Shown: positions 1 through 64,000 of the stretch, one piece after another
How the letters are laid out: the number at the start of each line of letters is the position of its first letter
Numbering within the stretch: position 1 is the stretch's first letter
Assembly: GCF_024385505.1 (NCBI RefSeq)
Contig: NZ_JANFLT010000002.1
Location: forward strand, 124,001-188,000
DNA from: Arthrobacter zhaoxinii
GTDB taxonomy: Bacteria; Actinomycetota; Actinomycetes; Actinomycetales; Micrococcaceae
Length of the DNA: 64,000 nt
Direction: 5' to 3'
Program-made: the position numbers and the translations under genes
Notes under the pieces: generated by a model
Seen by the model: the letters and a program-made list of their open reading frames with translations, nothing else
Told to the model about the DNA's origin: nothing
Database searches by the model: none

Positions 1-98
1 ATCACGGTGTAGGCCTCGGTGACCACGGCGCGTCCGGTGAGCAGGTCGGTCTGGGCGGGCAGGCCGCCCTCGGGGGCGTAGTAGCGGGGGCGATTCAC
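1..98 (-). CDS. Probable (S)-ureidoglycine aminohydrolase, N-terminal fragment
   Basis: Only about 32 N-terminal residues are inside the window; the gene continues past the left edge. The start is a GTG at 98-96 that overlaps the stop of the upstream gene by four bases (GTGA), so the two are translationally coupled. The visible residues (RPRYYAPEGGLPAQTDLLTG followed by RAVVTEAY) match, as I know the family, the start of the cupin ureidoglycine aminohydrolases of allantoin breakdown. That fits the uricase operon it ends. With so few residues a different allantoin enzyme cannot be excluded. Confidence 0.55.
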   Translation of the reverse strand, partial: MNRPRYYAPEGGLPAQTDLLTGRAVVTEAYTV

Positions 99-1405
99 TT
101 TTGAACCTTTTCGTCGGCGGCGGTGGGACGGGCAGCGGCCAGGGCGGTAAGTTCGACGCCGGTCAGCCCGGTTTCCTGCGTAATTTCCGTTTCGGTGAGC
201 GCTCCGCAGAGCAGGCCGCGGCGCACGAAGCGGGCCAGGGCACGGGCCGTGGCCGGTTCGTCGAGCACGCTGCCGCCGCGTTTCTGCACGTAGTTGCGCA
301 GGCGCGCCGCGGCGACGTCGAACCCTTCCCGGTAGAAGGCGTACGTGGCCAGGAAGCGGGTGGGCAGCTGCGCCGGATGCAGGTCCCAGCCCTGGTAGAA
401 GCCGCGTTCCAGGGAGCGGCGCACCAGCCGCGCATGCAGCTGCCAGGCCGACCGGATCTCGTCCGGCGTGCCCAGCGGCAGGATGTTGGTGGAGCCGTCC
501 GAAAGCCGGACGCCGGTGCCGGCGGCGGCCACCTGCATCACGGCCTTGGCGTAGTCCGCGGCCGGGTGCTCCATGGACTGGTAGGGGGCGGCGATCTGCA
601 CCGCGTCGGAATAGTCGTAGGTGCCGTAGTGCAGGGCCGAGACCCGGCCCCGGCCCCGGTGGATCAGCTGCGCGGCGGGCACGGTGCCGTTGGCCGCCAG
701 GATCAGCTGCGGGGTTTCCACCTGCACCTCGAACCGCAGCCGCCCTTCGGGCAGGCCGTGGGCATCCTCCAGCAGTTCACAGACGTAGACCATGGCCTCG
801 ACCTGGTCCACGGTGGAAACCTTGGGCAGGGTCAGTACCAGTCCGTCCGGCAGCGGCCCGGCAGCGAGCAGCCCGGCGAGGAACAGGTCCAGGGTGCGGA
901 CGCCGCGGGCCCGGGTGCCTGCTTCAAAGGACTTGAACCGGATGCCGACAAACGGCGGGGCGGTGCCGGCCGCGACCGCCCCGGCCACGGCGGCGGCCGC
1001 CTGCCGGGCGTGGCCGTCCTCCTCGTCGTCGGGCCGGGAGCCGTAGCCGTCCTCAAAGTCCAGGCGCAGGTCCTCGATGGGTTCGGTGCGCAGCTTCGCC
1101 TCCACGAGGGGCACAACGGCGCCGGCCACGTCCGGGTCGAGGCCCAGCCGGTCTGCCAGCTCGGCCAGGGATCCGTAGGCCGCCAGGGCGGCCAGCGCGT
1201 CCTCGCCCCAGGTTCCGGGCAGGGCCGGCACGCAGCGGTCCGCCGGGATGTAGACGGTGGAGACGGGCTGGCGGCTGCCGTCGTCGCCCGGGTAGGCGGC
1301 GGCGAGCAGCCGGTCGGTGTCCGCGAGGGCGGCGTCCAGCCGGGCCAGATGGTCGGCGCCGAGGACGGATTGGGGCGGGTTGGAGTTCCCGGACCGAGGG
1401 GACAT
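95..1405 (-). CDS. DUF6986 family aldolase/CitE-like protein
   Basis: A 436-residue protein of the DUF6986 family, which resembles HpcH/HpaI and CitE lyases (TIM-barrel C-C lyases). Visible family features are an ExRLDFEDGY-like segment, GIRFKSFE, LTLPKV, FEVQVETPQ, HYGTYDYSD and a C-terminal GWDLHPAQLPTR. I chose the ATG at 1405 because it overlaps the uricase stop by one base (TGATG); a longer frame to 1432 would run into uricase. The gene sits between uricase and the ureidoglycine aminohydrolase, so a step in purine-ring breakdown is likely, but the reaction is not established from sequence. Confidence 0.8.
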   Translation of the reverse strand: MSPRSGNSNPPQSVLGADHLARLDAALADTDRLLAAAYPGDDGSRQPVSTVYIPADRCVPALPGTWGEDALAALAAYGSLAELADRLGLDPDVAGAVVPLVEAKLRTEPIEDLRLDFEDGYGSRPDDEEDGHARQAAAAVAGAVAAGTAPPFVGIRFKSFEAGTRARGVRTLDLFLAGLLAAGPLPDGLVLTLPKVSTVDQVEAMVYVCELLEDAHGLPEGRLRFEVQVETPQLILAANGTVPAAQLIHRGRGRVSALHYGTYDYSDAVQIAAPYQSMEHPAADYAKAVMQVAAAGTGVRLSDGSTNILPLGTPDEIRSAWQLHARLVRRSLERGFYQGWDLHPAQLPTRFLATYAFYREGFDVAAARLRNYVQKRGGSVLDEPATARALARFVRRGLLCGALTETEITQETGLTGVELTALAAARPTAADEKVQK

Positions 1406-2355
1406 CAGCAGAACCCACCCACGGTGTTCCACACCTGGGCATCCGGGTCCGTGCCCTCGCGCAGGACCGAGGCTTCGATCAGCCCGTAGGGGCGGTCCGC
1501 GGCGAAGAAGACCTCGTTGGGGTTATCCAGGCCAAAGGGTGACAGGTCCACCAGGAAGTGATGGTTGTTGGGCAGGGAGAGCCGCACTTCCACAATCTCC
1601 GGATGCGCGGCAATCACGGCCTTGCCCATTTCATACATGCTCTGCTGCAGGGCCAGGGAATGCGTGGTGGCGAAGGCGTCCAGGAGCAGGGTCCGGGCCG
1701 AGGCGTAAAGGTCGTTGAAATCCAGGCCGGCCAGGTCCGTCTCCGGGGCGTAGCGCCATGTGGCCGTGACGTCGGTGGCGAGGATCCGGTCGGTGGTTTC
1801 GGCGAGGGTGGTGTAGCGGTCCCGCGGGAAGCCGTGGAACTCCGAGCCGGTGGATTTCAGCACCGTGAGGCCGCTGATCCCGGAGACGAGGTGCTGCTGA
1901 CCGGCGGCGGACAGCAGCAGCGCGGTGCGGACTTCGGACTTGTCCTTGGCGAAGGCATGGTCATGGTCGCTGATCCGGTTCCAGAAGTACTGCTCCGCGG
2001 CCCAGCGTCCGCCGGTGACCCAGTCGAACCCGGCCGTGAAGTGCTGCTCCAGGCGCAGCAGGAACGCCTCGGGCGAGCCGACGCCGTCGCGCGCGAAGGC
2101 ATAAATGGTGTTCTTCTGCGTATCGGTGGCCACCACGGAGGAGTTGTCGCCCTGCGTGTGCGCCGCATCGAAGTCGCCGTGCAGCTGCGAGGTGACGCTG
2201 AGGTCCTCCAGGGAATGCCGGGCGGTGTCGCGGGTGACCTTCACCAGCCGGACTTCGGCCTTACCGTACTGGTTGCGGCCAAGCACGATCGCGGGCGGGT
2301 CGGGAACCACAGCTGCGGCAGGGTCCGCTGCAGGGGCGTGCATTGCTTCTGTCAT
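1405..2355 (-). CDS. pucL: Urate oxidase (factor-independent urate hydroxylase)
   Basis: Oxidises urate to 5-hydroxyisourate in the cytoplasm using O2 and no cofactor. It has 316 residues, the usual size for a two-T-fold-domain uricase. The catalytic set known from fungal uricase is present: Lys32 in NQYGKAEVRL, Thr77 in VVATDTQKNT, and the Asn-His pair of PNNHHFLVDLSPF. The N-terminal 20 residues are Ala/Pro rich and probably disordered; an internal ATG four codons on is an alternative start. It lies three bases after uraH and one base into the DUF6986 gene, so all are one transcript. Confidence 0.95.
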   Translation of the reverse strand: MTEAMHAPAADPAAAVVPDPPAIVLGRNQYGKAEVRLVKVTRDTARHSLEDLSVTSQLHGDFDAAHTQGDNSSVVATDTQKNTIYAFARDGVGSPEAFLLRLEQHFTAGFDWVTGGRWAAEQYFWNRISDHDHAFAKDKSEVRTALLLSAAGQQHLVSGISGLTVLKSTGSEFHGFPRDRYTTLAETTDRILATDVTATWRYAPETDLAGLDFNDLYASARTLLLDAFATTHSLALQQSMYEMGKAVIAAHPEIVEVRLSLPNNHHFLVDLSPFGLDNPNEVFFAADRPYGLIEASVLREGTDPDAQVWNTVGGFC

Positions 2356-2358
2356 GGC

Positions 2359-2700
2359 TCAGCTTCCTCGGTAGGTGGAGAAGGCAAACGGGCTCAGCAG
2401 CAGCGGCACGTGGTAGTGCTGGCCCGGGTCGGTGAGGCGAAAGGTCAGGGAGACGCTGGGGAAAAAGGTCTCGGTTCCGGCCGCCGCGAAGTAGTCTCCG
2501 GTGGCGAAGTCGATCCGGTAGGTGCCCGGTTCCAGTTCCGCCGGGCCGAGGCTGCCGACCCGGCCGTCCCCGTCCGTGGTTCCCTCCCCCACCCGCGTCT
2601 CCCCGCCGCCGCGCAGGGACCACAGGGAAACGGCGACGCCGGCGGCGGGCCTGCCGGCGCCGGTGTCCAGGATGTGGGTGGTGACGTGGCTGCCGGTCAT
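2359..2700 (-). CDS. uraH: 5-hydroxyisourate hydrolase
   Basis: Transthyretin-like enzyme that hydrolyses 5-hydroxyisourate to OHCU, the step after uricase. At 113 residues it has the family length. It shows the N-terminal H-x-LDT segment (VTTHILDTGAGRPAAG), the internal YHVPLLLSP histidine and the diagnostic C-terminal YRGS. Its ATG overlaps the uraD stop by four bases (ATGA at 2700-2697), and only three bases separate it from uricase. Confidence 0.95.
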   Translation of the reverse strand: MTGSHVTTHILDTGAGRPAAGVAVSLWSLRGGGETRVGEGTTDGDGRVGSLGPAELEPGTYRIDFATGDYFAAAGTETFFPSVSLTFRLTDPGQHYHVPLLLSPFAFSTYRGS

Positions 2701-3224
2701 GCGTTCAGGAGTCCTTCGAGCCGGAGGATGGCAATGTCGCGCAGCTGGGCTGCAATGACGGGGAGTTCCTCAGTGTCGGTGTGCTGCAGCCGTTCCTCCA
2801 GGACAGCCAGGATGTCCTCCGCGCTGCGGCCTGCCGCACGGAGGAGGAAAACGCGGCCAAACCGGTCCTCATACGCCCGGTTGCCGGCCTGCAGCCGGTC
2901 CTGGATCCCCTCCAGGCCGCTGACGGACGCCTGCTCGCTGCGGGAGAAGCGGGCTTCGGTGCCGGAGCCGGACGGGCGGTCGCCGAGGCGCGGATGGTGG
3001 ACCAGGGCGGCGTCGATCTCGGTCTCGGTGAAGTCCGGAGCGGCGAGTTCGGCGAAGCTCAGCAGCTCTCCGGGCGTGGCGAACGGGCGGGCGGCAGCCA
3101 CCTCGTTGCACCAGCGGGGAATGTCGACGCAGGGCCGGAGCATTGCCTCCGCGTCCCGCCGGGACGCGGTATTGAACGCGGCGAGGAAATCCGGTGCTTC
3201 TTCAGTCGTATCTTCGAGGGGCAC
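2697..3224 (-). CDS. uraD: OHCU decarboxylase
   Basis: Converts 2-oxo-4-hydroxy-4-carboxy-5-ureidoimidazoline to S-allantoin. The 175-residue helical protein has the catalytic histidine motif HHPRLGDRP (His76/77), the SVSGL...L..GN.AYEDRFGRVFLLRAAGR signature region, and an R-L-E-G end. It is the first gene of the leftward operon, so the uric-acid promoter should lie in 3225-3455. Having all three urate-to-allantoin enzymes adjacent makes the assignment firm. Confidence 0.95.
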   Translation of the reverse strand: MPLEDTTEEAPDFLAAFNTASRRDAEAMLRPCVDIPRWCNEVAAARPFATPGELLSFAELAAPDFTETEIDAALVHHPRLGDRPSGSGTEARFSRSEQASVSGLEGIQDRLQAGNRAYEDRFGRVFLLRAAGRSAEDILAVLEERLQHTDTEELPVIAAQLRDIAILRLEGLLNA

Positions 3225-3454
3225 GGGTGTCAGCTTTCAGTCAGAGCTCATCCGCCGCCGGCGCTGGACACCCTTGACCATCGGCGTCGCCGACTTGATT
3301 CGATGTTCCGGAACGGAATTTATATTTCGGACAGTCTGTGCGCCGCCGCAGTATCTGTCAAGGAACTGCCAACTATTGAAACCCGTCCTATTACCGCGGA
3401 TTGATTTGCGCACTGTTCCGCGGGCACTTCCGGCAGGGCGCGACGGCTTCCACA
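3225..3454. promoter_or_regulatory. Divergent control region with GTTCCGGAAC palindrome
   Basis: Region between uraD (left) and the DUF3995 gene (right). It contains a perfect 10-base palindrome GTTCCGGAAC at 3305-3314, followed directly by another GGAA half. A leftward TTGACA (complement of 3356-3361) has a weak -10 CAGACT 17 bases on, so the palindrome would lie downstream of that promoter. GGAA/TTCC-type palindromes are used by IclR-type regulators such as AllR; no regulator gene is adjacent, so that link is inference. Confidence 0.35.
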
Positions 3455-4012
3455 ATGGCTTCTATGGACTCCTCCAACGAACGGGGCCGGCCGCAGGCAA
3501 GGAAGGCAGGCCGCCGGAGGACCCCGGCCGGGCTCGGGCGTGCCTGTCTCTGGACGGCATGCGCCGCCGGGCTGCTGCACGCGGCATTCAGCCTCTACTG
3601 GGCAGTGGGCGGCCGCTGGCTGCTGGACACCGTGGGCCAGTGGGCAGTGCAGGAATCTGCAGACGCTCCACTGCAGACCGGGCTGCTGCTTGGAGCCGTG
3701 GCCCTGTTCAAGGCTGCCGCCGCACTGATTCCGACGGCGTCCGCATACGGCCGGGTGCCGTGGCCGGGCCTCTGGCGGGCGGTGAGCTGGATCGGTGCCG
3801 TGGTGCTGGTGCTGTACGGCGGCGCGAACACGGTGGTCAGCAATGCCGTGCTGGCGGGGCTGATCCGCCCGGACACCGGGTATAACCGCATGGCGACGAT
3901 CGGGCATGCCTGGCTCTGGGACCCGCTGTTCCTGCTGTGGGGTGCAGCCCTGCTCGGCTATCTCCTGTTGTCCCGTGCCGGGCGGGACAGCCGCCGGGAA
4001 CGCGCCCGCTGA
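3455..4012 (+). CDS. DUF3995 membrane protein
   Basis: Integral membrane protein of the DUF3995 family, function unknown. About four hydrophobic segments are visible (ACLWTACAAGLLHAAFSLYW, a GLLLGAVALFKAAAALIP segment, AVSWIGAVVLVLYGGANTV, WDPLFLLWGAALLGYLLL), with the family signature LHAAFSLYWAxGGRWLLDTVG. Basic N- and C-termini suggest cytoplasmic ends. The start is uncertain: ATG 3455 and ATG 3464 are both possible, and no strong ribosome binding site distinguishes them. Confidence 0.7.
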   Translation: MASMDSSNERGRPQARKAGRRRTPAGLGRACLWTACAAGLLHAAFSLYWAVGGRWLLDTVGQWAVQESADAPLQTGLLLGAVALFKAAAALIPTASAYGRVPWPGLWRAVSWIGAVVLVLYGGANTVVSNAVLAGLIRPDTGYNRMATIGHAWLWDPLFLLWGAALLGYLLLSRAGRDSRRERAR

Positions 4013-4239
4013 GGGAGAACACGCCCTTTCCGGCGGGGTATCTTCCGGAAAGAACTGCGTGGTACGCTTCCCTGCAATTACCGGACCCCGGCGCTTTTGG
4101 AGCGGATTTACGGAGCCGGAAGAACATTCTTTTGATACCCGCACCTGCAAAGTAATGCGCGTTTGAAATGTTTCATTGTTTTGCGGATTCAAGCCTCTGT
4201 CCGGGATTTCCGGCAGGGGAACTTCCCGCATTGGTTACT

Positions 4240-4283
4240 GGGCTAGCCGGTGGCGGTTGCCACCCCTCGCCGGAGGGTAGGCC
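4240..4283 (+). promoter_or_regulatory. Structured 5' leader of xdhC that holds its RBS
   Basis: Two adjacent hairpins sit just before the xdhC GTG. Hairpin 1 is GGTGGC-GGTT-GCCACC (4249-4264, six perfect pairs). Hairpin 2 is CCTC-GCCG-GAGG (4265-4276). They are closed by an outer helix of GGGCTA (4240-4245) with TAGGCC (4278-4283), one mismatch. The only good Shine-Dalgarno, GGAGGG at 4272-4277, forms the 3' arm of hairpin 2. This suggests translational control, perhaps a riboswitch or attenuator; ligand unknown. Confidence 0.45.
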
Positions 4284-4286
4284 GCA

Positions 4287-5447
4287 GTGTTGGACATGCT
4301 GGAGGAGCTGGCGGCCGCCACGGCCGGCGGCATCCCCTGTGCCGCGGCAACCATCGTCCGCGCCTCCGGCTCGGTGCCCCGGCCGGTCGGCACCACCATG
4401 CTGATCAGCGGCACCGGGATAATCCACGGGTCCCTTTCCGGCGGCTGCGTGGAGGCCGCCGTCGTCGCCGCGGCCGAAGAGGTCCTCGCCGAAGGCCGCC
4501 CGCGGCTTGAGTCCTTCGGCTACAGCGACACCGACGCGTTCGCCGTCGGACTCAGCTGCGGCGGCACCCTGGAGGTGTTCATCGCTCCCGTCTTCCCCGG
4601 CACTGTCCCGGCCGTCCCGGATGCCGGCGCTCCCTGCGTCCTGATCCGGCGGATCGACGACGGCGGAGGTACGGTTCCGCTGCTGATCGAGGACCCGGCG
4701 GAGGCAACGCCTGCAGGTCTGCTTTCCGCCCACGGTCCGGCACTGGCCGCGATGCTGGGCACGGATCCGGCGCGTGCCGCCGCCCGCCTCGCTCCACTGC
4801 TGGCCGCCGGGCGCACCGGCGTCGTCGAGCTGGGCGGCAGGCAGCCGGGCGAACCGGAGTGCGGCGGCGGCAGCGCCGTCCTCTTCCTGGAGTCCCGACT
4901 CGCGCCGCCGCGGCTGGTGCTCATCGGCGCCAACGACTTTTCCGCCGCGCTCGCCCGGCAGGGACGGCTGCTCGGCTACCGCGTGAGCGTCTGTGATGCC
5001 CGGCCGCTCTTCACCACCCCGGACCGTTTCCCCGACGCGCACGAGGTGCACGTGCAGTGGCCAGACTCGTACCTGCGCGGGGAGGCATCCGCCGGGCGGC
5101 TGGATGCCCGCACCGTGGTGTGCGTACTCAGCCACGACGCTCGGTTCGACGTCCCGGTCCTGGCCGAGGCCCTGCGCCGGGACTTCGCCTTTGTGGGCGC
5201 CATGGGATCGCGCCGCTCCCACGACGCCCGGCTGGCCGCCCTGCACGCAGCCGGGCTGACCGCCGCCGAGCTGGCGAAGCTGCACTCCCCCATCGGGCTC
5301 GATATCGGTGCCGCCACCCCCGAAGAGACGGCCGTGTCCGTTTTCGCGGAGATCGTGGCCGCCCGGTCCGGTGCCGCCGCCAGCGGGCAGCCGCTGCGTG
5401 CCGTGTCCGGCCCCATTCATCCGATCAACCGGCTCCGCGCCAGCTGA
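4287..5447 (+). CDS. xdhC: XdhC/CoxI family Moco maturation protein
   Basis: XdhC-type chaperone that binds molybdenum cofactor, promotes its sulfuration and delivers it to xanthine dehydrogenase. It has an N-terminal XdhC domain (SVPRPVGTTMLIS, GSLSGGCVE, LSCGGTLEVF) and a C-terminal Rossmann-like XdhC_C domain (LVLIGANDFSAALARQGRLLG, VGAMGSRR, LHSPIGLDIGAATPEE). At 386 residues it is of normal two-domain size. The start is GTG 4287 with GGAGGG nine bases upstream. It leads the xdh operon and ends nine bases before the FAD subunit gene. Confidence 0.9.
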   Translation: MLDMLEELAAATAGGIPCAAATIVRASGSVPRPVGTTMLISGTGIIHGSLSGGCVEAAVVAAAEEVLAEGRPRLESFGYSDTDAFAVGLSCGGTLEVFIAPVFPGTVPAVPDAGAPCVLIRRIDDGGGTVPLLIEDPAEATPAGLLSAHGPALAAMLGTDPARAAARLAPLLAAGRTGVVELGGRQPGEPECGGGSAVLFLESRLAPPRLVLIGANDFSAALARQGRLLGYRVSVCDARPLFTTPDRFPDAHEVHVQWPDSYLRGEASAGRLDARTVVCVLSHDARFDVPVLAEALRRDFAFVGAMGSRRSHDARLAALHAAGLTAAELAKLHSPIGLDIGAATPEETAVSVFAEIVAARSGAAASGQPLRAVSGPIHPINRLRAS

Positions 5448-5456
5448 GGACAGCCC

Positions 5457-6347
5457 ATGGACCTGCCCACCGTCTCCGAGCTGATCCGCACCGCGGACCC
5501 GCAGCAGTGGCGCCCCGGCGACGCCTGGCTCGCCGGCGGCACCGTGCTGTTCTCCTACGGCAGCGAGACCCTGCAGCGCCTGCTGGACCTCACCGCCGCC
5601 GGGTGGGAACCGCTGGTGATGAACGACGGCGGACTCGAGATTGCCGCCACCTGCACCATCGCGGAACTGTATGCGTTCCCGGACGCTGTCCCGCCGCGGC
5701 TGCGGGCGGCCTGGCCTGCCCTGGATCTGGTGCGGCCGTGCTGCGACTCGTTCGTCGCCTCGTTCAAGGTCTGGAACGTGTCCACCGTGGGCGGGAACAT
5801 ATGCACCGCCCTGCCGGCCGGGCCGATGACCTCGCTGACTGCGGCGCTCGACGGCGTCGGCCTGGTTCATTCCCCCGACGGCACCACCCGCCGGGTGCCG
5901 GTGGCCGAACTCGTGACCGGCGACGGCCGCACTTCGCTGGCGGCGGGGGAACTGCTGCGCAGCATCACGCTTCCGGCCGCCGCGCTGCGTGCCCGCACCG
6001 CGTTCCGGCGGCTCTCGCTGACGAACCTGGGCCGGTCCGGGGTGCTGCTGATCGGCCGGCGCGACGAGGACGGCGGTTTTGTGCTCACCGTCACCGCGGC
6101 CACAAAACGCCCGGTCCAACTGCGCTTTCCGGCCGTGCCGGACGCCGCCGAACTGCAGGCGGGGCTGGAACTGGACCCCAAGCTCTGGCACGACGACGTC
6201 CACGGGCTGCCCGCCTGGCGGCGGGACATGACCCACCGTCTTGCCGAGGAAATCCGGGCGGAGCTTGCCACGCCAGCAGCCGCTTCCGGGTCCGCACCCG
6301 CGCCCGCGCCCGTGTCCGCGCCCGCGCCGAAGGACGGTTCCCCGTGA
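5457..6347 (+). CDS. Xanthine dehydrogenase, FAD-binding subunit
   Basis: FAD-binding (CO-dehydrogenase flavoprotein type) subunit that passes electrons from the Fe-S clusters to NAD+. FAD contacts typical of the family are seen: DAWLAGGTVL near residue 22 and TVGGNICTALPAGPMTS near residue 110, followed by the C-terminal CODH-flavoprotein domain. It has 296 residues. The end is a low-complexity Ala-Pro tail encoded by a CCCGCG-rich repeat. Its TGA overlaps the GTG of the next gene (GTGA, 6344-6347), so both subunits are translationally coupled. Confidence 0.9.
   Translation: MDLPTVSELIRTADPQQWRPGDAWLAGGTVLFSYGSETLQRLLDLTAAGWEPLVMNDGGLEIAATCTIAELYAFPDAVPPRLRAAWPALDLVRPCCDSFVASFKVWNVSTVGGNICTALPAGPMTSLTAALDGVGLVHSPDGTTRRVPVAELVTGDGRTSLAAGELLRSITLPAAALRARTAFRRLSLTNLGRSGVLLIGRRDEDGGFVLTVTAATKRPVQLRFPAVPDAAELQAGLELDPKLWHDDVHGLPAWRRDMTHRLAEEIRAELATPAAASGSAPAPAPVSAPAPKDGSP
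6290..6336. repeat. Short GC tandem repeat encoding an Ala-Pro tail
   Basis: Imperfect tandem repeats of cccgcg/cccgcc at the 3' end of the FAD-subunit gene. They encode an Ala-Pro-Ala-Pro tail that probably acts as a flexible tether; such repeats are prone to length change. Confidence 0.5.
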
Positions 6348-9169
6348 CGTACCGGATCAACAACGTCGAGGTGGACGCCGTCCCCTTCCCCGGCCAGTGC
6401 CTGCGCACCTTCCTGCGCGAGCAGGGCAACCTGGGCGTCAAGAAGGGCTGCGACGCCGGTGACTGCGGTGCATGCACCGTGCATGTGGACGGCCGGCCCG
6501 TGCACAGCTGCCTCTATCCTGCGGTCCGCGCCGCAGGCCGGGAGATCACCACCATCGAGGGCCTGGCCGACGGCGACTCCCTGCATCCGATGCAGCAGCA
6601 GTTCTTGGATGCGCAGGGTTTCCAGTGCGGATTCTGCACCGCCGGCATGGTGATGACCGCCGCCACCTTTGACGAGCAGCAGAAGGAGAACCTGCCGCGG
6701 AACCTCAAGGGCAACCTCTGCCGGTGCACCGGTTACCGGAGCATAGAAGATGCCGTCTGCGGGCACCGGCATACCGAGTCGAGCACCGCAGGCACGGGAT
6801 CCGCCGATGAACCGGACTCCGCCGGCGCGCCGCAGACCGTCGGGGCCAACGTGGCCGCCCCGGCGGGTCCGGACATCGTGACCGGCCGTGCCCGCTACAC
6901 CCTGGATGTTCCTGCGGAGGAGCTGCCCGGGCTGCTGCACCTGAAGATCCTCCGTTCCCCGCATGCGCATGCCCGGATCCTGTCCATTGACGCGGGCGCC
7001 GCCCTGGCCGTGCCCGGCGTCGAAGCGGTGCTGACCCACGAGGACGCCCCGGAGAAGCTGTTCTCCACCGCCCAGCACGAACTCCACACCGACGATCCCG
7101 ATGACACCCGGGTCCTGGACTCCGTGGTCCGCTTCCGCGGCCAGCGGGTGGCCGCCGTCGTCGCCGACACCGTGGGCGCCGCAGCGGAAGGGGTGCGTGC
7201 GCTGAAGGTCGAGTACGAGGTGCTGCCCGCGGTGCTGGATCCCGAGGCGGCCCAGGCCGACGGCGCTCCGGAGGTCCATTCCGGCACCGCGGGGAATGTC
7301 GTGGCGGAACTGCACTCGGACCTCGGCGACGTCGACGCCGGACTCGCGGCGGCCGACGTCGTGCACGAAAACACCTACTACAGCCAGCGGCTGCAGCATG
7401 TGGCGCTGGAGACGCACGGGTCCATTGCGTTCTTCGATGACCTGGGGCGGCTGGTGGTGCGCACGTCCACGCAGGTGCCGTTCCTGGTCCGGCGGGCGCT
7501 GTGCCGGGTGTTCGGGCTGAAGCCCGCGTCGGTCCGCGTGCTGACCGGCCGGGTGGGCGGCGGCTTCGGCGGCAAGCAGGAAATGCTGACCGAGGACCTC
7601 GCCGCGCTGGCCGCGCTGAAGCTGAACCGGCCGGTGCAGCTGGAACTGACCCGCGAGGAGCAGTTCACCGCCAGCACCACCCGGCACCCCTTCGCCGTGA
7701 AAGTCCGGGCCGGTGCCGCCGCGGACGGTACCCTGACCGCGCTGGCCCTGGATGTCACCGCCAACACCGGCGCCTACGGGAACCACGCCCCCGGCGTGAT
7801 GTTCCACGGCTGCGGGGAATCCGTGGCCGTCTACCGGTGCGCCAACAAGAAGGTGGACGCCCGCTCGGTCTACACCAACACCCTGCCCTCCGGGGCGTTC
7901 CGCGGCTACGGGCTGAGCCAGATGATCTTCGCGATCGAGTCCGCGATGGATGAACTCGCGCGCGGGCTGGGCATGGATCCGCTGGACTTCCGCCGCCGCA
8001 ACGTGGTGGCGAACGGTGACCGCATGGTCTCCACCGCCCCCGAACCGGCCGAGGACGTGCACTACGGCAGCTACGGCCTGGACCAGTGCCTGGAGCTGGT
8101 GTCCGGCGCCCTGGCCGCGGGCCGGCAGCGGCCGGAGACCTCCGGGGCGGAGCTTGCGGTTTCGTCCGGGCCGGCCGGCGCGGCCGACGACGGCGGGTGG
8201 CTGATCGGCGAGGGCACCGCCGTCGCCATGATCGACACCGTGCCGCCGCGCGGACACATCAGCCACGCGAAGATTTCCCTGCGCGGGGACGGCCGGTACG
8301 GGCTCGACGTCGGCACGGCCGAGTTCGGCAACGGCACCACCACCGTGCACGCGCAGCTGGCCTCGACGGCGCTGCGCACCACCGCGGACCGGGTGGTCGT
8401 CCGGCAGTCGGACACTGATCTGGTGGATCATGACACCGGTGCGTACGGCTCCACCGGCACCGTGGTGGCGGGCAAGGCGTCGCTGGCCGCGGCGGAGGAA
8501 CTGGCCGTCCTGCTCAGGGGCTTCGCCGCCTCCCTGTTCCGCAACACCTCGGCGCAGGTGCAGCTGCTGGCGGACGCGGTGGAGTGCGGCGGCGAGCGGG
8601 TGCCGCTGGCCGACGTCGCCGCCCGGGCCCGCGAGGAAGGCATCGACCTGTCCGCGGAGGGCCGGTGGGGCGGCACCCCGCGGTCGGTGGCGTTCAATGT
8701 GCAGGGCTTCCGGGTGGCGGTACAGGCCGGGACCGGGGAGCTCCGGATCCTGCAGAGCGTGCACGCCGCGGATGCCGGCGTCGTCGTCAATCCGCTGCAG
8801 TGCCGCGGCCAGATCGAGGGCGGCATCGCCCAGGCCCTGGGGGCGGCGTTGTTCGAGGAGGTCCGGATCGACGCCGAGGGTACGGTGGAAACCCGAATTC
8901 TGCGCGAGTACCACATCCCCACCTTCGCCGATGTGCCGCGGACCGAGATTTTCTTCGCGGACACCGATGATTCGCTGGGTCCGATGGGTGCCAAGTCCAT
9001 GAGCGAAAGCCCGTTCAACCCCGTGGCTCCCGCGCTGGCCAATGCCCTGCGGGATGCAACCGGGATCCGGTTCACCGGAACGCCGTTCGCCCGGGACCGG
9101 GTGTATCTGGAGCTGCGGGCTGCACGGGGGCTTTCCGCCGAAACAGAAGCACCCGCGCCTGCGGTGTAG
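6344..9169 (+). CDS. Xanthine dehydrogenase, fused 2Fe-2S and molybdopterin subunit
   Basis: A 941-residue subunit that fuses the two-cluster Fe-S domain to the molybdopterin catalytic domain. Cluster ligands are Cys36, 41, 44 and 56, then Cys95, 98, 126 and 128 (QCGFCTAGM, NLCRCTG). After a linker near residues 145-165, the Mo domain begins with TVGANVAAPAGPDIVTGRARY and shows the GRVGGGFGGKQEM Moco loop, PSGAFRGYGLSQ with its substrate arginine, and near the end GAKSMSESP, the position of the catalytic Glu. E. coli XdhD has a similar Fe-S/Mo fusion. Only the stretch from GTG 6344 is real; the open frame extends further upstream by chance. Neighbours support urate production feeding the uricase operon. 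Confidence 0.88.
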   Translation: MTYRINNVEVDAVPFPGQCLRTFLREQGNLGVKKGCDAGDCGACTVHVDGRPVHSCLYPAVRAAGREITTIEGLADGDSLHPMQQQFLDAQGFQCGFCTAGMVMTAATFDEQQKENLPRNLKGNLCRCTGYRSIEDAVCGHRHTESSTAGTGSADEPDSAGAPQTVGANVAAPAGPDIVTGRARYTLDVPAEELPGLLHLKILRSPHAHARILSIDAGAALAVPGVEAVLTHEDAPEKLFSTAQHELHTDDPDDTRVLDSVVRFRGQRVAAVVADTVGAAAEGVRALKVEYEVLPAVLDPEAAQADGAPEVHSGTAGNVVAELHSDLGDVDAGLAAADVVHENTYYSQRLQHVALETHGSIAFFDDLGRLVVRTSTQVPFLVRRALCRVFGLKPASVRVLTGRVGGGFGGKQEMLTEDLAALAALKLNRPVQLELTREEQFTASTTRHPFAVKVRAGAAADGTLTALALDVTANTGAYGNHAPGVMFHGCGESVAVYRCANKKVDARSVYTNTLPSGAFRGYGLSQMIFAIESAMDELARGLGMDPLDFRRRNVVANGDRMVSTAPEPAEDVHYGSYGLDQCLELVSGALAAGRQRPETSGAELAVSSGPAGAADDGGWLIGEGTAVAMIDTVPPRGHISHAKISLRGDGRYGLDVGTAEFGNGTTTVHAQLASTALRTTADRVVVRQSDTDLVDHDTGAYGSTGTVVAGKASLAAAEELAVLLRGFAASLFRNTSAQVQLLADAVECGGERVPLADVAARAREEGIDLSAEGRWGGTPRSVAFNVQGFRVAVQAGTGELRILQSVHAADAGVVVNPLQCRGQIEGGIAQALGAALFEEVRIDAEGTVETRILREYHIPTFADVPRTEIFFADTDDSLGPMGAKSMSESPFNPVAPALANALRDATGIRFTGTPFARDRVYLELRAARGLSAETEAPAPAV

Positions 9170-9193
9170 CGGCTACGGCTGCTGCCGAAAACG

Positions 9194-9230
9194 AAACCGG
9201 ACCACCCCCTGAGGGGTGATCCGGTTTTTA
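9194..9230. terminator. Probable bidirectional rho-independent terminator
   Basis: Stem AACCGGA(C)CACCCC / GGGGTG(A)TCCGGTT around a CTGA loop, followed by a T run on the + strand and a T-rich complement on the other. It lies between the convergent xdh operon and desaturase gene and could stop both. Confidence 0.8.
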
Positions 9231-9274
9231 CGATGTCCGCGAACTAATGCAGTAGCTGTGGCAGAGTTCGGAAC

Positions 9275-10390
9275 TTACACGCGGTGCGTGCTGGCCAGCG
9301 GGCAGGCCCACGTATCGACCCCACCGCGGCCCACCCTGTTGATATAGGCGGTGACGTCCCGCAGGGATTGGCCAAACGCGGTTTCGGTGTACTTCACACC
9401 CAGCTGATCACAGTGCTGGCGGACCAGCGGGGCGACTTTTCGCAGATTCGGACGGGACATGGAGGGGAACAGGTGGTGTTCAACCTGGAAGTTCAGTCCT
9501 CCCATAAAGGTATCCACCCACCGGCCTCCGGTGATGTTGCGGCTCATCAATACCTGACGGCGCAGGAAATCGATGCCCGCTTCCCGAGGTGCAATGGGCA
9601 TGCCGATGTGGTTCGGGGCGAAGGCAATACCCATATACAGCCCGAAAACGGCGAGTTGGACGCCGATGAACGCTGCGCCCTTGCCCGGTGAAAGCACGAG
9701 GAAGACCAGCGCCACATAACTGACCAGGCGCACGGCGATGAAGCTAAGTTCCACCCACCGCCGCTTGATCCGGCCCTTTCCCAGTACCCGCTTGATGCCC
9801 TGCACATGCAGGTTGACTCCCTCAAGCAGGAGCAGCGGGAAGAAAAAGTAACCCTGTTTGGTGGCAAGCCAGCGCGTGACACGGTTCGTGCGCGCTTCGG
9901 CTGCCTCGGGGGTGAAGGCGAGCACGCCGGGAGCGATGTCCGGATCCGTGCCGATTTTGTTCGGTGCAGCGTGATGCTTGCTGTGTTTTGCATTCCACCA
10001 GCCAAGGCCCATGCCGGCGAAGAGATTGACCACGATCAGTGAGACCCACTCATTCCACTTCGGCGACACGAAGATCTGCCGGTGTGCGGCGTCGTGGCCC
10101 AGAAACGCGATCTGTGTCATCAGCAACGCCAGCACCACCGCGGTCACCATCTGCCACCAGGTATCCCCGAGCAGGATGAAAGCCACGGCCAGCACCAGGC
10201 CCATCAGGGTTAATCCGATCAGCTTGGCCCAGTAATAGCCGTAATTCCGGCGCATATAGCCGGCTTCCTGGACCTGGCGGGTCAAAGCGGTGAAGTCACT
10301 GAGATGCCGCTGGCGGGCCGGGCCAGCCGGCCGCTGTTTGCCTTCTGCACTCGAATCCACGCTGGTACCCGTCATAAGGGCGTCTTCCAT
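9275..10390 (-). CDS. Membrane fatty acid (acyl-CoA type) desaturase
   Basis: Di-iron integral membrane desaturase that introduces a double bond into acyl chains at the cytoplasmic membrane. The three histidine boxes are complete: HDAAH (99-103), HSKHH (136-140) and QVEHH (302-306). Hydrophobic segments lie near 56-76, 78-98, 115-131, 183-193 and 213-260. The QxxHH third box matches the DesA3/front-end group. Length 371 residues; an ATG five codons in (10375) is an alternative start. It is a single gene with a long upstream region shared with the divergent PadR unit. Confidence 0.88.
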   Translation of the reverse strand: MEDALMTGTSVDSSAEGKQRPAGPARQRHLSDFTALTRQVQEAGYMRRNYGYYWAKLIGLTLMGLVLAVAFILLGDTWWQMVTAVVLALLMTQIAFLGHDAAHRQIFVSPKWNEWVSLIVVNLFAGMGLGWWNAKHSKHHAAPNKIGTDPDIAPGVLAFTPEAAEARTNRVTRWLATKQGYFFFPLLLLEGVNLHVQGIKRVLGKGRIKRRWVELSFIAVRLVSYVALVFLVLSPGKGAAFIGVQLAVFGLYMGIAFAPNHIGMPIAPREAGIDFLRRQVLMSRNITGGRWVDTFMGGLNFQVEHHLFPSMSRPNLRKVAPLVRQHCDQLGVKYTETAFGQSLRDVTAYINRVGRGGVDTWACPLASTHRV

Positions 10391-10610
10391 AATTCACTCT
10401 CATATCGGCGGACAAAGTCCATGTCATATTAACCAAAACCCCTGCGTCCGCAGACTCCGGGCCGTGCCCCGGGTGGAACGCGGCACCGGATTCCCGCCCC
10501 GGCAGTAGATGCCGAGACACTGTTTGGGATGCAGAAAAGCACCGGATTCGCTCCCCGGGCTTTGGCTGGGATGCGAATCCGCTGGTTTGGAATTTCCGGC
10601 TGGTGGTCGG

Positions 10611-10637
10611 TATATGCTAAGCGTGCTTAGCGTATAT
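10611..10637. promoter_or_regulatory. Palindromic operator in desaturase-PadR intergenic region
   Basis: Inverted repeat TATATGCTAAGC-GT-GCTTAGCGTATAT with perfect GCTAAGC/GCTTAGC cores. It lies in a 480-base gene-free interval (10391-10871), about 235 bases before the PadR gene and 220 bases before the desaturase. AT-edged, dyad-symmetric sites of this size suit a PadR dimer or another dimeric repressor. Nothing else was recognised in the interval; two short frames there lack coding features. Confidence 0.45.
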
Positions 10638-10871
10638 GAAAGACAGCTTATCCGGTTTTTCCGGTGAATAAGGACCGGCGAAAACTAACGCAATGTCGTG
10701 TCCGGCCGCACCCGTCACCAACGCGGATGCGGCACTGCGTCCCCAGACACCTGATTTGGGGCGTCTTTTGCGGCGCCCTGACTCGATACGGTTTCCATTC
10801 CGGCCAACCGTGACCCAACCGTTATATCCTTTTCTTCCCTATATTCAGTTTTTCTGACTATCGTTCTGGGC

Positions 10872-11210
10872 ATGAGCAAGCATGAGATGCGCGAACCGAC
10901 CTTCCTCGTCCTCTCGGCCCTGGCCGACGGCCCCAAGCACGGCTACGCCCTGATCGCGGAGACAAAGGACCTGTCCGGCGGTCGGGTAAAGCTGCAGCCC
11001 GGCACCCTCTACGGCGTGCTGGACCGGCTGCGTGAGGACGGGCTGGTGGAGATTTCCGGCGAGGACGTGGTGGACGGCCGCGCCCGCCGCTACTACCGGA
11101 TTACCGACGTCGGCGCCATCACCCTCGCTCGGGAAGCAGACCGCCTGGCAGCCAACGCCCGGCAGGCAATGTCCAAGCTGCGGCTGCGTGCAGCGCAGGC
11201 CGGAGCATGA
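10872..11210 (+). CDS. PadR family transcriptional regulator
   Basis: A 112-residue PadR-type winged-helix repressor. It has the helix-turn-helix FLVLSALADGPKHGYALI, the recognition-wing region LQPGTLYGVLDRLREDGLVE, then RRYYRITDVG, with a short C-terminal helix. Its stop overlaps the start of the next membrane gene (ATGA at 11207-11210). PadR plus a small membrane protein is a common two-gene unit in actinobacteria, with the regulator reading a stress or drug signal; the ligand here is unknown. Confidence 0.92.
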   Translation: MSKHEMREPTFLVLSALADGPKHGYALIAETKDLSGGRVKLQPGTLYGVLDRLREDGLVEISGEDVVDGRARRYYRITDVGAITLAREADRLAANARQAMSKLRLRAAQAGA

Positions 11211-12235
11211 CCGGCGGAACCTCCAAGCTGGAGGCCACCTACACTCGGGCGCTGGGCGCCTACCCGCGCCGCTGGCGCCGGGAGCAGGGCGAGGAATTGA
11301 TCGGCGTGCTGCTCTACGTCGCCCGTTCCGAGCAGCGCACCAAGGCCACCCCCGCCGAGCTGTTCAACCTCGTGGGCAACGGGCTGGCAACCCGCGGCCT
11401 TGAACTGCTTGGCAGCGTGGGCAGGCGGCGGCGCAACGGCATCGCCTTCACCGCCACGGTGCTGGCCACCTACCTTGCGCTCACCCTGACGGTGCTGGGC
11501 GAATGGGGTCCGTGGGTTCGGCCGGGCACGCTGCGCTGGCGGCCCACCGGCGAGGGCTTCGGGGAGGCGTTCCTGGCTGCGGGACCGTTCACGACGGCGG
11601 CCGCAGCAGTTTATCTGGCACTGCTCGCCGGATTTGTTGCCGCGCTGGCCGGCCGGTCACAACTGCGCCGGACCCTGCACCTCAGCGCGGCAGCCACAGC
11701 TCCGTTGATTCCTCTCTCCGGCGCGGTGACGGGAATCCTCGCACCGCCGCTCACTCCCATGCTGGTGCTGAGCGGCCTGGCACTGCTGGCCCTCATCGGC
11801 AATCCCGCTGCCAGCGCTTCCCGCCGCGTCCTGCTGGCTGCCGTCACGGCCGGTGCCTCGTTGGCGGGTCTGCTGCTGGCCGTAAGCCGGCTGGCCGGCG
11901 GCTCCGCACTGTTCTTCTACGATGCCACCAGCGTGCTGGCCGTCGACGCCCGGTCCCTGACGCTGGCAGCGGCGGCACTGATGCTGACGGTTGGAATGGT
12001 CCTGGTCAGCGGAACCCGTCTGATCCCCTGGACTGCTGGCCTGGCTGTGGCCGCCGTGCCGCTGCTGGTCCGGCTCTGGTCCGGGGATTCCCTGGAGACG
12101 TGGCTTGCCGGGGCTGGCCTGGCCGGCCCGGCTGCCGCCCACTGGGAATGGGGCTTCCTCGTACTGGCCCTGGCCACGGCAGCACTTACCGCCGCCGGCC
12201 AGCAGCTGCGGTCCCGGCGGCTCCAACCCGCCTGA
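11207..12235 (+). CDS. PadR-coupled polytopic membrane protein
   Basis: A 342-residue protein with a soluble N-terminus (ALGAYPRRWRREQGEELIGV, a segment seen in many PadR partners) and roughly eight to nine hydrophobic segments after residue 75. The ATGA overlap with padR shows coupled translation. I do not recognise a catalytic domain. It may sense or respond to membrane stress, but that rests only on its regulator. The following lipoprotein gene, 123 bases on, may belong to the same transcript. Confidence 0.75.
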   Translation: MTGGTSKLEATYTRALGAYPRRWRREQGEELIGVLLYVARSEQRTKATPAELFNLVGNGLATRGLELLGSVGRRRRNGIAFTATVLATYLALTLTVLGEWGPWVRPGTLRWRPTGEGFGEAFLAAGPFTTAAAAVYLALLAGFVAALAGRSQLRRTLHLSAAATAPLIPLSGAVTGILAPPLTPMLVLSGLALLALIGNPAASASRRVLLAAVTAGASLAGLLLAVSRLAGGSALFFYDATSVLAVDARSLTLAAAALMLTVGMVLVSGTRLIPWTAGLAVAAVPLLVRLWSGDSLETWLAGAGLAGPAAAHWEWGFLVLALATAALTAAGQQLRSRRLQPA

Positions 12236-12358
12236 ACTGCGCATCAACACTTCCTGCACAGAACCGCCTGCTCCACCTGATAACCGCTGTTGTTCTACGG
12301 ACATGCTCCCGATGAGCTGGTCCGGCACCGCCCTGGCTTCAGTCTCGAAAGGCATCCC

Positions 12359-13324
12359 ATGAACCGCAACCGCCTCTCCCCTGTCCTGTCCGCATCCGCC
12401 GCCGCACCCGGCGTCCCGGCCCGCCGTCGTCGCTACCTGGCCGGCCTCGGGGCCATCGCCTTCGGAGCCGCCGCGCTCACCGGCTGCGCGGCCGAGGCAG
12501 CGCTGACCCCGGTCGCGGATTCCTCCTCCGATCCGTTCGAGGCGTATCTGGCCGAAGACATGGACGTCATCCACTTTGCCCAGGATGTCCTCCGCTTCCA
12601 GTGCTACGCGGACAACGGCTACCCGGAATACGAGTCCTTCATCCCCGAGGAACCGGCAGTGCAGTGGCGTGCTGATCTGCTGGACCAGCTGACCGTCGCG
12701 GACGGGTTCTTCGACAGTGTCCAGGACGCCACGGCCAGCGGCCTCCGCGGTGAACAATCCGACCCGTCAACGGCCAAGGTCTTTGTGCACGATGACGCCT
12801 TCGAGGCCGTCGCCGAAGCCTGCAACACGAAGGCCTGGGCAGCCTTGGGGAAAGACGCCGAGCAGAGCCTCGTTGATTACAACCGGCTCAGCAGCAAGCT
12901 GGCCGGCGGCCTGGCCGACCGGACGTTTGAGGCACTGGCACCCCTCCAGCAGGAAGTGGTCCAGTGCCTGGTCGACGCCGGGGAACCGGTGAAGCCGGCG
13001 TCCGACAAGCTGTACGGCTTCACGTCGGACATCGAGCTCGGTGCGCCGGTGGAATATCCGGAGCGCAGCGGCCCGAAGAAGACGTCCGGGGTGGAGATCA
13101 TTCCGGCCGACGTCGAAATCACCTATGCACCTACTCCCGCGGAAGCAGCCCTGGCCGTGAAGTACTACAACTGCTCCCTCGAAACCGGCGTGCGGGACGA
13201 GTTTGCGGCCCTGATTCTTGAGGCCAAGAAGGAAGCTGTCGCCGAGCACGCGGCGGAGCTGGAGAAATCCAACCCCCGAATCGCCGAGCTTGCTGACACT
13301 GCCCGCGAAATCACCGGCCGTTAG
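12359..13324 (+). CDS. Lipoprotein of unknown function
   Basis: A 321-residue predicted lipoprotein: Arg-rich N-terminus, hydrophobic stretch YLAGLGAIAFGAAALTGCAA with lipobox ALTGC at about residue 42. The mature part is acidic, with two Cys-centred stretches (FQCYADNGYPEYESFIPEEP and an equivalent VQCLVDAGEPVKP), suggesting an internally repeated two-part domain. I start at ATG 12359, which has GAAAGG upstream, rather than an earlier frame start at 12290 that lacks a signal peptide at its N-terminus. Function not recognised; it may belong to the PadR unit. Confidence 0.75.
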   Translation: MNRNRLSPVLSASAAAPGVPARRRRYLAGLGAIAFGAAALTGCAAEAALTPVADSSSDPFEAYLAEDMDVIHFAQDVLRFQCYADNGYPEYESFIPEEPAVQWRADLLDQLTVADGFFDSVQDATASGLRGEQSDPSTAKVFVHDDAFEAVAEACNTKAWAALGKDAEQSLVDYNRLSSKLAGGLADRTFEALAPLQQEVVQCLVDAGEPVKPASDKLYGFTSDIELGAPVEYPERSGPKKTSGVEIIPADVEITYAPTPAEAALAVKYYNCSLETGVRDEFAALILEAKKEAVAEHAAELEKSNPRIAELADTAREITGR

Positions 13325-13336
13325 CCCCTCCCCGAC

Positions 13337-13367
13337 GCCGGTGCCCGCCCGAGTGACGGGCACCGGC
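13337..13367 (+). terminator. Hairpin after lipoprotein gene
   Basis: Perfect 11-base arms GCCGGTGCCCG / CGGGCACCGGC with a nine-base loop, 13 bases after the lipoprotein stop and between two convergent genes. There is no T run, so it may work by structure or with Rho. Confidence 0.6.
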
Positions 13368-13395
13368 AGCGGCGGCTCCCCGTCGGCGGTGCCCG

Positions 13396-14280
13396 TTAGG
13401 CCGAGTCCAGGCCGCTGAGCACCAGCGCGAGCCGGGCCTGCGCTGCTTCCCCAAGCGGCTGCAGCGGTGCCGGCAGATTGTCCTGCGGCAGCAGGTCCAG
13501 CTGCGCGGCGATCGCCGAAGTCACGCGCAGGCTGCCGAACTCCGCGAACAGGTTCCAGAGCGGTTCCAGCTGTGCCGACAGCTGCCGGACGGTGCCGGCA
13601 TCCCCCGCCTGTGCGGCCCGGGTGATCGCGAGCGCCCGGTCCGGCAGGATGCCTCCCAGAACACTGAACCAGACGTCCGCTCCGGCGCTCAGGGCCGGGC
13701 CGGAGAACTCGTCGCCGCTGACGCCCAGCGCAACCTTTGCGGGCAGCACGGCCCGGACCTGCCGGGTTCGTTCGGCTGCCTCTGCAACAGGGCGCGGCGG
13801 AATCTTCACAGCCTCGACGTGCGGCAGGGCGCCTATCCGGGCATACAGCTCATCCGTGAAGGCGAACCGGGTGGTGGTCGGATTGTCATAGATGCAGATG
13901 GGCACCGAACTGGCCGCGGACACCGCTTCAAACAGGCCGGCCACTTCGTCCTCGGTCAGCGGCTGGTAGGACACCGGGGCAAGCAGCAGCCCGGCGGCCC
14001 CGGCATTCTGTGCATCCTCGGCTCCGCGCAGCACGTCCGAGGTGCGCAGCGCGCCGATGCCAACGATCACCGGCACGTCACCGGCGGCCTGGACCGCGGC
14101 CTCCGCCACGCGGCGTCGTTCTTCCCGGGACAGGTAGGCGTAGCTGCCGGTGGAACCCAGGGCGCCGATGGAATCCGCTCCCGCCTCTGCCGCCCGGCGA
14201 ACCAGCGCAGCGGACAGGTCCAGATCGACGGTGTCATTGATGACCGGGGTCAGGGGAAAGGCGGACAGACCGGTGAACAC
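13396..14280 (-). CDS. Dihydrodipicolinate synthase/N-acetylneuraminate lyase family protein
   Basis: Schiff-base-forming class I aldolase of the DapA/NanA superfamily, 294 residues as expected for one TIM barrel. Visible features are GSTGSYAYL near residue 40, the tyrosine of APVSYQPLTEDEV, YDNPTTT, and the catalytic-lysine strand EAVKIPPRP near residue 160. The start is GTG 14280 (VFTGLSAFPLTP); upstream sequence in frame has no family similarity. The true substrate (pyruvate with an aldehyde) cannot be read; the family includes lysine-pathway and catabolic members. A probable EamA transporter remnant lies just upstream. Confidence 0.82.
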   Translation of the reverse strand: MFTGLSAFPLTPVINDTVDLDLSAALVRRAAEAGADSIGALGSTGSYAYLSREERRRVAEAAVQAAGDVPVIVGIGALRTSDVLRGAEDAQNAGAAGLLLAPVSYQPLTEDEVAGLFEAVSAASSVPICIYDNPTTTRFAFTDELYARIGALPHVEAVKIPPRPVAEAAERTRQVRAVLPAKVALGVSGDEFSGPALSAGADVWFSVLGGILPDRALAITRAAQAGDAGTVRQLSAQLEPLWNLFAEFGSLRVTSAIAAQLDLLPQDNLPAPLQPLGEAAQARLALVLSGLDSA

Positions 14281-14360
14281 GGGACCTCGCTTCAGCGTCG
14301 GGTAACTGACCGGCCCAGCACACCACGTGGGCGCAGCGCCGCGGCGGTGGCACGCCGATG

Positions 14361-14472
14361 TCACTTCTTGGTCAGGACCACCCCGGCCAGCATCGCCACC
14401 GCTCCCCCAAGCGCTGCCGCCGGGGCGGCCGGGCCCGGGTGGGGCACGCCGTCCTGAAGTCGGCCCGCAGGG
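14361..14472 (-). pseudogene. Possible C-terminal remnant of an EamA-type transporter gene
   Basis: On the minus strand the last ~37 codons before a stop at 14361 encode a Pro/Ala stretch and a hydrophobic helix ending GGAVAMLAGVVLTKK, much like the last helix of drug/metabolite (EamA) transporters. The reading ends abruptly at the inverted-repeat element that starts at 14473. It would have been upstream of, and co-directional with, the DHDPS-family gene. The family call is tentative because only one helix is left. Confidence 0.3.
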
Positions 14473-14622
14473 GATAGAGCCCACGGCCGGGGGAACGCCG
14501 GCGAGCGAATCCCTGCGGTTTGTCCCGTTCCCTGCGATCTGTCCAGTTCCCTGCGCCGCGCAGCGCAGGGATTGCCACAAACCGTAGGGTTTCCCCCAAA
14601 CCGAGGGAATGCGGGCTCTATC
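14473..14622. repeat. 150-base inverted-repeat (MITE-like) element
   Basis: The segment is bounded by perfect 10-base inverted repeats GATAGAGCCC (14473-14482) and GGGCTCTATC (14613-14622). Inside are three tandem units built on TCCCTGCGNTTTGTCC (about 14508-14560) and their partial complement CAGGGATT...ACAAACC (14566-14585), giving an imperfect long hairpin. No coding capacity. It sits between two truncated genes. No target-site duplication was seen, so a small non-autonomous element or a palindromic intergenic repeat are both possible. Confidence 0.5.
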
Positions 14623-14954
14623 TGGTCCTTCCTGGTCTGATCAGCAGCACACTGGCCGGCGGGCTCACCGTAGCGGTGGTGCTCAGTGCCTGGCTGGTCA
14701 CGGTCTCCACCTACGCCGTGCACTACGCCCGGCTGGACAGCGCCGAGGACTCGTTCGACCTGCCGGGCTCTGCGCCAGGCCCGGTCTTCGCCGACTATTA
14801 CTACTTGGCCGCGCAGATCGCCACCACCTTCTCCTCCTCCGACGTCGACGTCCTGACCACCCGGGCCCGCACCACCGTCACCGGACAGTCCTACATTGCC
14901 TTCGCCTTCACCACCTTCATCATTGCCCTGCTGATCACCCTGCTCTTCCAATAA
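14613..14954 (+). pseudogene. DUF1345 membrane protein, N-terminally truncated
   Basis: About 107 codons match the C-terminal half of DUF1345 membrane proteins: [18 protein letters not shown], then [31 protein letters not shown] and a last helix [19 protein letters not shown]. Full-length members have about 210 residues and several more N-terminal helices. The similarity stops at the right end of the inverted-repeat element, and no good start with a ribosome binding site is seen. The upstream in-frame residues are arginine and serine rich and unlike the family. Confidence 0.6.
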
Positions 14955-14987
14955 CCTGCCGGAACGCCGGCGTCTAAACTGGCAGGC

Positions 14988-16241
14988 ATGGCCTTATCAA
15001 CGGCGGACTCCCGCGCGGACCCGGCACCCAGTACCCGCACCCGGATTCTCTGGTTCGCCCTCGGCCTGCCCGCCGCGCTGGTCCTGGTGATCCTCGGCGC
15101 GCAGATCCACGGCCTGGATTTCACCGTGTACCGCGAGGGCGCACGGGCGTTCCTGGGCCTGGGCGAGCACCGGCTCTATGATCCGAGCCTGGTCCAGACG
15201 GACACCCGCGGCCTGCCGTTCACGTATCCGCCCTTCGCCGCCCTGCTGCTGACACCGTTCGCGCTCCTGCCCGAGGCCGTCGGGCTGTTCCTGCTGACCG
15301 CGACGTCATGCCTCTGCCTGGTGCTGACCGCGTTCCTCGTCTCCCGCTATCTGCAGGAGAACAAGGTGCTGCCGCCGAAGCTGCGCACCGCCCTGGGCGG
15401 CAGCGCCGGCGTCGCCGTCCTCGCCACCCTGCTGATCGGAATACTCGGGCCGTGGCGCGAAGGCCTGGGCTTCGGGCAGATCAACCCGATGCTCATGCTC
15501 CTGGTTCTGGCGGACCTGCTCCGCCCGGCGTCGTCCAAGCTGCCGCGCGGCATCCTCATCGGGCTCGCGGCCGGCATCAAGCTCACCCCGCTCGCGTTCG
15601 GGCTGATTTTCCTGGTCCGCCGCGACTGGCGGGCCATCCTGACCATGGGCGCCGCGTTCGCCGCCACCATTGCCGTCGGCTGGCTGGCCTCCCCGGAGCA
15701 GTCCCGCACGTTCTGGCTCGACTCCCTCTTTGATTCCACCCGCGTCGGGGACACCACGGACATGTACAACGTGTCGCTGAATTCCTTCCTCGCACATCTG
15801 GGCACCCCCGACGCGCTGCAGCGTCCGCTCTGGCTGCTGGCCAGCGCCGCCGTCGTCGTCCTGGGCTTCTTCGCCATCCGCCGCTCGGACGCCCGTGGTG
15901 ACACGGTGGCGGCCATCAGCGCGAACGCCGTCGTAATGCTCGCAATCTCCCCGATTTCCTGGTTCCACCACTGGGTCTGGATCGCCCTGGTGCTGCCGGC
16001 GCTGTGGGTGGCGGTACGACGACGGCGGGCCGGGGTCCGTGCTGCCGGCACCGCGCTGCTGGTGGCGCTGGTGCCGGTGTTTATGCTGTCCTCGATCACC
16101 GTCACCATGATGCTGACCGGCGTCGTGAGCGGCCAGGGCCCGGCTGCGCTCGAGCTGTTCACCGGCCTGGGCGTGGTGCTGCCGGTCGCGGCGCTGGGGT
16201 TCTGGGCGACCGCGCCGGCACCGGCGCGTTCGGCCGTCTAA
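14988..16241 (+). CDS. Glycosyltransferase 87 family (polyprenyl-phosphate mannosyltransferase)
   Basis: A 417-residue polytopic membrane protein with about ten hydrophobic segments, of the GT87/DUF2029 type that uses polyprenyl-phosphate-mannose on the outer face of the membrane in lipomannan assembly. Family marks are LDFTVYREGARAFL with its acidic catalytic Asp on the first external loop, LPFTYPPFAALLLTP, LGFGQINPMLMLLVLADL and AAGIKLTPLAF. It stands alone; the start ATG 14988 has no strong ribosome binding site. The exact acceptor is not readable. Confidence 0.85.
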   Translation: MALSTADSRADPAPSTRTRILWFALGLPAALVLVILGAQIHGLDFTVYREGARAFLGLGEHRLYDPSLVQTDTRGLPFTYPPFAALLLTPFALLPEAVGLFLLTATSCLCLVLTAFLVSRYLQENKVLPPKLRTALGGSAGVAVLATLLIGILGPWREGLGFGQINPMLMLLVLADLLRPASSKLPRGILIGLAAGIKLTPLAFGLIFLVRRDWRAILTMGAAFAATIAVGWLASPEQSRTFWLDSLFDSTRVGDTTDMYNVSLNSFLAHLGTPDALQRPLWLLASAAVVVLGFFAIRRSDARGDTVAAISANAVVMLAISPISWFHHWVWIALVLPALWVAVRRRRAGVRAAGTALLVALVPVFMLSSITVTMMLTGVVSGQGPAALELFTGLGVVLPVAALGFWATAPAPARSAV

Positions 16242-16361
16242 AAGCGAACCGGTGAAAATCGAGTACATTCTGCTCCCCACCGGATGGCAACGCATGTTAG
16301 CTTGTCGGGCACTGTCGGGAATCAACGGCGTTTCCTGACTCGACGCATGAAGGAGTCCCTC

Positions 16362-17174
16362 ATGGGCAAGCTCGACGGAAAAGTAGCATTCATCACCGGT
16401 GCGGCACGAGGCCAGGGTCGAAGCCACGCTATCAAGCTGGCGGAGGAGGGTGCCGACATCATTGCCGTCGACATCTGCAGCCAGATTGAGTCAGTCGAAT
16501 ACGACATGGCGACCCCGGAGGACCTTGCCGAGACGGTGCGCCTCGTCGAAGCTCTCGACCGCCGCATCTTCGCCCAGGAGGCTGATGTACGCGACCTCGC
16601 CGCGCTCGAGAAGGCGGTCAAGGAGGGAGAGGTTACGGTCGGCCCCATCGACATCATCCTGGCCAACGCAGGCATTGCACCTATGGGACTGAGCGGTGAT
16701 CGCGAGCAGCCTTTTCTCGATGTCATCGACGTCAACCTCACAGGTGTCTACAACACGGTGATTGCTGCGGTGCCAAGCCTCATCGCGAAGCAGGCGGGCT
16801 CCATCGTCCTGACGAGTTCCACCCAGGGCCTCAAGGGAACCGGGGGCAACGGTGGAGCCGGAACCGGCTATGCCGCCGCCAAACACGGAGTCGTGGGGCT
16901 CATGAGATCGTTCGCCAACTGGCTCAGCCCGCAGAACATTCGCGTCAACTCGATCCACCCGACGGGAGTCGCGACCCCCATGATCCAGAATCCGGTCCTC
17001 GAGAAGCTGTTCGCTGACAACCCGGAAAGCGGCGATGCGGTCAAGAACCTGATGCCTGTTCCGTGGGTCGAGGCGGTCGATATCTCCAACGCGGTTGCTT
17101 TCCTGGTGAGCGACGACGCCCGGTATATCACCGGCGTTACCCTCCCCGTGGACGCGGGCTTCAACGCTCGATGA
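16362..17174 (+). CDS. SDR oxidoreductase, mycofactocin-coupled type
   Basis: A 270-residue short-chain dehydrogenase. It has the cofactor loop TGAARGQGRSHA, NAGIA, catalytic Ser in LTSSTQG and the YAAAKHG Tyr/Lys pair. The start GKLDGKVAFITGAARGQGRS and the insertion after the second strand (VDICSQIESVEYDMATPEDL) are typical of the subfamily whose bound nicotinamide is recycled with mycofactocin. The start ATG 16362 has AAGGAG seven bases upstream. No mycofactocin genes are in the window. Codon choice (ctc, gtc, tcg) looks slightly different from neighbours. It precedes the catabolic cluster and may act on an alcohol there. Confidence 0.85.
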   Translation: MGKLDGKVAFITGAARGQGRSHAIKLAEEGADIIAVDICSQIESVEYDMATPEDLAETVRLVEALDRRIFAQEADVRDLAALEKAVKEGEVTVGPIDIILANAGIAPMGLSGDREQPFLDVIDVNLTGVYNTVIAAVPSLIAKQAGSIVLTSSTQGLKGTGGNGGAGTGYAAAKHGVVGLMRSFANWLSPQNIRVNSIHPTGVATPMIQNPVLEKLFADNPESGDAVKNLMPVPWVEAVDISNAVAFLVSDDARYITGVTLPVDAGFNAR

Positions 17175-17178
17175 GGCC

Positions 17179-17216
17179 GAGGGGCCCGCGTGTGGAGGAG
17201 GCCGGTCGGGCCCTTC
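17179..17216 (+). terminator. Hairpin after SDR gene
   Basis: Arms GAGGGGCCCG (17179-17188) and CGGGCCCTTC (17207-17216) pair with one G-T wobble around an 18-base loop, five bases after the SDR stop. No long T run follows. It suggests the SDR gene is transcribed apart from the dioxygenase gene that starts at 17334. Confidence 0.45.
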
Positions 17217-17333
17217 GCCGCGGGCCCGCTCCGGCCATCCACCGCACGGATACCTGACATAGGGAAAGAAGACTTCCGCGGATATATGATCGGCGTCACA
17301 GTTAGGTTCTGAATTACTCAGCAACTAACGAAT

Positions 17334-18365
17334 GTGAGTACGCCTGTGGAACGACTCCTCTCCCATCTGGCACACCTGGAAATCACCAGCCCCGACGTTG
17401 ACGCCTCCACGCGTTTCTACGTGGAAAAGTTCGGCATGCACCTGGTTGATTCCGTCGACGGCGCGTCCTACCTGCGCTGCTGGGGCGACTACTACCGGTA
17501 CAGCCTGGTGGTACGCCCCGGAGACGAACCGTCCCTGGCGTCCATGGCCTGGCGCACCGCCTCCGCAGAGGCACTGGAAGCGGCGGCAGCGAACGTGGAA
17601 GCCGCGGGCGTGCAGGGCGAATGGATTCCGGGCGGGCACGCGCACGGCAAGGCCTATCAGTTCACCGGCCCCTACGGGCACCCCATGAAGCTGGTCTATG
17701 AGGTGGAGCAGTACGTTGCCGAGCCCGGCTTCGAATCCACCTATCCGGACCGGCCCGAGCGCCGGAGCAGCCACGCCGCCGCGCCCCGCTTCCTGGACCA
17801 CGTCACCATCGCCAGCAGCGACGTCCGCGGCTTCGCCGACTGGTACAGCACCACACTGGGCTTCCGGATCATGGCCTTCACCACCCTGGACGAGGCACCG
17901 ATCACCGTCTTCTCCGTGCTCACCACCAATGAAAAGTCCCACGACCTGGGGGTTGTCCTGGATACCTCGGGCCAGCCGGGCCGGGTCAACCATATTGCCT
18001 TCTGGGTGGACAGCCACGAGGACCTGCTCCGCGCAGCGGACGTGCTGATGGAAAACGGCACCCCGATGGAATACGGCCCCTCCATCCACGGCATCGGCGA
18101 GCAGAACTTCCTGTACTTCCGGGAGCCGAGCGCGCTGCGGGTGGAACTGAACTCGGGCGGCTACCGCAACTACGTGCCGGACTGGGAACCGCGGACCTGG
18201 ACGCCTTCCCTCGGTTCGAATAACTTCTACCGCAACGGGAGCATGCCGCATTCCCTGACCGAATCCTTCCCCCTCGCGGACGGGTTCACCGCCACGGAGG
18301 AAGGCGTCTCGGACGAAATGAAACAGGCCCTGATCAACCCCTACGCCCAGCATGGCCAGGGCTAA
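17334..18365 (+). CDS. Extradiol ring-cleavage dioxygenase (catechol 2,3-dioxygenase type, VOC)
   Basis: Type I extradiol dioxygenase with two vicinal-oxygen-chelate modules (residues ~10-125 and ~150-280). The metal triad of the C-terminal module is present: His156 (FLDHVTIA), His220 (NHIAFWV) and Glu271 (LRVELN). At 343 residues it is slightly longer than XylE. The start is GTG 17334 with no clear ribosome binding site; GTG 17346 is an alternative. It opens a rightward run of six closely spaced genes and is the ring-opening step, by inference, of that pathway. Substrate unknown. Confidence 0.85.
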   Translation: MSTPVERLLSHLAHLEITSPDVDASTRFYVEKFGMHLVDSVDGASYLRCWGDYYRYSLVVRPGDEPSLASMAWRTASAEALEAAAANVEAAGVQGEWIPGGHAHGKAYQFTGPYGHPMKLVYEVEQYVAEPGFESTYPDRPERRSSHAAAPRFLDHVTIASSDVRGFADWYSTTLGFRIMAFTTLDEAPITVFSVLTTNEKSHDLGVVLDTSGQPGRVNHIAFWVDSHEDLLRAADVLMENGTPMEYGPSIHGIGEQNFLYFREPSALRVELNSGGYRNYVPDWEPRTWTPSLGSNNFYRNGSMPHSLTESFPLADGFTATEEGVSDEMKQALINPYAQHGQG

Positions 18366-18369
18366 GGCG

Positions 18370-19347
18370 ATGACATATTCACTGATCACCTTCCGGGACC
18401 CGGCCACCGGCGATGCCCGGACCGGTCTGGAATCCGCGGGCCGTGTCCTGCCGCTGACCGACGCGAATCTGGATCTGCCCGGCAACGACGAGCCCACTCT
18501 GGAGTCCGTCATTGAGCACTGGGACAAGGCCGAGGGCCAGCTGGACCGGCTCGCGGAAGGCGCTGCCGGCGGCTCCGTGGACTGGCTCGACTACGCAGAC
18601 CTCACCGTGCTCGTTCCGCTGCGGCCGCAGCAGATTCTGCAGGCCGGCGCGAATTACCGCCAGCACGTCATTGACCTGGCGGTGGCGCACCGCGACGGGG
18701 AGGGCACCGACGAGGAAATCCGCGCGCGGACCGCCGCCACCATGGACCGGCGGGCAGCCGAGGGCACCCCATACTTCTTCATCGGCCTGCCGACGGCGAT
18801 GGCCTCTGCCACCGAGGACCTGGTCCTCCCGGGCTACAGCCGGGCGCACGACTGGGAACTGGAACTTGCTGCCGTGGTCGGCAGACGTGCCTTCCGCGTG
18901 AACCCCGAAGAGGCCCTGGACTACGTCTTCGGCTACACGATGGTCAATGACATCACCACCAGGGACCTCGTATTCCGCAAGGACATGCCTGCCATCGGCA
19001 GCGACTGGTACCGGTCCAAGAACGCCCCGGGTTTCCTGCCGACCGGTCCCCTGGTGCTGCCGGCCAAGTTCGTCGAAAATCCGCAGGACCTGATGGTTAC
19101 CCTGCGGCTCAACGGCGACACCATGCAGGCCGAATCGACGGCGGACATGCTCTTCAGCGTGGCCCAGCTGATTTCGCATGCCTCCCAGCAGATGCCGCTG
19201 CTGCCCGGGGACCTGGTCCTGACCGGCAGCCCGGCCGGCAACGGAGCGCACTGGGGCCGGATGCTCCGCGACGGCGACGTTATGGAAGGCACCATCACCG
19301 GACTGGGCACGCAGCTCGTGCACTGCAGGGATGAGGTGGCACCGTGA
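18370..19347 (+). CDS. Fumarylacetoacetate hydrolase family protein (first copy)
   Basis: A 325-residue FAH-fold hydrolase/isomerase. The metal-binding acids lie in HDWELELAAVVGRRA (Glu-x-Glu) and VNDITTRD; the catalytic loop QILQAGANYRQHV and LPGDLVLTGSPAGNG are also typical. I start at ATG 18370, four bases after the dioxygenase stop. Its TGA overlaps the next GTG (19344-19347). Likely cleaves or hydrates the ring-opened product, but FAH members include hydrolases, isomerases and decarboxylases. Confidence 0.85.
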   Translation: MTYSLITFRDPATGDARTGLESAGRVLPLTDANLDLPGNDEPTLESVIEHWDKAEGQLDRLAEGAAGGSVDWLDYADLTVLVPLRPQQILQAGANYRQHVIDLAVAHRDGEGTDEEIRARTAATMDRRAAEGTPYFFIGLPTAMASATEDLVLPGYSRAHDWELELAAVVGRRAFRVNPEEALDYVFGYTMVNDITTRDLVFRKDMPAIGSDWYRSKNAPGFLPTGPLVLPAKFVENPQDLMVTLRLNGDTMQAESTADMLFSVAQLISHASQQMPLLPGDLVLTGSPAGNGAHWGRMLRDGDVMEGTITGLGTQLVHCRDEVAP

Positions 19348-20354
19348 CCGGAGTTAATGCCGAAGACCGCGAGGTGATCCGCCGGGACGATGCGCTGGGG
19401 AGCATCGAGGCGATGGCCGCCGCGCACAACAACTGGGGCCGCTGGGGACCGGATGACGTCCTGGGCACCCTGAATTTCATCGACGAGGCGAAGCGGGTCG
19501 AGGCCGCCGGGCTGGTCCGCACCGGGCAGACGTTCTCCCTCTCCCAGCCGTTCGACACCAACGGCCCCCAGAAGGGCTGGCGCCGCCGGACCAACCCGGT
19601 GCACACCATGACGGATACCGGCACCGATGCGGAGTTCGGCGACCAGGGGTTTCCGCACGGCATCGGCGGAGCCGACGACTACATCGCCATGCCGCTGCAG
19701 TGCTCCACGCAGTGGGACGGACTCGGCCACATTTTCGACCGCGGAAAGGCCTGGAACGGCCGCCGCGCCGGTTCGGTGGTGACCAGCGAAGGGGACCTGG
19801 TCACCGGGATCCAGACCGCGGCGGCGCAGATCGTGACCCGCGGCGTGCTGCTCGACGTCGGGCGGGCGCTCGGGCCCGCGCTGGGCAGTGACGACGGCGA
19901 GCTGCCGGACGGATACGCCATCACCGCCGAGGACATCGAAGCGACCATCGAGAAGCAGGGGCCCAGCTCGGCGGTCCGGCGCGGGGACATCGTGGTGCTG
20001 CGCACCGGCCAATACGCCCGAACCCTGCGCCAGGGGTGGGGCGAGTACGCAGGAGGTCCGGCGCCGGGACTGTCCTTCGGCATGGCGCCCTGGCTGCATC
20101 GAAGCGAGATCGCCGGAATAGCCACCGACACGTGGGGCTTCGAGGTCCGGCCCAATGAGTTCGACACGGCGTTCCAGCCGCTGCACCAGATCGCCATCCC
20201 CAACCTCGGCCTCTTCCTGGGCGAAATGTGGGATCCGGAGCAGCTTGCCGCGTCCTGCGCCGCCGACGGCCGGTACGACTTTCTGCTGACGGCGGCTCCG
20301 CTGCCCATCACGGGTGCTGTCGGCTCGCCGGTCAACCCCATCGCCGTGAAGTAA
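19344..20354 (+). CDS. Cyclase family (kynurenine formamidase-like) metal hydrolase
   Basis: A 336-residue member of the cyclase/Kyn formamidase fold, metal-dependent hydrolases of amide or lactone bonds. Visible marks are NNWGRWGPDDVLGTLNFID, the metal motif QWDGLGHIFDRG (in place of the usual HxGTHxDAP), RGVLLDV, and the TDTWGFEVRP strand. GTGA overlap with the upstream FAH gene shows coupled expression. In an aromatic pathway it may open a lactone or remove a formyl group; this is inference. Confidence 0.82.
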   Translation: MTGVNAEDREVIRRDDALGSIEAMAAAHNNWGRWGPDDVLGTLNFIDEAKRVEAAGLVRTGQTFSLSQPFDTNGPQKGWRRRTNPVHTMTDTGTDAEFGDQGFPHGIGGADDYIAMPLQCSTQWDGLGHIFDRGKAWNGRRAGSVVTSEGDLVTGIQTAAAQIVTRGVLLDVGRALGPALGSDDGELPDGYAITAEDIEATIEKQGPSSAVRRGDIVVLRTGQYARTLRQGWGEYAGGPAPGLSFGMAPWLHRSEIAGIATDTWGFEVRPNEFDTAFQPLHQIAIPNLGLFLGEMWDPEQLAASCAADGRYDFLLTAAPLPITGAVGSPVNPIAVK

Positions 20355-20398
20355 CCCGCTACATAATCCGCCGGAATGAAAACAAAGGAGTTTGCATC

Positions 20399-21526
20399 AT
20401 GGCAGCTGTGAGCAAGGTAGGCATTGTCGGTTCGGGCGCGGCCGGGTTAACGGCGGCGATTCTGCTGGCCGACGCGGGCGTGGATGTGGAAGTCCTGGAG
20501 AAGGAATCCGGTCCGTCCCCGCTCGGGTCCGGGATCACCCTGCAGGGCAACGCCCTGCGCATCTTCCGCCAGCTCGGCATCTGGGAGGAAATCGCCACCA
20601 AGGGCTTCGCCTTCAGCGAGCTGGGCCTCCGCGCCCCGGATCCTGCGGGCACCGTGCTCTCCGTGGTTGACGACGTCCGGACCGGCGGGGCGGACCTGCC
20701 CGCAACGCTGGGGATGTACCGGCCGGACCTCGCCGATGCCCTCCGCCGCCGCGCCGCCGACGCAGGAGTGCGCATCAGCTACGGCAGGAAGGTCAAGGGC
20801 GTGGAACAGGACGGCGGAACGGTCACGGTCATTACCGACGACGGCGAGCGCCTTCCCTACGACCTGCTGATCGGCGCGGACGGGCTCCACTCGGCAGTGC
20901 GTGCGGCGATCGGCATCACCACCGAACCGCAGCCCACCGGGATGGGCATCTGGCGGGCGTTCGTGGAACGGCCAGCCGATGTGGTCCGCACCGACCTGAC
21001 CTATGGCGGGCCCTGCTATATCGCCGGGTACTGCCCCACCGGCCAGGACAGCATGTACGCCTACCTGGTTGAGGATGCCCAGGACCGCAGGGTCGAGGAC
21101 GGGCCGCAGATCATGGCCGGTCTCGCCGCGGCCTACGGCGGGCCATGGAAGGAAATCCGGGCCAGCCTGGACCACAGTGCGAGGATCAACTACACCCGGT
21201 TCACCACCCATCTGGTGGACGGACCCTGGCACCGGGGCCGGGCCGTGATCATCGGGGACGCCGCGCACAGCTGCCCTCCCACCATTGCCCAGGGTGTTGC
21301 CCTGGCCGTGGAGGACGCTGCGGTCCTGGCCGATCTGCTGACCAGCCGCGACGAACTGGATGACAGTCTCTGGGCGGCCTTCACGGAGCGGCGGCTGGAG
21401 CGGGCCAGGACCGTCATCCAGGGATCGGTGCAGCTGGGGCAGTGGATGCTCGACGGGCAGATCCGGGACGCCGACGTTCCGGGCGTGATCGCAACGGTGG
21501 CGGCAGCCGTAAGCCAGCCCGCATGA
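20399..21526 (+). CDS. FAD-dependent aromatic monooxygenase (class A)
   Basis: Single-component flavin hydroxylase of the p-hydroxybenzoate/salicylate hydroxylase type, 375 residues. It shows the dinucleotide fold GIVGSGAAGLTAAI, the GADGLHSAVR motif and the second FAD motif IIGDAAHSCPPTIAQG. The ATG at 20399 has an AAAGGAG eight bases upstream; a longer frame start at 20228 lies inside the previous gene. Likely hydroxylates the ring so that the dioxygenase can act. Its stop overlaps the next gene (ATGA, 21523-21526). Confidence 0.88.
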   Translation: MAAVSKVGIVGSGAAGLTAAILLADAGVDVEVLEKESGPSPLGSGITLQGNALRIFRQLGIWEEIATKGFAFSELGLRAPDPAGTVLSVVDDVRTGGADLPATLGMYRPDLADALRRRAADAGVRISYGRKVKGVEQDGGTVTVITDDGERLPYDLLIGADGLHSAVRAAIGITTEPQPTGMGIWRAFVERPADVVRTDLTYGGPCYIAGYCPTGQDSMYAYLVEDAQDRRVEDGPQIMAGLAAAYGGPWKEIRASLDHSARINYTRFTTHLVDGPWHRGRAVIIGDAAHSCPPTIAQGVALAVEDAAVLADLLTSRDELDDSLWAAFTERRLERARTVIQGSVQLGQWMLDGQIRDADVPGVIATVAAAVSQPA

Positions 21527-22644
21527 GCGGGCAGCAGTCCGGCGCCCCGGTGGTGGACGTGCATGCCCACGTCCTGCTGCCCGCGCTGCAGGAGTACGTG
21601 GCGGCCAGCGCTCCGGCGGAGTTCGCCGCCGCGCAGGAGCTCGATGCCCGGCGGCAGGGACCCGAATCGCTGACAGTCTCCGGCGCCATGATCCGGGACC
21701 GCTGGCCGCGGCTGGTGGACCTCGCCCGCCGGCTCGCGGACATGGATGCCGCGGGCATAGACGTGCAGCTGGTGTCCCCCTCGCCGTCGCACTATTACTA
21801 CTTCGCCGGTCCCGGGCTTGCGGAGGAAATCGCCCGCCGGGCCAACACCGCCGTCATGCAGCTGGTGGCGTCCGCCCCCGACCGGCTTGCCGGACTGGGA
21901 CTCGTTCCCCTGCAGCACCCGGAAGCCATGGTGTCCGCCCTGGACCACGCGGTGCTGGACTGCGGCCTGCTGGGGGTCGAGATCGGTTCCTACGCGCCCG
22001 CCGTTGACCGTCTTCCCGGGCAGGAACCGAACGCCGGGACCGTGGAATTGTCCGACCCCCGGCTGGAACCTTTCTGGGCCCGCGCCGAAGAACTCGGCGC
22101 GCTGGTTTTCCTGCATCCGTTCGGCTGCTCGCTGGATGAGCGGCTGGACCGGTTCTACCTGGCCAACACCGTGGCGCAGCCGGCGGAGAACGCCGTCGCG
22201 CTCTCCCACCTGATCTTCTCCGGCGTGCTGGACCGCTATCCGAAGCTGCAGCTCCTGGCCGCGCACGGCGGCGGGTACCTGCCCACCACGCTCGGCCGGT
22301 CCGACCACGCCTGGCGGATCCGGCCGGACGCACACGGGTGCGCCGCCCCGCCGTCGTCCTATCTGCGCCGGCTGTGGTTCGACTCGCTCACCCACAGTCC
22401 GGCCGAACTGCGGGCCCTGGCCGGCGCCGCCGGAACGGACCGGATCCTGCTGGGCTCCGACTATCCGTTCGACATGGGCTCCGAAGACCCGGCAGGGGAG
22501 GTCCGCGCCGCGGGCCTGTCCCCTGAGGAGGAACAGCGCATCCTCGCAGGCAATGCCGCCGCGCTGGGGATTCGGCCCGGCTACCGGGCCTCCGCCCCGG
22601 CCATGAGTGCACCGCGCACGGAAGGACACGGAAACGATGGTTAA
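21523..22644 (+). CDS. Amidohydrolase 2 family protein (ACMSD-like)
   Basis: A 373-residue TIM-barrel metal enzyme of the amidohydrolase-2 family, which includes aminocarboxymuconate-semialdehyde decarboxylase and gamma-resorcylate decarboxylase. Zinc ligands are visible: VDVHAH near residue 13, His in VFLHPFG, His in LAAHGGGYLP, and Asp in GSDYPFDMG. It starts at ATG 21523 inside the stop of the monooxygenase gene and overlaps the next FAH gene by eight bases. A non-oxidative decarboxylation in the pathway is the likely role. Confidence 0.85.
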   Translation: MSGQQSGAPVVDVHAHVLLPALQEYVAASAPAEFAAAQELDARRQGPESLTVSGAMIRDRWPRLVDLARRLADMDAAGIDVQLVSPSPSHYYYFAGPGLAEEIARRANTAVMQLVASAPDRLAGLGLVPLQHPEAMVSALDHAVLDCGLLGVEIGSYAPAVDRLPGQEPNAGTVELSDPRLEPFWARAEELGALVFLHPFGCSLDERLDRFYLANTVAQPAENAVALSHLIFSGVLDRYPKLQLLAAHGGGYLPTTLGRSDHAWRIRPDAHGCAAPPSSYLRRLWFDSLTHSPAELRALAGAAGTDRILLGSDYPFDMGSEDPAGEVRAAGLSPEEEQRILAGNAAALGIRPGYRASAPAMSAPRTEGHGNDG

Positions 22645-23659
22645 GATCGCACGCTGGAACGACGGCGGGGAGGTCCGCTCCGGCTTCATCCATGAGGACC
22701 GGGCCTACCCGCTGCCCGCCGGACAGACCGTCAACGATCTGCTCGACGAGGGGCTGGAGGAGACCCTGGCACTCGCCGAACGGACCATCGGAGGGGCCGC
22801 GGCCACCGGCGACGGCGCGGCGCACCCGCTGTCCGGCGTCGTACTCCTGGCTCCGCTGGTGCCCGCCACCCTGCGCGACTTTGTGGCCTTCGAGGAACAC
22901 GTCGAGGGCATGCGGATCAGCATCGACGGCGCCGCCGGCGTGATGGAGGAGTGGTACCAGGCCCCCACGTTCTACTTCAGCAATCCGCACACCATCCGTG
23001 GCACGGGTGAAGAGATTCCCATTCCGGCCGGCTGCAGCCAGCTGGATTTCGAAACGGAGGTCGCCGCGGTCATCGGCCGGGCCCCCGGCAGCAGCGGCAC
23101 CAACCTCAGCGCCGAGCAGGCGCAGCGGCACATCTTCGGGTACACGGTCTTCAACGACTGGTCCGCCCGGGACCTGCAGCGCCGGGAAATGAAAGTCAGC
23201 CTGGGTCCCTGCAAGGGGAAGGACTTTGCTGGCACCCTGGGCCCCTGGATTGTCACCGCCGACGAATTCACGGACCGGCAGGACGCCGACGGCTTCCTCG
23301 GGCTGCGGATGAGTGTTGACGTCAACGGTTCCCGGGTGGGCGAGGATCTGCTCTCCAACATGGGCTGGCCGTTCGCCGAGCTGGTGGCCTATGCCTCGCA
23401 GGACTCCGTGGTGCTGCCGGGAGATGTGCTGGGATCGGGTACCTGCGGCAGCGGCTGCCTGGCCGAGCTGTGGGGCCGCCACGGTTCGCAGACGCCGCTT
23501 CCCCTGCAGACCGGGGACACCGTCAGCATGACGGTGGAAGGCATCGGCACCATCACGAACACTGTGGGCACCCGCCGCGAAGCATCCACCTTGGTGCGTG
23601 CCCGTCCCCGGCAGCGGTTGCCGCGCAGTTACGACGGCGCCGCGGCGGCGCGGGGCTGA
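22637..23659 (+). CDS. Fumarylacetoacetate hydrolase family protein (second copy)
   Basis: Second FAH-fold enzyme of the cluster, 340 residues. Its metal motif lies in LDFETEVAAVIGRAP with NDWSARDLQRREM, and VLPGDVLGSGTCGSGCLAELWG is the variant oxyanion loop of the fumarylacetoacetase-like group. This differs from the first copy (VLTGSPAGNG), so the two probably catalyse different steps. Start ATG 22637 overlaps the amidohydrolase gene by eight bases. Only 22 bases separate its end from the convergent LysR gene. Confidence 0.85.
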   Translation: MVKIARWNDGGEVRSGFIHEDRAYPLPAGQTVNDLLDEGLEETLALAERTIGGAAATGDGAAHPLSGVVLLAPLVPATLRDFVAFEEHVEGMRISIDGAAGVMEEWYQAPTFYFSNPHTIRGTGEEIPIPAGCSQLDFETEVAAVIGRAPGSSGTNLSAEQAQRHIFGYTVFNDWSARDLQRREMKVSLGPCKGKDFAGTLGPWIVTADEFTDRQDADGFLGLRMSVDVNGSRVGEDLLSNMGWPFAELVAYASQDSVVLPGDVLGSGTCGSGCLAELWGRHGSQTPLPLQTGDTVSMTVEGIGTITNTVGTRREASTLVRARPRQRLPRSYDGAAAARG

Positions 23660-23681
23660 CTCCGGGCGCGGGGCTGAACCG

Positions 23682-24638
23682 TCAGGGCCGCGGTCTCCCG
23701 GCGACCTCCGCCAGGCGGGTCACGACGGTACTCTCCGGGTGCCGCTGGGCGCAGGCGCGCTGGACCACTGAACGGAGCCACAGGCTCGCCGGGTCTTCGG
23801 CCCGGGTGGGGTGCCAGAACATGGCCTCCACCAGCACAGGTCCCGATTCCGCGGGAAATTCGATGATCGAAATCCCTGCTCCCCGCTGCGATTTGAGGGC
23901 GAGCATTTTCGGAACCACCGCCACCAGGTCCGTCCCTTCGACGAGCAGCGGGAGGGCAAGCAACCCGGATACCTGCGCGGCGACCCGGCGTTCAACCCCC
24001 AGCGTCTCCCAGAAAAGGTCCGCAGGGGTTTTGATCGATGCGCCGAAGTTGCCCACCGCGTGCGGAAGCCCGCCCAGATCCTCCGCACGGAGGGGGTCCG
24101 CCTGCAGGATGGGGTTCCCGGAATCGACCACCGCCACAAAACTGTCCCGGAAGACCGCCTTTTTCTCCCCCGGCAGGAAATACCCGGTGGGTCCGACCAT
24201 CAGGTCGCAGCGGGTGAAATCTGCCTGGTGCAGGGGCATCGCTTCTCCGGAGACAACGTTCACGCTGACATCGGGTGCCTCGACCTGCAGGATGCGGCGC
24301 AGCGGTTCCAGAACCACCGTTGCTGCGTAGTCCGACGCTGCAATGGTGAACTCTCGGTCGCTGGTGAAGGGATCGAACCTGCTCCGGATGCCGGTGACCC
24401 GGTCCAGGCCCTGCAGCGCTTCGTCCACCAGCGGGATCAGGTCCTGTGCCAGCGGGGTCAGCTCGAAGTGCCTGCCGGAACGGACGAGCAGCTCGTCGTC
24501 GAAATAGCGGCGCAGCCGGGAAAGGGCGGCACTTGTAGCCGGTTGACTCAGCTGAAGGTGTTCCGCCGCCCTCGAGACATTGCGCAGCCGGAGCAGGGCC
24601 TGAAGCGTCGGCAGGAGGTTCAGATCGATGTACTTCAT
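23682..24638 (-). CDS. LysR family transcriptional regulator
   Basis: A 318-residue LTTR with an N-terminal winged helix (DLNLLPTLQALLRLRNVSRA, AEHLQLSQPATSAALSRLRR) and a two-lobe effector domain from about residue 90. The N-terminus resembles the NodD/LinR/PcpR group used for aromatic inducers. It is the last gene of the leftward ABC importer operon (nine bases after the permease) and faces the catabolic operon tail to tail, so it probably controls both. Inducer unknown. Confidence 0.9.
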   Translation of the reverse strand: MKYIDLNLLPTLQALLRLRNVSRAAEHLQLSQPATSAALSRLRRYFDDELLVRSGRHFELTPLAQDLIPLVDEALQGLDRVTGIRSRFDPFTSDREFTIAASDYAATVVLEPLRRILQVEAPDVSVNVVSGEAMPLHQADFTRCDLMVGPTGYFLPGEKKAVFRDSFVAVVDSGNPILQADPLRAEDLGGLPHAVGNFGASIKTPADLFWETLGVERRVAAQVSGLLALPLLVEGTDLVAVVPKMLALKSQRGAGISIIEFPAESGPVLVEAMFWHPTRAEDPASLWLRSVVQRACAQRHPESTVVTRLAEVAGRPRP

Positions 24639-24647
24639 GCCCTGCCG

Positions 24648-25718
24648 CTACGTCCCTTGGCCCGAACGACGCCGGCCGAGATAACTGGACAGCCCGACGG
24701 CCACAAGAAGCGCCACGCCGTTAAAGACCTGGTCCACCCAGTTGGCAGCGCCGCTCAGTGTCAGGCCGCTGACGCTGACCGCCACGAACAGGACTCCGAA
24801 CACGGTTCCGACAACGTTGAAGCGGCCCGGCAGTATGGCGGTTGCTCCCAGGAAGACAGCTGCCAAGGCAGGGAAAAGCAGGTAGGTTCCATTGTCCGCA
24901 TTGGCCCCGCCCGTTCGTGCCGCAAGGATGACTCCTGCCAGCCCGGCCAGAGTGCCGGAGAGGCAAAAGGCAGTCTGTGTGTACCGGCGCAGCGGCAGGC
25001 CCACCAGGACGGCGGCTCGGTTGTTGGACCCAATGGCGTACAGGGCGCGGCCGAAGGGAGTATGTGTCAGGAGATACCAGGCCAGGAAAGCTAGCGCTGC
25101 CACCACGAACACCACCCGAGGCAGGCCCAGCCAGCTGCTGCTGCCGAACGTCGTGAACGCCGGGTCCACGCCGATGATGGCTAGCCCGCCGGTGTACCAC
25201 TGGATGAGGCCGCCCAAGAGTGTGGCCATGCCAAGGGTGGAGACGAAGGCGTTCATACCAAAGCGTGCCACGAGGAGCCCGTTTACCGCCCCCACAACCG
25301 CAGCTACTGCCACTCCGAGCAGGCAGGACAGCCACAGCGGCAGCGAGAAATGCGCCATGGAGGCTGCAGTGACAACGCTGCTCAGGACCGCGATACCGCC
25401 AACCGAGAAATCAAAGTGTCCTGCGACAAGGGGAAATATCAGGGCGAGGGCGACAAGGGTGACGACGGACTGGTTTGCCAGCACCACGGAGACGTTGGCT
25501 CCGCTGAGAAAGATGGTGGAGCTGGCCGGCAAAATGCCAAAGAAGGCGATGATCAGGACCAGAAGCAGCGGCAGGGCAAAACGTTCCAGTTGCGCGCCCA
25601 GAAGCCGCCCTCCCGCCCTGCGTTGCGGCCCGGCGTGGGAGCTTTCCGACCCAGCCTGGCCGGGAACTTTGGCCTCCCGGGTCTCGAGGGATCCTGCCGG
25701 TGTGTGACTGCTGTCCAT
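24648..25718 (-). CDS. ABC transporter permease, ribose/RbsC type
   Basis: A 356-residue inner-membrane permease of the BPD_transp_2 (RbsC/XylH) family with about eight to ten helices after a 45-residue hydrophilic, Ser/Gly-rich N-terminus. Typical marks are LVAGHFDFSVGGIAVLSS, GLLVARFGMNAFVSTLG and GRALYAIGSNNRAAVLVGLP, the ATPase-coupling loop. Its ATG shares one base with the ATPase stop (TAATG). The substrate class is usually sugars or nucleosides; the context suggests an aromatic compound or a glycoside. Confidence 0.9.
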   Translation of the reverse strand: MDSSHTPAGSLETREAKVPGQAGSESSHAGPQRRAGGRLLGAQLERFALPLLLVLIIAFFGILPASSTIFLSGANVSVVLANQSVVTLVALALIFPLVAGHFDFSVGGIAVLSSVVTAASMAHFSLPLWLSCLLGVAVAAVVGAVNGLLVARFGMNAFVSTLGMATLLGGLIQWYTGGLAIIGVDPAFTTFGSSSWLGLPRVVFVVAALAFLAWYLLTHTPFGRALYAIGSNNRAAVLVGLPLRRYTQTAFCLSGTLAGLAGVILAARTGGANADNGTYLLFPALAAVFLGATAILPGRFNVVGTVFGVLFVAVSVSGLTLSGAANWVDQVFNGVALLVAVGLSSYLGRRRSGQGT

Positions 25719-27361
25719 TAGTCTTCTGATCCTTCTTGAGGGGCACGGACGGTGTGATTTGCGGCCATCACGGCAGCGGCAAGCGCGCTGCGTCCGGTGT
25801 CCGCGGGGTCAAGATCGGCGACGATTCGGCCTTCCACCAGGACCAGGATCCGGTCGCACAGCTCGGCGAGTTCGTCGAGGTCGCTGGAGGCCACCAGCAC
25901 TCCGCACCCTTGTGCTGCGATGTTCCGCAGCGACTGGTAGATATCCCGACGGGAGGTCACATCGACTCCCTGCGTTGGTTCGTCGAGCAGGAGCAGCCGG
26001 GGTTTTCGCCGCAGCCAGCGTGCCAGGATCACCTTCTGCTGGTTGCCGCCGGAGAGCCTGCTGATCGGGATCTCTATTCCGTCAGCGCGAACCGAATGGT
26101 CGGCCAGCAGCCGGTGGGTCTCATCACGTTCCATCCGCAGGTTCATCACGAGCCTGCGCCAGTAGCGCCCGATAACGGTGGCGGAGGCGTTTTCCCTTAC
26201 TCCGAGGTCCAGGAAGGCTGCGTCCCGGTGGCGGTTTTCCGGTACGAAGACGACACCTGAACGGACAGCGTCCGCGGGAGAGGACGGTGCATGGGGCTCG
26301 CCGTCCAGGCTCATGCTTCCGCCGGTCAGGGAGGTGTCTCCGAAAACTGCGCGCAGGACGGTAGAGCGCCCTGACCCGGCCAATCCGGCCAGGCCCACGA
26401 TTTCTCCGGATGCCACCGAAAGGTTTACGCCTGTCAGGGGGTATTTGGAAAGATCCCTTCCTTCGAAGAGAGGGATCCGCGCGACGGCTCCCGGCGGCGC
26501 CGGAGTTCGAAGCACAGCTTCGCTGCTGGCGGGTCCGGCGGAAAGACCGGCGCCCGACATCATGGCAACGATGGCAGCGATGGACGTGTCAGCTACGGGC
26601 CCGCCGCCGGCAACGACGCCGTCGCGGAGCACTGTTACGTGGTCTGCAACTTCCTGGATTTCACGGAAACGGTGCGTCACCAGCACAATTGTCTGCCCGT
26701 GGTTGGCACGGGCGCGCAGTGCCGCCATCAGTTCCCTGGACTCGTCCTCGGCGAGAGACGCCGTCGGCTCGTCCAGCAGCAGCGTATATTCGCTGTCCTG
26801 CTGGTCGGCCAGGGCTCGTGCCACAGCCACCATGGTTTTTTGGCTGGGCCGCAGCGCCCCCAATCTGTCGGTTGCTCGGGCCGCTATGGCGTACTGCGCA
26901 AGCAACCCGTCCACCCGGTTCTGCAATTCCCGCCAACGGATTCCGTGCAGCGGATTGGTGGGGAAGCCCGCGTCCAAGGCGAAATTCTCCGCCACACTCA
27001 GGGAATCGAACAGGCCAAGGTCCTGATGAACAAACCTCAGTCCGGCGGCACGCGCGCGGCGCGGGGTCACCTGCCGGGCCGGAAGGTTTTCTCCGTGGAT
27101 GCTGATCGTGCCTGCATCAGCCTGGTATACGCCGGCGAGGCACTTGATCACTGTCGATTTGCCCGATCCGTTGCCCCCGAGCAGCGCATGGATGGTTCCG
27201 CCGTTGACCGTCAGGTCCACGCCCGAGAGTGCAGTGGCGCCGGCGAATGACTTCACCAACCCGTGTGCGGCCAAGGCAACCGTCCCTGTTTGGTCATCCA
27301 CACGTTCCGTGCCCGCGGCTGCCGCAGGCACGGAACGGCGGTTTTCGTTATGAGCAGCCAC
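25718..27361 (-). CDS. Sugar-type ABC transporter, double ATPase subunit
   Basis: RbsA/MglA-type protein with two nucleotide-binding domains, 547 residues from GTG 27361. NBD1 has Walker A GGNGSGKST, Walker B LLLDEPTASL and H-loop VTHRF; its signature motif is weak (LRPSQKTMVAVARAL instead of LSVGQ). NBD2 has AGSGRST, the standard signature LSGGNQQKV and LLLDEPTQGVDV. The GTG shares one base with the TAG of the binding-protein gene. A longer frame to 27544 is inside that gene and not real. Confidence 0.9.
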   Translation of the reverse strand: MAAHNENRRSVPAAAAGTERVDDQTGTVALAAHGLVKSFAGATALSGVDLTVNGGTIHALLGGNGSGKSTVIKCLAGVYQADAGTISIHGENLPARQVTPRRARAAGLRFVHQDLGLFDSLSVAENFALDAGFPTNPLHGIRWRELQNRVDGLLAQYAIAARATDRLGALRPSQKTMVAVARALADQQDSEYTLLLDEPTASLAEDESRELMAALRARANHGQTIVLVTHRFREIQEVADHVTVLRDGVVAGGGPVADTSIAAIVAMMSGAGLSAGPASSEAVLRTPAPPGAVARIPLFEGRDLSKYPLTGVNLSVASGEIVGLAGLAGSGRSTVLRAVFGDTSLTGGSMSLDGEPHAPSSPADAVRSGVVFVPENRHRDAAFLDLGVRENASATVIGRYWRRLVMNLRMERDETHRLLADHSVRADGIEIPISRLSGGNQQKVILARWLRRKPRLLLLDEPTQGVDVTSRRDIYQSLRNIAAQGCGVLVASSDLDELAELCDRILVLVEGRIVADLDPADTGRSALAAAVMAANHTVRAPQEGSED

Positions 27362-28533
27362 TACTTGCCCCAAGCCTCCAGATAGGCCTGCTTGAAATCG
27401 ATTTCCGGGTTGTACGTGAAGGGGGTGCCGGCGGAGGGCATGTTGGTTTCCGCGTCCACCACCTGGAGCCCCACACCGGAGGCGGCAATCTCCTGACCAG
27501 CCAGCAGCCGGAGAGCGGTGTCCACACCGGACCAGCCGTCCCACTCCAGGCTGAAGGTAACGGATGCATCCTGGCCTTCGCCGGCCGCAATCAGGTCCAG
27601 GTTGCTGCGTTGACCGAAGGTGCCGATGACGGCCAGCTCGTCAGAACGCTGGGAAGACACAATGGCCTGCGAGAGCCCTGCCAGGAACCAGCCGTCCAGC
27701 GGAACGGAGATTGCATTGGCGTCCGGCGCCTGGAGCAAGGCGGTGGAGAGCTTCTGGGCCATGGTGCCGCTCGCCGCGTCCTGATTGCTCAGCTGCAGTG
27801 TTCCCACGACTTCGCAGGTGTCGCAATCCGCAAGTTCGGCGTTCAGGCCGGCGCTGATCCAGGGTCCGAACCTGGCGTCGGCGAACGTCACTTCCAGCAG
27901 CTTCAGATCACCGTCGGTCTGGCCGATCAGCCAGTCTGCCTGCAGTTTGCCGACCATGTTCCACCACTGCTCGTTGTCCAGCCCGTCCAGCTTCTTGGTG
28001 ATGCCGGAGTACAGCGGCTCGCCGCCGTCGATGTCACAGTCGTTTGCCCCGACCCCCACCGTAGTAATTCCTGCTGCGCGGGCCTCCTCGAGGGGGCCTT
28101 GGAAACTGGAGCAGTCCTGGCCCATCACTAGGATGACGTCCGCGTTGGCACCCACACCCTGACGGATGCAGCTGGCCCAGCCGTTGGGATTGAGTTGGCC
28201 GTCACAGACGTTACTCTGCCAGCCGATGGCTTCCGCTGCATCCGCTGCGGCCTGGGCAGGTGTCGAGCAGGTCACCTGCGACTGTCCGCAGGAGACAATC
28301 CAGGCCGTGAGGCCTTCAGGGACTGGAACCGATTCGGTGGGCGGGGTGCCGACCGTACCCTCATAGGCGGCAGCCAAAGCGTCGGTGTTCCCGGAGGTGG
28401 CTGCCGAAGCGGTTGGTGCCTCAGCGGGTTCATTCTCTGCAGTTGCCGTACTGCAGGATGCTAGAGCGAGGCTGGCTATCAGCAAGGCGCTGAGTGCGCC
28501 CCGAACCTTCATTCTCGGCTTCATGCTTCTCAT
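27361..28533 (-). CDS. ABC transporter substrate-binding lipoprotein, cysteine-rich
   Basis: A 390-residue type I periplasmic-binding-fold lipoprotein anchored outside the membrane. Signal peptide SALLIASLALASCS with lipobox ALAS-C. The fold resembles sugar-binding proteins (AIGWQ, VILVMGQDC, GITTVGVGANDC, DELAVIGTFGQ). The mature part has eight cysteines (SCGQSQVTC, NVCDG, SCIRQ, QDCSS, NDCDI, DCDTC), many more than usual, which suggests disulfides. Start ATG 28533 has GGAG at good distance. First gene of the importer operon. Confidence 0.85.
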   Translation of the reverse strand: MRSMKPRMKVRGALSALLIASLALASCSTATAENEPAEAPTASAATSGNTDALAAAYEGTVGTPPTESVPVPEGLTAWIVSCGQSQVTCSTPAQAAADAAEAIGWQSNVCDGQLNPNGWASCIRQGVGANADVILVMGQDCSSFQGPLEEARAAGITTVGVGANDCDIDGGEPLYSGITKKLDGLDNEQWWNMVGKLQADWLIGQTDGDLKLLEVTFADARFGPWISAGLNAELADCDTCEVVGTLQLSNQDAASGTMAQKLSTALLQAPDANAISVPLDGWFLAGLSQAIVSSQRSDELAVIGTFGQRSNLDLIAAGEGQDASVTFSLEWDGWSGVDTALRLLAGQEIAASGVGLQVVDAETNMPSAGTPFTYNPEIDFKQAYLEAWGK

Positions 28534-28559
28534 CGGGTCTCCATTGACAGTCAAAGTTG

Positions 28560-28579
28560 AACGTGATGCACATCACGTT
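28560..28579. promoter_or_regulatory. CRP/GlxR-type operator upstream of importer operon
   Basis: Perfect 9-base inverted repeat AACGTGATG-CA-CATCACGTT. It contains GTGA-N6-TCAC, the core of the CRP/FNR and actinobacterial GlxR consensus, 27 bases upstream of the binding-protein start. A site so near the gene would act as a repressor block or lie downstream of the promoter. The rest of 28580-28764 holds nothing I can name. Confidence 0.6.
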
Positions 28580-28764
28580 TCAACCACTGTGAAGGAGCCG
28601 GACTATATGAGGAAGAGACTAATGGGGGATACCTCGTATTTGCGAAACGGATAACCACGTGTGCGGACTACACAAAAGAACATCTGGGCCGGCTGTTAAC
28701 GGGAGGCTCTGCCGGGGATGGGAACCAGGAACCGAGGCGGGACTGACCGTAGTCTTCTCAAGCG

Positions 28765-29322
28765 CTAGGACGGGTCTCCGCCGGAATTCCCCGGCCAGCC
28801 CACGGACAAGTACATCTCCGGCACGCCGGCATACTCCCGGTCCAGTCCGGGAAAGTGCGTCAGGCCGGCGGCGAGGGCGGTCCGGCGCGAGCCGGTGTTC
28901 GTCGTCGTCGTGCGGGCCAGGATCGGCAGCTCCGGCAGCAGCGCCCGTCCGCGGCGCACTGCTTCACCTGCTCCCTCCGTCGCGTAGCCCCGGCCCCAGA
29001 CCGCCGGGTCGTAGCGGTAATACAGATTCAGGATGGTCCGGCCGTCCACCATTGCGCGCTGCAGCCCGGTGAATCCGACGACGATGCCCGGCGCCTCCCG
29101 TTCGGCCACCGCCCAGTAGCCAAAACCCTCCCGGTCCCAGTGGTCCAGGAAATCCTGCTGGGACCTTGCCGCGGATTCCACCGTCGGGGTATGTGGATTG
29201 TGCCGGTTGGTTCGAAGGTCCGTATGGATCCGGATGGCGGCATCGTAGTCCGCGCGTTCGAGGCGGCGCAGCAGCAGCCGCCCGGTGGTTACGGGGGTCC
29301 AATCGGTCGGGTCTTGGCGCAT
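28765..29322 (-). CDS. GNAT family N-acetyltransferase (RimJ-like)
   Basis: A 185-residue acetyl-CoA-dependent N-acyltransferase. It opens with TGRLLLRRLERADYDAAIRI, the RimJ/RimL pattern, and has the acetyl-CoA loop PAVWGRGYATEGAGEAVRRG followed by TTTTNTGSRRTALAAGLTHF. Substrate unknown; N-terminal acetylation of proteins or small-molecule detoxification are the usual roles. Single gene, leftward, with no clear operon partner. Confidence 0.88.
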   Translation of the reverse strand: MRQDPTDWTPVTTGRLLLRRLERADYDAAIRIHTDLRTNRHNPHTPTVESAARSQQDFLDHWDREGFGYWAVAEREAPGIVVGFTGLQRAMVDGRTILNLYYRYDPAVWGRGYATEGAGEAVRRGRALLPELPILARTTTTNTGSRRTALAAGLTHFPGLDREYAGVPEMYLSVGWPGNSGGDPS

Positions 29323-29362
29323 GCGCCCATCCTAAGCAGGGCCTCCCCCGGTTCCTGGCGCC

Positions 29363-29518
29363 TTGGCTCAACTACCGACGGCAATCTACGCACTGACACG
29401 TCCGCAGCGGCAGAAAGGCCAGGTCCTGACCGGCCGGGCAAAGTCCTGTCTGGCCCTGTCCCTTGTCGGTGCGCTGGCAATTCTGGTTGGAACGGCCCTG
29501 ATATTAATCAGCCCCTAG
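29363..29518 (+). CDS. Possible small single-helix membrane protein
   Basis: A 51-codon frame starting at TTG 29363 and ending TAG 29518. It encodes a basic stretch (RPQRQKGQVLTGRAK) followed by one clear transmembrane helix (LALSLVGALAILVGTALILI). The helix is what suggests it is real. Against it: TTG start, no ribosome binding site, and an upstream in-frame stop close by. It fills most of the otherwise empty 29323-29566 interval. Confidence 0.25.
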   Translation: MAQLPTAIYALTRPQRQKGQVLTGRAKSCLALSLVGALAILVGTALILISP

Positions 29519-29566
29519 GCCAACCCGGGACGCTGCGGACGGCGGGGTATCCCTCACGGACCCGGA

Positions 29567-30088
29567 CTAATCCAGCACCCGCCCCACGTGCTCCAGCCAG
29601 CGCGCGACGACGGCCAGCTCCTGGGCGCTGAACCCGTCGGTGATCTTCCCGTTCAGCTCGCCCAGCGCCGACTGTACGACGCCGAGCGCCGCCTTCCCGT
29701 CGGCGGTCAGGTTCACCCGGATGGTCCGGCGGTCCGCCGGATCCTGCGCCCGGGTGAGAAGCCCGGCCTTTTCCAGCCGGGACAGCAGCCCGCTCAGCCC
29801 GGCCGGGGAGGCGTCCACTGCTCCGGCCACCTCGCCGGTGCTCGCGCCGGGACGGGTGGCCAGATACAGCAGCACCCCGGCGGCTGCCGCGCTGATCCCG
29901 CGGTCCTCGCCCCGGCGTCCGATCCACCGGCGCAGCCTCCGCTCGGCGGTCAGCGTCAGGAAGACCAGCCGCGGCGGGCGCCGCACTCCGCCGTCGTCCG
30001 TCCCGCCGGCGGCCCCGCTGCCCGCCCCGCTGCCCGCCCCGCTGCCGCCCGTCCAGCCGCTGTCCGGCCCGCCGGCGGCGCCCTGCAT
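29567..30088 (-). CDS. MarR family transcriptional regulator
   Basis: A 173-residue MarR-type winged-helix repressor. After a low-complexity Gly/Ser/Ala N-terminus encoded by a short GC tandem repeat (30005-30060), it shows ISAAAAGVLLYLATRPGAST, the recognition helix SPAGLSGLLSRLEKAGLLTR and the wing DPADRRTIRVNLTADG. Its ATG shares one base with the hydrolase stop (TGATG). It probably represses its own operon through the palindrome at 30973-30994. Confidence 0.9.
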   Translation of the reverse strand: MQGAAGGPDSGWTGGSGAGSGAGSGAAGGTDDGGVRRPPRLVFLTLTAERRLRRWIGRRGEDRGISAAAAGVLLYLATRPGASTGEVAGAVDASPAGLSGLLSRLEKAGLLTRAQDPADRRTIRVNLTADGKAALGVVQSALGELNGKITDGFSAQELAVVARWLEHVGRVLD

Positions 30089-30984
30089 CACAGCTGCTTC
30101 GCGATCCGTCCGTCCAGCCAGGTGAGGACCTCGGGCCACAGCTTGTCCTTGACTCCGCGGCGGAAGAAGCCCATGTGTCCGATCGCGGGCACCCCGGCGT
30201 CGTCGGGCGAGTAGGTGCGCCGCTCCAGCGGAGCGTTGGTGAGCCGGCTGTAGATGGCGTTGATCTGTCCCGGCGTGGCCCAGAGGTCGTCGGTGAAGCC
30301 GATGGACAGGACCTCGGCCTTGACCCGGGCTGCGCGTTCGGCGGCGTCCATGCTCGGATCGTCGAAGAAGTAGTTGGGCCGGCGGGACCAGGAGCTCCAC
30401 TCGAGCATGGCACCGCCGGGCATGTCCTCGCCCAGGCCCATTTTTCGGCCCGGCACTGCGCCGAGCAGCCGGCTGGCAAGTGGACCGAGGACCCGCAGGA
30501 CCAGTCCCACGCGCAGCCGTTCCTTGGGATCCTGAATGGCCTTGGTGACACCGGCGTGCGAGGCCACAGCCACGAATCCGAGCAGTCCGTCGGTGCCGTT
30601 GCCCAGGGCCATCGCGTGTCCGCCGATGCTGTGCCCGACGGCCAGGCGCGGCAGCTCGGGGAACCGCGCGGCCATCCAGCCCGCGGCAGCGGGCACGTCC
30701 TGGCTCATCCAGTCACGCATGCGCAGCGTCCGGTTGGCCTTCGGGCTGCCGGACGCGCCGGTGCCGCGGTAGTCGTAGGTCAGCACCGCGTAGCCGTTTT
30801 CGGCCAGGTATTCGCTGAAGCCGGTGTAGAGCCGTTCGGCTACCGCTGTGGCCGGATGGACGACGACGGCGGCGCGGGGTGCGGCGTCGGCCGGCAGGCG
30901 CAGGGTGCCGGCGAGCGCACCGCCCGCGGGGACGGGGATGCTGATCCGTTCGGACGTGACCGCTGCCACACTATTATTTCGCAT
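30088..30984 (-). CDS. Alpha/beta hydrolase
   Basis: A 298-residue alpha/beta-fold hydrolase: AAVVVHPATAVAERLYTGFS, LTYDYRGTGASGSP, nucleophile elbow AVGHSIGGHAMAL (Ser in GHSIG), an acid in SIGFTDDLWATP, and a late His in IGHMGFFR. Similar to serine hydrolases acting on esters or lipids; substrate unknown. First gene of a two-gene operon with marR. The start codon lies inside the operator palindrome, and there is no ribosome binding site, so the mRNA may be leaderless. Confidence 0.85.
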   Translation of the reverse strand: MRNNSVAAVTSERISIPVPAGGALAGTLRLPADAAPRAAVVVHPATAVAERLYTGFSEYLAENGYAVLTYDYRGTGASGSPKANRTLRMRDWMSQDVPAAAGWMAARFPELPRLAVGHSIGGHAMALGNGTDGLLGFVAVASHAGVTKAIQDPKERLRVGLVLRVLGPLASRLLGAVPGRKMGLGEDMPGGAMLEWSSWSRRPNYFFDDPSMDAAERAARVKAEVLSIGFTDDLWATPGQINAIYSRLTNAPLERRTYSPDDAGVPAIGHMGFFRRGVKDKLWPEVLTWLDGRIAKQL

Positions 30985-30994
30985 GCGAAGTAAT
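30973..30994. promoter_or_regulatory. MarR-type operator over the hydrolase start codon
   Basis: 22-base dyad ATTATTTCGC-AT-GCGAAGTAAT with one mismatched pair, centred on the ATG of the hydrolase gene. On the leftward strand a TAGATT (-10-like) ends seven bases before the ATG, which would put the transcription start at or beside the start codon. The symmetry and size suit a MarR dimer, and marR is the next gene. Confidence 0.55.
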
Positions 30995-31026
30995 CTACAC
31001 GGGACAGAGGGTTTCGGATACCCGGC

Positions 31027-31088
31027 AATCGAAAAGGCATTAGTTACCGTTTTCAGGTCGAAAAGCGGTAACTAATGCTCTTTCGATT
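31027..31088. repeat. 62-base palindromic repeat, copy 1
   Basis: Inverted repeat with 23-base arms (two mismatches) that begin AATCGA and end TTACCG, and a 16-base loop (31050-31065) that itself can fold as TTTTC...GAAAA. The same layout, arm length, arm ends and loop size occur at 37199-37260. It lies between the hydrolase operon and the damaged AMP-binding gene and could also act as a terminator for neither or either side. Confidence 0.65.
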
Positions 31089-31117
31089 CTCCGGAGGGGT
31101 TTTGCGGTGCCGGACTG

Positions 31118-32311
31118 TCAGGTCTCCACACGGCCGACGACGTAGATGTTGCCCTGCTCATCCAACCGCGCAAGGTCGCCGGTGTGAAGCCAGCCGTCCG
31201 CCAGTGCCGCAGCCGTTGTTTGAGGGTCGTTCCAGTAGCCCAGCATGAGCCCCTCGCCGCGGGTGACCAGCTCACCGACCTCGCCTTCAGGAACGTCGTT
31301 GGCAGCACCGTCCAGAATGCGCACCTCCATCCCCGGTACCGGTTGGCCGACCGATCCAGAGCGCCGCTCCGGAACCGGAGCATTGAACGAGACCAAGGCT
31401 TCGGCCAGCCCATATGCCTCCAGGACCTGTAAACCGAAGGCCTGTTCGACGCCCTCCAGGCTCTCGCGCGGCAGCGGCGCCGTACCGGAGATTCCCCAAC
31501 GCACACTGGATGTATCGGCCTCCCCCAGGGCCGGATGCTCCAGCATTGCCGCGTACATCGCCGGAATCCCGGCGAAGATGGTGGCCCCATCCCGCTCGAT
31601 TATCTGCAGCGCGGTTCCCGGTTCGAACCGCGGCAGCAAGCTGACGGAAGCTCCCGCCACTACGGCCGCGTTCATCACCAGGGCCTGCCCGAAGCCGTGG
31701 AAGAGCGGCAGTCCCCCAAAAAGCACGTCGGAGTCCTGCACCGGCAGCAAGCCGCTAGCAGCATCGGCGGTGCTGCGCAGATTGGCGTGCGAGAGCGTGG
31801 CACCCTTGGGCGGACCCGTGGCTCCCAAGGTGTAGAGGATGACGGCGGCGTCGTTATCGGCTCGATCCACCACCCCCGGACGCGGCGCCGCGGCGGCGAG
31901 CAGCTCACGGAAGCTGCCGGTGTTCACGGGGATGACATCGGCGCCGGCCTCCGCTGCGCCGTCGTCGGCATGGGCAAGGATGTCCTCGTAGCCGAAGGCA
32001 AAGAGCAGCCGGGCACCGGAATCCGCCAACTGGTGCGCGATCTCCCTGGCAGCGAGCAACGGGTTCATCGGCACTGCAACCGCCCCTCGCCGCAGGATCC
32101 CGTAGTACAGGGCGGCCATCGGCGGAACATCGGGCAAAAGAAGCGCCACCCGGTCACCGGACCCGATGCCGCGGGCTGCAAGCAAACCGGCGGCACGGGC
32201 ACTCAACTCATCCAGCGCCGCGTAACTCATCACACTGTCGCCGATCCTCAGCACGGGACTGTCCGCTGAGCGGGCTGCGGTATCGCTGAGGATACTGGCG
32301 AGATTCGGCAC
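31118..32311 (-). pseudogene. AMP-binding acyl-CoA synthetase, C-terminally truncated
   Basis: A 397-residue adenylate-forming enzyme from GTG 32311 (AAGGGAGA upstream). The N-terminal domain is recognisable to the A7 motif GWLHTGDLARLDEQG, then the protein stops after VGRVET. The hinge (RxK...GGxNI) and the ~110-residue C-terminal domain with its catalytic lysine are absent. The ATP loop, normally YTSGTTGxPKG, reads YTLGATGPPKG, and the A5 motif YGLTEA reads YGLAEA. These changes and the truncation suggest a decayed gene, although the frame is open and could still be translated. Confidence 0.65.
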
Positions 32312-32348
32312 GGCAGTCTCCCTTGGTCCGACGGGCGTGCAGAAAAAG

Positions 32349-33296
32349 CTACACCACCACAAGCTCCGTTTTATCCACCCCGTGGTCGGCCATCGCCACG
32401 CTCTGGATTGCCGGATCCTCGTAGGTGTTCCAGTAATAAGTGTTCGTGCGGGAGGAGAAGAGTCCGGTGTAGGTGGTCTTCTCAAACTCGCCCGACCCCA
32501 TGGCCGCGCTGCCCTCCACCATCGCGACCTGCTGCAGGGTGTGGAACGCACGGCTGACGTTCTCCTCTTCGCTCGCCTTGGGCGGGTAGTGCGCGTGGAC
32601 GTAGGCCGCGCGGACAAACCGTGACGGCGAGTAGTAGTCGCCGGGGATTCCCCGCATGAGTGACCCTGAGCCGAATGGGGTCAGATGCGCCTGGTTGAGC
32701 ACAACCTCCTCGGGGAAGTCGGGCGACGTGTTGAGGTAGTTGCGCAAGTTCTCGTGGTGCCAGCCGAAGCCGGGCTGGTTCGCTAGGACGTCGACGTCGT
32801 CGTGGAAGACGTGCATGCCGTCGCTCGTGTACTCCACGACGATCGCGCGGGTCGAGTCCCCGATCAACCAGTGCAGCAGCGAGCTCGGGTACTTTTCGTT
32901 GATCGGGCGGTCCACGATGACAACGTTGTCCAGGGCTGCCTCAACCTCGTCGACGGTGGCGAATTGGGAAGCCACCCAGAGTGGAAACTCAAACGCGGCG
33001 ACATTCGTGGCGCCGTCGACCGGTGCCGACGCGTACTCCGCATATCCCGGAAAGTTGAGGCCGCCGACGGCGAGGCCTGCGTCATTGCCGCAGTCGAAGT
33101 ACAGCGGCGTATCTTCCTGAACAATGCCCATGCCGATGACGGCATGCTCAATCTTCGGCACTGCTCCGAAGGGCGACTTGGTGGCATACCCCGTGGGTGT
33201 CATCACCACCCGCTCCCCGAAATCGGACGTCCAGTCGAGGTTTCGTGCGAAATAGAGGTTGCCGCTGCCGTCGGTGAACCTGATGCCTGTGCACAT
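32349..33296 (-). CDS. Choloylglycine hydrolase / penicillin V acylase family protein
   Basis: Ntn-hydrolase of 315 residues. The start MCTGIRF exposes the nucleophile Cys2 after Met removal, and Arg18 and Asp21 (ARNLDW), NDAGLAVGGLN, NQPGFGWHHENLRNY and the arginine of YYSPSRFVRAAY fit the family active site. Members cleave bile salts, penicillin V or acyl-homoserine lactones; the natural substrate here is more likely an N-acyl signal or cell-wall amide than bile salts, but this is inference. No signal peptide, so cytoplasmic. Confidence 0.88.
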   Translation of the reverse strand: MCTGIRFTDGSGNLYFARNLDWTSDFGERVVMTPTGYATKSPFGAVPKIEHAVIGMGIVQEDTPLYFDCGNDAGLAVGGLNFPGYAEYASAPVDGATNVAAFEFPLWVASQFATVDEVEAALDNVVIVDRPINEKYPSSLLHWLIGDSTRAIVVEYTSDGMHVFHDDVDVLANQPGFGWHHENLRNYLNTSPDFPEEVVLNQAHLTPFGSGSLMRGIPGDYYSPSRFVRAAYVHAHYPPKASEEENVSRAFHTLQQVAMVEGSAAMGSGEFEKTTYTGLFSSRTNTYYWNTYEDPAIQSVAMADHGVDKTELVVV

Positions 33297-33576
33297 GGTG
33301 ACGCTCCCTGTTCCGGCGAAGCCCTGACGGAGTTTCGCCTGTCCGGTGGGCAGATGTCCAAAGCTGCCGGAGGAACGGGGCTGGCCGCCCGTCGTCCCTG
33401 CCCTTCTCAGGGTAGGCCCGGACCCCCGCTGACGGGAGGCTCCTCCCCAAACCCGAGCCCGGACCGACGCAGGTCACCGTGCAGGTTCTTTCGTCACGAC
33501 CTGGCAGCACCGAAAGAAACAAACCACGCGGGCGAATAATGTGCCCTGTGCCACAAGTCACACTATGGTTGGGGGC

Positions 33577-34617
33577 ATGTTCGAATCCGATGTCTGGGGG
33601 GCCATCATTAAGGACGCCCACCGATACCCGTCGCCGCACAATTCACAACCAATAAAGGTGCATCTGCGCAGCCAAACGCAGGCAGCCGTTTATTACGACC
33701 TCGATCTGGGCTTACCCGCGGAATCCTATGGAATTCCCTTCGGCCACGTTTGTGCCGGAGTTTTCCTGGAATCCCTCCGGGTCTGCGCCCAGGCCCGCGG
33801 ATATGGGCTCCGCGAAGAACTTCACCTCAGTGACATGGACTTCGACTCAAAGGACCGGCTGCATTTCATCGGCCTAGTCACCCTGGTGCCCCAGGCTTCC
33901 GACCCCGAGGACCAGGCCGATTATGAAGCCTTCCTGGTCCGGCAGACCTCCCGCCGCCCCTATGACAACACCCTGGTCGACCCCGCCGCCGTCGCTGAAG
34001 TCGAAACCACGGCGAAGCGACACGGCCATGTCTTCCGCAGTTCCAGCGATCCCGCGCTGGTACGTTCCGTAGTCCACGTCAACCAGGCCACTCTCTTTGA
34101 CGATCTGCGCAACGACGCCGTGCACCGGGAAATCCTCACCTGGCTCCGGTTTTCGCGTGCCGAGGCCAGGCAGCGCGGCGACGGCCTGAGCGCCGAAACC
34201 ATGCTGATGCCCGGACCCGTGCTGCGTTTCGCCATGCAGCACCGCGGATTGTGGGAGGCTCCGGTGGTCGGTGCACTCATCCGCAGAATCTACCTGAACA
34301 CCATGCGCGGGGTGCGGCAGCTGGGCTGGTTGGAGGGGCCGTTCGACGGGCCGGCCGACTACGTGGAAGCCGGCCGCACGTTTATGCAGGTCTGGCTGGT
34401 GTTCACCCGGCACAATGTCTATCTGCACCCGTTCGGCACCGTGATCACCAACCAACACTCGCATGCGGAGTTCGTAGCAGCCGCCGGAGCCGAGGAGGCT
34501 GACGGGCGGAAGGCATGGATGCTCTTCCGCTTCGGCCACAGCACTCCCCCGCCCCCGGCGCACCGGCGCCCCGCGTCCGCCATGATCCTTCCCGCTGCCC
34601 AGGAGCTGCATTCATGA
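33577..34617 (+). CDS. Nitroreductase-fold (Acg-like) protein
   Basis: A protein of about 346 residues built like the Acg/Rv2032 group of double nitroreductase-like domains: N-terminal AHRYPSPHNSQPIKVHLRSQ, middle LVRQTSRRPYDN, and a C-terminal FMQVWLVFTRHNVYLHPFG. These resemble FMN-binding nitroreductase motifs, but a full FMN site is not certain. The start is ambiguous (ATG 33541, 33565 or 33577). Its TGA overlaps the ATG of the PaaK-like gene (34614-34617), a coupled pair with probably linked roles. Confidence 0.7.
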   Translation: MFESDVWGAIIKDAHRYPSPHNSQPIKVHLRSQTQAAVYYDLDLGLPAESYGIPFGHVCAGVFLESLRVCAQARGYGLREELHLSDMDFDSKDRLHFIGLVTLVPQASDPEDQADYEAFLVRQTSRRPYDNTLVDPAAVAEVETTAKRHGHVFRSSSDPALVRSVVHVNQATLFDDLRNDAVHREILTWLRFSRAEARQRGDGLSAETMLMPGPVLRFAMQHRGLWEAPVVGALIRRIYLNTMRGVRQLGWLEGPFDGPADYVEAGRTFMQVWLVFTRHNVYLHPFGTVITNQHSHAEFVAAAGAEEADGRKAWMLFRFGHSTPPPPAHRRPASAMILPAAQELHS

Positions 34618-36191
34618 AAAAGGTCTTGATCTTCGCTTTCCTCGCCGTGCAGGAACGCTTCGTACGGCTGTTTATGCCCCGGGTCTCCACGCATCAGCTG
34701 CTGCTGCTGCCGGGAATTGAATCCCTCCGCTGGACGCTGGGCCGGTGGCGCGCCTGGCGGACCTTCGAACTCGCGGCGAAGAAGGTCCCCGCCTACCGGC
34801 AGTTCCTGGCGAAGCACGACTTCCCGGGCCGGCTTCCGGGCAACGGCACCGTCTACGACGAGTTCTCGCAGATTCCGGAAATGGACAAGGACAGCTACAT
34901 CCGGCCCTGGAGCACCGAGGAACGCTGCCTGGGCGGCAAGCTGCCCCGCCGCGGCGTCGTGGTGGATGAATCCTCGGGCAGCTCCGGCGTCCCCACCAGC
35001 TGGGTCCGGGGTCCGGACGAGCGCGAGGCCACCCGCCAGCTGCTCCAGCTGGGCTTTGCCCGGACATCCAAGGCCCTGGACAAGCAGCCGTTTGTCCTCA
35101 ATGCGTTTTCCCTGGGGGCCTGGGCCACCGGCATGAACGTCACCTCGTCGCTGACCGATGTCACCATGATCAAGTCGATCGGTCCGGACAAGGACAAGAT
35201 CATCCAGACCATGCAGGAGTTCGGCACGGGGTTCACCTACATCATCCTGAGCTACCCGCCGTTCCTGAAGGCCCTGTTCGAGGACACCCGGCTGCGCTGG
35301 CAGGACTACGACATTGTCGCGGCGTTCGGCGGCGAGGGCATCAGCGAGAACATGCGCGCCCACATCAACAAGTACACGCACGGCGCGTTCGGCTCCTACG
35401 GCGCCTCCGACCTGGAAATCAACCTGGCGATCGAAACGGACTTCTCCGTCGCCCTGCGCCAGGCCGTCGCGGAGCACCCGAAGCTGGCCGCGCTCATCAC
35501 CAAGCAGGACGAGTACGGCGTGCTGCCGATGATCTTCCAGTTCAATCCGTACGGCTACCTGATTGAAACCAACGACGCCGGCGAACTGCTCGTGACGATT
35601 GTGCGCCGGGAAAACATCAACCCCCGCATCCGCTACAACATCCACGACCGCGGCCACGTGATGCGGGTGCGCGACCTGAAGCCGATCCTGCGCGAATACG
35701 GCCTCACCCGCGTACTGAGCGAGCAGCTGCTGGATCTGCCGCTGCTGTTCCACTACGGCCGGTCGGATCTGTCCGTGGACTTCAACGGCGCCGTCGTGGC
35801 CCCCGACGCGCTGCGGGACGTCATCTACAACGAGCAGGCGCTGCTCGACGCCGTCGAAAACCACCGCCTGATCAGCTACGAGGATGCGCAGGGCAACCGT
35901 CAGCTGCACATCGCGCTGCAGCTGAACGAGCAGGCCACCGAGTCCAAGGAGCTCGACGTCGAGCGGTACCTCGGGCACGTAGTCACCGAGCTGCGCCGGA
36001 TGAACGGGGATTTCAACAACGCCATCCGGACCGCCCCGGACTCCACCCTGCCCACCGTGGCCTTCTATCCCTACCGGACTGGTCCTTTTACCGACGACGG
36101 ACGCAAGCTTAAGAATGAGTACGTCTGGCAGCTGGACGGCGACGAAGTCGGGGACTGGGAGCTGGACTTCTCCTACGCCGCACAGCAGTAG
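34614..36191 (+). CDS. Phenylacetate-CoA ligase-like adenylate-forming protein
   Basis: A 525-residue protein of the PaaK/CapK-like branch of ANL enzymes. Seen are IPEMDKDSYIRPW, the ATP loop VDESSGSSGVPTSWVRG near residue 120, YGASDLEINLAIETD, a FNPYGYLIETNDAGELLVT strand and the RYNIHDRGHVMRV region with the Asp that holds ribose. PaaK relatives activate aryl acids to acyl-AMP. Total length exceeds PaaK by about 90 residues. Translationally coupled to the nitroreductase-fold gene, so the two may activate and reduce an acid. Confidence 0.78.
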   Translation: MKKVLIFAFLAVQERFVRLFMPRVSTHQLLLLPGIESLRWTLGRWRAWRTFELAAKKVPAYRQFLAKHDFPGRLPGNGTVYDEFSQIPEMDKDSYIRPWSTEERCLGGKLPRRGVVVDESSGSSGVPTSWVRGPDEREATRQLLQLGFARTSKALDKQPFVLNAFSLGAWATGMNVTSSLTDVTMIKSIGPDKDKIIQTMQEFGTGFTYIILSYPPFLKALFEDTRLRWQDYDIVAAFGGEGISENMRAHINKYTHGAFGSYGASDLEINLAIETDFSVALRQAVAEHPKLAALITKQDEYGVLPMIFQFNPYGYLIETNDAGELLVTIVRRENINPRIRYNIHDRGHVMRVRDLKPILREYGLTRVLSEQLLDLPLLFHYGRSDLSVDFNGAVVAPDALRDVIYNEQALLDAVENHRLISYEDAQGNRQLHIALQLNEQATESKELDVERYLGHVVTELRRMNGDFNNAIRTAPDSTLPTVAFYPYRTGPFTDDGRKLKNEYVWQLDGDEVGDWELDFSYAAQQ

Positions 36192-36237
36192 GGGCACCGG
36201 CGGGGCGTCGTCGTTCATCACCGCGAGAGGATCCGCC

Positions 36238-36921
36238 ATGAAAATCCCCGACGCCCCGCTGGCAGTCTCCCTCCCGTTCAGCGGGACCTGGAAGGTGCAG
36301 AACAGTCCCCTGCGCCGGGTGCCCAGCCACGGCACGCATCTCCTGGCCACCACCTACGCCATCGATTTTGTGGGCGTGGACGACGCCGGCCGGACGGCTC
36401 CCACGGTCAGCTGGCACACCGCGTTCGGCACCGAGCCGCCGGAGCTGTTCTTCGCGTTCGGGCGCCCGGTCCTGGCGCCGGTTCCCGGGCAGGTGGTGAC
36501 CGTGCACGACGGCGAAGCGGACCATGAGGCCCGCCGGTCGCAGCTGACCCTGGTGCCCTATGTGCTGGGACAGCAGGGCCGGCTGCGGCAGGGAGCCGGT
36601 GCGATTGCCGGGAACTACGTCCTCATCGCCACGCCCGACGGCGGCGCGGTGGTCGGGGTGATGCATCTGCAGTCCGGGTCGATCCGGGTTTCTGCCGGGC
36701 AGCACGTCCGCGAGGGCGAGCATCTCGGGGACTGCGGAAACTCGGGCAACTCCACCCAGCCGCACGTGCATGTGCAGGCGATGGACCGGGCCGATCCGTG
36801 GACCGCCCGAGGGCTGCCGCTGGTGTTCCGGTCCTTCGGGGAGAAACCTGCCCGCGGACGCACGTTTGTCCGCCGCGAGAACATGCTGCCGCAGGAGGCC
36901 TCGACGGTATTGGCGCCCTGA
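36238..36921 (+). CDS. M23 family peptidase-like protein
   Basis: A 227-residue LytM/M23-fold protein with the zinc set HGTHLLATTYAIDF (His and Asp), VMHLQSGS and the HxH motif QPHVHVQ after GDCGNSGNST. There is no signal peptide or membrane helix, unusual for an M23 endopeptidase that acts on peptidoglycan; it could be cytoplasmic or leave by another route. Starts at ATG 36238, 46 bases after the PaaK-like gene, with GAGAGGA upstream; may be in the same transcript. Confidence 0.8.
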   Translation: MKIPDAPLAVSLPFSGTWKVQNSPLRRVPSHGTHLLATTYAIDFVGVDDAGRTAPTVSWHTAFGTEPPELFFAFGRPVLAPVPGQVVTVHDGEADHEARRSQLTLVPYVLGQQGRLRQGAGAIAGNYVLIATPDGGAVVGVMHLQSGSIRVSAGQHVREGEHLGDCGNSGNSTQPHVHVQAMDRADPWTARGLPLVFRSFGEKPARGRTFVRRENMLPQEASTVLAP

Positions 36922-37005
36922 CGCGGGTTGAGGCCCCTAGACATTGCCACCGCGGCTGGCGCCTCCCGTCGGCACCTGACATCGGCACATCGGGCCTGCG
37001 CGCAG

Positions 37006-37187
37006 CACAGCATCCCAGGGAATGGTACGGCTGTTACCTAAAGGGGAAACACCTGCCCCACCAGCACCATCCCGTGGGACACTGTGCAGTGGCCGACACA
37101 GCATCCCAAGATGTGGTACGGGTGTTACCTAAAGAGGAAACACCTGCCCCACCAACCCCACCCCGTGGGACACCGTGCGGGCAGCGG
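37006..37187. repeat. Two tandem copies of a 91-base unit
   Basis: Copy 1 (37006-37096) and copy 2 (37097-37187) both run from CACAGCATCCCA through GGTACGG.TGTTACCTAAAG, AAACACCTGCCCCACCA and CCCGTGGGACAC. Copy 2 can form a stem GGTGTTACCT-AAAG-AGGAAACACC (one mismatch). No coding frame; no recognised RNA family. It may be a duplicated small RNA or terminator region. Confidence 0.6.
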
Positions 37188-37198
37188 TGACTGCAGCA

Positions 37199-37260
37199 AA
37201 TCGAGAGTGCACAAATTACCGATTTTCGGCCGGAAGACGGTAATTTGTGCACTCTCGATT
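37199..37260. repeat. 62-base palindromic repeat, copy 2
   Basis: Perfect 23-base inverted arms, starting AATCGA and ending TTACCG, with a 16-base loop (37222-37237). Same architecture as 31027-31088 but the arm interior differs (GTGCACAAA instead of AAGGCATTAG), showing that arms have changed together to keep pairing. The stretch 37261-37428 that follows is C-rich noncoding DNA with scattered GCCCGGTCC repeats. Confidence 0.7.
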
Positions 37261-37428
37261 CCAGGAAAGCCCGATCCAGCCCGGTCCCTCGCGGACTCGC
37301 AGTCCACCCGGCCGCATGCCCGCCCGGTCCTCCCGCTCCCAGTCAGCCCGTCCTGCCCGGTCCAGCCCCGTCCGGCCACATGCTCGCCCGGTCCGCCCGG
37401 CCAGCCCGCCCACCCCGTCCACAGCGAA

Positions 37429-37470
37429 GGCCCGGCAGGTTAGGGAATCGATCCCCCGACCTGCCGGGCC
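37429..37470 (-). terminator. Terminator of the homoprotocatechuate operon
   Basis: Perfect 12-base arms GGCCCGGCAGGT (37429-37440) and ACCTGCCGGGCC (37459-37470), 19 bases beyond the stop of the MFS gene, the last gene of the leftward operon. Confidence 0.7.
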
Positions 37471-37488
37471 CCGGCTAAAGCTCGGCGG

Positions 37489-38943
37489 CTAGCGGGTTGC
37501 CCCCGCAGCCGATCCCGCACCCGGCGCCGTGTCATCCGTCGACACCCCGCGGCGCTTGTCGAAGATGGTTGCCCCGACTTCCTGCTCGGCCTGGTTCCGG
37601 ATCGACAGGTCGATGCCCGGCCGGTCGCGGAGCATGAGGGTGGCGGCCGAAGCGAGCACGATCATCACCAGTAGGTAGGCGGAGACCGCCGTCGTCGAAC
37701 CGGTTTCCTTGACCAGCGCCGCGGCGATGGTCGGCGCAAACGCCCCGCCGATGATCGCACCCAGCGCATAGGACACCGAGACGCCGGAGAAGCGGATCGA
37801 GGCCGGGAAAATCTCGCTGTACCAGGCCGCCTGCGGGCCGTAGGTCAGGCCGAGACCCACGGTGAACAGGGCCATGCCGAGGAACAGCATCCCGATGTCG
37901 CCGGTGTTGATCAGCCAGAACAGCGGGAAGACCGTCAGGGCCAGGGCCGCAAACCCGATGAGGTAGGTCTTCTTCCGGCCAATCCGGTCCGCCATGAACC
38001 CGCTGACCAGGGTGAAGACGAACCACAGGGCCGCGGAGCCGGAGACGGCCAGCAGCACGTCCGTGCGGTCCAGGGCCACGGGGCCGTCCGGGTTGGTGGA
38101 GTAGTTCAGGATGAATCCGCCGGTGGTCATGTACCCGGCGGCGCTGTTGCCTGCGAAGACCAGGGCGGCCAGGATGACCAGCTTCCAGTGGTTCTTCATC
38201 AGTTCCACGATGGGCATCTGGGTCTGCTTTTTCTTCTCGGCAATTTCCTCGAAGACCGGGCTTTCGCTCACGGACATGCGGACCAGGAAACCGACCACAA
38301 TCAGCACGATGCTCAGCAGGAACGGCAGGCGCCAGCCCCATTCCACAAACTCGTCGCCCGGGGAAATCACGCCGGTCATCAGCGCGGTCACGCCGGAGGC
38401 CAGCAGCATGCCCAGCGGCACACCCAGCTGAGGGAAGGAGCCGAAGAGCCCGCGGCGGTTGCGCGGGGCGTGTTCCACGGACATCAGCACCGCGCCGCCC
38501 CATTCGCCGCCGGCGGAGATGCCCTGGATGATGCGCAGCAGTACCAGCAGGATGGGCGCCCAGATGCCGGCGGTGGCATGGGTGGGCAGGACGCCGATCA
38601 GCGTGGTGGCCCCGCCCATGAGCAGCAGGGTCAGCACCAGCATGGCCTTGCGGCCGATCTTGTCGCCGTAGTGCCCGGCCAGGAAGGCGCCGAGCGGACG
38701 GAACAGGAAGCTCAGGCCCACCGAGGCGAAGGTGACCAGGGTGGCGAACTCGCTGCCGGCAGGCTTGAAGAACAACTCGGAAAAGACCAGTCCCGCGGCG
38801 GTGGCGTAAATGAAGAAGTCGTACCACTCAACGGTGGTACCGATCAGAGTTGCGACCGCAACCTTGCGGGTGTCCCGCGGAGTGGATTGAGGACCGGACC
38901 GAGGGGAACGCGGGCCGGCGGCGGTGCCGGAAGGTGCAGCCAT
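37489..38943 (-). CDS. MFS transporter, metabolite:H+ symporter family
   Basis: A 484-residue twelve-helix permease of the MHS group (ProP/KgtP/ShiA type), which import organic acids with protons. Marks: GTTVEWYDFFIYATAAGLVF, the loop 2-3 motif GHYGDKIGRKAML, LLRIIQGISAGGEWGGAVL, the central loop with SPVFEE, and MADRIGRKKTYL. It is the last gene of the hpa operon, 12 bases after hpaI, so the expected substrate is homoprotocatechuate or 4-hydroxyphenylacetate. Confidence 0.88.
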   Translation of the reverse strand: MAAPSGTAAGPRSPRSGPQSTPRDTRKVAVATLIGTTVEWYDFFIYATAAGLVFSELFFKPAGSEFATLVTFASVGLSFLFRPLGAFLAGHYGDKIGRKAMLVLTLLLMGGATTLIGVLPTHATAGIWAPILLVLLRIIQGISAGGEWGGAVLMSVEHAPRNRRGLFGSFPQLGVPLGMLLASGVTALMTGVISPGDEFVEWGWRLPFLLSIVLIVVGFLVRMSVSESPVFEEIAEKKKQTQMPIVELMKNHWKLVILAALVFAGNSAAGYMTTGGFILNYSTNPDGPVALDRTDVLLAVSGSAALWFVFTLVSGFMADRIGRKKTYLIGFAALALTVFPLFWLINTGDIGMLFLGMALFTVGLGLTYGPQAAWYSEIFPASIRFSGVSVSYALGAIIGGAFAPTIAAALVKETGSTTAVSAYLLVMIVLASAATLMLRDRPGIDLSIRNQAEQEVGATIFDKRRGVSTDDTAPGAGSAAGATR

Positions 38944-38955
38944 GGAAAGTCCTTG

Positions 38956-39753
38956 TCAGTAACTCGCGCGGACGTCGTCGTCCGCGGCAGGGAGGTATTT
39001 CGCGGCCAGGGCTTCGCTGCCCCGGGCCAGAAGGGCGACGTCGGCGCCCACCAGGATGAAGTCCACGCCGGCCTCGATGTAGCGGCGGGCAGTTGCTTCG
39101 GCGAACGCGTTCACGCCCACCGGTTTCCCGGCGGCCTTCACCACCCGGATGCAGTGCTCGACGGCGGCAATCACGTCGGGATGCTCCTGCTGGCCGAGGA
39201 GGCCCATGGACGCGGCAAGGTCCGCCGGCCCGATGAACAGGCCGTCCACCCCGTCGACGGCGGCAATCGCCTCCACGTTGTCGACGGCGGCGGCGGTCTC
39301 GATCTGCACCAGCAGGGTCACGGATTCCGCGGCGTTTTCGAGGTACCCCTCGATCCGGTTCCAGCGCGACGCGCGGGCCAGGGCGCTGCCCACCCCGCGG
39401 ATGCCCAGCGGCGGATACCGGACGGCACGGACCAGCTCGGCCGCCTGCTCCGGGGTGTCCACCATGGGAATCAGCAGGTTCTGCGCGCCCAGATCCAGGT
39501 ACTGCTTCAGCAGCACCGCGTCCCCGCTCGGCGGGCGGACCACCGCGGTGACCGGATACCCGTGCACCGCCTGCAGCTGCGCGAGCAGGGATTCCAGCCC
39601 GTTGGGGCTGTGCTCGGCGTCGATCAGCAGCCAGTCCAGCCCGGACCCGGCACAGATTTCAGCGATCAGCGGGCTGCCCGAACAGACCCACATGCCGGTC
39701 TGCCGGCCCCCGGCCAAGCGGGCGGAGAAGGTTTCCTCTACTCGAAGCGGCAT
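38956..39753 (-). CDS. hpaI: 4-hydroxy-2-oxo-heptane-1,7-dioate aldolase
   Basis: Class II (metal-dependent) HpcH/HpaI aldolase, 265 residues; splits 4-hydroxy-2-oxoheptanedioate to pyruvate and succinic semialdehyde. Marks: GLDWLLIDAEHSPN with the catalytic His, VVRPP, GAQNLLIPMVDTPEQA, VQIETAAAVDNVEAIAAVDG and DGLFIGPADLAASMG. I start at ATG 39753, which overlaps the hydratase gene by 16 bases; the longer frame is inside that gene. Metal ligands Glu and Asp are in IETA and GPADL. Confidence 0.92.
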   Translation of the reverse strand: MPLRVEETFSARLAGGRQTGMWVCSGSPLIAEICAGSGLDWLLIDAEHSPNGLESLLAQLQAVHGYPVTAVVRPPSGDAVLLKQYLDLGAQNLLIPMVDTPEQAAELVRAVRYPPLGIRGVGSALARASRWNRIEGYLENAAESVTLLVQIETAAAVDNVEAIAAVDGVDGLFIGPADLAASMGLLGQQEHPDVIAAVEHCIRVVKAAGKPVGVNAFAEATARRYIEAGVDFILVGADVALLARGSEALAAKYLPAADDDVRASY

Positions 39754-40523
39754 GTGATGGTTCCCAACGGTCCGTAGTCGGCAAAGACGGTGTCGCCCTT
39801 GTATACCCACATCGGGCGGGTGAAGGAGCCGGCGAGGATGATTTCCCCGGCCTCCAGCGAGGTGCCGTGCACGGCGAGCTTGTTCGCCAGCCAGTACACG
39901 CCGGCGGCGGGATGGTTCAGCACCCCGGCGGCGACGCCGGTTTCCTCGATGCCCTGGTTCCGGTAGAGCAGCGCCGAAACCCAGCGCAGGTCGACGTCGG
40001 CCGGCTTCACCGGGTTCCCGCCGACCACCATGGCGCCCATCGCCGCGTTGTCCGCGATGGTGTCCACGATGGTCCGGCCCTCCATCTCGATCCGCGAGTC
40101 CAGGATTTCCAGCGCGGGGACCACGTAGTCCGTGGCGTCAAGGACGTCGAACAGGGTGCAGTTCGGCCCGGACAGCGGCTTGCCCAGCACGAACGCCAGT
40201 TCCACCTCCACCCGGGGATGCGTGTAGCGGTCCCATTCCAGGGTGCAGCCGTTTTCCAGCACCATGTCGTCGAGGATGACGCCGTAGTCGGGTTCGGTGA
40301 TGCCGGTGGCGGCCTGCATGGCCTTGGAGGTGAGGCCGATCTTGTGGCCGGCGAGGGACCGCCCGGAGGCGATCATCCGTTCCCGCCACAGGTTCTGCAC
40401 GGCATAGGAGTCATCGATGGTCATATCCGGGTAGCGCGCGGTCAGGCGCGGCACCGGGGTGCGGGTGCGTTGGGCTTCGAGCAGCTCATCGGCCACCGCC
40501 CGGAGAGTTGATTGATCTAGCAC
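39738..40523 (-). CDS. hpaH: 2-oxo-hept-3-ene-1,7-dioate hydratase
   Basis: FAH-fold hydratase of 261 residues adding water to the OHED intermediate. Marks: GHKIGLTSKAMQAATGI, EPDYGVILDDM, the metal pair in HPRVEVELAFVLGKPL and the NPAAGVYWLANKL-like segment NHPAAGVYWLANKLA. The start is GTG 40523 with AAAGGA in front. A longer frame from 40841 is low-complexity Arg/Pro sequence in the space after hpaD and is not coding. Overlaps hpaI by 16 bases. Confidence 0.92.
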   Translation of the reverse strand: MLDQSTLRAVADELLEAQRTRTPVPRLTARYPDMTIDDSYAVQNLWRERMIASGRSLAGHKIGLTSKAMQAATGITEPDYGVILDDMVLENGCTLEWDRYTHPRVEVELAFVLGKPLSGPNCTLFDVLDATDYVVPALEILDSRIEMEGRTIVDTIADNAAMGAMVVGGNPVKPADVDLRWVSALLYRNQGIEETGVAAGVLNHPAAGVYWLANKLAVHGTSLEAGEIILAGSFTRPMWVYKGDTVFADYGPLGTITCRFE

Positions 40524-40620
40524 GGCGATTCCTTTGGGTTCAGAGGGTGCAGCGTGTTCGGAGGCGTGTCGGAGGGTGCGACGACGACGGCGCCGGGCTG
40601 GCGCCGTCGTCGGGCGCGGT

Positions 40621-41724
40621 CTAGAGCTGGGTGCCGATCTTGAAGCCCTGCGCTGACTCGCCGGAGGAGCTGCCGGCGTCGTCGTCGGGGCGGGTGTAGG
40701 AGAACCCGTCGGCACCGATGGTGACCGCCATTTCGGAGGTCTCTGTGCGCTTGGTGAGCGGCTGCGGGTTGCCGTCCAGGTCCAGCACCAGGGAGGCCTC
40801 GGTGTACCAGGACGGGACCACGGGGTTGCCCCACCAGTCACGGCGCTGGTTGTCGTGCACGTCCCAGGTGATGGTGGGGTTGTCCGGATCGCCGGTGTAG
40901 TAGTCCTGCGTGTAGATCTCGATGCGGTGGTCGTCCGGATCCAGGATGTAGAGGTAGAAGGCGTTGGAGACGCCGTGCCGGCCGGGGCCGCGTTCGATCC
41001 GGTCGGAGATGCGCAGGGCGCCCATCTTGTCGCAGATCTGGATGATGTTGTGCTTTTCGTGCGTGGCGAAGGCCATGTGGTGCATGCGCGGGCCGTCGCC
41101 GCCGGTCAGGGCGGTGTCATGCACGGTGTGCTTGCGGTGCATCCACGCGGCGTAGGTGACGCCGTCGGAATCCTTGATGTCTTCGGAGACGCGGAAGCCG
41201 AGGTCTTCCAGGTAGGCGCGGCCGCGGGGTACGTCGGGGGTGACCTGGTTGAAGTGGTCCAGCCGGACCAGTTCCCCGGCGGAGTAGAGGTCGTAGCGCT
41301 GGGTGAGGCGTTCCACGTGTTCGGTTTCGTAGAAGAACTCGTAGGGGAAGCCCAGCGGGTCCTCCACGCGCACACTGTCGCCGATGCCCTTCACGAAGCC
41401 GTCCCTGCGGCGTTCGGTGCGGCAGCCCAGCTCCTTGTAATAGGCCTCGGCCACGTCCACGTCTTCGGGGGTGCGGACGCGGTAGGCCAGGGCGGCGACG
41501 GCGGCCACCGGACCCTTGCGCAGCACCAGGTTGTGGTGGATGAACTCCTCGAGGGAGCGCAGGTAGATGGCGTTCTCGTCCTCTTCGGTGACGTGCAGGC
41601 CGAGGACGTCCACGTAGAACTTCCGGGACCGTTCCAGGTCGGTGACCACCAGGTCGGTGTAGGCGCAGCGGACGATGTCCGGCGGGGCGATGCTCGGGGT
41701 GGGAATGCGGTTTTCGATATCCAT
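40621..41724 (-). CDS. hpaD: Homoprotocatechuate 2,3-dioxygenase
   Basis: Extradiol dioxygenase that opens 3,4-dihydroxyphenylacetate. At 367 residues it closely fits Arthrobacter MndD (Mn) and Brevibacterium HPCD (Fe). By counting, the metal triad is His157 (RLDHFNQ), His216 (RMHHMAF) and Glu269 (DHRIEIY), each two residues on from the known enzymes. Start ATG 41724 has AAAGGAG at ideal distance; an earlier in-frame ATG at 41742 lacks one. Metal choice cannot be read from sequence. Confidence 0.95.
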   Translation of the reverse strand: MDIENRIPTPSIAPPDIVRCAYTDLVVTDLERSRKFYVDVLGLHVTEEDENAIYLRSLEEFIHHNLVLRKGPVAAVAALAYRVRTPEDVDVAEAYYKELGCRTERRRDGFVKGIGDSVRVEDPLGFPYEFFYETEHVERLTQRYDLYSAGELVRLDHFNQVTPDVPRGRAYLEDLGFRVSEDIKDSDGVTYAAWMHRKHTVHDTALTGGDGPRMHHMAFATHEKHNIIQICDKMGALRISDRIERGPGRHGVSNAFYLYILDPDDHRIEIYTQDYYTGDPDNPTITWDVHDNQRRDWWGNPVVPSWYTEASLVLDLDGNPQPLTKRTETSEMAVTIGADGFSYTRPDDDAGSSSGESAQGFKIGTQL

Positions 41725-41768
41725 GGTTTTGCTCCTTTGCAAACGGCGGGGGAAGTGTCGGGGAGGGG

Positions 41769-43286
<1,518 letters not shown>

Positions 43287-43324
43287 GGGGTGTTCCTCTT
43301 TCTGCGTTGAAATCGTGGAAGTCT

Positions 43325-44035
43325 TTAGACCGGGGAGGGCGGCTGGTGGTTCTGGGCCAGGAAGGCGTTGAGTGTGTTGGTGCGGTGCGCGCGGGCGGCG
43401 TGCTCGACGTCGGCCGCTGCGGCGTGTGCCTCGATCAGGTCCAGCAGGTGATCGTGTTCCTGTACCGAAGCGTGTGCCCGGTCCGGGACGTACCGGAAGA
43501 CGGAGCTGCGCATGCGGCCCAGCCGGTTCCAGCCGCGGTGGACCAGGTCCAGGATGTGCGGATTGGGGCAGCGGGCGTAGAGCAGGGCGTGGAACTCGGT
43601 ATTCAGGGCGGTGAAGCGGACCGGATCGAAGCGATCCAGGACCTCGCGCATCTGGTTGTTGAGCTCCCGGGCCCGGGTGAGTTCCTCGGCGCTGATGTCC
43701 GGGGCGGCCAGGGCGGTGGCAGCGCCTTCGATGATGCTGAGGGTCTGCATGGTGTGCAGGTACAGGTCCGGGTCAATGCCGGCCACCGTGGCGCCGACGT
43801 TGCGGACAAAGTGCACCAGCCCTTCGGCTTCGAGCCGCCGGATGGCCTCCCGGACGGGGACCACGCTGCAGCCCATCTCGGTGGCGATGCTGCTGAGCAC
43901 CAGGCGGTAGCCCGGGCTCATTTCGCCGCCGAGGATCCGGTCCTTGAGCTGGGTGTAGGCCTGCTCCGATTTGGAGCCGGTGCCCGTGGTGGTGCTGCCC
44001 GCTTGCCCAGTGCTGCTTGTCGCGGAGCTGCTCAT
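43325..44035 (-). CDS. GntR family regulator, FCD type
   Basis: A 236-residue regulator with an N-terminal GntR winged helix (YTQLKDRILGGEMSPG, VPVREAIRRLEAEGLVHFVR) and a C-terminal FCD ligand domain (NTEFHALLYARCPN with HEHDHLLDLIEAH-like QEHDHLLDLIEAH for metal/acid binding). It sits inside the hpa operon, with ATGA overlap to the upstream hpaG gene, so it is co-expressed with and likely controls the operon, using a pathway acid as effector. The first 20 residues are Ser/Thr/Gly linker. Confidence 0.9.
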   Translation of the reverse strand: MSSSATSSTGQAGSTTTGTGSKSEQAYTQLKDRILGGEMSPGYRLVLSSIATEMGCSVVPVREAIRRLEAEGLVHFVRNVGATVAGIDPDLYLHTMQTLSIIEGAATALAAPDISAEELTRARELNNQMREVLDRFDPVRFTALNTEFHALLYARCPNPHILDLVHRGWNRLGRMRSSVFRYVPDRAHASVQEHDHLLDLIEAHAAAADVEHAARAHRTNTLNAFLAQNHQPPSPV

Positions 44036-45504
44036 GCCTGTTCCGCTGCCCAGGCCTCGTACTTTTCCTTCCAGGCGGCGTTCATCGGGTAGAGCCCGTC
44101 CACGCCGTGGCCGGCCTTCACCATTTCAGCGATGAACTCTTCCTGGTGTTCCTGCCGAATGCACGCCTCCACCAGCTCTTCGGCGAGGGCCGGCGGGATC
44201 ACGAGGATGCCGTCGTCGTCGGCCACAATGATGTCGCCGGGCTGCACGGTGGCACCGCCGCAGGCGATGGTGATGTCGGTGTCCCAGGGGACGTGCTTGC
44301 GGCCGAGGACGGCGGGGTGCGGGTTGGCGCAGTAGACGGGCAGGTCGATGCCGGCGACGGTGGAGTAGTCACGGACGCCGCCGTCGGTGATGATGGCTGC
44401 GGCGCCGTTGTGCTTGGCGCGCAGGGCGAGGATGTCGCCCAGGGTGCCGGTGCCTTTTTCGCCGCGGGCTTCCATCACCAGGATTTCGCCGTCACCCACG
44501 GAGTCGATGGCGCGTTTCTGCGCGTTGTAGCCGCCGCCGTGGGACTTGAAGAGGTCCTCGCGGTTGGGCACAAAGCGCAGGGTGCGGGCGGTGCCGACTA
44601 CCTTGCGGCCGGGGCGGGTGCCGGTGAGGCCGTCGATGGAGACGTTGTTCAGGCCTCGGGCACGCATCTGCGAGGACAGGGTGGCGGTCGCGACGGATTC
44701 CAGCTTCGCCTTGAGTTCCGGGGTAAGGGTTTTTGGCTGTTCCTGCTGCGGGGCGAGGCCGGCCTTTGCGGCGGAGCCCCAGGCTTCTTCGCGCTGCTTG
44801 TCGTCGATCTTCGGCTGCGCGCCGAAGCGTGCCAGCGGGGTGATGCCGTCGGTGACGGTGGTGGCCAGGCGGCCTGTGGTCTTATCTGTGCCCGGGACGT
44901 CGACTTCGACTTCGAGGCGGTCACCGGGGACGGCCACGGAGGCTCCGGCGGGGGTGCCGGTGAGGATCAGGTCGCCCGGTTCCAGGGTGAGCAGCTGGGA
45001 GAGGTCCGCGACCAGCTGGGCGAAGGGGAAGAGCAGGTCCGCGGTGGTGTCATCCTGCGCGAGTTCCCCGTTGACCCAGGTGCGGACGCGCAGTGCGGCG
45101 GGGTCGACGTCGGCCGCGTTGAGGATGTGGGGGCCGACGGGGGTGAAGCCGTCGCCGCCCTTGGAGCGGAGGTTGGAGCCTTTGTCTGCCCAGCGCAGGT
45201 CGTACACGCCCAGGTCATTGCTGGCGGTCACTCCCACGACGTAGCTCCAGGCGTCTTCGATCGAGACCCGGCGGGCGGTCTTGCCGATGATCAGGGCAAT
45301 TTCGCCTTCGAAGCCGAGCAGTTCGCAGCCGGCCGGGCGTTCCACGCTGCCGCCGGTGAGGGCCAGGGAGGAGCTGGGCTTGAGGAAGTAGGAGGGCTGT
45401 TCCGGGGTGCGTCCACGTTCTGCTGCCCGGGAGGGGTAATTGATGTGGACGGCGATGACCTTGCCGGCCTGCTTCAGCGTGTCCTTGGTGGCGGCGTTGC
45501 CCAT
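44032..45504 (-). CDS. hpaG: HpaG-type FAH isomerase/decarboxylase fused to an RraA-like domain
   Basis: A 490-residue two-domain protein. Residues 1-240 are an FAH-fold OPET decarboxylase/HHDD isomerase (LGFEGEIALIIGKTARRVS, SNDLGVYDLRWADKG, LEPGDLILTGTPAG). Residues 255-480 are an RraA/HMG-CHA-aldolase domain (TATLSSQMRARGLNN, GDILALRAKHNGAAAIITDGGVRD with the RraA-type Arg/Asp pair, VQPGDIIVADDDGILVIP). The RraA part may act as an oxaloacetate decarboxylase or 4-carboxy-aldolase. First gene of the operon, with AGGAGA before ATG 45504. Confidence 0.88.
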   Translation of the reverse strand: MGNAATKDTLKQAGKVIAVHINYPSRAAERGRTPEQPSYFLKPSSSLALTGGSVERPAGCELLGFEGEIALIIGKTARRVSIEDAWSYVVGVTASNDLGVYDLRWADKGSNLRSKGGDGFTPVGPHILNAADVDPAALRVRTWVNGELAQDDTTADLLFPFAQLVADLSQLLTLEPGDLILTGTPAGASVAVPGDRLEVEVDVPGTDKTTGRLATTVTDGITPLARFGAQPKIDDKQREEAWGSAAKAGLAPQQEQPKTLTPELKAKLESVATATLSSQMRARGLNNVSIDGLTGTRPGRKVVGTARTLRFVPNREDLFKSHGGGYNAQKRAIDSVGDGEILVMEARGEKGTGTLGDILALRAKHNGAAAIITDGGVRDYSTVAGIDLPVYCANPHPAVLGRKHVPWDTDITIACGGATVQPGDIIVADDDGILVIPPALAEELVEACIRQEHQEEFIAEMVKAGHGVDGLYPMNAAWKEKYEAWAAEQA

Positions 45505-45521
45505 GTCTCTCCTGGATCAAG

Positions 45522-45560
45522 TACGAAATCGTATATGATCAGGGTTACATGTGGTGCGGG
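45522..45560. promoter_or_regulatory. Operator region of the hpa operon
   Basis: A palindrome TACGA-AA-TCGTA (45522-45533), followed by the near-palindrome ATCGTATATGAT (45529-45540), lies 18-36 bases upstream of hpaG; these suit a GntR-FCD dimer such as the one encoded in the operon. Further up, TGTGG-TGCGGG-TCACG (45550-45565) is close to the CRP/GlxR pattern TGTGA-N6-TCACA. Confidence 0.45.
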
Positions 45561-45788
45561 TCACGTCAAGGTGCGGATTGTAGATCTATGGCCGACGCCT
45601 ATTGGGTGGCTGTAAAACTCCCTGAAGAACCACTTTCGGCGGAGGGTACGCTGAGTTATTAAGGAGTCATTCCGGAAGCCGGTACAAGAACGTCGAACTG
45701 CCACATTGGCTTCATCCCGATAAGGGCGCTGATGCTCCGACGCCCTGGACGCATCAGACGACTCTAAAACCGTCGCCGAAATAAATCG

Positions 45789-46037
45789 CTAGTTGGAATA
45801 TTGATTGGGTGCAACCATCCGTGCCGACATCGAGTGCTGAATTATCGATTGTTCGATCATGATTAAAAATCCTCCAGCGAACATCGTGGCGATCGCACCG
45901 CATACGGCGATACCGAAGGTTCCCCACGCTCCCTGCGTCATAGAGGTAATAGCGAGAATCGCGAACCCGATGACGTATAGAACGGATAGAAACTTTACGA
46001 TTTTAAGGATGAATATCGAGAACATACCTCCGACCAA
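45789..46037 (-). CDS. Small two-helix membrane protein in AT-rich island
   Basis: Up to 82 residues with two hydrophobic segments (FSIFILKIVKFLSVLYVIGF and FGIAVCGAIATMFAGGFLIM) and a short polar tail. The first codon is either TTG 46037 or ATG 46025; the perfect GGAGGT touches the ATG directly, so the TTG or a different start may be used. It lies ten bases after another tiny membrane gene and downstream of the TIR gene on the same strand. Base composition is lower in GC than the flanks. No family recognised. Confidence 0.5.
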   Translation of the reverse strand: MVGGMFSIFILKIVKFLSVLYVIGFAILAITSMTQGAWGTFGIAVCGAIATMFAGGFLIMIEQSIIQHSMSARMVAPNQYSN

Positions 46038-46046
46038 TCCAATAAC

Positions 46047-46190
46047 CTAGCTACCTACGATGGCGGCAATCGGGCCCCAGAGCGCCCACGTGTCACCCCA
46101 TCCATAGCTCACAAAGCCGAAAATAATGTCAGCTACTAAAAGTGCGAAAAAGAAGAGGGCGAGGAACCAACCGGCTGGACGAAGGGGCAT
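46047..46190 (-). CDS. Very small membrane protein (47 residues)
   Basis: A 47-codon gene not long enough for most gene finders. The product starts with a basic MPLRPAGW, then a helix FLALFFFALLVADIIFGFV, and a second Trp-rich hydrophobic part ending WGPIAAIVGS. It runs in the same direction as, and nine bases ahead of, the two-helix gene at 45789-46037, and 180 bases after the TIR gene. No ribosome binding site stands out. Role unknown; position suggests it belongs to the island. Confidence 0.45.
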   Translation of the reverse strand: MPLRPAGWFLALFFFALLVADIIFGFVSYGWGDTWALWGPIAAIVGS

Positions 46191-46369
46191 AAACGAGACT
46201 CTACTGCGAAAACGAAGCCTCTTCAATCACGAGAACATCACAACTTCCAACGGGTTAGAGAAACCGCCTCGAGCGACGTCAATGATTTCCCTGTAGCCGG
46301 ACACGCGCGTTCAAAAACGAAATAACTGCTGCTTCAACAAAGTATCTACTATCGACCCGATCACTGCGG

Positions 46370-47335
46370 TTACAGGTGCACGGAAAAACCAAGGCCGGCG
46401 AGTTCTCTTCCTAGGTCGAGTTTCCAATCTTCTTTGCCGATATAGACAAGGCCGCTGATGTCTCCAGGAAGCTCTACCCCAAAGTTGACAACTATAACGT
46501 TTTCACGTCTGAGCTTGCCGTAGAAGTACCCGAGTTCGAACACGACGTTCTGGCGAGCCCGCGCTTCAATCTCACTTGTGTGCTCACGCTTCGCCCTCGC
46601 TTCGTCGTCCGGGGTCATAAGGACGATCGCACAGGCTGCGTTTTTGGAGTACGACTCGAACTTCTCAATCAGTGTTTGACCCTTGTTGAGCTGTTTTCTC
46701 AGGATGGTGGGCTTTACCCCGATCAGGTCATGGACCCAATCGGATACCTCAAGCACTGCCATATCGTCATGGCCGTGTACCAAGAAAACTTCCGCTGGAG
46801 GAGTCTTGTCGGTCTCAACTCTGAGGATCTCTGCTTTCTCTTGGGACGTTATTTCAGTTTTCGCTGCCATATGAGCGTGGACAGCTGACACTGCTGGCGA
46901 AATCCGGCTCCGTTCCCCTTGCCGAGAGGCTATTGCGACACTTTCTTTTGGCTCATCCGCCAGTTCGAACTCATCGTTCAGAAGATACCCCGCTGACTGT
47001 ATGGTCTTGCGAAGCCGTTTGCCCGCGTCCATGTCCTCCAAGTTACCGCGTGAATAAGGTCCGTTTGAAAACTCCCGGAGAGCTTCGAGTAGCCCACGCA
47101 TCAGTTCGTACGCTTGGCTATCGTTCGCAGCAAGGAAAGCATCTACGATTTTCCGTTCTTTGCTGACGTCGGGCGTCGGCATGAGCCCGGCGGCAGCGAT
47201 CTTCCGGTCAATAACCGTGTGCTTTGGACCGTCACCTCCCGCCCAAAACTGTGCGAAAGCGTCAACGAGAGACGGACCCAGGTTCGTGCGAAGTTGCTCG
47301 GCGTTAGATGCGGAAAACATTTCATCATTATTCAT
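46370..47335 (-). CDS. TIR-like nucleotide-binding protein (CAP12/Pycsar effector type)
   Basis: A 321-residue protein. The C-terminal part (182-321) matches the TIR-like nucleotide-binding domain found in CBASS Cap12 and Pycsar effectors: VFLVHGHDD (183-191), NKGQTLIEKFESY, AIVLMTPDDE (236-245), and RQNVVFELGYFYGKL (261-275) with Glu267 in the place of the catalytic Glu. In characterised members this domain degrades NAD+ on a signal and kills infected cells. The N-terminal 170 residues are a helical domain I cannot name. No cyclase gene is next to it. It sits in an AT-richer stretch, which suggests transfer. Confidence 0.82.
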   Translation of the reverse strand: MNNDEMFSASNAEQLRTNLGPSLVDAFAQFWAGGDGPKHTVIDRKIAAAGLMPTPDVSKERKIVDAFLAANDSQAYELMRGLLEALREFSNGPYSRGNLEDMDAGKRLRKTIQSAGYLLNDEFELADEPKESVAIASRQGERSRISPAVSAVHAHMAAKTEITSQEKAEILRVETDKTPPAEVFLVHGHDDMAVLEVSDWVHDLIGVKPTILRKQLNKGQTLIEKFESYSKNAACAIVLMTPDDEARAKREHTSEIEARARQNVVFELGYFYGKLRRENVIVVNFGVELPGDISGLVYIGKEDWKLDLGRELAGLGFSVHL

Positions 47336-47545
47336 GACGCGCTCCGAAACCTGATCTATCAGCCCACCTGTTGTCAGCGTGGCGACGCTTTCCTTTTAGA
47401 CAGGTTGGCACCGCAGCGCGGCGGAAATAGATGCAGCCGTGGGGCTGCGGCGCCGAAAGCCGCGGCATCCACGGGCAGTTTGCTCTAGGTCACACCTGTC
47501 ACATAGGTTTCAAGCGATAAGGTCTGCTGAGCGAAAGATCCACAC

Positions 47546-48130
47546 ATGAATAACGCGGCGATGCTGGGCTCGCTCATCCTTTCCGCCGGGCTGTTGCTCG
47601 GCACCACCGGCTGCGGAAACAACGCGCCGGCGGCGGACGGCGCCACGGCTGCCGCTGCTGCCGAAGAGACCCCGCGGGATCCGGCCGGTGTCGTGCAGGC
47701 CATCGAGGGATTCTTCGCGGAAACCACCACGGATGAAATCGCGGCCGCCTTCCCGGACGACGCCGACGAGAAGACGTTCTCCGCGGCCGTCCGGTACACC
47801 GATCCGGCCGCCGGCTCCGAAGACGTGGCCGCCGCGATGGCCGACTTTGCCCTGCTGAAGGTCCTGGACCCCAAAGCGCAGTTCTCCATCACGGTGGACG
47901 AAAGTAAAGTGAGCCTAGGGGACCGGACGGCCACCGTTCCGGTGGAGGCCATCTCTGTGAAGTCCGGAGACACGATTGTGGCCAACTCCGCGGCGCTGGC
48001 GGAGGAGGCCAATGACCTGGTCTTCCACGACGGAGCATGGCTCATTGCGTTCCCGACGACCTCAGAGACTGCGGAAGCCTCAGCCTCTCCCGCATCCTCT
48101 CCCTCCGCGTCCGCCGGTTCCACGAAGTAA
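47546..48130 (+). CDS. Lipoprotein of unknown function
   Basis: A 194-residue predicted lipoprotein: SLILSAGLLLGTTGCGN with lipobox GTTG-C at about residue 23, an Ala-rich linker, a compact 120-residue domain (PAGVVQAIEGFFAETTTDEI to VFHDGAWLIAFPT) that resembles small NTF2-like or DUF4878-type modules, and a Ser/Pro/Ala tail. Family assignment is not certain. It precedes another exported protein by 12 bases, so they may be co-transcribed. Confidence 0.7.
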   Translation: MNNAAMLGSLILSAGLLLGTTGCGNNAPAADGATAAAAAEETPRDPAGVVQAIEGFFAETTTDEIAAAFPDDADEKTFSAAVRYTDPAAGSEDVAAAMADFALLKVLDPKAQFSITVDESKVSLGDRTATVPVEAISVKSGDTIVANSAALAEEANDLVFHDGAWLIAFPTTSETAEASASPASSPSASAGSTK

Positions 48131-48142
48131 CCGGCGATAACG

Positions 48143-48868
48143 ATGATGATGAAGCGCGTACTGGCCGCTGCCAGCTCCCTGGCCCTGCTCAGCGGCGGGC
48201 TCCTCCTCGGTGCCGCCCCGGCCCAGGCACTCAGCTGCCCTCCCGGCCAGGTCATGGTCGACCTCGGCGCAGGCGGTCAGACCTGCATCCCTGCCGGAGG
48301 CGGCGGCAACAATGGTTCCGGCGGCGGAGACTACGGTGGAGGCCCCGGCAGCGGTCCCGGCACCGTCACCGGACCTCCGGCAAACAACGGCGGAACCTAC
48401 GGACCCACCCCCGGCTACAAGCCGCCGGTCCCTTCATACAACCCGCCGGCTCCTGCACCGGGATACGCCCCTCCCGCACCGGTCTACAACCCTCCGGCCC
48501 AGTCGCACACCCCGCCTGCGCAGAACAACGGTGTGCCTCCGGCCGCAGGTAGTGCCCCGCATGTGAACCCGGATACGGGTGCGTCCGTGACGCAGAACAC
48601 GTCGGGTGCCTGGGTGGATTCCAGCACGGGCGCTGAAGTCGATGCCGGCGTCGCTGCAGAGGCAGCCGCCGCAGCGGAGAACCGGGACACGGACACGGCA
48701 GCCGATAAGGCTTCCGCCGACAAGAAGGCGGAGGAACAGAAGGCCGCAGAGAAGAAGGCGGCGGATGTGAAGGCAGCTGTCACGGCCGCGGTGAAGCTCT
48801 CAGCCCAGAGGGCTGTCGTTTACCAGCGGATGCTTGCCGCCGGCGAGGCCGCAGCCGCACGCCGCTAG
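48143..48868 (+). CDS. Secreted Gly/Pro-rich protein with Ala-Lys helix
   Basis: A 241-residue exported protein: signal peptide ending AAPAQALS near residue 31; a short Cys pair (SCPPGQVMVDLGAGGQTCIP); a Gly-rich stretch; Pro-Tyr-rich repeats of the form YxPPxPxYNPPA (residues 85-130); a TGASVTQNTSGAWVDSSTG segment; then an Ala/Lys/Glu helical region, probably coiled coil, to the end. Likely cell-wall associated. No enzyme signature. Linked to the preceding lipoprotein gene. Confidence 0.75.
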   Translation: MMMKRVLAAASSLALLSGGLLLGAAPAQALSCPPGQVMVDLGAGGQTCIPAGGGGNNGSGGGDYGGGPGSGPGTVTGPPANNGGTYGPTPGYKPPVPSYNPPAPAPGYAPPAPVYNPPAQSHTPPAQNNGVPPAAGSAPHVNPDTGASVTQNTSGAWVDSSTGAEVDAGVAAEAAAAAENRDTDTAADKASADKKAEEQKAAEKKAADVKAAVTAAVKLSAQRAVVYQRMLAAGEAAAARR

Positions 48869-48912
48869 GAAACCCTCCGCAAGCGCACCCACCGGATCCC
48901 CGGGCACACGAC

Positions 48913-48954
48913 AGCGGAGCCGGGATCCCTTGGTCCGGGATATCCGGCTCCGCT
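48913..48954 (+). terminator. Hairpin after secreted protein gene
   Basis: Perfect 11-base arms AGCGGAGCCGG (48913-48923) and CCGGCTCCGCT (48944-48954), 45 bases after the stop; no T run on the + strand. Confidence 0.6.
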
Positions 48955-48966
48955 CCCTCGGCCTCC

Positions 48967-49130
48967 TTATTCGTCTGAGGCTTCCCCTCGCTCCGCCTGT
49001 GCCTCGGTGCGGTGGTCGGTGATGATGCGCTGCACGTCGCTGAGCGTGTAGCCCCATTTCCTCCAGTTGGCTCAGGTAGTAGCGGGCAGTGTCGCCGGAT
49101 GCGACGAAGGAGCAGCCGGTTACTGGCCGG
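48967..49130 (-). pseudogene. Frameshifted C-terminal gene remnant
   Basis: Leftward reading gives ARYYLSQLEEMG and then, one frame over, GYTLSDVQRIITDHRTEAQA and a stop at 48967. Deleting one G from the GGGG run at 49052-49055 joins the two into a plausible charged helix-rich end. Upstream residues do not form a convincing protein. I do not recognise the family. The rest of 48955-49325 holds no gene that I can support. Confidence 0.3.
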
Positions 49131-49325
49131 AGCGCGCAGCGCAGGACCGCTTCCCTGATGCGAGCGAGTACCAGGACGCCCTTCCGCCGGGCACGAGGAT
49201 GGCCTTCGGAGCCGCCGTCCACGCACTCAAGGGATTCGCAGTCACGAGAGCGGGCTGTTCCCTTGCCCCCGGGCCTCCTGCCCCATCCCTCAGTCCCCCC
49301 TCGGCTTGGTTCAGCGCCCCGGATT

Positions 49326-49445
49326 ATGAGCACGAGAGTCGCCAAAGAACCTATTGACAACATAATCGCCGCCCCGGAAAATCAGGCATCTGCAGCAGCC
49401 GATTCAGGACCCGCGGTTTTTGACGCCCCAGGGAACAAGCAATAA
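49326..49445 (+). CDS. Doubtful 39-residue frame ahead of aldehyde dehydrogenase
   Basis: ATG 49326 to TAA 49445, ending inside the ribosome binding site of the next gene. The peptide (STRVAKEPIDNIIAAPENQA and an acidic Ala-rich rest) has no known domain and no ribosome binding site. Its stop overlapping the next Shine-Dalgarno could allow coupling; it may equally be noise. Confidence 0.15.
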   Translation: MSTRVAKEPIDNIIAAPENQASAAADSGPAVFDAPGNKQ

Positions 49446-49455
49446 AGGAGGAATA

Positions 49456-50943
49456 ATGACTCTTCAGGACTCGCAGATCCCCGCGGGCTCTCTCCCGGAT
49501 TTGGTAACCCGGGGCCAATTGTTCATCAACGGTGACTGGCGCCCAGCGTCCGGAGCCAGCAACTCGTCGATCGTGAATCCTGCCACCGGCCAGGAAACGG
49601 CTACCGTTTCCGCTGCCACCACCGCCGACATCGATGCCGCCGTCGCTGCAGCAAAAACCGCTTTCGAGGACGGCCGCTGGTCGGGTTTGAGCGGCCGGGA
49701 ACGCTCCCGCATTCTCCACAGGGCATCGCAGATCATGCGCGAACGATCCGAGGAACTGGCACTCGCTGAAAGCACCGACGTCGGCAAGCCCATCACGTTC
49801 GCGCGGGCCGTGGACGTCGCGACAGCCATCGATCAATACGAATATGTCGCCGCCCTGGCACAGCAACTGGACGGGTCGGTCCGGGAAACGCCGCTGGCAG
49901 CCCATGCATTCACCAAGCGTGAACCCCTAGGCGTAATCGCCGCCATCACCCCGTTCAACTTCCCGCTCATCCTCTCCAGCACCAAGATCGCCCCAGCCCT
50001 AGCCGCCGGAAACACAGTGGTCCACAAGCCCGCCGGAGATACACCCCTCAGTGCCCTGCTGATGGCCAAGATCCTCACCGAGGCCGGCGTTCCTGCCGGA
50101 GTTTTCAACGTCGTTACGGGTTCCGGCAGCGCACTGGGTGATCATCTGGTCGCGCACCCGGACGTCAACAAAGTCGCCTTCACCGGCTCCACCGAAATCG
50201 GGCGCCGCGTCGCGGCCCTAGCCGGCGAGAACCTGCGCCCCGTGACGGCGGAACTTGGAGGTAACGCCGCCAACATCCTCTTCGCCGACGCCGACTTGGA
50301 AAAAGCAATTGGAACCATCATCAGTGCCTTCGTTTTTAACTCAGGTCAGTTCTGCATGGGGGGACCTCGCCTGCTTGTCGAACGGCCCATCTACGAAACG
50401 GTTCTGGGAATTCTGAAAGACGCAGTCGCAGGCGTTCCTGTCGGCGACCCCCTCGATCCCGCGACCGTCATGGGACCAATGTCCAGTCAGAAGCAACTGG
50501 ATAAGGTAGCTCGTTATGTGGACGGAGCCAGGGCAGCAGGCGGCCAAATCATCGTCGGGGGTCAGAAGCTCGACTTGAATGGCGGATTCTTCTACAAGCC
50601 AACGGTTATCGCCGGGCTGGGCAACGACGCCGAAGCCGTTACCGACGAGATTTTCGGCCCGGTGCTCACTGTCCAGCCCTTCGACACCGAGGAAGAGGCC
50701 ATCGGTCTGGCCAACAGCACGAAATACGGCCTCGCAGCAGGCGTCCAGACCTCCAGCATTTCGCGGGCTCACCGGGTCTCCTCGAAACTCCAGGCCGGCA
50801 TCGTCTGGGTTAATGCGTGGGCACTACTCGACCCGGCTGTTCCGTTCGGCGGGGTAAAGAACTCCGGTTGGGGCCGCGAGTACGGACCGGAAGCCCTCGA
50901 TTCCTACACACGGACAAAGTCTGTCGTCATCGCTACCGACTAG
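49456..50943 (+). CDS. NAD(P)-dependent aldehyde dehydrogenase
   Basis: A 495-residue ALDH. Marks: AAITPFNFPLILSSTKIAPA, AFTGSTEIGRR, catalytic Glu in AELGGNAANI, catalytic Cys in NSGQFCMGGPR, EIFGPVLTVQPFDTEEEA and FGGVKNSGWGREYG. Start ATG 49456 follows AAAGGAGGA. The active-site neighbourhood is like betaine/vanillin/lactaldehyde-type ALDHs; it could serve succinic semialdehyde from the hpa pathway, but that is speculation. No operon partner. Confidence 0.88.
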   Translation: MTLQDSQIPAGSLPDLVTRGQLFINGDWRPASGASNSSIVNPATGQETATVSAATTADIDAAVAAAKTAFEDGRWSGLSGRERSRILHRASQIMRERSEELALAESTDVGKPITFARAVDVATAIDQYEYVAALAQQLDGSVRETPLAAHAFTKREPLGVIAAITPFNFPLILSSTKIAPALAAGNTVVHKPAGDTPLSALLMAKILTEAGVPAGVFNVVTGSGSALGDHLVAHPDVNKVAFTGSTEIGRRVAALAGENLRPVTAELGGNAANILFADADLEKAIGTIISAFVFNSGQFCMGGPRLLVERPIYETVLGILKDAVAGVPVGDPLDPATVMGPMSSQKQLDKVARYVDGARAAGGQIIVGGQKLDLNGGFFYKPTVIAGLGNDAEAVTDEIFGPVLTVQPFDTEEEAIGLANSTKYGLAAGVQTSSISRAHRVSSKLQAGIVWVNAWALLDPAVPFGGVKNSGWGREYGPEALDSYTRTKSVVIATD

Positions 50944-51313
50944 GAGCTTCACTCACGCCGTCCAAGACCGGAGCAGCGATTGTTTGTGCCTATCTATCGG
51001 CGGCGAAGGGTGCCTGTCGCACGAATTGCTCAGTGGTGGTCTGTCCGTCTACGAGGTGTGGCACGCGGATCCGGGTTCTTCCAGCCCGCTGGCCTGCCAC
51101 GCCTGGTGCTCACGGGGCAGCGCTTCGCCCGCCTGGACTAAGCACGGCCCACCATATAAGAGCTCATCGTGAAACACCGCCTAACCGGAGGCCTCGGGTG
51201 TGACCTCAAACGTGGCGCGGAATATAGCAAGCCCTTCGCGCGGTTGTCGCTGAGTAGATAAACCCTCCTAGTGAGACCTCTCTTGGCCCCACGCCACAAA
51301 AAGGAACCACCAC
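50944..51313. other. Gene-poor interval
   Basis: No convincing gene. A 62-codon frame at 50984-51172 is rich in Cys, Ser, Gly and Trp and has no ribosome binding site or known domain. The last 15 bases contain AAAGGA, the ribosome binding site of the next gene. No hairpin terminator for the aldehyde dehydrogenase gene was seen. Confidence 0.4.
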
Positions 51314-52393
51314 GTGAAACTCTTTACCCCGCTGACCGTCGGCACCATGGAACTGCCCAACCGCCTCGTCATGGCACCGATGTCCCGCGTGCGCGCCGAC
51401 CGCAACGGCGTGCCCACCGACATCATGGTCGAGCACTACCGCCAGCGCGCCTCAATGGGCTTGATCATCAGCGACGGCATCTACCCCTCCTTCACCGGCC
51501 AGGGCAACCCCCTGATGCCCGGCCTGGTCACCGAGGAGCATGTCGCCGGCTGGAAGCGCGTCACCGACGCCGTCCACGCCGCCGGCGGCAGGATCGTCGC
51601 CCAGTTGATGCACTCCGGCCGCGTCGCGCACGAAAACATCAACGGCGGCCGCCAGCCGGTGGCCCCCAGCGCCATCGCGCTCGAAGGCATGGCGCACACG
51701 TACGACGGCAAGCAGCCCTACCCGGTGCCGCACGCCCTGACCGAAGCCGAACTCCCCGGCGTCGTGCAGGACTTCGTCTCCGCCGCGCAGAATGCGATGA
51801 AGGCAGGGTTCGACGGCGTGGAGCTGCACGGTGCCAACGGCTACCTGCTGCAGGAATTCCTCTCCCCCGTCTCCAACACCCGCACCGACAACTACGGCGG
51901 ATCGCCCGAGAACCGGGCCCGCCTGGTCATCGAGGCCTTCCGTGCCGTGGCCGAGGCCATCGGCGCCGAGCACACCGGCATCCGCATCTCCCCGGAACAC
52001 AACATCCAGGGCGTGCTGGAAACCGACCGCGCCGACGTGACCGCCACGTACACCGCCCTCGTGGACGGCATCGCCGATCTGAAGCCGGCCTACCTGTCCA
52101 TCCTGCACGCCGATCCGGCCGACGAGATGGTCCAGGGCCTGCGCCACCGCTTCGGCGGCCCGGTGCTCATGAACACCGGCTTCGGCACGGTCACCACCCG
52201 CGAGGACGCCATCATGCTGCTCGAGGGGAACCTGGCCGACGCCGCCGTCGTCGGCCGCCCCGTCATCGCCAACCCGGACCTGGCCCGCCGCTGGCAGGAG
52301 GACCACCCGCTGAACGAGATCGACCAGGCCACCGTCTACACCGACGGCGCCGCCGGCTATACGGACTACCCGGAGCTGGCCCCGGTTTCCTAG
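51314..52393 (+). CDS. Old Yellow Enzyme family alkene reductase
   Basis: A 359-residue FMN-dependent NADPH:flavin oxidoreductase/ene-reductase of the NemA/OYE type. Marks: MELPNRLVMAPMSRVRAD, QLMHSGRVAH with the FMN contacts, GFDGVELHGANGYLLQEFLS, PVSNTRTDNYGGSPENR, and GPVLMNTGFGT/VGRPVIANPDL for the phosphate. Reduces activated C=C bonds or nitro groups. The substrate-binding pair appears shifted relative to the classic HxxN. ATG 51314 has AAAGGA upstream. A decayed fragment of a related gene lies at about 53980-54060. Confidence 0.92.
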   Translation: MKLFTPLTVGTMELPNRLVMAPMSRVRADRNGVPTDIMVEHYRQRASMGLIISDGIYPSFTGQGNPLMPGLVTEEHVAGWKRVTDAVHAAGGRIVAQLMHSGRVAHENINGGRQPVAPSAIALEGMAHTYDGKQPYPVPHALTEAELPGVVQDFVSAAQNAMKAGFDGVELHGANGYLLQEFLSPVSNTRTDNYGGSPENRARLVIEAFRAVAEAIGAEHTGIRISPEHNIQGVLETDRADVTATYTALVDGIADLKPAYLSILHADPADEMVQGLRHRFGGPVLMNTGFGTVTTREDAIMLLEGNLADAAVVGRPVIANPDLARRWQEDHPLNEIDQATVYTDGAAGYTDYPELAPVS

Positions 52394-52400
52394 CCGACTA

Positions 52401-52446
52401 ACGACGACGGCAGCCTTCCGCATAATGCGGGAGGCCTGCCGTCGTT
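52401..52446. terminator. Terminator after OYE gene
   Basis: Long stem ACGACGGCAG(G)CCT...CGCATAATGCG...AGGCCTGCCGTCGT followed by TT. It is eight bases beyond the stop and between convergent genes, so it may serve both. The 52447-52550 interval that follows holds nothing recognised. Confidence 0.75.
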
Positions 52447-52550
52447 TAGGGGCCTTCTGCTAACCGTTTTAGCCCTGCAGTCCGCGACTCCAGCCGACAG
52501 GGCTACGGAGATTTGTCGGAAAGGCCTGAACGGTGATCCTCCTGCGCGGG

Positions 52551-53750
52551 TTACGGCCCCGGGGGCGGCGGCTGCACCGGGGGCGGCGGGGACTGTCCGC
52601 CGTCGTACCCGGGCCCACCTTTGTGTCCCGTGCCCGGGCCGAGGTCATTCCGTGATGCCGTGCTTACCCGCCGCCAGGGGCGCCGGTCGTAGATCGCAAG
52701 GAGCTGCGCGCCGATCCCGAGGAAGACCATGCCCAGCCATACGGCGATGTTCAGCCACGGAATATGCAGCGCAACGATGAGGATCGCCCCGCCGACGAGC
52801 GCCTTGACCACCGGACGCTGGCGGCCGCGGAACACCAGCCTTCCGATGTAGTAGGAGCTGAACACGAATGCCGCGAGGGTGAGCGTGATCCAGACCAGCA
52901 GGATGGCCAGCGCGAGGGGTGCGCCGACGAAGGTGAACAGCAGAAGCACAATTGCAAACGGAACGACGATCGAGGCCACGAACCCTACGAGCAGAGCCTT
53001 CCAGGGAGTCGGTACAAGACGGTCGGTAACGTTGTGCAGCAAACGGGGGAAAAGTAATCCCGCGAGGAGGGTGATGAGGCTCAGCGCAACCAGCGCGTAA
53101 AGCAGGCCAAGCAACCAGCCGACGAACCGTTCTCCCTGCGTTGGCTCGTCGGAGTCTGGCGGGGCGATGCGCTCCACGGTGCCGCTGACCGCCCCGTCGG
53201 CGATGCTGGCGTCGTCGTTGGAGCTGTAGGTGAGGTCACCCCCGACCGTCCCGTCAATGGTGAGGTCGCCAACACCAACCTGCACATCACGGCCGACCGC
53301 GCCGGCTATCTCGACATCGCCCGCGGCACCCACCAAGTCGTCTCCGAAGGAACCGCTGTCGGTAAGATTCACCGTCGAAGCGAAGATGGTGCCGCTGCGC
53401 GAGATCTCCCCGCTGATGGTCACATCCTGCCCGGCGAGACGCACATTGCCGTCAACGATTCCGGTGATGTCGATCGTCTGGCCGGCGGCGATGACGTCGC
53501 CGGTCACGTTGCCGGAGATGGTGATCTGCTGGGCCGACACGTACACGTCCCCGGAGACATCGTCCCGCACATCCACGTTTATGCCGTTGTAGAACTGCGG
53601 ACCCGTATTGTCGTTCTGGTCATTCGGCGCAGCCGGCAGCGACTGCGGGACCGGGGAGAAGGCGAATGCGCCTGATCCGGTTCCCAAAATCAGAATGATG
53701 GCGGCGAGGATTGCGGAGAAAGCCCGCCCTGGCGAAGGAGAAAGTCTCAT
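52551..53750 (-). CDS. Bactofilin-like (polymer-forming) membrane protein
   Basis: A 399-residue exported protein. A signal peptide (FSAILAAIILILGTGSGAFA) is followed by a regular right-handed beta-helix-like repeat (residues 50-180: VDVRDDVSGDVYVSAQQITI, SGNVTGDVIAAGQ, GIVDGNVRLAGQDVTISGE, and more) like bactofilin domains. Then come four to five transmembrane helices (200-330) and a Pro-rich cytoplasmic tail. ATG 53750 is chosen because the signal peptide follows it. Likely an envelope scaffold; bactofilins polymerise in the cytoplasm, so an extracytoplasmic version differs. Confidence 0.78.
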   Translation of the reverse strand: MRLSPSPGRAFSAILAAIILILGTGSGAFAFSPVPQSLPAAPNDQNDNTGPQFYNGINVDVRDDVSGDVYVSAQQITISGNVTGDVIAAGQTIDITGIVDGNVRLAGQDVTISGEISRSGTIFASTVNLTDSGSFGDDLVGAAGDVEIAGAVGRDVQVGVGDLTIDGTVGGDLTYSSNDDASIADGAVSGTVERIAPPDSDEPTQGERFVGWLLGLLYALVALSLITLLAGLLFPRLLHNVTDRLVPTPWKALLVGFVASIVVPFAIVLLLFTFVGAPLALAILLVWITLTLAAFVFSSYYIGRLVFRGRQRPVVKALVGGAILIVALHIPWLNIAVWLGMVFLGIGAQLLAIYDRRPWRRVSTASRNDLGPGTGHKGGPGYDGGQSPPPPVQPPPPGP

Positions 53751-53979
53751 TGGGTCGCCTTTCAGGTACCTGCATATGGACGCATCCATGACGCTCTTGA
53801 TCCTGGCTGTGCGGCAAGCATCTTGGCAGAGGTGCCATGCGCCCATGGTCACGCCGTCGGAGGGTGCTGTAAAGGTGCGCGTGCTAATCCGGGAACCTGC
53901 CGACTGCAGGACGCGGGATGTCCGGGGAGGGCAGGCGCCGTCGTCGCGAAGACCTTCACACCCTCTGGGCGAGCTGAGA

Positions 53980-54060
53980 CCGGGTTCGGAAGCCGGTAGC
54001 CCTCACCACCCGCGACGACGCGATCTGCTGCTCGAAGAGGACCTGGCCGACCGAAGTGCC
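53980..54060 (+). pseudogene. Decayed Old Yellow Enzyme gene fragment
   Basis: A short stretch reading TTR-DDAI, then LLEEDLADR in a neighbouring frame, with a preceding degenerate TGFG-like codon run. It corresponds to TGFGTVTTREDAIMLLEGNLAD of the intact enzyme at 51314-52393, broken by small indels. The remainder of 53751-54278 has no readable gene. Confidence 0.35.
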
Positions 54061-54278
54061 ACGCCGACGACGCCGAAGCGCCATGTGCACGGCATCTCAC
54101 CCGGTCCAGAAGCGCCGCTGCCGGAGCTGTGGCATGTCAGCATTGGGCACAGCCGGGGCCGGGCTGTTTAACCGTGCTCTCCGGACCTGACTTCCGGCTA
54201 GCAGTACCGCCCGGCGGAACGCTGCGGCACCATGGCAGTGAACGGCCACGCTTTTCCGCCAACGCAAGGAGCACACCA

Positions 54279-55133
54279 GTGATCCTGAACGAGAATTACA
54301 CACTGGCCAACGGGCAGCCGATTCCGAAGCTGGGCCTGGGCACCTGGTTTATCCCGGACGCCGCAGCAGCGCAGGCCGTCCGGGAGGCGGCGGCGATCGG
54401 CTACCGCAACATCGACACCGCGCAGGCCTACGGCAACGAGCACGGCGTCGGGGAGGGGGTGCGCAGCAGCGGCATCCCGCGCGGGGAGCTTTTTGTCTCC
54501 AGCAAGCTGGCCGCCGAAATCAAGGACTACGACGGCGCGGTGGCGGCGATCGACGGCTCGCTCGCCACAATGGGCCTGGACTATCTGGACCTCATGCTGA
54601 TCCACAGCCCGCAGCCCTGGAACGACTGGCGCGGCGGGTCCTATGCCGAGGGCAACCGGGAGGCCTGGCTGGCGCTCGAGGAGGCACAGATGGCGGGCAA
54701 ACTCCGCTCCATCGGCGTCTCCAACTTCGAACGGCAGGACCTGGAGAACATCCTCGGCTCCTGCACTGTCGCCCCGCAGGTCAACCAGGTGCTGCTCCAC
54801 GTGGGCAATACCCCGGATGACCTCCTCGCGAACTGCGCAGCGCAGGACATCCTCATCGAGGCCTACTCCCCCATCGCCCACGGCGAGATGCTGCGGAACA
54901 CCGACGTCGCCGCCATGGCGCAGCGCTACGCGGTGACCGTCCCGCAGCTGTGCATCCGCTACGCCCTGCAGCTGGACACGGTACCTCTGCCCAAGACGGC
55001 CAACCCGGAGCACATGAGGAGCAACGCTCTGGTCGACTTTGTCATTTCCGACCCGGACATGGCCACGCTGCGGAACCTGCGCATCAGCGACTACGGCAGG
55101 TCCAGCCGGTTCCCGGTCTTCAGCGGCAAATAG
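54279..55133 (+). CDS. Aldo/keto reductase
   Basis: A 284-residue NADPH-dependent reductase of the AKR5-like group (2,5-diketo-D-gluconate reductase type). The tetrad is present by counting from GTG 54279: Asp46 and Tyr51 (NIDTAQAYGNE), Lys76 (FVSSKLAAE) and His109 (LMLIHSPQP). Cofactor segments SIGVSNFERQDLEN and VPLPKTANPEHMRSN follow. AAGGAG lies eight bases upstream of the GTG. Substrate unknown. Single gene ending in a shared hairpin. Confidence 0.9.
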   Translation: MILNENYTLANGQPIPKLGLGTWFIPDAAAAQAVREAAAIGYRNIDTAQAYGNEHGVGEGVRSSGIPRGELFVSSKLAAEIKDYDGAVAAIDGSLATMGLDYLDLMLIHSPQPWNDWRGGSYAEGNREAWLALEEAQMAGKLRSIGVSNFERQDLENILGSCTVAPQVNQVLLHVGNTPDDLLANCAAQDILIEAYSPIAHGEMLRNTDVAAMAQRYAVTVPQLCIRYALQLDTVPLPKTANPEHMRSNALVDFVISDPDMATLRNLRISDYGRSSRFPVFSGK

Positions 55134-55160
55134 CCGCCCGGATGAGCGGCAGATCGGGCA

Positions 55161-55204
55161 AAGGAATAGCCAGAAGCAACCCTGCCCGCTTCTGGCTATT
55201 CCTT
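55161..55204. terminator. Bidirectional hairpin terminator, copy A
   Basis: Perfect 17-base arms AAGGAATAGCCAGAAGC / GCTTCTGGCTATTCCTT with a ten-base loop, between the convergent aldo/keto reductase and TM2-Ltp genes. A nearly identical hairpin is at 57197-57239. Confidence 0.8.
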
Positions 55205-55233
55205 GAACGTGCCGGAGACTCCGGCGGAGGAGA

Positions 55234-55968
55234 CTACTTCAGGTTCTGAATGGCGTAGTCGGCTTCCTCGGGGGTGAACTGCTCACCAAACTCGGAGGTC
55301 AGCTGGTCCCGGATCGCGTCGGGGGACATCGCCATATCGTTCTGGTACGTCTCCGCCTTCTTAAGCGCGTTGGCATTGAAGTCCGTATCGAGGTTGTCCA
55401 CTGCGTACTGGGCTGCCTCCGGGCTGAACTTCCCGGCGACGTCGGAGGTCAGCTGGGCGTAGATGCCGGCCTTGCTCATGTACATCATGTCGGCGTAGGT
55501 CTCGGCCTGCGTCAGCGCCGACTGGTATTCCTTGGGAACGGAGGGGTCAGCTTCGGGTGCTGCCGCCTCGGCTACCGTGCCGTTGCTTCCCTGAGATACG
55601 GCCGGGCTGTTCTCAACGGCCGAGCCCACTGCCAGTGCTCCGGTGAGGAGCAGGATGAGCGAAACGACGACGTTGAGAACCCAGATGATGGCCGTGACAA
55701 TCCAGGCCATCTTCTTGCTCTCCTGGTATCCGGCGAGCGGCTGGCCCTTCTTGTCCTTCTGGTTGCCGGTCAGGGTGATGATCAGGTCCACCAGCGACCA
55801 GATGCCCAAGCCGCCACCTGTCAGGAGCTTCAGGACGCCGGTGCCGATCTTGCCCAGGTAGAAGCGGTCGATGCCCAGTCCGCCCAGGAACAGCGCCAGC
55901 AGCCAGGTCACAACGAAGGACTTCTTGGTGGCGGTAGTAGTCATATAGCTTGTCTCGGTAGTGCTCAT
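55234..55968 (-). CDS. TM2 domain protein with two Ltp repeats, copy A
   Basis: A 244-residue membrane protein. Residues 14-110 are a TM2 domain plus a third helix ([20 protein letters not shown], then [20 protein letters not shown]). After a low-complexity linker come two copies of the Ltp module (about 150-193 and 200-244), pattern AL..AETY....M.MS...I..QLTSE.GE.FTPEEA.YAI.NL. Ltp modules are known from a Streptococcus prophage lipoprotein that blocks DNA entry of other phages. A paralogue is at 57264-58031. No lipobox; anchored by the TM2 helices. Confidence 0.85.
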   Translation of the reverse strand: MSTTETSYMTTTATKKSFVVTWLLALFLGGLGIDRFYLGKIGTGVLKLLTGGGLGIWSLVDLIITLTGNQKDKKGQPLAGYQESKKMAWIVTAIIWVLNVVVSLILLLTGALAVGSAVENSPAVSQGSNGTVAEAAAPEADPSVPKEYQSALTQAETYADMMYMSKAGIYAQLTSDVAGKFSPEAAQYAVDNLDTDFNANALKKAETYQNDMAMSPDAIRDQLTSEFGEQFTPEEADYAIQNLK

Positions 55969-56570
55969 AGCGGGGTATGCCTTTTCTGTAATGAGGTCGT
56001 GCTTTAGGCGCGCAGCGCCATGTTTTACGGGTTCGGCTTCTGCTCATGGAAACATTTCGGCCGTGCGGTTTCGCGAGGGGAAATCATGTCACCCACGCAT
56101 ATCCTCCGGCGGAACCCGCCAGCTTTCCGCATCGAATCACTGACGATGCCTGCTGAGACGGCGACGAAGACGCGTAACCTTGATGAGCTGTGCAGCTTCG
56201 AAAAGAGGCAGCGTCTCCCGTGAGTAATTGGCTGCCGGGAGTTTCATGCTGCGGTCAGCACTAAACCAAATGAATAACTAAATTTACACCTAAAAGCTGC
56301 CGCGTTATCCAAACGGCAATCCCCATGCCTGCGGTACTTCGTTTGAATGCTGTCCTTCATCAGGATCGGGTACGGAGACAGCGGCACACCGGCGCCGCTA
56401 AAAACATGGAATGATCCATCAAATGACATCCAGCTGGAATCCCGGACCCGAACCTGTCGCTCAAAAGTTTGAGGCTGCCTGGCGCGTATCCCCCGGTTTT
56501 CGGCTGATTACAGCCACCGCCACCTCGATGCCGGTTGCGCCTGCCGGCCGCGCCCTGATCTGGTAGACGG
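55969..56570. other. Gene-poor interval between paralogous region and MOSC gene
   Basis: About 600 bases, AT-richer around 56260-56360. The only frame with a plausible ribosome binding site (GAGGGG, five bases before ATG) is 56086-56223, a 45-residue basic peptide with no known domain; I give it little weight. No promoter or hairpin can be named with confidence. Confidence 0.3.
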
Positions 56571-57161
56571 ATGGAACCCATGTCCGCAGGAGAATCGCCC
56601 GAAAGCAGCGCCTCAACGATGGAATCGAAAGTTGTCTCCGTCAGTCAAAGCAGCAAGCACACCTTCAGTAAGGACCGGGTTGAATCGGTTCTGCTGGTAG
56701 AAGGGCTCGGCGTCGAGGGAGACGTGCATTCCGGCACCACCGTGCAGCATGTGTTCAGAAAGCGGTTCCATCCGACGGAGCCCAACCTGCGGCAGGTGCA
56801 TCTGATCCAGGCGGAGCTGTTCGAGGAACTCGAGCAGGACGGCTTCGAGGTGGGTCCCGGCGACCTCGGGGAAAACATCACCACCCGCGGCATCGACCTC
56901 CTGAACCTGCCCGAGGGAGCACTCCTGCGGATCGGGCCCGACGCCGTCGTTCAGGTAACCGGCCTGCGGAATCCCTGCCGGCAGATCGACCGCTTCCAAA
57001 CCGGGCTGCTCAAAGCGGTGCTACCCCTCGACAGCAACGGAAAAGTCGTGCGCAAAACGGGAGTCATGGGCATCGTACTGACAGGCGGGTTGGTGAACAT
57101 CGACGATGAAATACGTGTTGAGCTTCCGGCCGAGCCGCACCGTCACCTTAAGTGTGTCTGA
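56571..57161 (+). CDS. MOSC domain protein
   Basis: A 196-residue MOSC (Mo cofactor sulfurase C-terminal) protein. Marks: GLGVEGDVHSGTTVQHVF, HLIQAELFEEL, VGPGDLGENITTRGIDLLNL, and the conserved Cys in VTGLRNPCRQID. MOSC proteins bind Moco and move sulfur or reduce N-hydroxylated compounds (YiiM-type). The C-terminal GVMGIVLTGG is typical of the small YiiM-like group. Start could be ATG 56571, 56580 or 56619. It sits between the two TM2-Ltp genes, opposite in strand. Confidence 0.85.
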   Translation: MEPMSAGESPESSASTMESKVVSVSQSSKHTFSKDRVESVLLVEGLGVEGDVHSGTTVQHVFRKRFHPTEPNLRQVHLIQAELFEELEQDGFEVGPGDLGENITTRGIDLLNLPEGALLRIGPDAVVQVTGLRNPCRQIDRFQTGLLKAVLPLDSNGKVVRKTGVMGIVLTGGLVNIDDEIRVELPAEPHRHLKCV

Positions 57162-57196
57162 GTCCTGCCGAAGGGACGGACCATGTCCTCCGGGCA

Positions 57197-57239
57197 AAGG
57201 AATAGCCAGAAGCAACGCGTGCGCTTCTGGCTATTCCTT
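57197..57239. terminator. Bidirectional hairpin terminator, copy B
   Basis: Same 17-base arms as 55161-55204 (AAGGAATAGCCAGAAGC / GCTTCTGGCTATTCCTT) with a nine-base loop, between the MOSC gene and the second TM2-Ltp gene. Its flanks (GGGCAAAGG... and ...CTTGAA.GTGCCGGA) are also the same as in copy A. Confidence 0.8.
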
Positions 57240-57263
57240 GAAGGTGCCGGAGGCTAAGGCGAC

Positions 57264-58031
57264 TTACTTCAGGTTCTGAATGGCGTAGTCGGCTTCCTCG
57301 GGGGTGAACTTTGCGCCGTACGTATCGGTGCTGGCGAGGTAATCCCGCAGCTCATCCAGGGGCTGCGGGGTCTCCTCCTGCAAAACCTTCGCGGATTCCA
57401 GCGCGTTGACCTTGTAATCGGCCTTGAGGTTGTCGATGGCGTACTGCGCGGCCTCCGGAGTGTACTGGCCGTACTCCCCACCGAGCTGCTCGTAGATGGC
57501 GGCCTTGCTCATGTGCAGGGAGTCGCTGTAGAACGTGGCACTGTTCAGCGCCTGCAGATTGTCATCATTCTTGGGAACGGCGGGAGCGGCGGGTGCTGCC
57601 TGAGTGGGTGCGGAGTAGGTCGGTGCCGGGCTGGACAGCGTATTGCTGTTCGTCCCCGGTACCTGCCGGCTTTCCTCGATGACCGCTCCGATTGTCGCCG
57701 TCAAAGTAAAGATCGTGACCACCGAAATAATGGCGTTGAGAACCCAGACGACGGCGGTGACAATCCACGCCATCTTCTTGTTCTCCTTGTACTCGGCGAG
57801 AGGCTGACCGTATTTGTCCTTCTGGTTGCCGGTCAGGGTGATGATCAGGTCCACCAGCGTCCAGATACCGAAACCGCCGAACGTCAGGAGCTTCACGACA
57901 CCGGTGCCGATCTTGCCCAGGTAGAAGCGGTCCACGCCAAAGGTGCCAAGGAAGAGCGCGAGCAGCCACGTCACGACGAAGGACTTCTTGGTGGCGGTAG
58001 CGGGAATATAGCTTTTTTCGGTGGTGCTCAT
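57264..58031 (-). CDS. TM2 domain protein with two Ltp repeats, copy B
   Basis: A 255-residue paralogue of the protein at 55234-55968: same TM2 and third helix, a Pro/Ala/Ser linker of different sequence, and two Ltp modules (about 155-200 and 207-255). The last 15 residues and the bases beyond the stop are almost the same as in copy A, while the linkers and the middle of each Ltp module differ. I start at ATG 58031 (STTEKSY), which aligns with copy A; a longer frame to 58082 has no counterpart. Confidence 0.85.
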
Positions 58032-58301
58032 AACGGGGTTATGCCTTTTCTGTGGTGAGGGTCGTGCTTCCCTGGGCGACAACTTCCAGCGGACAGCCCA
58101 TTACTTGTAGTAGATAATGCCATCTATTCGATGCCCAGCAGCGCAAAAAAGGTCGCCCCGACGGAATCAAATGAGTAACGAAGGTGCTTTCCCCTCAAGG
58201 GCCGCTGCTTCACCCCGAGCTGGATTATTTCGGTGTGGTTTTTGGTCAGCAGCGGTGTGAAGGTGGATGCCGACGTCGTTCAACCGGTACCGCCTACGCC
58301 G

Positions 58302-59300
58302 TCATTTCTTACCCGGCTTTGACGGCTTCGGCGAGCGCTCCTCACCGGAATACTGCGCTTCAATGTCCTTGCTCCAGGCCCGCGCGTATAGGCCGAGGAC
58401 GGCCTGTTCCCTGAACGGGAAGCCCAGCCGGTTGAGCGCTAACTGGCTTGCCCCCGTAGCCAGCTGCTGCGCGCTGCGACTGATGCGTTGCTTGTCTGCC
58501 CGGTACAAATAGTCATCGATGGCCCTTGCCCACCGCTTCCGCCAGATATCCACTGCCGGCTCTGAGGCCAGGGCGGCCATCACTCGATGTGCGGGTACAA
58601 CCCGGGGTGCCATCCGGGCCATCATTGCCCTGCGCGCTTGCTCAGACTGCGGGCCGTAAGATCCCGTGCAGGCGTGCAGATGGGCGTTCCAGTAGTAGTC
58701 CCAGCTTGTAGTCCTGCGGTCGGGCCAAACGGCGGACCGGGGTCCCCGCATCATGGCGTGGCCGGTGTCGAAGAGAAGCAGTGCGGCCAGCATCGAGCGC
58801 ATGTTGAGGCTGGGAAAGCGGTTGACTGCCCACACGGCCAGGTCCGAGGACACCTCGCAATTCTCGGCTATCAGCTCCAGGCCCTTTGGTCCACCGAACC
58901 GTGCAAGTGCGGCTTCCACCACCTCAGGTACCGGTTCGCCCGGAGGTGGCGGATAAGCGATGCCCGGAGAGTGGGAGATCTTTACGGTACCCAGCGTGGC
59001 AACGTTTTCGTCCGCCAGCGCGTGCGCAAACTTCCATAGGCGCTTAACGGCATCGTCGGGAGCACGCAAATGCAGGAGCACGGCCTGATGGTCGGATTCC
59101 AGGCTGCGTGAAAACCGAAACCGTCCCCCCTCCCCGGTCCGTAGTTGGGAAGTCAGAGGGGCCACAATATGGCGGACTATTTCGTCGCCGACATTCTTAC
59201 GCTCCGGCTCAATGGTCAGGATGGACCACAGGGTGGTGGTGCTGGGGTGCTGCTGCGCAGGAAGGGTAGCTGCTCCTCGATGAACTGTATTCGATTGCAT
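58302..59300 (-). CDS. Thiopeptide/lantibiotic-type biosynthesis C-terminal domain protein (SpaB_C-like)
   Basis: A 332-residue stand-alone protein of the family fused to LanB dehydratases or found alone as thiopeptide cyclase-like enzymes. Recognisable parts: LWSILTIEPERKNVGDEIVR, GRFRFSRSLESDHQAVLLHL, VPEVVEAALARFGGPKGLEL, CEVSSDLAVWAV and a C-terminal LNRLGFPFREQAVLGLYARA. In known systems it eliminates glutamate from, or cyclises, a dehydrated peptide. No LanB, cyclase, transporter or precursor gene lies nearby, so it may be an orphan or a reassigned protein. No clear ribosome binding site. Confidence 0.7.
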   Translation of the reverse strand: MQSNTVHRGAATLPAQQHPSTTTLWSILTIEPERKNVGDEIVRHIVAPLTSQLRTGEGGRFRFSRSLESDHQAVLLHLRAPDDAVKRLWKFAHALADENVATLGTVKISHSPGIAYPPPPGEPVPEVVEAALARFGGPKGLELIAENCEVSSDLAVWAVNRFPSLNMRSMLAALLLFDTGHAMMRGPRSAVWPDRRTTSWDYYWNAHLHACTGSYGPQSEQARRAMMARMAPRVVPAHRVMAALASEPAVDIWRKRWARAIDDYLYRADKQRISRSAQQLATGASQLALNRLGFPFREQAVLGLYARAWSKDIEAQYSGEERSPKPSKPGKK

Positions 59301-59566
59301 GACGCGGCTCGTTTCATCCCCGAAAATGATTTCTGGACTTCGCTAGGTGTAGTGCCTACACACTGTGGTCCCGAAATGTGAATGTCCATACTGGCTCCTA
59401 GAAATTCTCCGTTTGTTCAGGAGCTCTTTTCCTGAGTACGCAGAGCGACTATGGGTTTTGCGAACCAGCAACGCGCACTGCACCGGACCTTCCTGCTACC
59501 CACGCCCCATTGAGACGCGCAATCGGCACCTGGCCGACGAGCTCGCCCGCGGTTGAGGCAGGACCT
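59301..59566. other. Interval upstream of the SpaB_C-like gene
   Basis: On the leftward strand an ATG at 59389 with GGAG six bases ahead starts a 57-codon frame that ends at 59216 inside the SpaB_C-like gene, in another frame. The peptide has Cys, Ser and Thr residues but no known leader motif. A small palindrome TGTAG-TGC-CTACA lies at about 59347-59359. Nothing else recognised. Confidence 0.3.
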
Positions 59567-60082
59567 TCACCAAGACGCCTGGATGCGCCTGGCCCGCCGC
59601 CTCACCGCCGCATCCGAGCGTGCCTTAGCCGCGGAAGCAACGCCGCCGCCCCCGAAGAAAAGCGCACCCGCGGTCCACCAGCTCCCATACCGGTGTTCCC
59701 AGCCCTCGATGACGGCGTCGGACGGATCATCGGGGTTATAGAACACGTTCACGGGCTCTCCCGAATGAATTGCCGGCGCGTTCCGCCGGGCGACAGGCCA
59801 CCCCTTCCGCACCACGTGATCCAGCCGCTGCGGAGACGGACCATACCGGCTCTGGGCGGAGAAGCTCACGCTGGCGATGGTCTCTCGGATGCGTCCGGCA
59901 GGCCGCTCCCGCGAAGAGAGCACCGTGCCGACGGCGACCGTCCCGCCGTCGATCAGCTGCCGGTCCGCGTGTGCACCGTACACCCCGTACCCGCCCATCA
60001 AGGCTCCCATCAGGATGGAGACGACAGCCAGCAGCATCGGCCGTTCCAGCCGCGGCCTTCTATTCCGCCTCCACGCACGCAT
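59567..60082 (-). CDS. DUF3592-like membrane protein
   Basis: A 171-residue protein with an N-terminal basic stretch, a helix MLLAVVSILMGALMGGYGVY, an extracytoplasmic domain of about 80 residues (GGTVAVGTVLSSRE, GEPVNVFYNPDDPSDAVIEG) and a second helix GSWWTAGALFFGGGGVA, then an Arg-rich end. The VxVxYxPxDPxxA core is typical of DUF3592. Role unknown. No operon partner. Confidence 0.7.
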   Translation of the reverse strand: MRAWRRNRRPRLERPMLLAVVSILMGALMGGYGVYGAHADRQLIDGGTVAVGTVLSSRERPAGRIRETIASVSFSAQSRYGPSPQRLDHVVRKGWPVARRNAPAIHSGEPVNVFYNPDDPSDAVIEGWEHRYGSWWTAGALFFGGGGVASAAKARSDAAVRRRARRIQASW

Positions 60083-60156
60083 TCCTCTTCACCCCGGCGC
60101 CATAATACTGCCCTCGGGCGTGGCCGTGAGGCGTCGCACCGCGGCGGGACGACGGC

Positions 60157-60726
60157 TTAACCGTCGAGGGGGCGGATTACCCGTGCCGGTGAACCCACGG
60201 CCAGGGACCGCACCGGAACGTTCTTGGTGACGACGGCGCCGGCGGCCACCACGGAATCGTCGCCGATGCTGACGCCGGGCAGCGCCGTGACATTGGAGCC
60301 GAGCCAGACGTTCCGACCCAAGGTCACGGGTGCGGGGTGCATGTCCGCGCGCCGGCCCGGTGTCAGATCGTGGTTCAGCGTGGCGAGGACGACGTTGTGG
60401 CCGATCAGGCAGTCGTCCCCGATGGTGATGCCGCCCTGGTCCTGGAACCGGCAGCCGGCGTTGATAAACACCCGTTTCCCCAGCGTGATGTTCCTGCCGA
60501 AATCGGCGGAGAACGGCGGGAACAGGGCCACGGACTCGTCCACCGGCTTCCCGGTCAGCTGCGACAGCAGCTCCCGCACCCGGGCCGGTTCGTGATAGCC
60601 GCTGTTGAGCTCACCGGTGATCCGCAGGGCAGCCTGGCTGGCGGAGTGCATAGCTTCATGCAGGGGCGATCCGGCGGTAATCGTTTCGCCGGCGTTCAGC
60701 GCTGTGAGCAGCTCGTCGAGGTCCAT
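60157..60726 (-). CDS. Hexapeptide-repeat O-acetyltransferase (maltose/galactoside type)
   Basis: A 189-residue left-handed beta-helix acyltransferase of the LacA/Maa type, which moves acetyl from acetyl-CoA to a sugar. Family marks: N-terminal helical cap SPLHEAMHSASQAALRITGE, GRNITLGKRVFINAGCRFQD, the catalytic histidine in VLATLNHDLTPGRRADM, and VTLGRNVWLGSNVTALPGVS. ATG 60726 has AAGGA at good distance; the frame from 60768 lacks it. Single gene. Confidence 0.88.
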   Translation of the reverse strand: MDLDELLTALNAGETITAGSPLHEAMHSASQAALRITGELNSGYHEPARVRELLSQLTGKPVDESVALFPPFSADFGRNITLGKRVFINAGCRFQDQGGITIGDDCLIGHNVVLATLNHDLTPGRRADMHPAPVTLGRNVWLGSNVTALPGVSIGDDSVVAAGAVVTKNVPVRSLAVGSPARVIRPLDG

Positions 60727-60953
60727 GGGAGTCCTTGTCCGTTGACGTACGTTTTCATACGGTTTCACCGGCGCGAGAGGCTGGCTGATGGAGCAGACTA
60801 TATAAAGTCATCTTTATACTCGTTGATACTTTTTACGACCCAGAAACTAAGAGAAGCTCGGGTGCAGAACACCGTGACCGCGAAAGTGGCCGAACCACGG
60901 CTCCGAGCCGCCTGATCGAGTTCAAGTTGCGCTGCTTAGATTAGGCTGAAACG

Positions 60954-61592
60954 GTGACGCACAGCTTCGATAAGGATTACTGGGAACAGCATTGGCACGA
61001 GGCCCCCGAGACGGCCACGGCCGCTCCTGAAGCGACCCTGCCGAACCCCTACGTCCAGCGCATCGCCCGCGAGCTGTCCCCCGGCACGGCGCTCGACGCC
61101 GGCTGCGGCACCGGCACCGAAGCCCTGGAACTTGCCGCTCACGGCTGGAACGTCACCGGCGCGGACTTATCCTCCACAGCCCTCGAAACGGCCGCCCGGC
61201 AAGCCGCCAACCGGCCCCTTCCCGGCAGCGTGACCTGGATCGAAGCGGATCTGGTCTCCTGGGAACCGGGACGCCGGTTCGAACTCGTGATGACCAACTA
61301 TGCCCATCCGGCCATGCCGCAGCTGGCGTTTTACCAGCGGATCATGGACTGGGTGGCCCCCGGCGGGACGCTGCTGATTGTCGGCCACGCCCACGACCCG
61401 GCCGCCATGACCGCCCACGGGCACCATCCGCCGGACGAAGCCACCGTCACCGCTGAAGACGTTGCTGCACTTCTGGATCCGGCGGAATGGACAATCACCA
61501 TTGCCGACCGGCAGTCCCGCACCCTCACCGCGCCGGACGGGCAGACCGTCACCCTGCCCGACGTCGTCGTCTCCGCCACCCGGCGGAACTAG
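60954..61592 (+). CDS. SAM-dependent methyltransferase
   Basis: A 212-residue class I methyltransferase. Motif I is ALDAGCGTGTEALELAAHGW, motif II VTGADLSSTALETAA, and motif IV LVMTNYAHPAM. The N-terminus (FDKDYWEQHWHEA) is like tellurite-resistance TehB or thiopurine-type methyltransferases. Starts at GTG 60954 with no ribosome binding site and a TTAGATTAGGCT -10-like run just upstream, so it may be leaderless. Substrate unknown. Confidence 0.85.
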   Translation: MTHSFDKDYWEQHWHEAPETATAAPEATLPNPYVQRIARELSPGTALDAGCGTGTEALELAAHGWNVTGADLSSTALETAARQAANRPLPGSVTWIEADLVSWEPGRRFELVMTNYAHPAMPQLAFYQRIMDWVAPGGTLLIVGHAHDPAAMTAHGHHPPDEATVTAEDVAALLDPAEWTITIADRQSRTLTAPDGQTVTLPDVVVSATRRN

Positions 61593-61631
61593 GCCACCCG
61601 GCCACGCACCGGAGCCCGGCGCCCCGCGAAC

Positions 61632-62378
61632 CTAACCGTCGCGCCAGGAACCCCGCAGGGTCTCAATGCCGTCCAGCAGCACGTCCAGCCCGACAGCGAA
61701 CTCCGCGTCGTAGTCGTAGCCTTCCTTCGCCAGCTCACCCACCACTTCGAGCAGGTACGGATAGCGGGCCGCGGCCTCCGCAGATTCACCGTCGCGGGTG
61801 GCCGCAGCCGCCGCGGCCGACTCCTCCGGGGTCTCGAAGGACAGGGTCTTCTGCTGCAGGGCGAAGCCGTACACGTAGGCATCCAGCAGGCTGGTGACGT
61901 GGACGGTGCTGCGGAAGGAAAAGCCGCTCTCCCGCAGGCAGCCCAGCAGCGCGTTGTGCTGGCGTAGGTTCTCCGGCCCCGGCCGGCCCGCCGCCTCCAT
62001 CAGTCCCACGGCCCAGCGGTGCGTAACCAGCGCGGACCGGAGTGAAGCGGCACGAACGCGCAGAGCCTGCTTCCAGCCGTGCCCGCTGTCCGGCTCCGTG
62101 ACCTCCGCCCAGACCAGGTCCACCATGCCCTCGAGCAGTTCCTGCTTATTCGCCACATGCTTGTACAGCGCCATCGGCACCACGCCGAGTTCCTGGGAAA
62201 GCGTGCGCATGGTGAAGCCGTCGATGCCCGCCTGATCGGCCAGTACGACGCCGGCGCGGAGCACGGCGTCCCGGTTCAGGCGCGCGCGGCGCGCGGACGC
62301 TTCCTGCTGCCGTACCTTCGGTACCTGTCCCACAGAGCCGCCTTCCTGGAATTTGGTGCTTGACAGAGTGTACGTCAT
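61632..62378 (-). CDS. TetR family transcriptional regulator
   Basis: A 248-residue TetR-type repressor with HTH GIDGFTMRTLSQELGVVPMALYKHV (written in parts: FTMRTLSQELGV, VPMALYKHVANK) and a TetR_C_1-type ligand domain. Divergent from the DUF4386 gene. ATG 62378 lies inside one of the two operators, so GTG 62333 may be the real start, which would give about 233 residues. Both operators in the shared promoter imply that it represses the membrane protein gene and itself. Confidence 0.9.
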   Translation of the reverse strand: MTYTLSSTKFQEGGSVGQVPKVRQQEASARRARLNRDAVLRAGVVLADQAGIDGFTMRTLSQELGVVPMALYKHVANKQELLEGMVDLVWAEVTEPDSGHGWKQALRVRAASLRSALVTHRWAVGLMEAAGRPGPENLRQHNALLGCLRESGFSFRSTVHVTSLLDAYVYGFALQQKTLSFETPEESAAAAAATRDGESAEAAARYPYLLEVVGELAKEGYDYDAEFAVGLDVLLDGIETLRGSWRDG

Positions 62379-62415
62379 ACACCTAGGTTCGTCGCATCAG
62401 GTGTACGCAGTACAC
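62360..62415. promoter_or_regulatory. Promoter and double TetR operator
   Basis: Rightward promoter TTGACA (62360-62365), 18-base spacer, TAGGTT (62384-62389). Operator 1, GTGTACGTCATACAC (62368-62382), fills the spacer; operator 2, GTGTACGCAGTACAC (62401-62415), lies at the transcription start. Their centres are 33 bases apart, about three helical turns. Both share GTGTACG...TACAC, so one repressor should bind both. Confidence 0.75.
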
Positions 62416-62435
62416 CTTCGGCCGACAGGAGCACC

Positions 62436-63164
62436 ATGCACGCCTCCAACCGGACCGCCCGGACCGCCGGGATCCTCTTCCTCCTCACCTTCGCCTCCGC
62501 CATCGCCGGGGCTGCGCTCTACGCACCGCTGCTGACCGACCCGGACTACGTCGCCGGACCCGGTGCGGACACCCGGATCCTGCTCGGAGCGGTCTGCGAA
62601 CTGGTGCTGATCGTCGCGAACATCGGCACCGCCGTCGTGCTGTTCCCCGTCCTCCGCCGGCACAGCGAGACCGCTGCGGTCGGCTATGTCGCGGCGCGAA
62701 TCATGGAATGCGCGCTGATTGCCGTCGGGATCCTCAGCGTGCTCACCGCCGTGACGCTGCGGCAGAGCGCCGGGGCCGACGCCGGGGAGTATCTTCCCGT
62801 TGCCCGGGCGCTGGTGGCGGTGCACGGCTGGACCTTCCTGCTCGGCCCGGGGTTCGTGGTGGGCATCGGTAACGGGCTGCTGCTGGGGTTCCTGATGTAC
62901 CGCTCGCACCTGGTGCCGCGGCCGATGGCCCTGTTCGGCCTGATTGGCGGTCCGCTGATGTCACTGTCCGGCCTGGCCGTGCTTTTCGGCGCCTACGGGC
63001 AGTCCTCGGTGCCGTCCGCGCTGGCCACCCTTCCGGAGATCATCTGGGAGGCCTCGCTGGGGATTTACCTGACAGTGGCCGGCTTCCGCCGGCCGCGGAA
63101 GGCCCGCACGGACAGGGTGCTTCCGCGCCACTCTGTGCGCCGGCTCGTCGGCATGCTCCACTGA
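62436..63164 (+). CDS. DUF4386 membrane protein
   Basis: A 242-residue membrane protein of the DUF4386 family with six to seven helices (TAGILFLLTFASAIAGAALY, CELVLIVANIGTAVVLFPVL, AARIMECALIAVGILSVLTA and others). Function unknown. Signature segments are VLRRHSETAAVGYVAARIME and PRPMALFGLIGGPLM. Controlled by the TetR operator pair just upstream; a 20-base leader separates operator 2 from the ATG. Confidence 0.85.
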   Translation: MHASNRTARTAGILFLLTFASAIAGAALYAPLLTDPDYVAGPGADTRILLGAVCELVLIVANIGTAVVLFPVLRRHSETAAVGYVAARIMECALIAVGILSVLTAVTLRQSAGADAGEYLPVARALVAVHGWTFLLGPGFVVGIGNGLLLGFLMYRSHLVPRPMALFGLIGGPLMSLSGLAVLFGAYGQSSVPSALATLPEIIWEASLGIYLTVAGFRRPRKARTDRVLPRHSVRRLVGMLH

Positions 63165-63206
63165 TCCCTGACAAGCAACCACGCCCCAATGAAGGAGCAC
63201 ACCCCC

Positions 63207-64000
63207 ATGCCCGCCTCCGAATCTTCCCTCACTAGCTACGCGGACCTGCTCGCCGCCGTAGCCCCCGCCGGCGACTCCCGGCCGATTCTCGATCCGGCCA
63301 CCGGTGAACTCGTCGCCGAGGCCCCAGTGCACACCGTCGATGATCTCGAAAAAGCCGTCGCCGCCGCCCGCGCCGCCCAGCCGTCCTGGGCCGGCCTCGG
63401 CCATTCCGGCCGCCGGGAATCGCTGAACCGCGCGGCCGACGCCATTGACGCCGCTGCCGAAGGGCTCGCCGAGCTCCTCTCCCGCGAGCAGGGCAAGCCG
63501 CTGAACGGACCGAACGCCCGCTTCGAGGTCGGCGGGGCAGCCGCGTGGCTGCGCGCCGCGGCGTTGTTCGATCTGGAGCCCGAGGTGCTGGTGGACGACG
63601 ACGGCGGCCGCGCCGAACTGCATTACCGCCCCCTCGGCGTCGTGGGCGCCATCGGGCCGTGGAACTGGCCCATGATGATCAGCATCTGGCAGCTCGCCCC
63701 CGCCCTGCGGATGGGCAACACCGTGGTGATGAAGCCCTCCGAATACACTCCCCTGTCCGTGCTCGCCCTGGCGGCCGTACTCAACCAGGTACTGCCGGCC
63801 GATGTGCTGCATGTGGTCTCCGGCGGCCGCGACGTCGGAGAAACCCTCGCCGCCCACCCGGACGTGGACAAGATCATGTTCACCGGGTCCACCGCCACCG
63901 GCAAGGCCATCATCCGCTCCTCCGCGGACACCGTGAAGCGCCTGACCCTGGAGCTCGGCGGCAACGACGCCGGCATCGTCCTGCCCGACGCCGATCCAAA
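63207..64000 (+). CDS. Aldehyde dehydrogenase, partial (runs off right edge)
   Basis: About 264 N-terminal residues are visible from ATG 63207, which has GAAGGAG upstream; no stop occurs before the window ends. Marks: VVGAIGPWNWPMMISIWQLA, NTVVMKPSEYTPLS, IMFTGSTATGKAI and catalytic Glu in LTLELGGNDAGIV. The catalytic Cys would lie beyond the edge. Resembles the ALDH-PMSDH/PhnY group of medium-size ALDHs. It follows the DUF4386 gene by 42 bases and may be in the same operon. Confidence 0.88.
   Translation, partial: MPASESSLTSYADLLAAVAPAGDSRPILDPATGELVAEAPVHTVDDLEKAVAAARAAQPSWAGLGHSGRRESLNRAADAIDAAAEGLAELLSREQGKPLNGPNARFEVGGAAAWLRAAALFDLEPEVLVDDDGGRAELHYRPLGVVGAIGPWNWPMMISIWQLAPALRMGNTVVMKPSEYTPLSVLALAAVLNQVLPADVLHVVSGGRDVGETLAAHPDVDKIMFTGSTATGKAIIRSSADTVKRLTLELGGNDAGIVLPDADP

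Follow-up and report, generated by a model that had tools for sequence, protein, structure and literature searches.

Ltp of the Streptococcus thermophilus phage TP-J34 (PF07553; PDB 4EQQ) is a prophage lipoprotein in which two acidic three-helix repeats lie behind a flexible spacer. Eight positions, most of them in the first repeat, distinguish the Ltp proteins of TP-J34 and TP-778, which act against different lactococcal phages (PMC3952083). A further report describes Ltp escape mutants with deletions in the tape-measure gene (PMC10320759). Another comparison is gp41 of a Cutibacterium acnes phage, which PMC11480721 presents as a proposed Ltp-like protein and which resembles the proteins described here in being membrane-directed, actinobacterial and equipped with an acidic patch. 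The C-terminal part of gp41 is predicted to be mainly beta and matches Ltp by BLAST at an E-value of only ~1, so its fold appears unlike that of Ltp. Among the papers listed, judged by titles and opening abstracts, we found neither a description of a protein joining a TM2 domain to Ltp repeats nor an experiment on one.

Here we analyzed a window of 64,000 nucleotides from Arthrobacter zhaoxinii (contig NZ_JANFLT010000002.1, positions 124,001 to 188,000), which contains two such genes on the minus strand: copy A (LtpA; 55,234–55,968, 244 aa) and copy B (LtpB; 57,264–58,031, 255 aa when counted from its ATG, the mechanical ORF list beginning at a TTG further upstream). Between them lies a MOSC-domain gene (PF03473; 56,571–57,161, plus strand). 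In each protein, TM2 is followed by a third membrane helix, then by a linker predicted to be disordered, and finally by two Ltp repeats. In copy A, TM2 spans residues 15–63, the third helix ~81–118 and the repeats ~147–244; copy B has the same layout with a longer Ala/Pro linker. The single TM2 domain of each copy (PF05154; E 2.6e-20 for A and 1.6e-20 for B) scores 72.8 and 73.5 bits against a curated cut-off of 27.9, placing both in the TM2 family, and both copies carry two PF07553 repeats (E 3.3e-44 for A and 8.9e-28 for B) which, in contrast to gp41, score over the Pfam cut-off. These three families bear out the first-pass annotation, which had read the locus as two TM2 plus double-Ltp paralogues flanking a MOSC gene.

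The cores are predicted to adopt a fold like that of TP-J34 Ltp. The core of copy A matches 4EQQ in sequence with an E-value of 3.1e-24, and its model superimposes on that structure with a Z-score of 17.8 (2.1 Å, 102 residues, 51% identity over the fold alignment); for the copy B model the Z-score is 16.6 (1.4 Å, 98 residues, 40% identity). The next-best fold match, RecX, is far lower (Z 8.8 and 10.7). Mean pLDDT per 10-residue block is 81–97 from residue 141 in A and 87–97 from residue 161 in B, while the linker stays below 50 over most of its length in both models and the TM2 plus third-helix portion is of low confidence. The core carries a net charge of -11 in A and -10 in B, within a range of -6 to -13 over the 16 proteins of the genus. 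Both copies thus share with TP-J34 Ltp the two PF07553 repeats, the predicted 4EQQ fold, the acidic repeat domain and its position behind a flexible spacer.

The anchor differs. Neither copy contains a cysteine, nor does any of the 16 genus proteins, and TM2 occupies the N-terminus in place of a lipobox. Since both copies lack cysteine and their anchor consists of membrane helices, neither is a lipoprotein, unlike TP-J34 Ltp. The positive-inside rule relates the charge of loops to membrane orientation. The two proteins have three hydrophobic segments with a lysine-rich loop ahead of the third, and hydropathy and charge favour an outside C-terminus, although the membrane part of the model is of low confidence; the positive-inside argument rests on this middle loop, because the first 12 residues of copy A contain no lysine or arginine. 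We infer that the Ltp repeats lie outside the cytoplasmic membrane, with the three helices as the anchor.

Other TM2 proteins of the order are built alike, with a third helix after the two-helix domain and an outer domain behind it. Among eight that we scanned, four carry DUF4352 or a DUF4352-like domain (one over the cut-off), one carries a GmrSD_C nuclease domain with Excalibur, and three have no Pfam domain beyond TM2. Because such anchors also carry unrelated outer domains, the TM2 anchor is uninformative about phages. The same diversity would suit a protein that serves the envelope in a housekeeping or stress capacity and whose Ltp repeats bind a component of the host wall or membrane instead of a phage protein, a reading that we consider rather unlikely for reasons that include the phage relatives of the core.

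For both copies the best PHROG family is phrog_4980, annotated as superinfection exclusion. These phage proteins resemble the Arthrobacter copies from the third helix through the linker to the repeats, and differ in that the match begins after TM2, at residue 76. Annotated superinfection-exclusion proteins are also among the best phage matches to the core, which speaks against the envelope role. The superinfection-exclusion-type architecture proposed in the first-pass annotation is therefore supported by PF07553, phrog_4980 and the 4EQQ sequence and fold matches. The full fusion was not seen in phages: none of 70 phage records covers at least 80% of copy A, in all 30 of these records that were among the matches listed the similarity begins no earlier than residue 110, and none of the viral contig loci matched by copy A (2) or copy B (37) extends to TM2. 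No close phage source of the cores was found either, the best matches of core types 2 and 3 staying below 60% identity among 49 and 106 records, respectively.

The two genes diverge unevenly. Overall identity is 55% (142/257), falling from 72% in the anchor to 31% in the linker and 42% in the Ltp core before rising to 88% in the final 17 residues, so divergence is not uniform along the copies. The 46-nt 3' tracts at 55,235–55,280 and 57,265–57,310 (both minus strand), which run up to the second stop-codon position, are identical. Downstream of each lies a terminator-like hairpin, one with a 17-bp perfect stem at 55,161–55,204 in the convergent gap between the AKR gene (plus) and LtpA (minus), the other with the same stem at 57,197–57,239 between the MOSC gene (plus) and LtpB (minus); both 17-nt arms are identical and the loops differ, in agreement with the first-pass description of alike 3' ends behind diverged linkers and cores. 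With up to three mismatches permitted, the stem arm has four matches in the window, all exact, against 0.04 expected by chance. Folding of the two hairpins is stronger than in shuffled sequences on the Ltp strand (z -5.7 and -6.9; 0/200 shuffles as good) and on the opposite strand (z -6.0 and -4.8; 0/200 and 1/200). The hairpin is not a genome-wide repeat, as the exact stem pair was found at five sites, spread over four of the 29 genus genomes, and each of them adjoins a TM2-Ltp gene. In several species the stem is retained behind A-type genes in altered form, and the copy B type of hairpin is absent behind B-type genes of other species, which end in unrelated terminators. At the 5' side, leaders of the same kind (repeat D6) precede copy A (55,969–56,006, minus) and copy B (58,032–58,069, minus). 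The copy A leader contains AGAAAAGGCA, a likely ribosome-binding stretch that is present in 10 of the 16 genus genes.

One possible origin is a tandem duplication followed by selected diversification through point mutation, with the 3' ends homogenised by gene conversion. The uneven divergence would fit, as would the 3' tract, since the longest identical tract of copy B is the 46 nt shared with copy A, against at most 37 nt with any other compared gene and 32 nt with the copy B orthologue of the same-species genome G042. However, each copy is nearer to genes in other species than to the other copy, which rules out a recent duplication, and their sequence relationships indicate that copies A and B are members of two older lineages. 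Selection speaks in the same direction: over the whole core, pN is below pS in all eight same-type pairs, with no whole-core signal of diversifying point mutation among them. The second Ltp repeat of copy B does show pN above pS against G014 and G015_2, in a small sub-window with very few synonymous changes, which would leave room for positive selection acting locally. Conflicting histories of core and anchor, described below, stand against this origin as well, and we regard it as improbable.

Core types are paired differently with anchors, promoters and terminators across the genus genes. Copy A carries a type 1, TP-J34-like core and copy B a type 2 core. The anchor tree groups G000_A, G004, G015_1, G011 and G039 (support 93/95), and the core tree rejects this clade by 58 lnL units (p-AU 9.4e-6); the reverse test, imposing the type 3 clade on the anchors, was not significant (p 0.10), and the type 1 cores form no supported clade of their own. 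A PHI-type recombination test gave 0/2000 permutations in each of three sets. The core of copy B is 88–89% identical to those of G014 and G015_2, whose flanks are unrelated to its own, whereas its upstream and downstream sequences match the A-type gene at the MOSC locus of G004, another species, which shares both flanks with copy B (scores 48 and 141; 0/300 shuffles each). Because the upstream side also matches, a gene body replaced within an existing locus accounts for more of the pattern than 3'-end conversion alone. The suggested gene conversion therefore stands in so far as the A/B tract is the longest and B-type terminators elsewhere are unrelated, and gives way where the upstream match is concerned. 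Judged from these comparisons, core exchange, more than point-mutation diversification, appears to explain the pattern of variation; the diversifying point mutation and the recent duplication assumed in the first-pass annotation did not hold.

To these results can be added that all 16 genus genes are open, with no internal stop over the aligned stretch. This argues against decaying prophage-moron remnants that have lost their function, as do the whole-core pN below pS, the hairpin stem kept behind A-type genes and the lack, among 70 phage records, of any that covers at least 80% of the fusion; a core family that is phage-borne in Gram-positives would fit such remnants, which we consider very unlikely.

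TM2-Ltp genes occur in 13 of 29 genus genomes, with the A and B lineages singly or together, and were not found in the other 16; they are thus not conserved in all relatives. Two of the 13 carriers have a plasmid-borne copy. Copies A and B are chromosomal, as first proposed. The same-species genome G042 lacks copy A and has an orthologue of copy B; in the variable slot between the AKR and MOSC genes (55,142–56,568), it has a LysM-domain gene where copy A lies here. Patchy presence, plasmid carriage, the LysM replacement and the separate histories of core and anchor are unfavourable to an envelope housekeeping role. In the gyrB tree, ten of the 13 carriers fall in a single clade (4 changes; 0/500 shuffles as low), a less scattered distribution than a defence gene that moves freely would show. 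This one-clade presence, the mostly metabolic neighbours and a MOSC gene that lies no more than 20 kb away in 10 of the 13 carriers would be compatible with the envelope role. Further Ltp frames were seen in G003 (384 aa), G039 (322 aa) and G004 (226 aa, weak).

The MOSC gene found no support as a functional partner. It is immediately beside a TM2-Ltp gene in only four of the 13 carriers, and where it lies within 20 kb it does so along with other shared neighbours. Close MOSC orthologues (at least 68%) are present in 14 of the 29 genomes: 11 of the 13 with a TM2-Ltp gene and 3 of the 16 in which none was found. The hairpin was seen behind MOSC at 4 of 14 inspected MOSC loci, each time with a TM2-Ltp gene next to it. 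The pattern suggests a shared stretch of chromosome, not a partnership.

A prophage or defence-island setting likewise gained no support from the window or the relatives' loci. Genes were called with a custom GC-position script, and among 49 of the 58 called window proteins no prophage, prophage lysogeny module as expected for a TP-J34-type Ltp, or multi-gene defence system was recognised. Of the 24 PHROG families matched by these proteins, 17 are unlabelled and none bears a structural, terminase, portal or integrase label. PADLOC matches in the window are one ATPase-like protein (mad3/mad8/AriA), one TIR protein (PDC-S35/TIR) and one mad2 match; the nearest candidate is the lone TIR protein ~8 kb off. 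Copies A and B themselves match no family of PADLOC-DB 2.0.0 at E ≤0.01. In the neighbourhoods of the related genes, where 109 of 122 called genes were scanned (leaving out 11 TM2-Ltp genes and two small frames), only GlgB, mad2, mad3 and AriA profiles were matched, and no structural label occurs in the 25 of 30 PHROG families among the matches listed. No defence island near a TM2-Ltp gene, a setting that the first-pass annotation had suggested looking for, was recognised among the scanned genes at either place.

We then propose, with moderate confidence, that both genes belong to the host and not to a prophage, that their products block phage DNA injection from the cell surface in the manner of Ltp, and that their cores have been exchanged by recombination. 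The three membrane helices, TM2 plus one, would anchor the protein with its C-terminus outside, and the disordered linker would extend the two acidic three-helix repeats into the wall space. There, the repeats may hold up DNA entry by binding to the basic end of the tape-measure protein of an infecting phage. In the known protein, the Ltp core is taken to determine which phages are inhibited; here, it appears to be swapped from one lineage or locus to another through recombination in and around the conserved ends, namely the 5' leader with TM2 and the last 3' codons with the terminator. We infer the tape-measure binding, the anti-phage function and an adaptive reason for the mosaicism. Unlike TP-J34 Ltp, genes of the Arthrobacter type are chromosomal or plasmid-borne, with exchanged cores. 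It is tempting to speculate, more tentatively, that they represent a host-owned family for innate defence against phages in Actinobacteria. A fixed expression site of promoter, TM2 anchor and terminator would take interchangeable, phage-targeting Ltp cores, and recombination among chromosomal copies, plasmids and strains would give the population a shifting repertoire of injection blockers.

If the proposed host-owned, helix-anchored reading is true, the name "Ltp family lipoprotein" given to such proteins in public records misstates their anchor, and the natural core swaps could be used to find the residues that determine phage specificity. Ltp exclusion is known from dairy streptococcal prophages; a host-owned, helix-anchored version in Actinobacteria would extend Ltp to chromosomal defence.

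Two genes on the minus strand of the window, copy A (55234-55968; 244 aa) and copy B (57264-58031; 255 aa), lie on either side of a MOSC gene (56571-57161, plus strand) in this Arthrobacter genome (G000). Each encodes a TM2 domain and two Ltp repeats, and the four matches to PF07553 in the whole genome (E 0.001 or better) all fall within them, which bears out the paralogue pair described in the first-pass annotation. Copy A converges on an aldo-keto reductase gene and copy B on the MOSC gene, and the hairpins in the two convergent gaps share the same perfect 17-bp stem. The two proteins are 55% identical overall: 72% in the anchor (TM2 plus third membrane helix), 31% in the linker, 42% in the Ltp core and 88% over the last 17 residues, with the final 46 nt of the genes identical. 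The near-identical 3' ends and the diverged linkers and cores reported earlier are thus confirmed, and divergence along the copies is not uniform.

For the AlphaFold2 models of both copies, the top VIA-align match is the solved Ltp of the Streptococcus phage TP-J34 (Z 17.8 over 102 residues for copy A; Z 16.6 over 98 for copy B), followed by RecX (Z 8.8 and 10.7). The models, built from nine-row alignments, have whole-model means of 66.4 and 68.9, with low confidence in the membrane part and high confidence in the repeats. Neither copy, nor any of the 16 TM2-Ltp proteins of the genus, contains a cysteine, so neither copy can be a lipoprotein; public relatives bear the name "Ltp family lipoprotein". 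The three hydrophobic stretches, a lysine-rich loop ahead of the third and an acidic C-terminal part favour a location of the Ltp repeats outside the membrane. At other loci, TM2 plus the third helix anchors other outer domains, namely a GmrSD_C nuclease with Excalibur, and DUF4352 and DUF4352-like domains (L019 619-2010, minus strand; L118, L094, L106, L107); no Pfam match beyond TM2 was found in L017, L104 or L108.

PF07553 was found in 17 of 29 genomes of the genus. TM2-Ltp fusions account for 16 genes in 13 of them (three in G015, two in G000, one in G023 and one in each of the other ten carriers), including one on a 401-kb plasmid of G015 and one on a 375-kb plasmid of G023; four further genomes have Ltp without a visible fusion. 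On the gyrB tree the fusion must have been gained or lost four times, and a single clade takes in 10 of the 13 carriers, so presence is clustered rather than universal. Read by eye, the fusion also turns up beyond the genus: six more members of the order (L093, L097-L101) have it, as does Brevibacterium linens (L065). A tally of 149 among 297 order genomes covers matches to either half, TM2 or Ltp, and is not a fusion count. In G042, a genome of the same species (gyrB pS 0.023), copy B is present and copy A absent, and the stretch between the reductase and MOSC genes instead encodes a LysM-domain protein, with close relatives (57-74% identity) in G003, G009 and G007; G000 has no more than a weak 31% match. 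Genome sampling was mostly one per species, and within-species exchange rests on this one pair. Conservation in all relatives as housekeeping genes, which the first-pass annotation had named as part of what would refute its idea, does not agree with the absences, although most carriers do cluster in one clade. In other families of the order, Ltp proteins without TM2 have by eye three repeats instead of two (L111, L114, L117, L120), and a 2488-bp Kocuria palustris plasmid (L222, NZ_LC201957.1) has three annotated genes: replication, hypothetical and Ltp.

The genus genes sort by synteny and alignment into A-like and B-like groups, and their cores into three types. Type 2 (G000_B, G042, G014, G041, G015_2, G012, G018) and type 3 (G015_1, G011, G039, G019) are clades, each with 100/99 support; type 1, the TP-J34-like remainder, lacks clade support (G000_A, G004, the two plasmid genes of G015 and G023, G002). 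Anchors and cores disagree: copy A and G015_1 are 91% identical in the anchor and 42% in the core, copy B and G014 75% and 88%. The DNA anchor tree unites G000_A, G004, G015_1, G011 and G039 (93/95) and leaves copy B's anchor unplaced. The core tree rejects this five-gene clade (p-AU 9.4e-6, at a cost of 58 log-likelihood units) and groups its type-3 members with G019; the reverse test, imposing the type-3 clade on the anchors, was not significant (p 0.10). In our own implementation of a PHI-type incompatibility test, 0 of 2000 permutations were as low in each of three gene sets.

Flanks were compared for 13 of the 16 genes, taking upstream 162 nt beyond the 38-nt leader, which was excluded. 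The upstream flank of copy B matches those of G004 (a score of 48, against at most 25 in 300 shuffles) and G042 (173), with no match in the other ten genes compared. That of copy A matches G015_1 (51), G011 (49) and G039 (36), with a fainter match to G014 (29) and near-chance ones to G015_2 and G018 (24); the flank of G015_1 also matches that of the type-2 gene of G018 (55). On the downstream side, the two copies match one another and G042, G004, G015_1, G011 and G039 (86 to 256), more weakly G002 (41, 50) and G019 (26), and do not match G014, G015_2, G012 or G018. Thus, one promoter-terminator pair accompanies a type-1 core in G004 and type 2 in G000 and G042, and another accompanies type 1 in copy A and type 3 in G015_1, G011 and G039. 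Type-2 cores also sit within unrelated flanks in G014, G015_2 and, by eye, G041. The flank data are the strongest sign that the gene body, or at least the core, may have been replaced inside resident flanks. Nearby OYE-like and bactofilin-like genes (window 51314-53852; L069 9355-13174) have pS to G004 of 0.13 and 0.08, far below gyrB (0.37), which suggests a recent transfer of this block between the two species.

Between copy B and G014, pS falls from 0.34 in the anchor to 0.11 in core plus 3' end (Fisher p 0.001); four neighbouring genes give 0.28-0.46 and gyrB 0.22. For G015_2 the values are 0.33 and 0.10, with neighbours at 0.24-0.48 and gyrB at 0.23. Between these species the type-2 core thus appears younger than the surrounding genes, unless its synonymous sites are constrained. 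Between core types, pN rises about five-fold from anchor to core with pS little changed (copy A versus G015_1, 0.058 to 0.30, p 5e-13). By itself, this rise would also fit the diversifying selection proposed earlier; however, pN is below pS over the core in eight same-type pairs (e.g. 0.056/0.14, 0.123/0.21, 0.064/0.11), and the tree conflict and flanks tip the decision to exchange.

The peculiar likeness of the two 3' ends held in part. Ten of the 16 genes, across species, share an identical 32-nt tract at the stop codon, so this part is family-wide. Specific to copies A and B is the longer 46-nt tract (at most 37 nt with any other gene), and the terminator of copy B is missing from B genes in other species. 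Synonymous differences between copy B and its orthologue in G042 are unusually frequent in the last 17 codons (pS 0.36 against 0.05-0.10 elsewhere), so the 3' end changed in one of the two after the strains parted.

Of the 13 carriers, 4 have MOSC right beside a TM2-Ltp gene and 10 have a close MOSC orthologue no more than 20 kb from it; the MOSC region houses the other neighbours in several genomes. The hairpin tracks the Ltp gene, not MOSC; their proximity is that of a shared, rearranged region. Beside copy B, a gene at 58302-59300 (minus strand) weakly matches the lantibiotic-dehydratase C-terminal domain (PF14028, just below the cut-off); such a gene is duplicated in G042 and G015 (L068 9232-11744; L070 10242-12726), and a MOSC fragment separates the two G042 duplicates. 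The window's defence context is a lone TIR protein about 8 kb from copy A (46370-47335, minus strand; 321 aa; CAP12/Pycsar-effector TIR domain PF10137, E 2.7e-33; PADLOC PDC-S35, E 1.1e-54), a candidate anti-phage gene.

No phage donor of the cores was found in phage records, where the best places reach 60-80% identity to copy A in 11 of 70, while all 49 records for type 2 and all 106 for type 3 fall below 60%. Coverage of the TM2 fusion reached 80% of its length in none of 70 phage records, so the form found in hosts or on plasmids seems to be a distinct variant. PMC3952083 describes two Ltps that inhibit different phages and are distinguished by eight positions, most of them in the first repeat; it proposes that acidic Ltp residues contact the tape-measure protein at its basic end. 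C. acnes gp41 (PMC11480721) is a more distant analogy. With PMC3952083 and PMC10320759 as its literature basis, the best reading of both genes is a putative Ltp-like block of injection.
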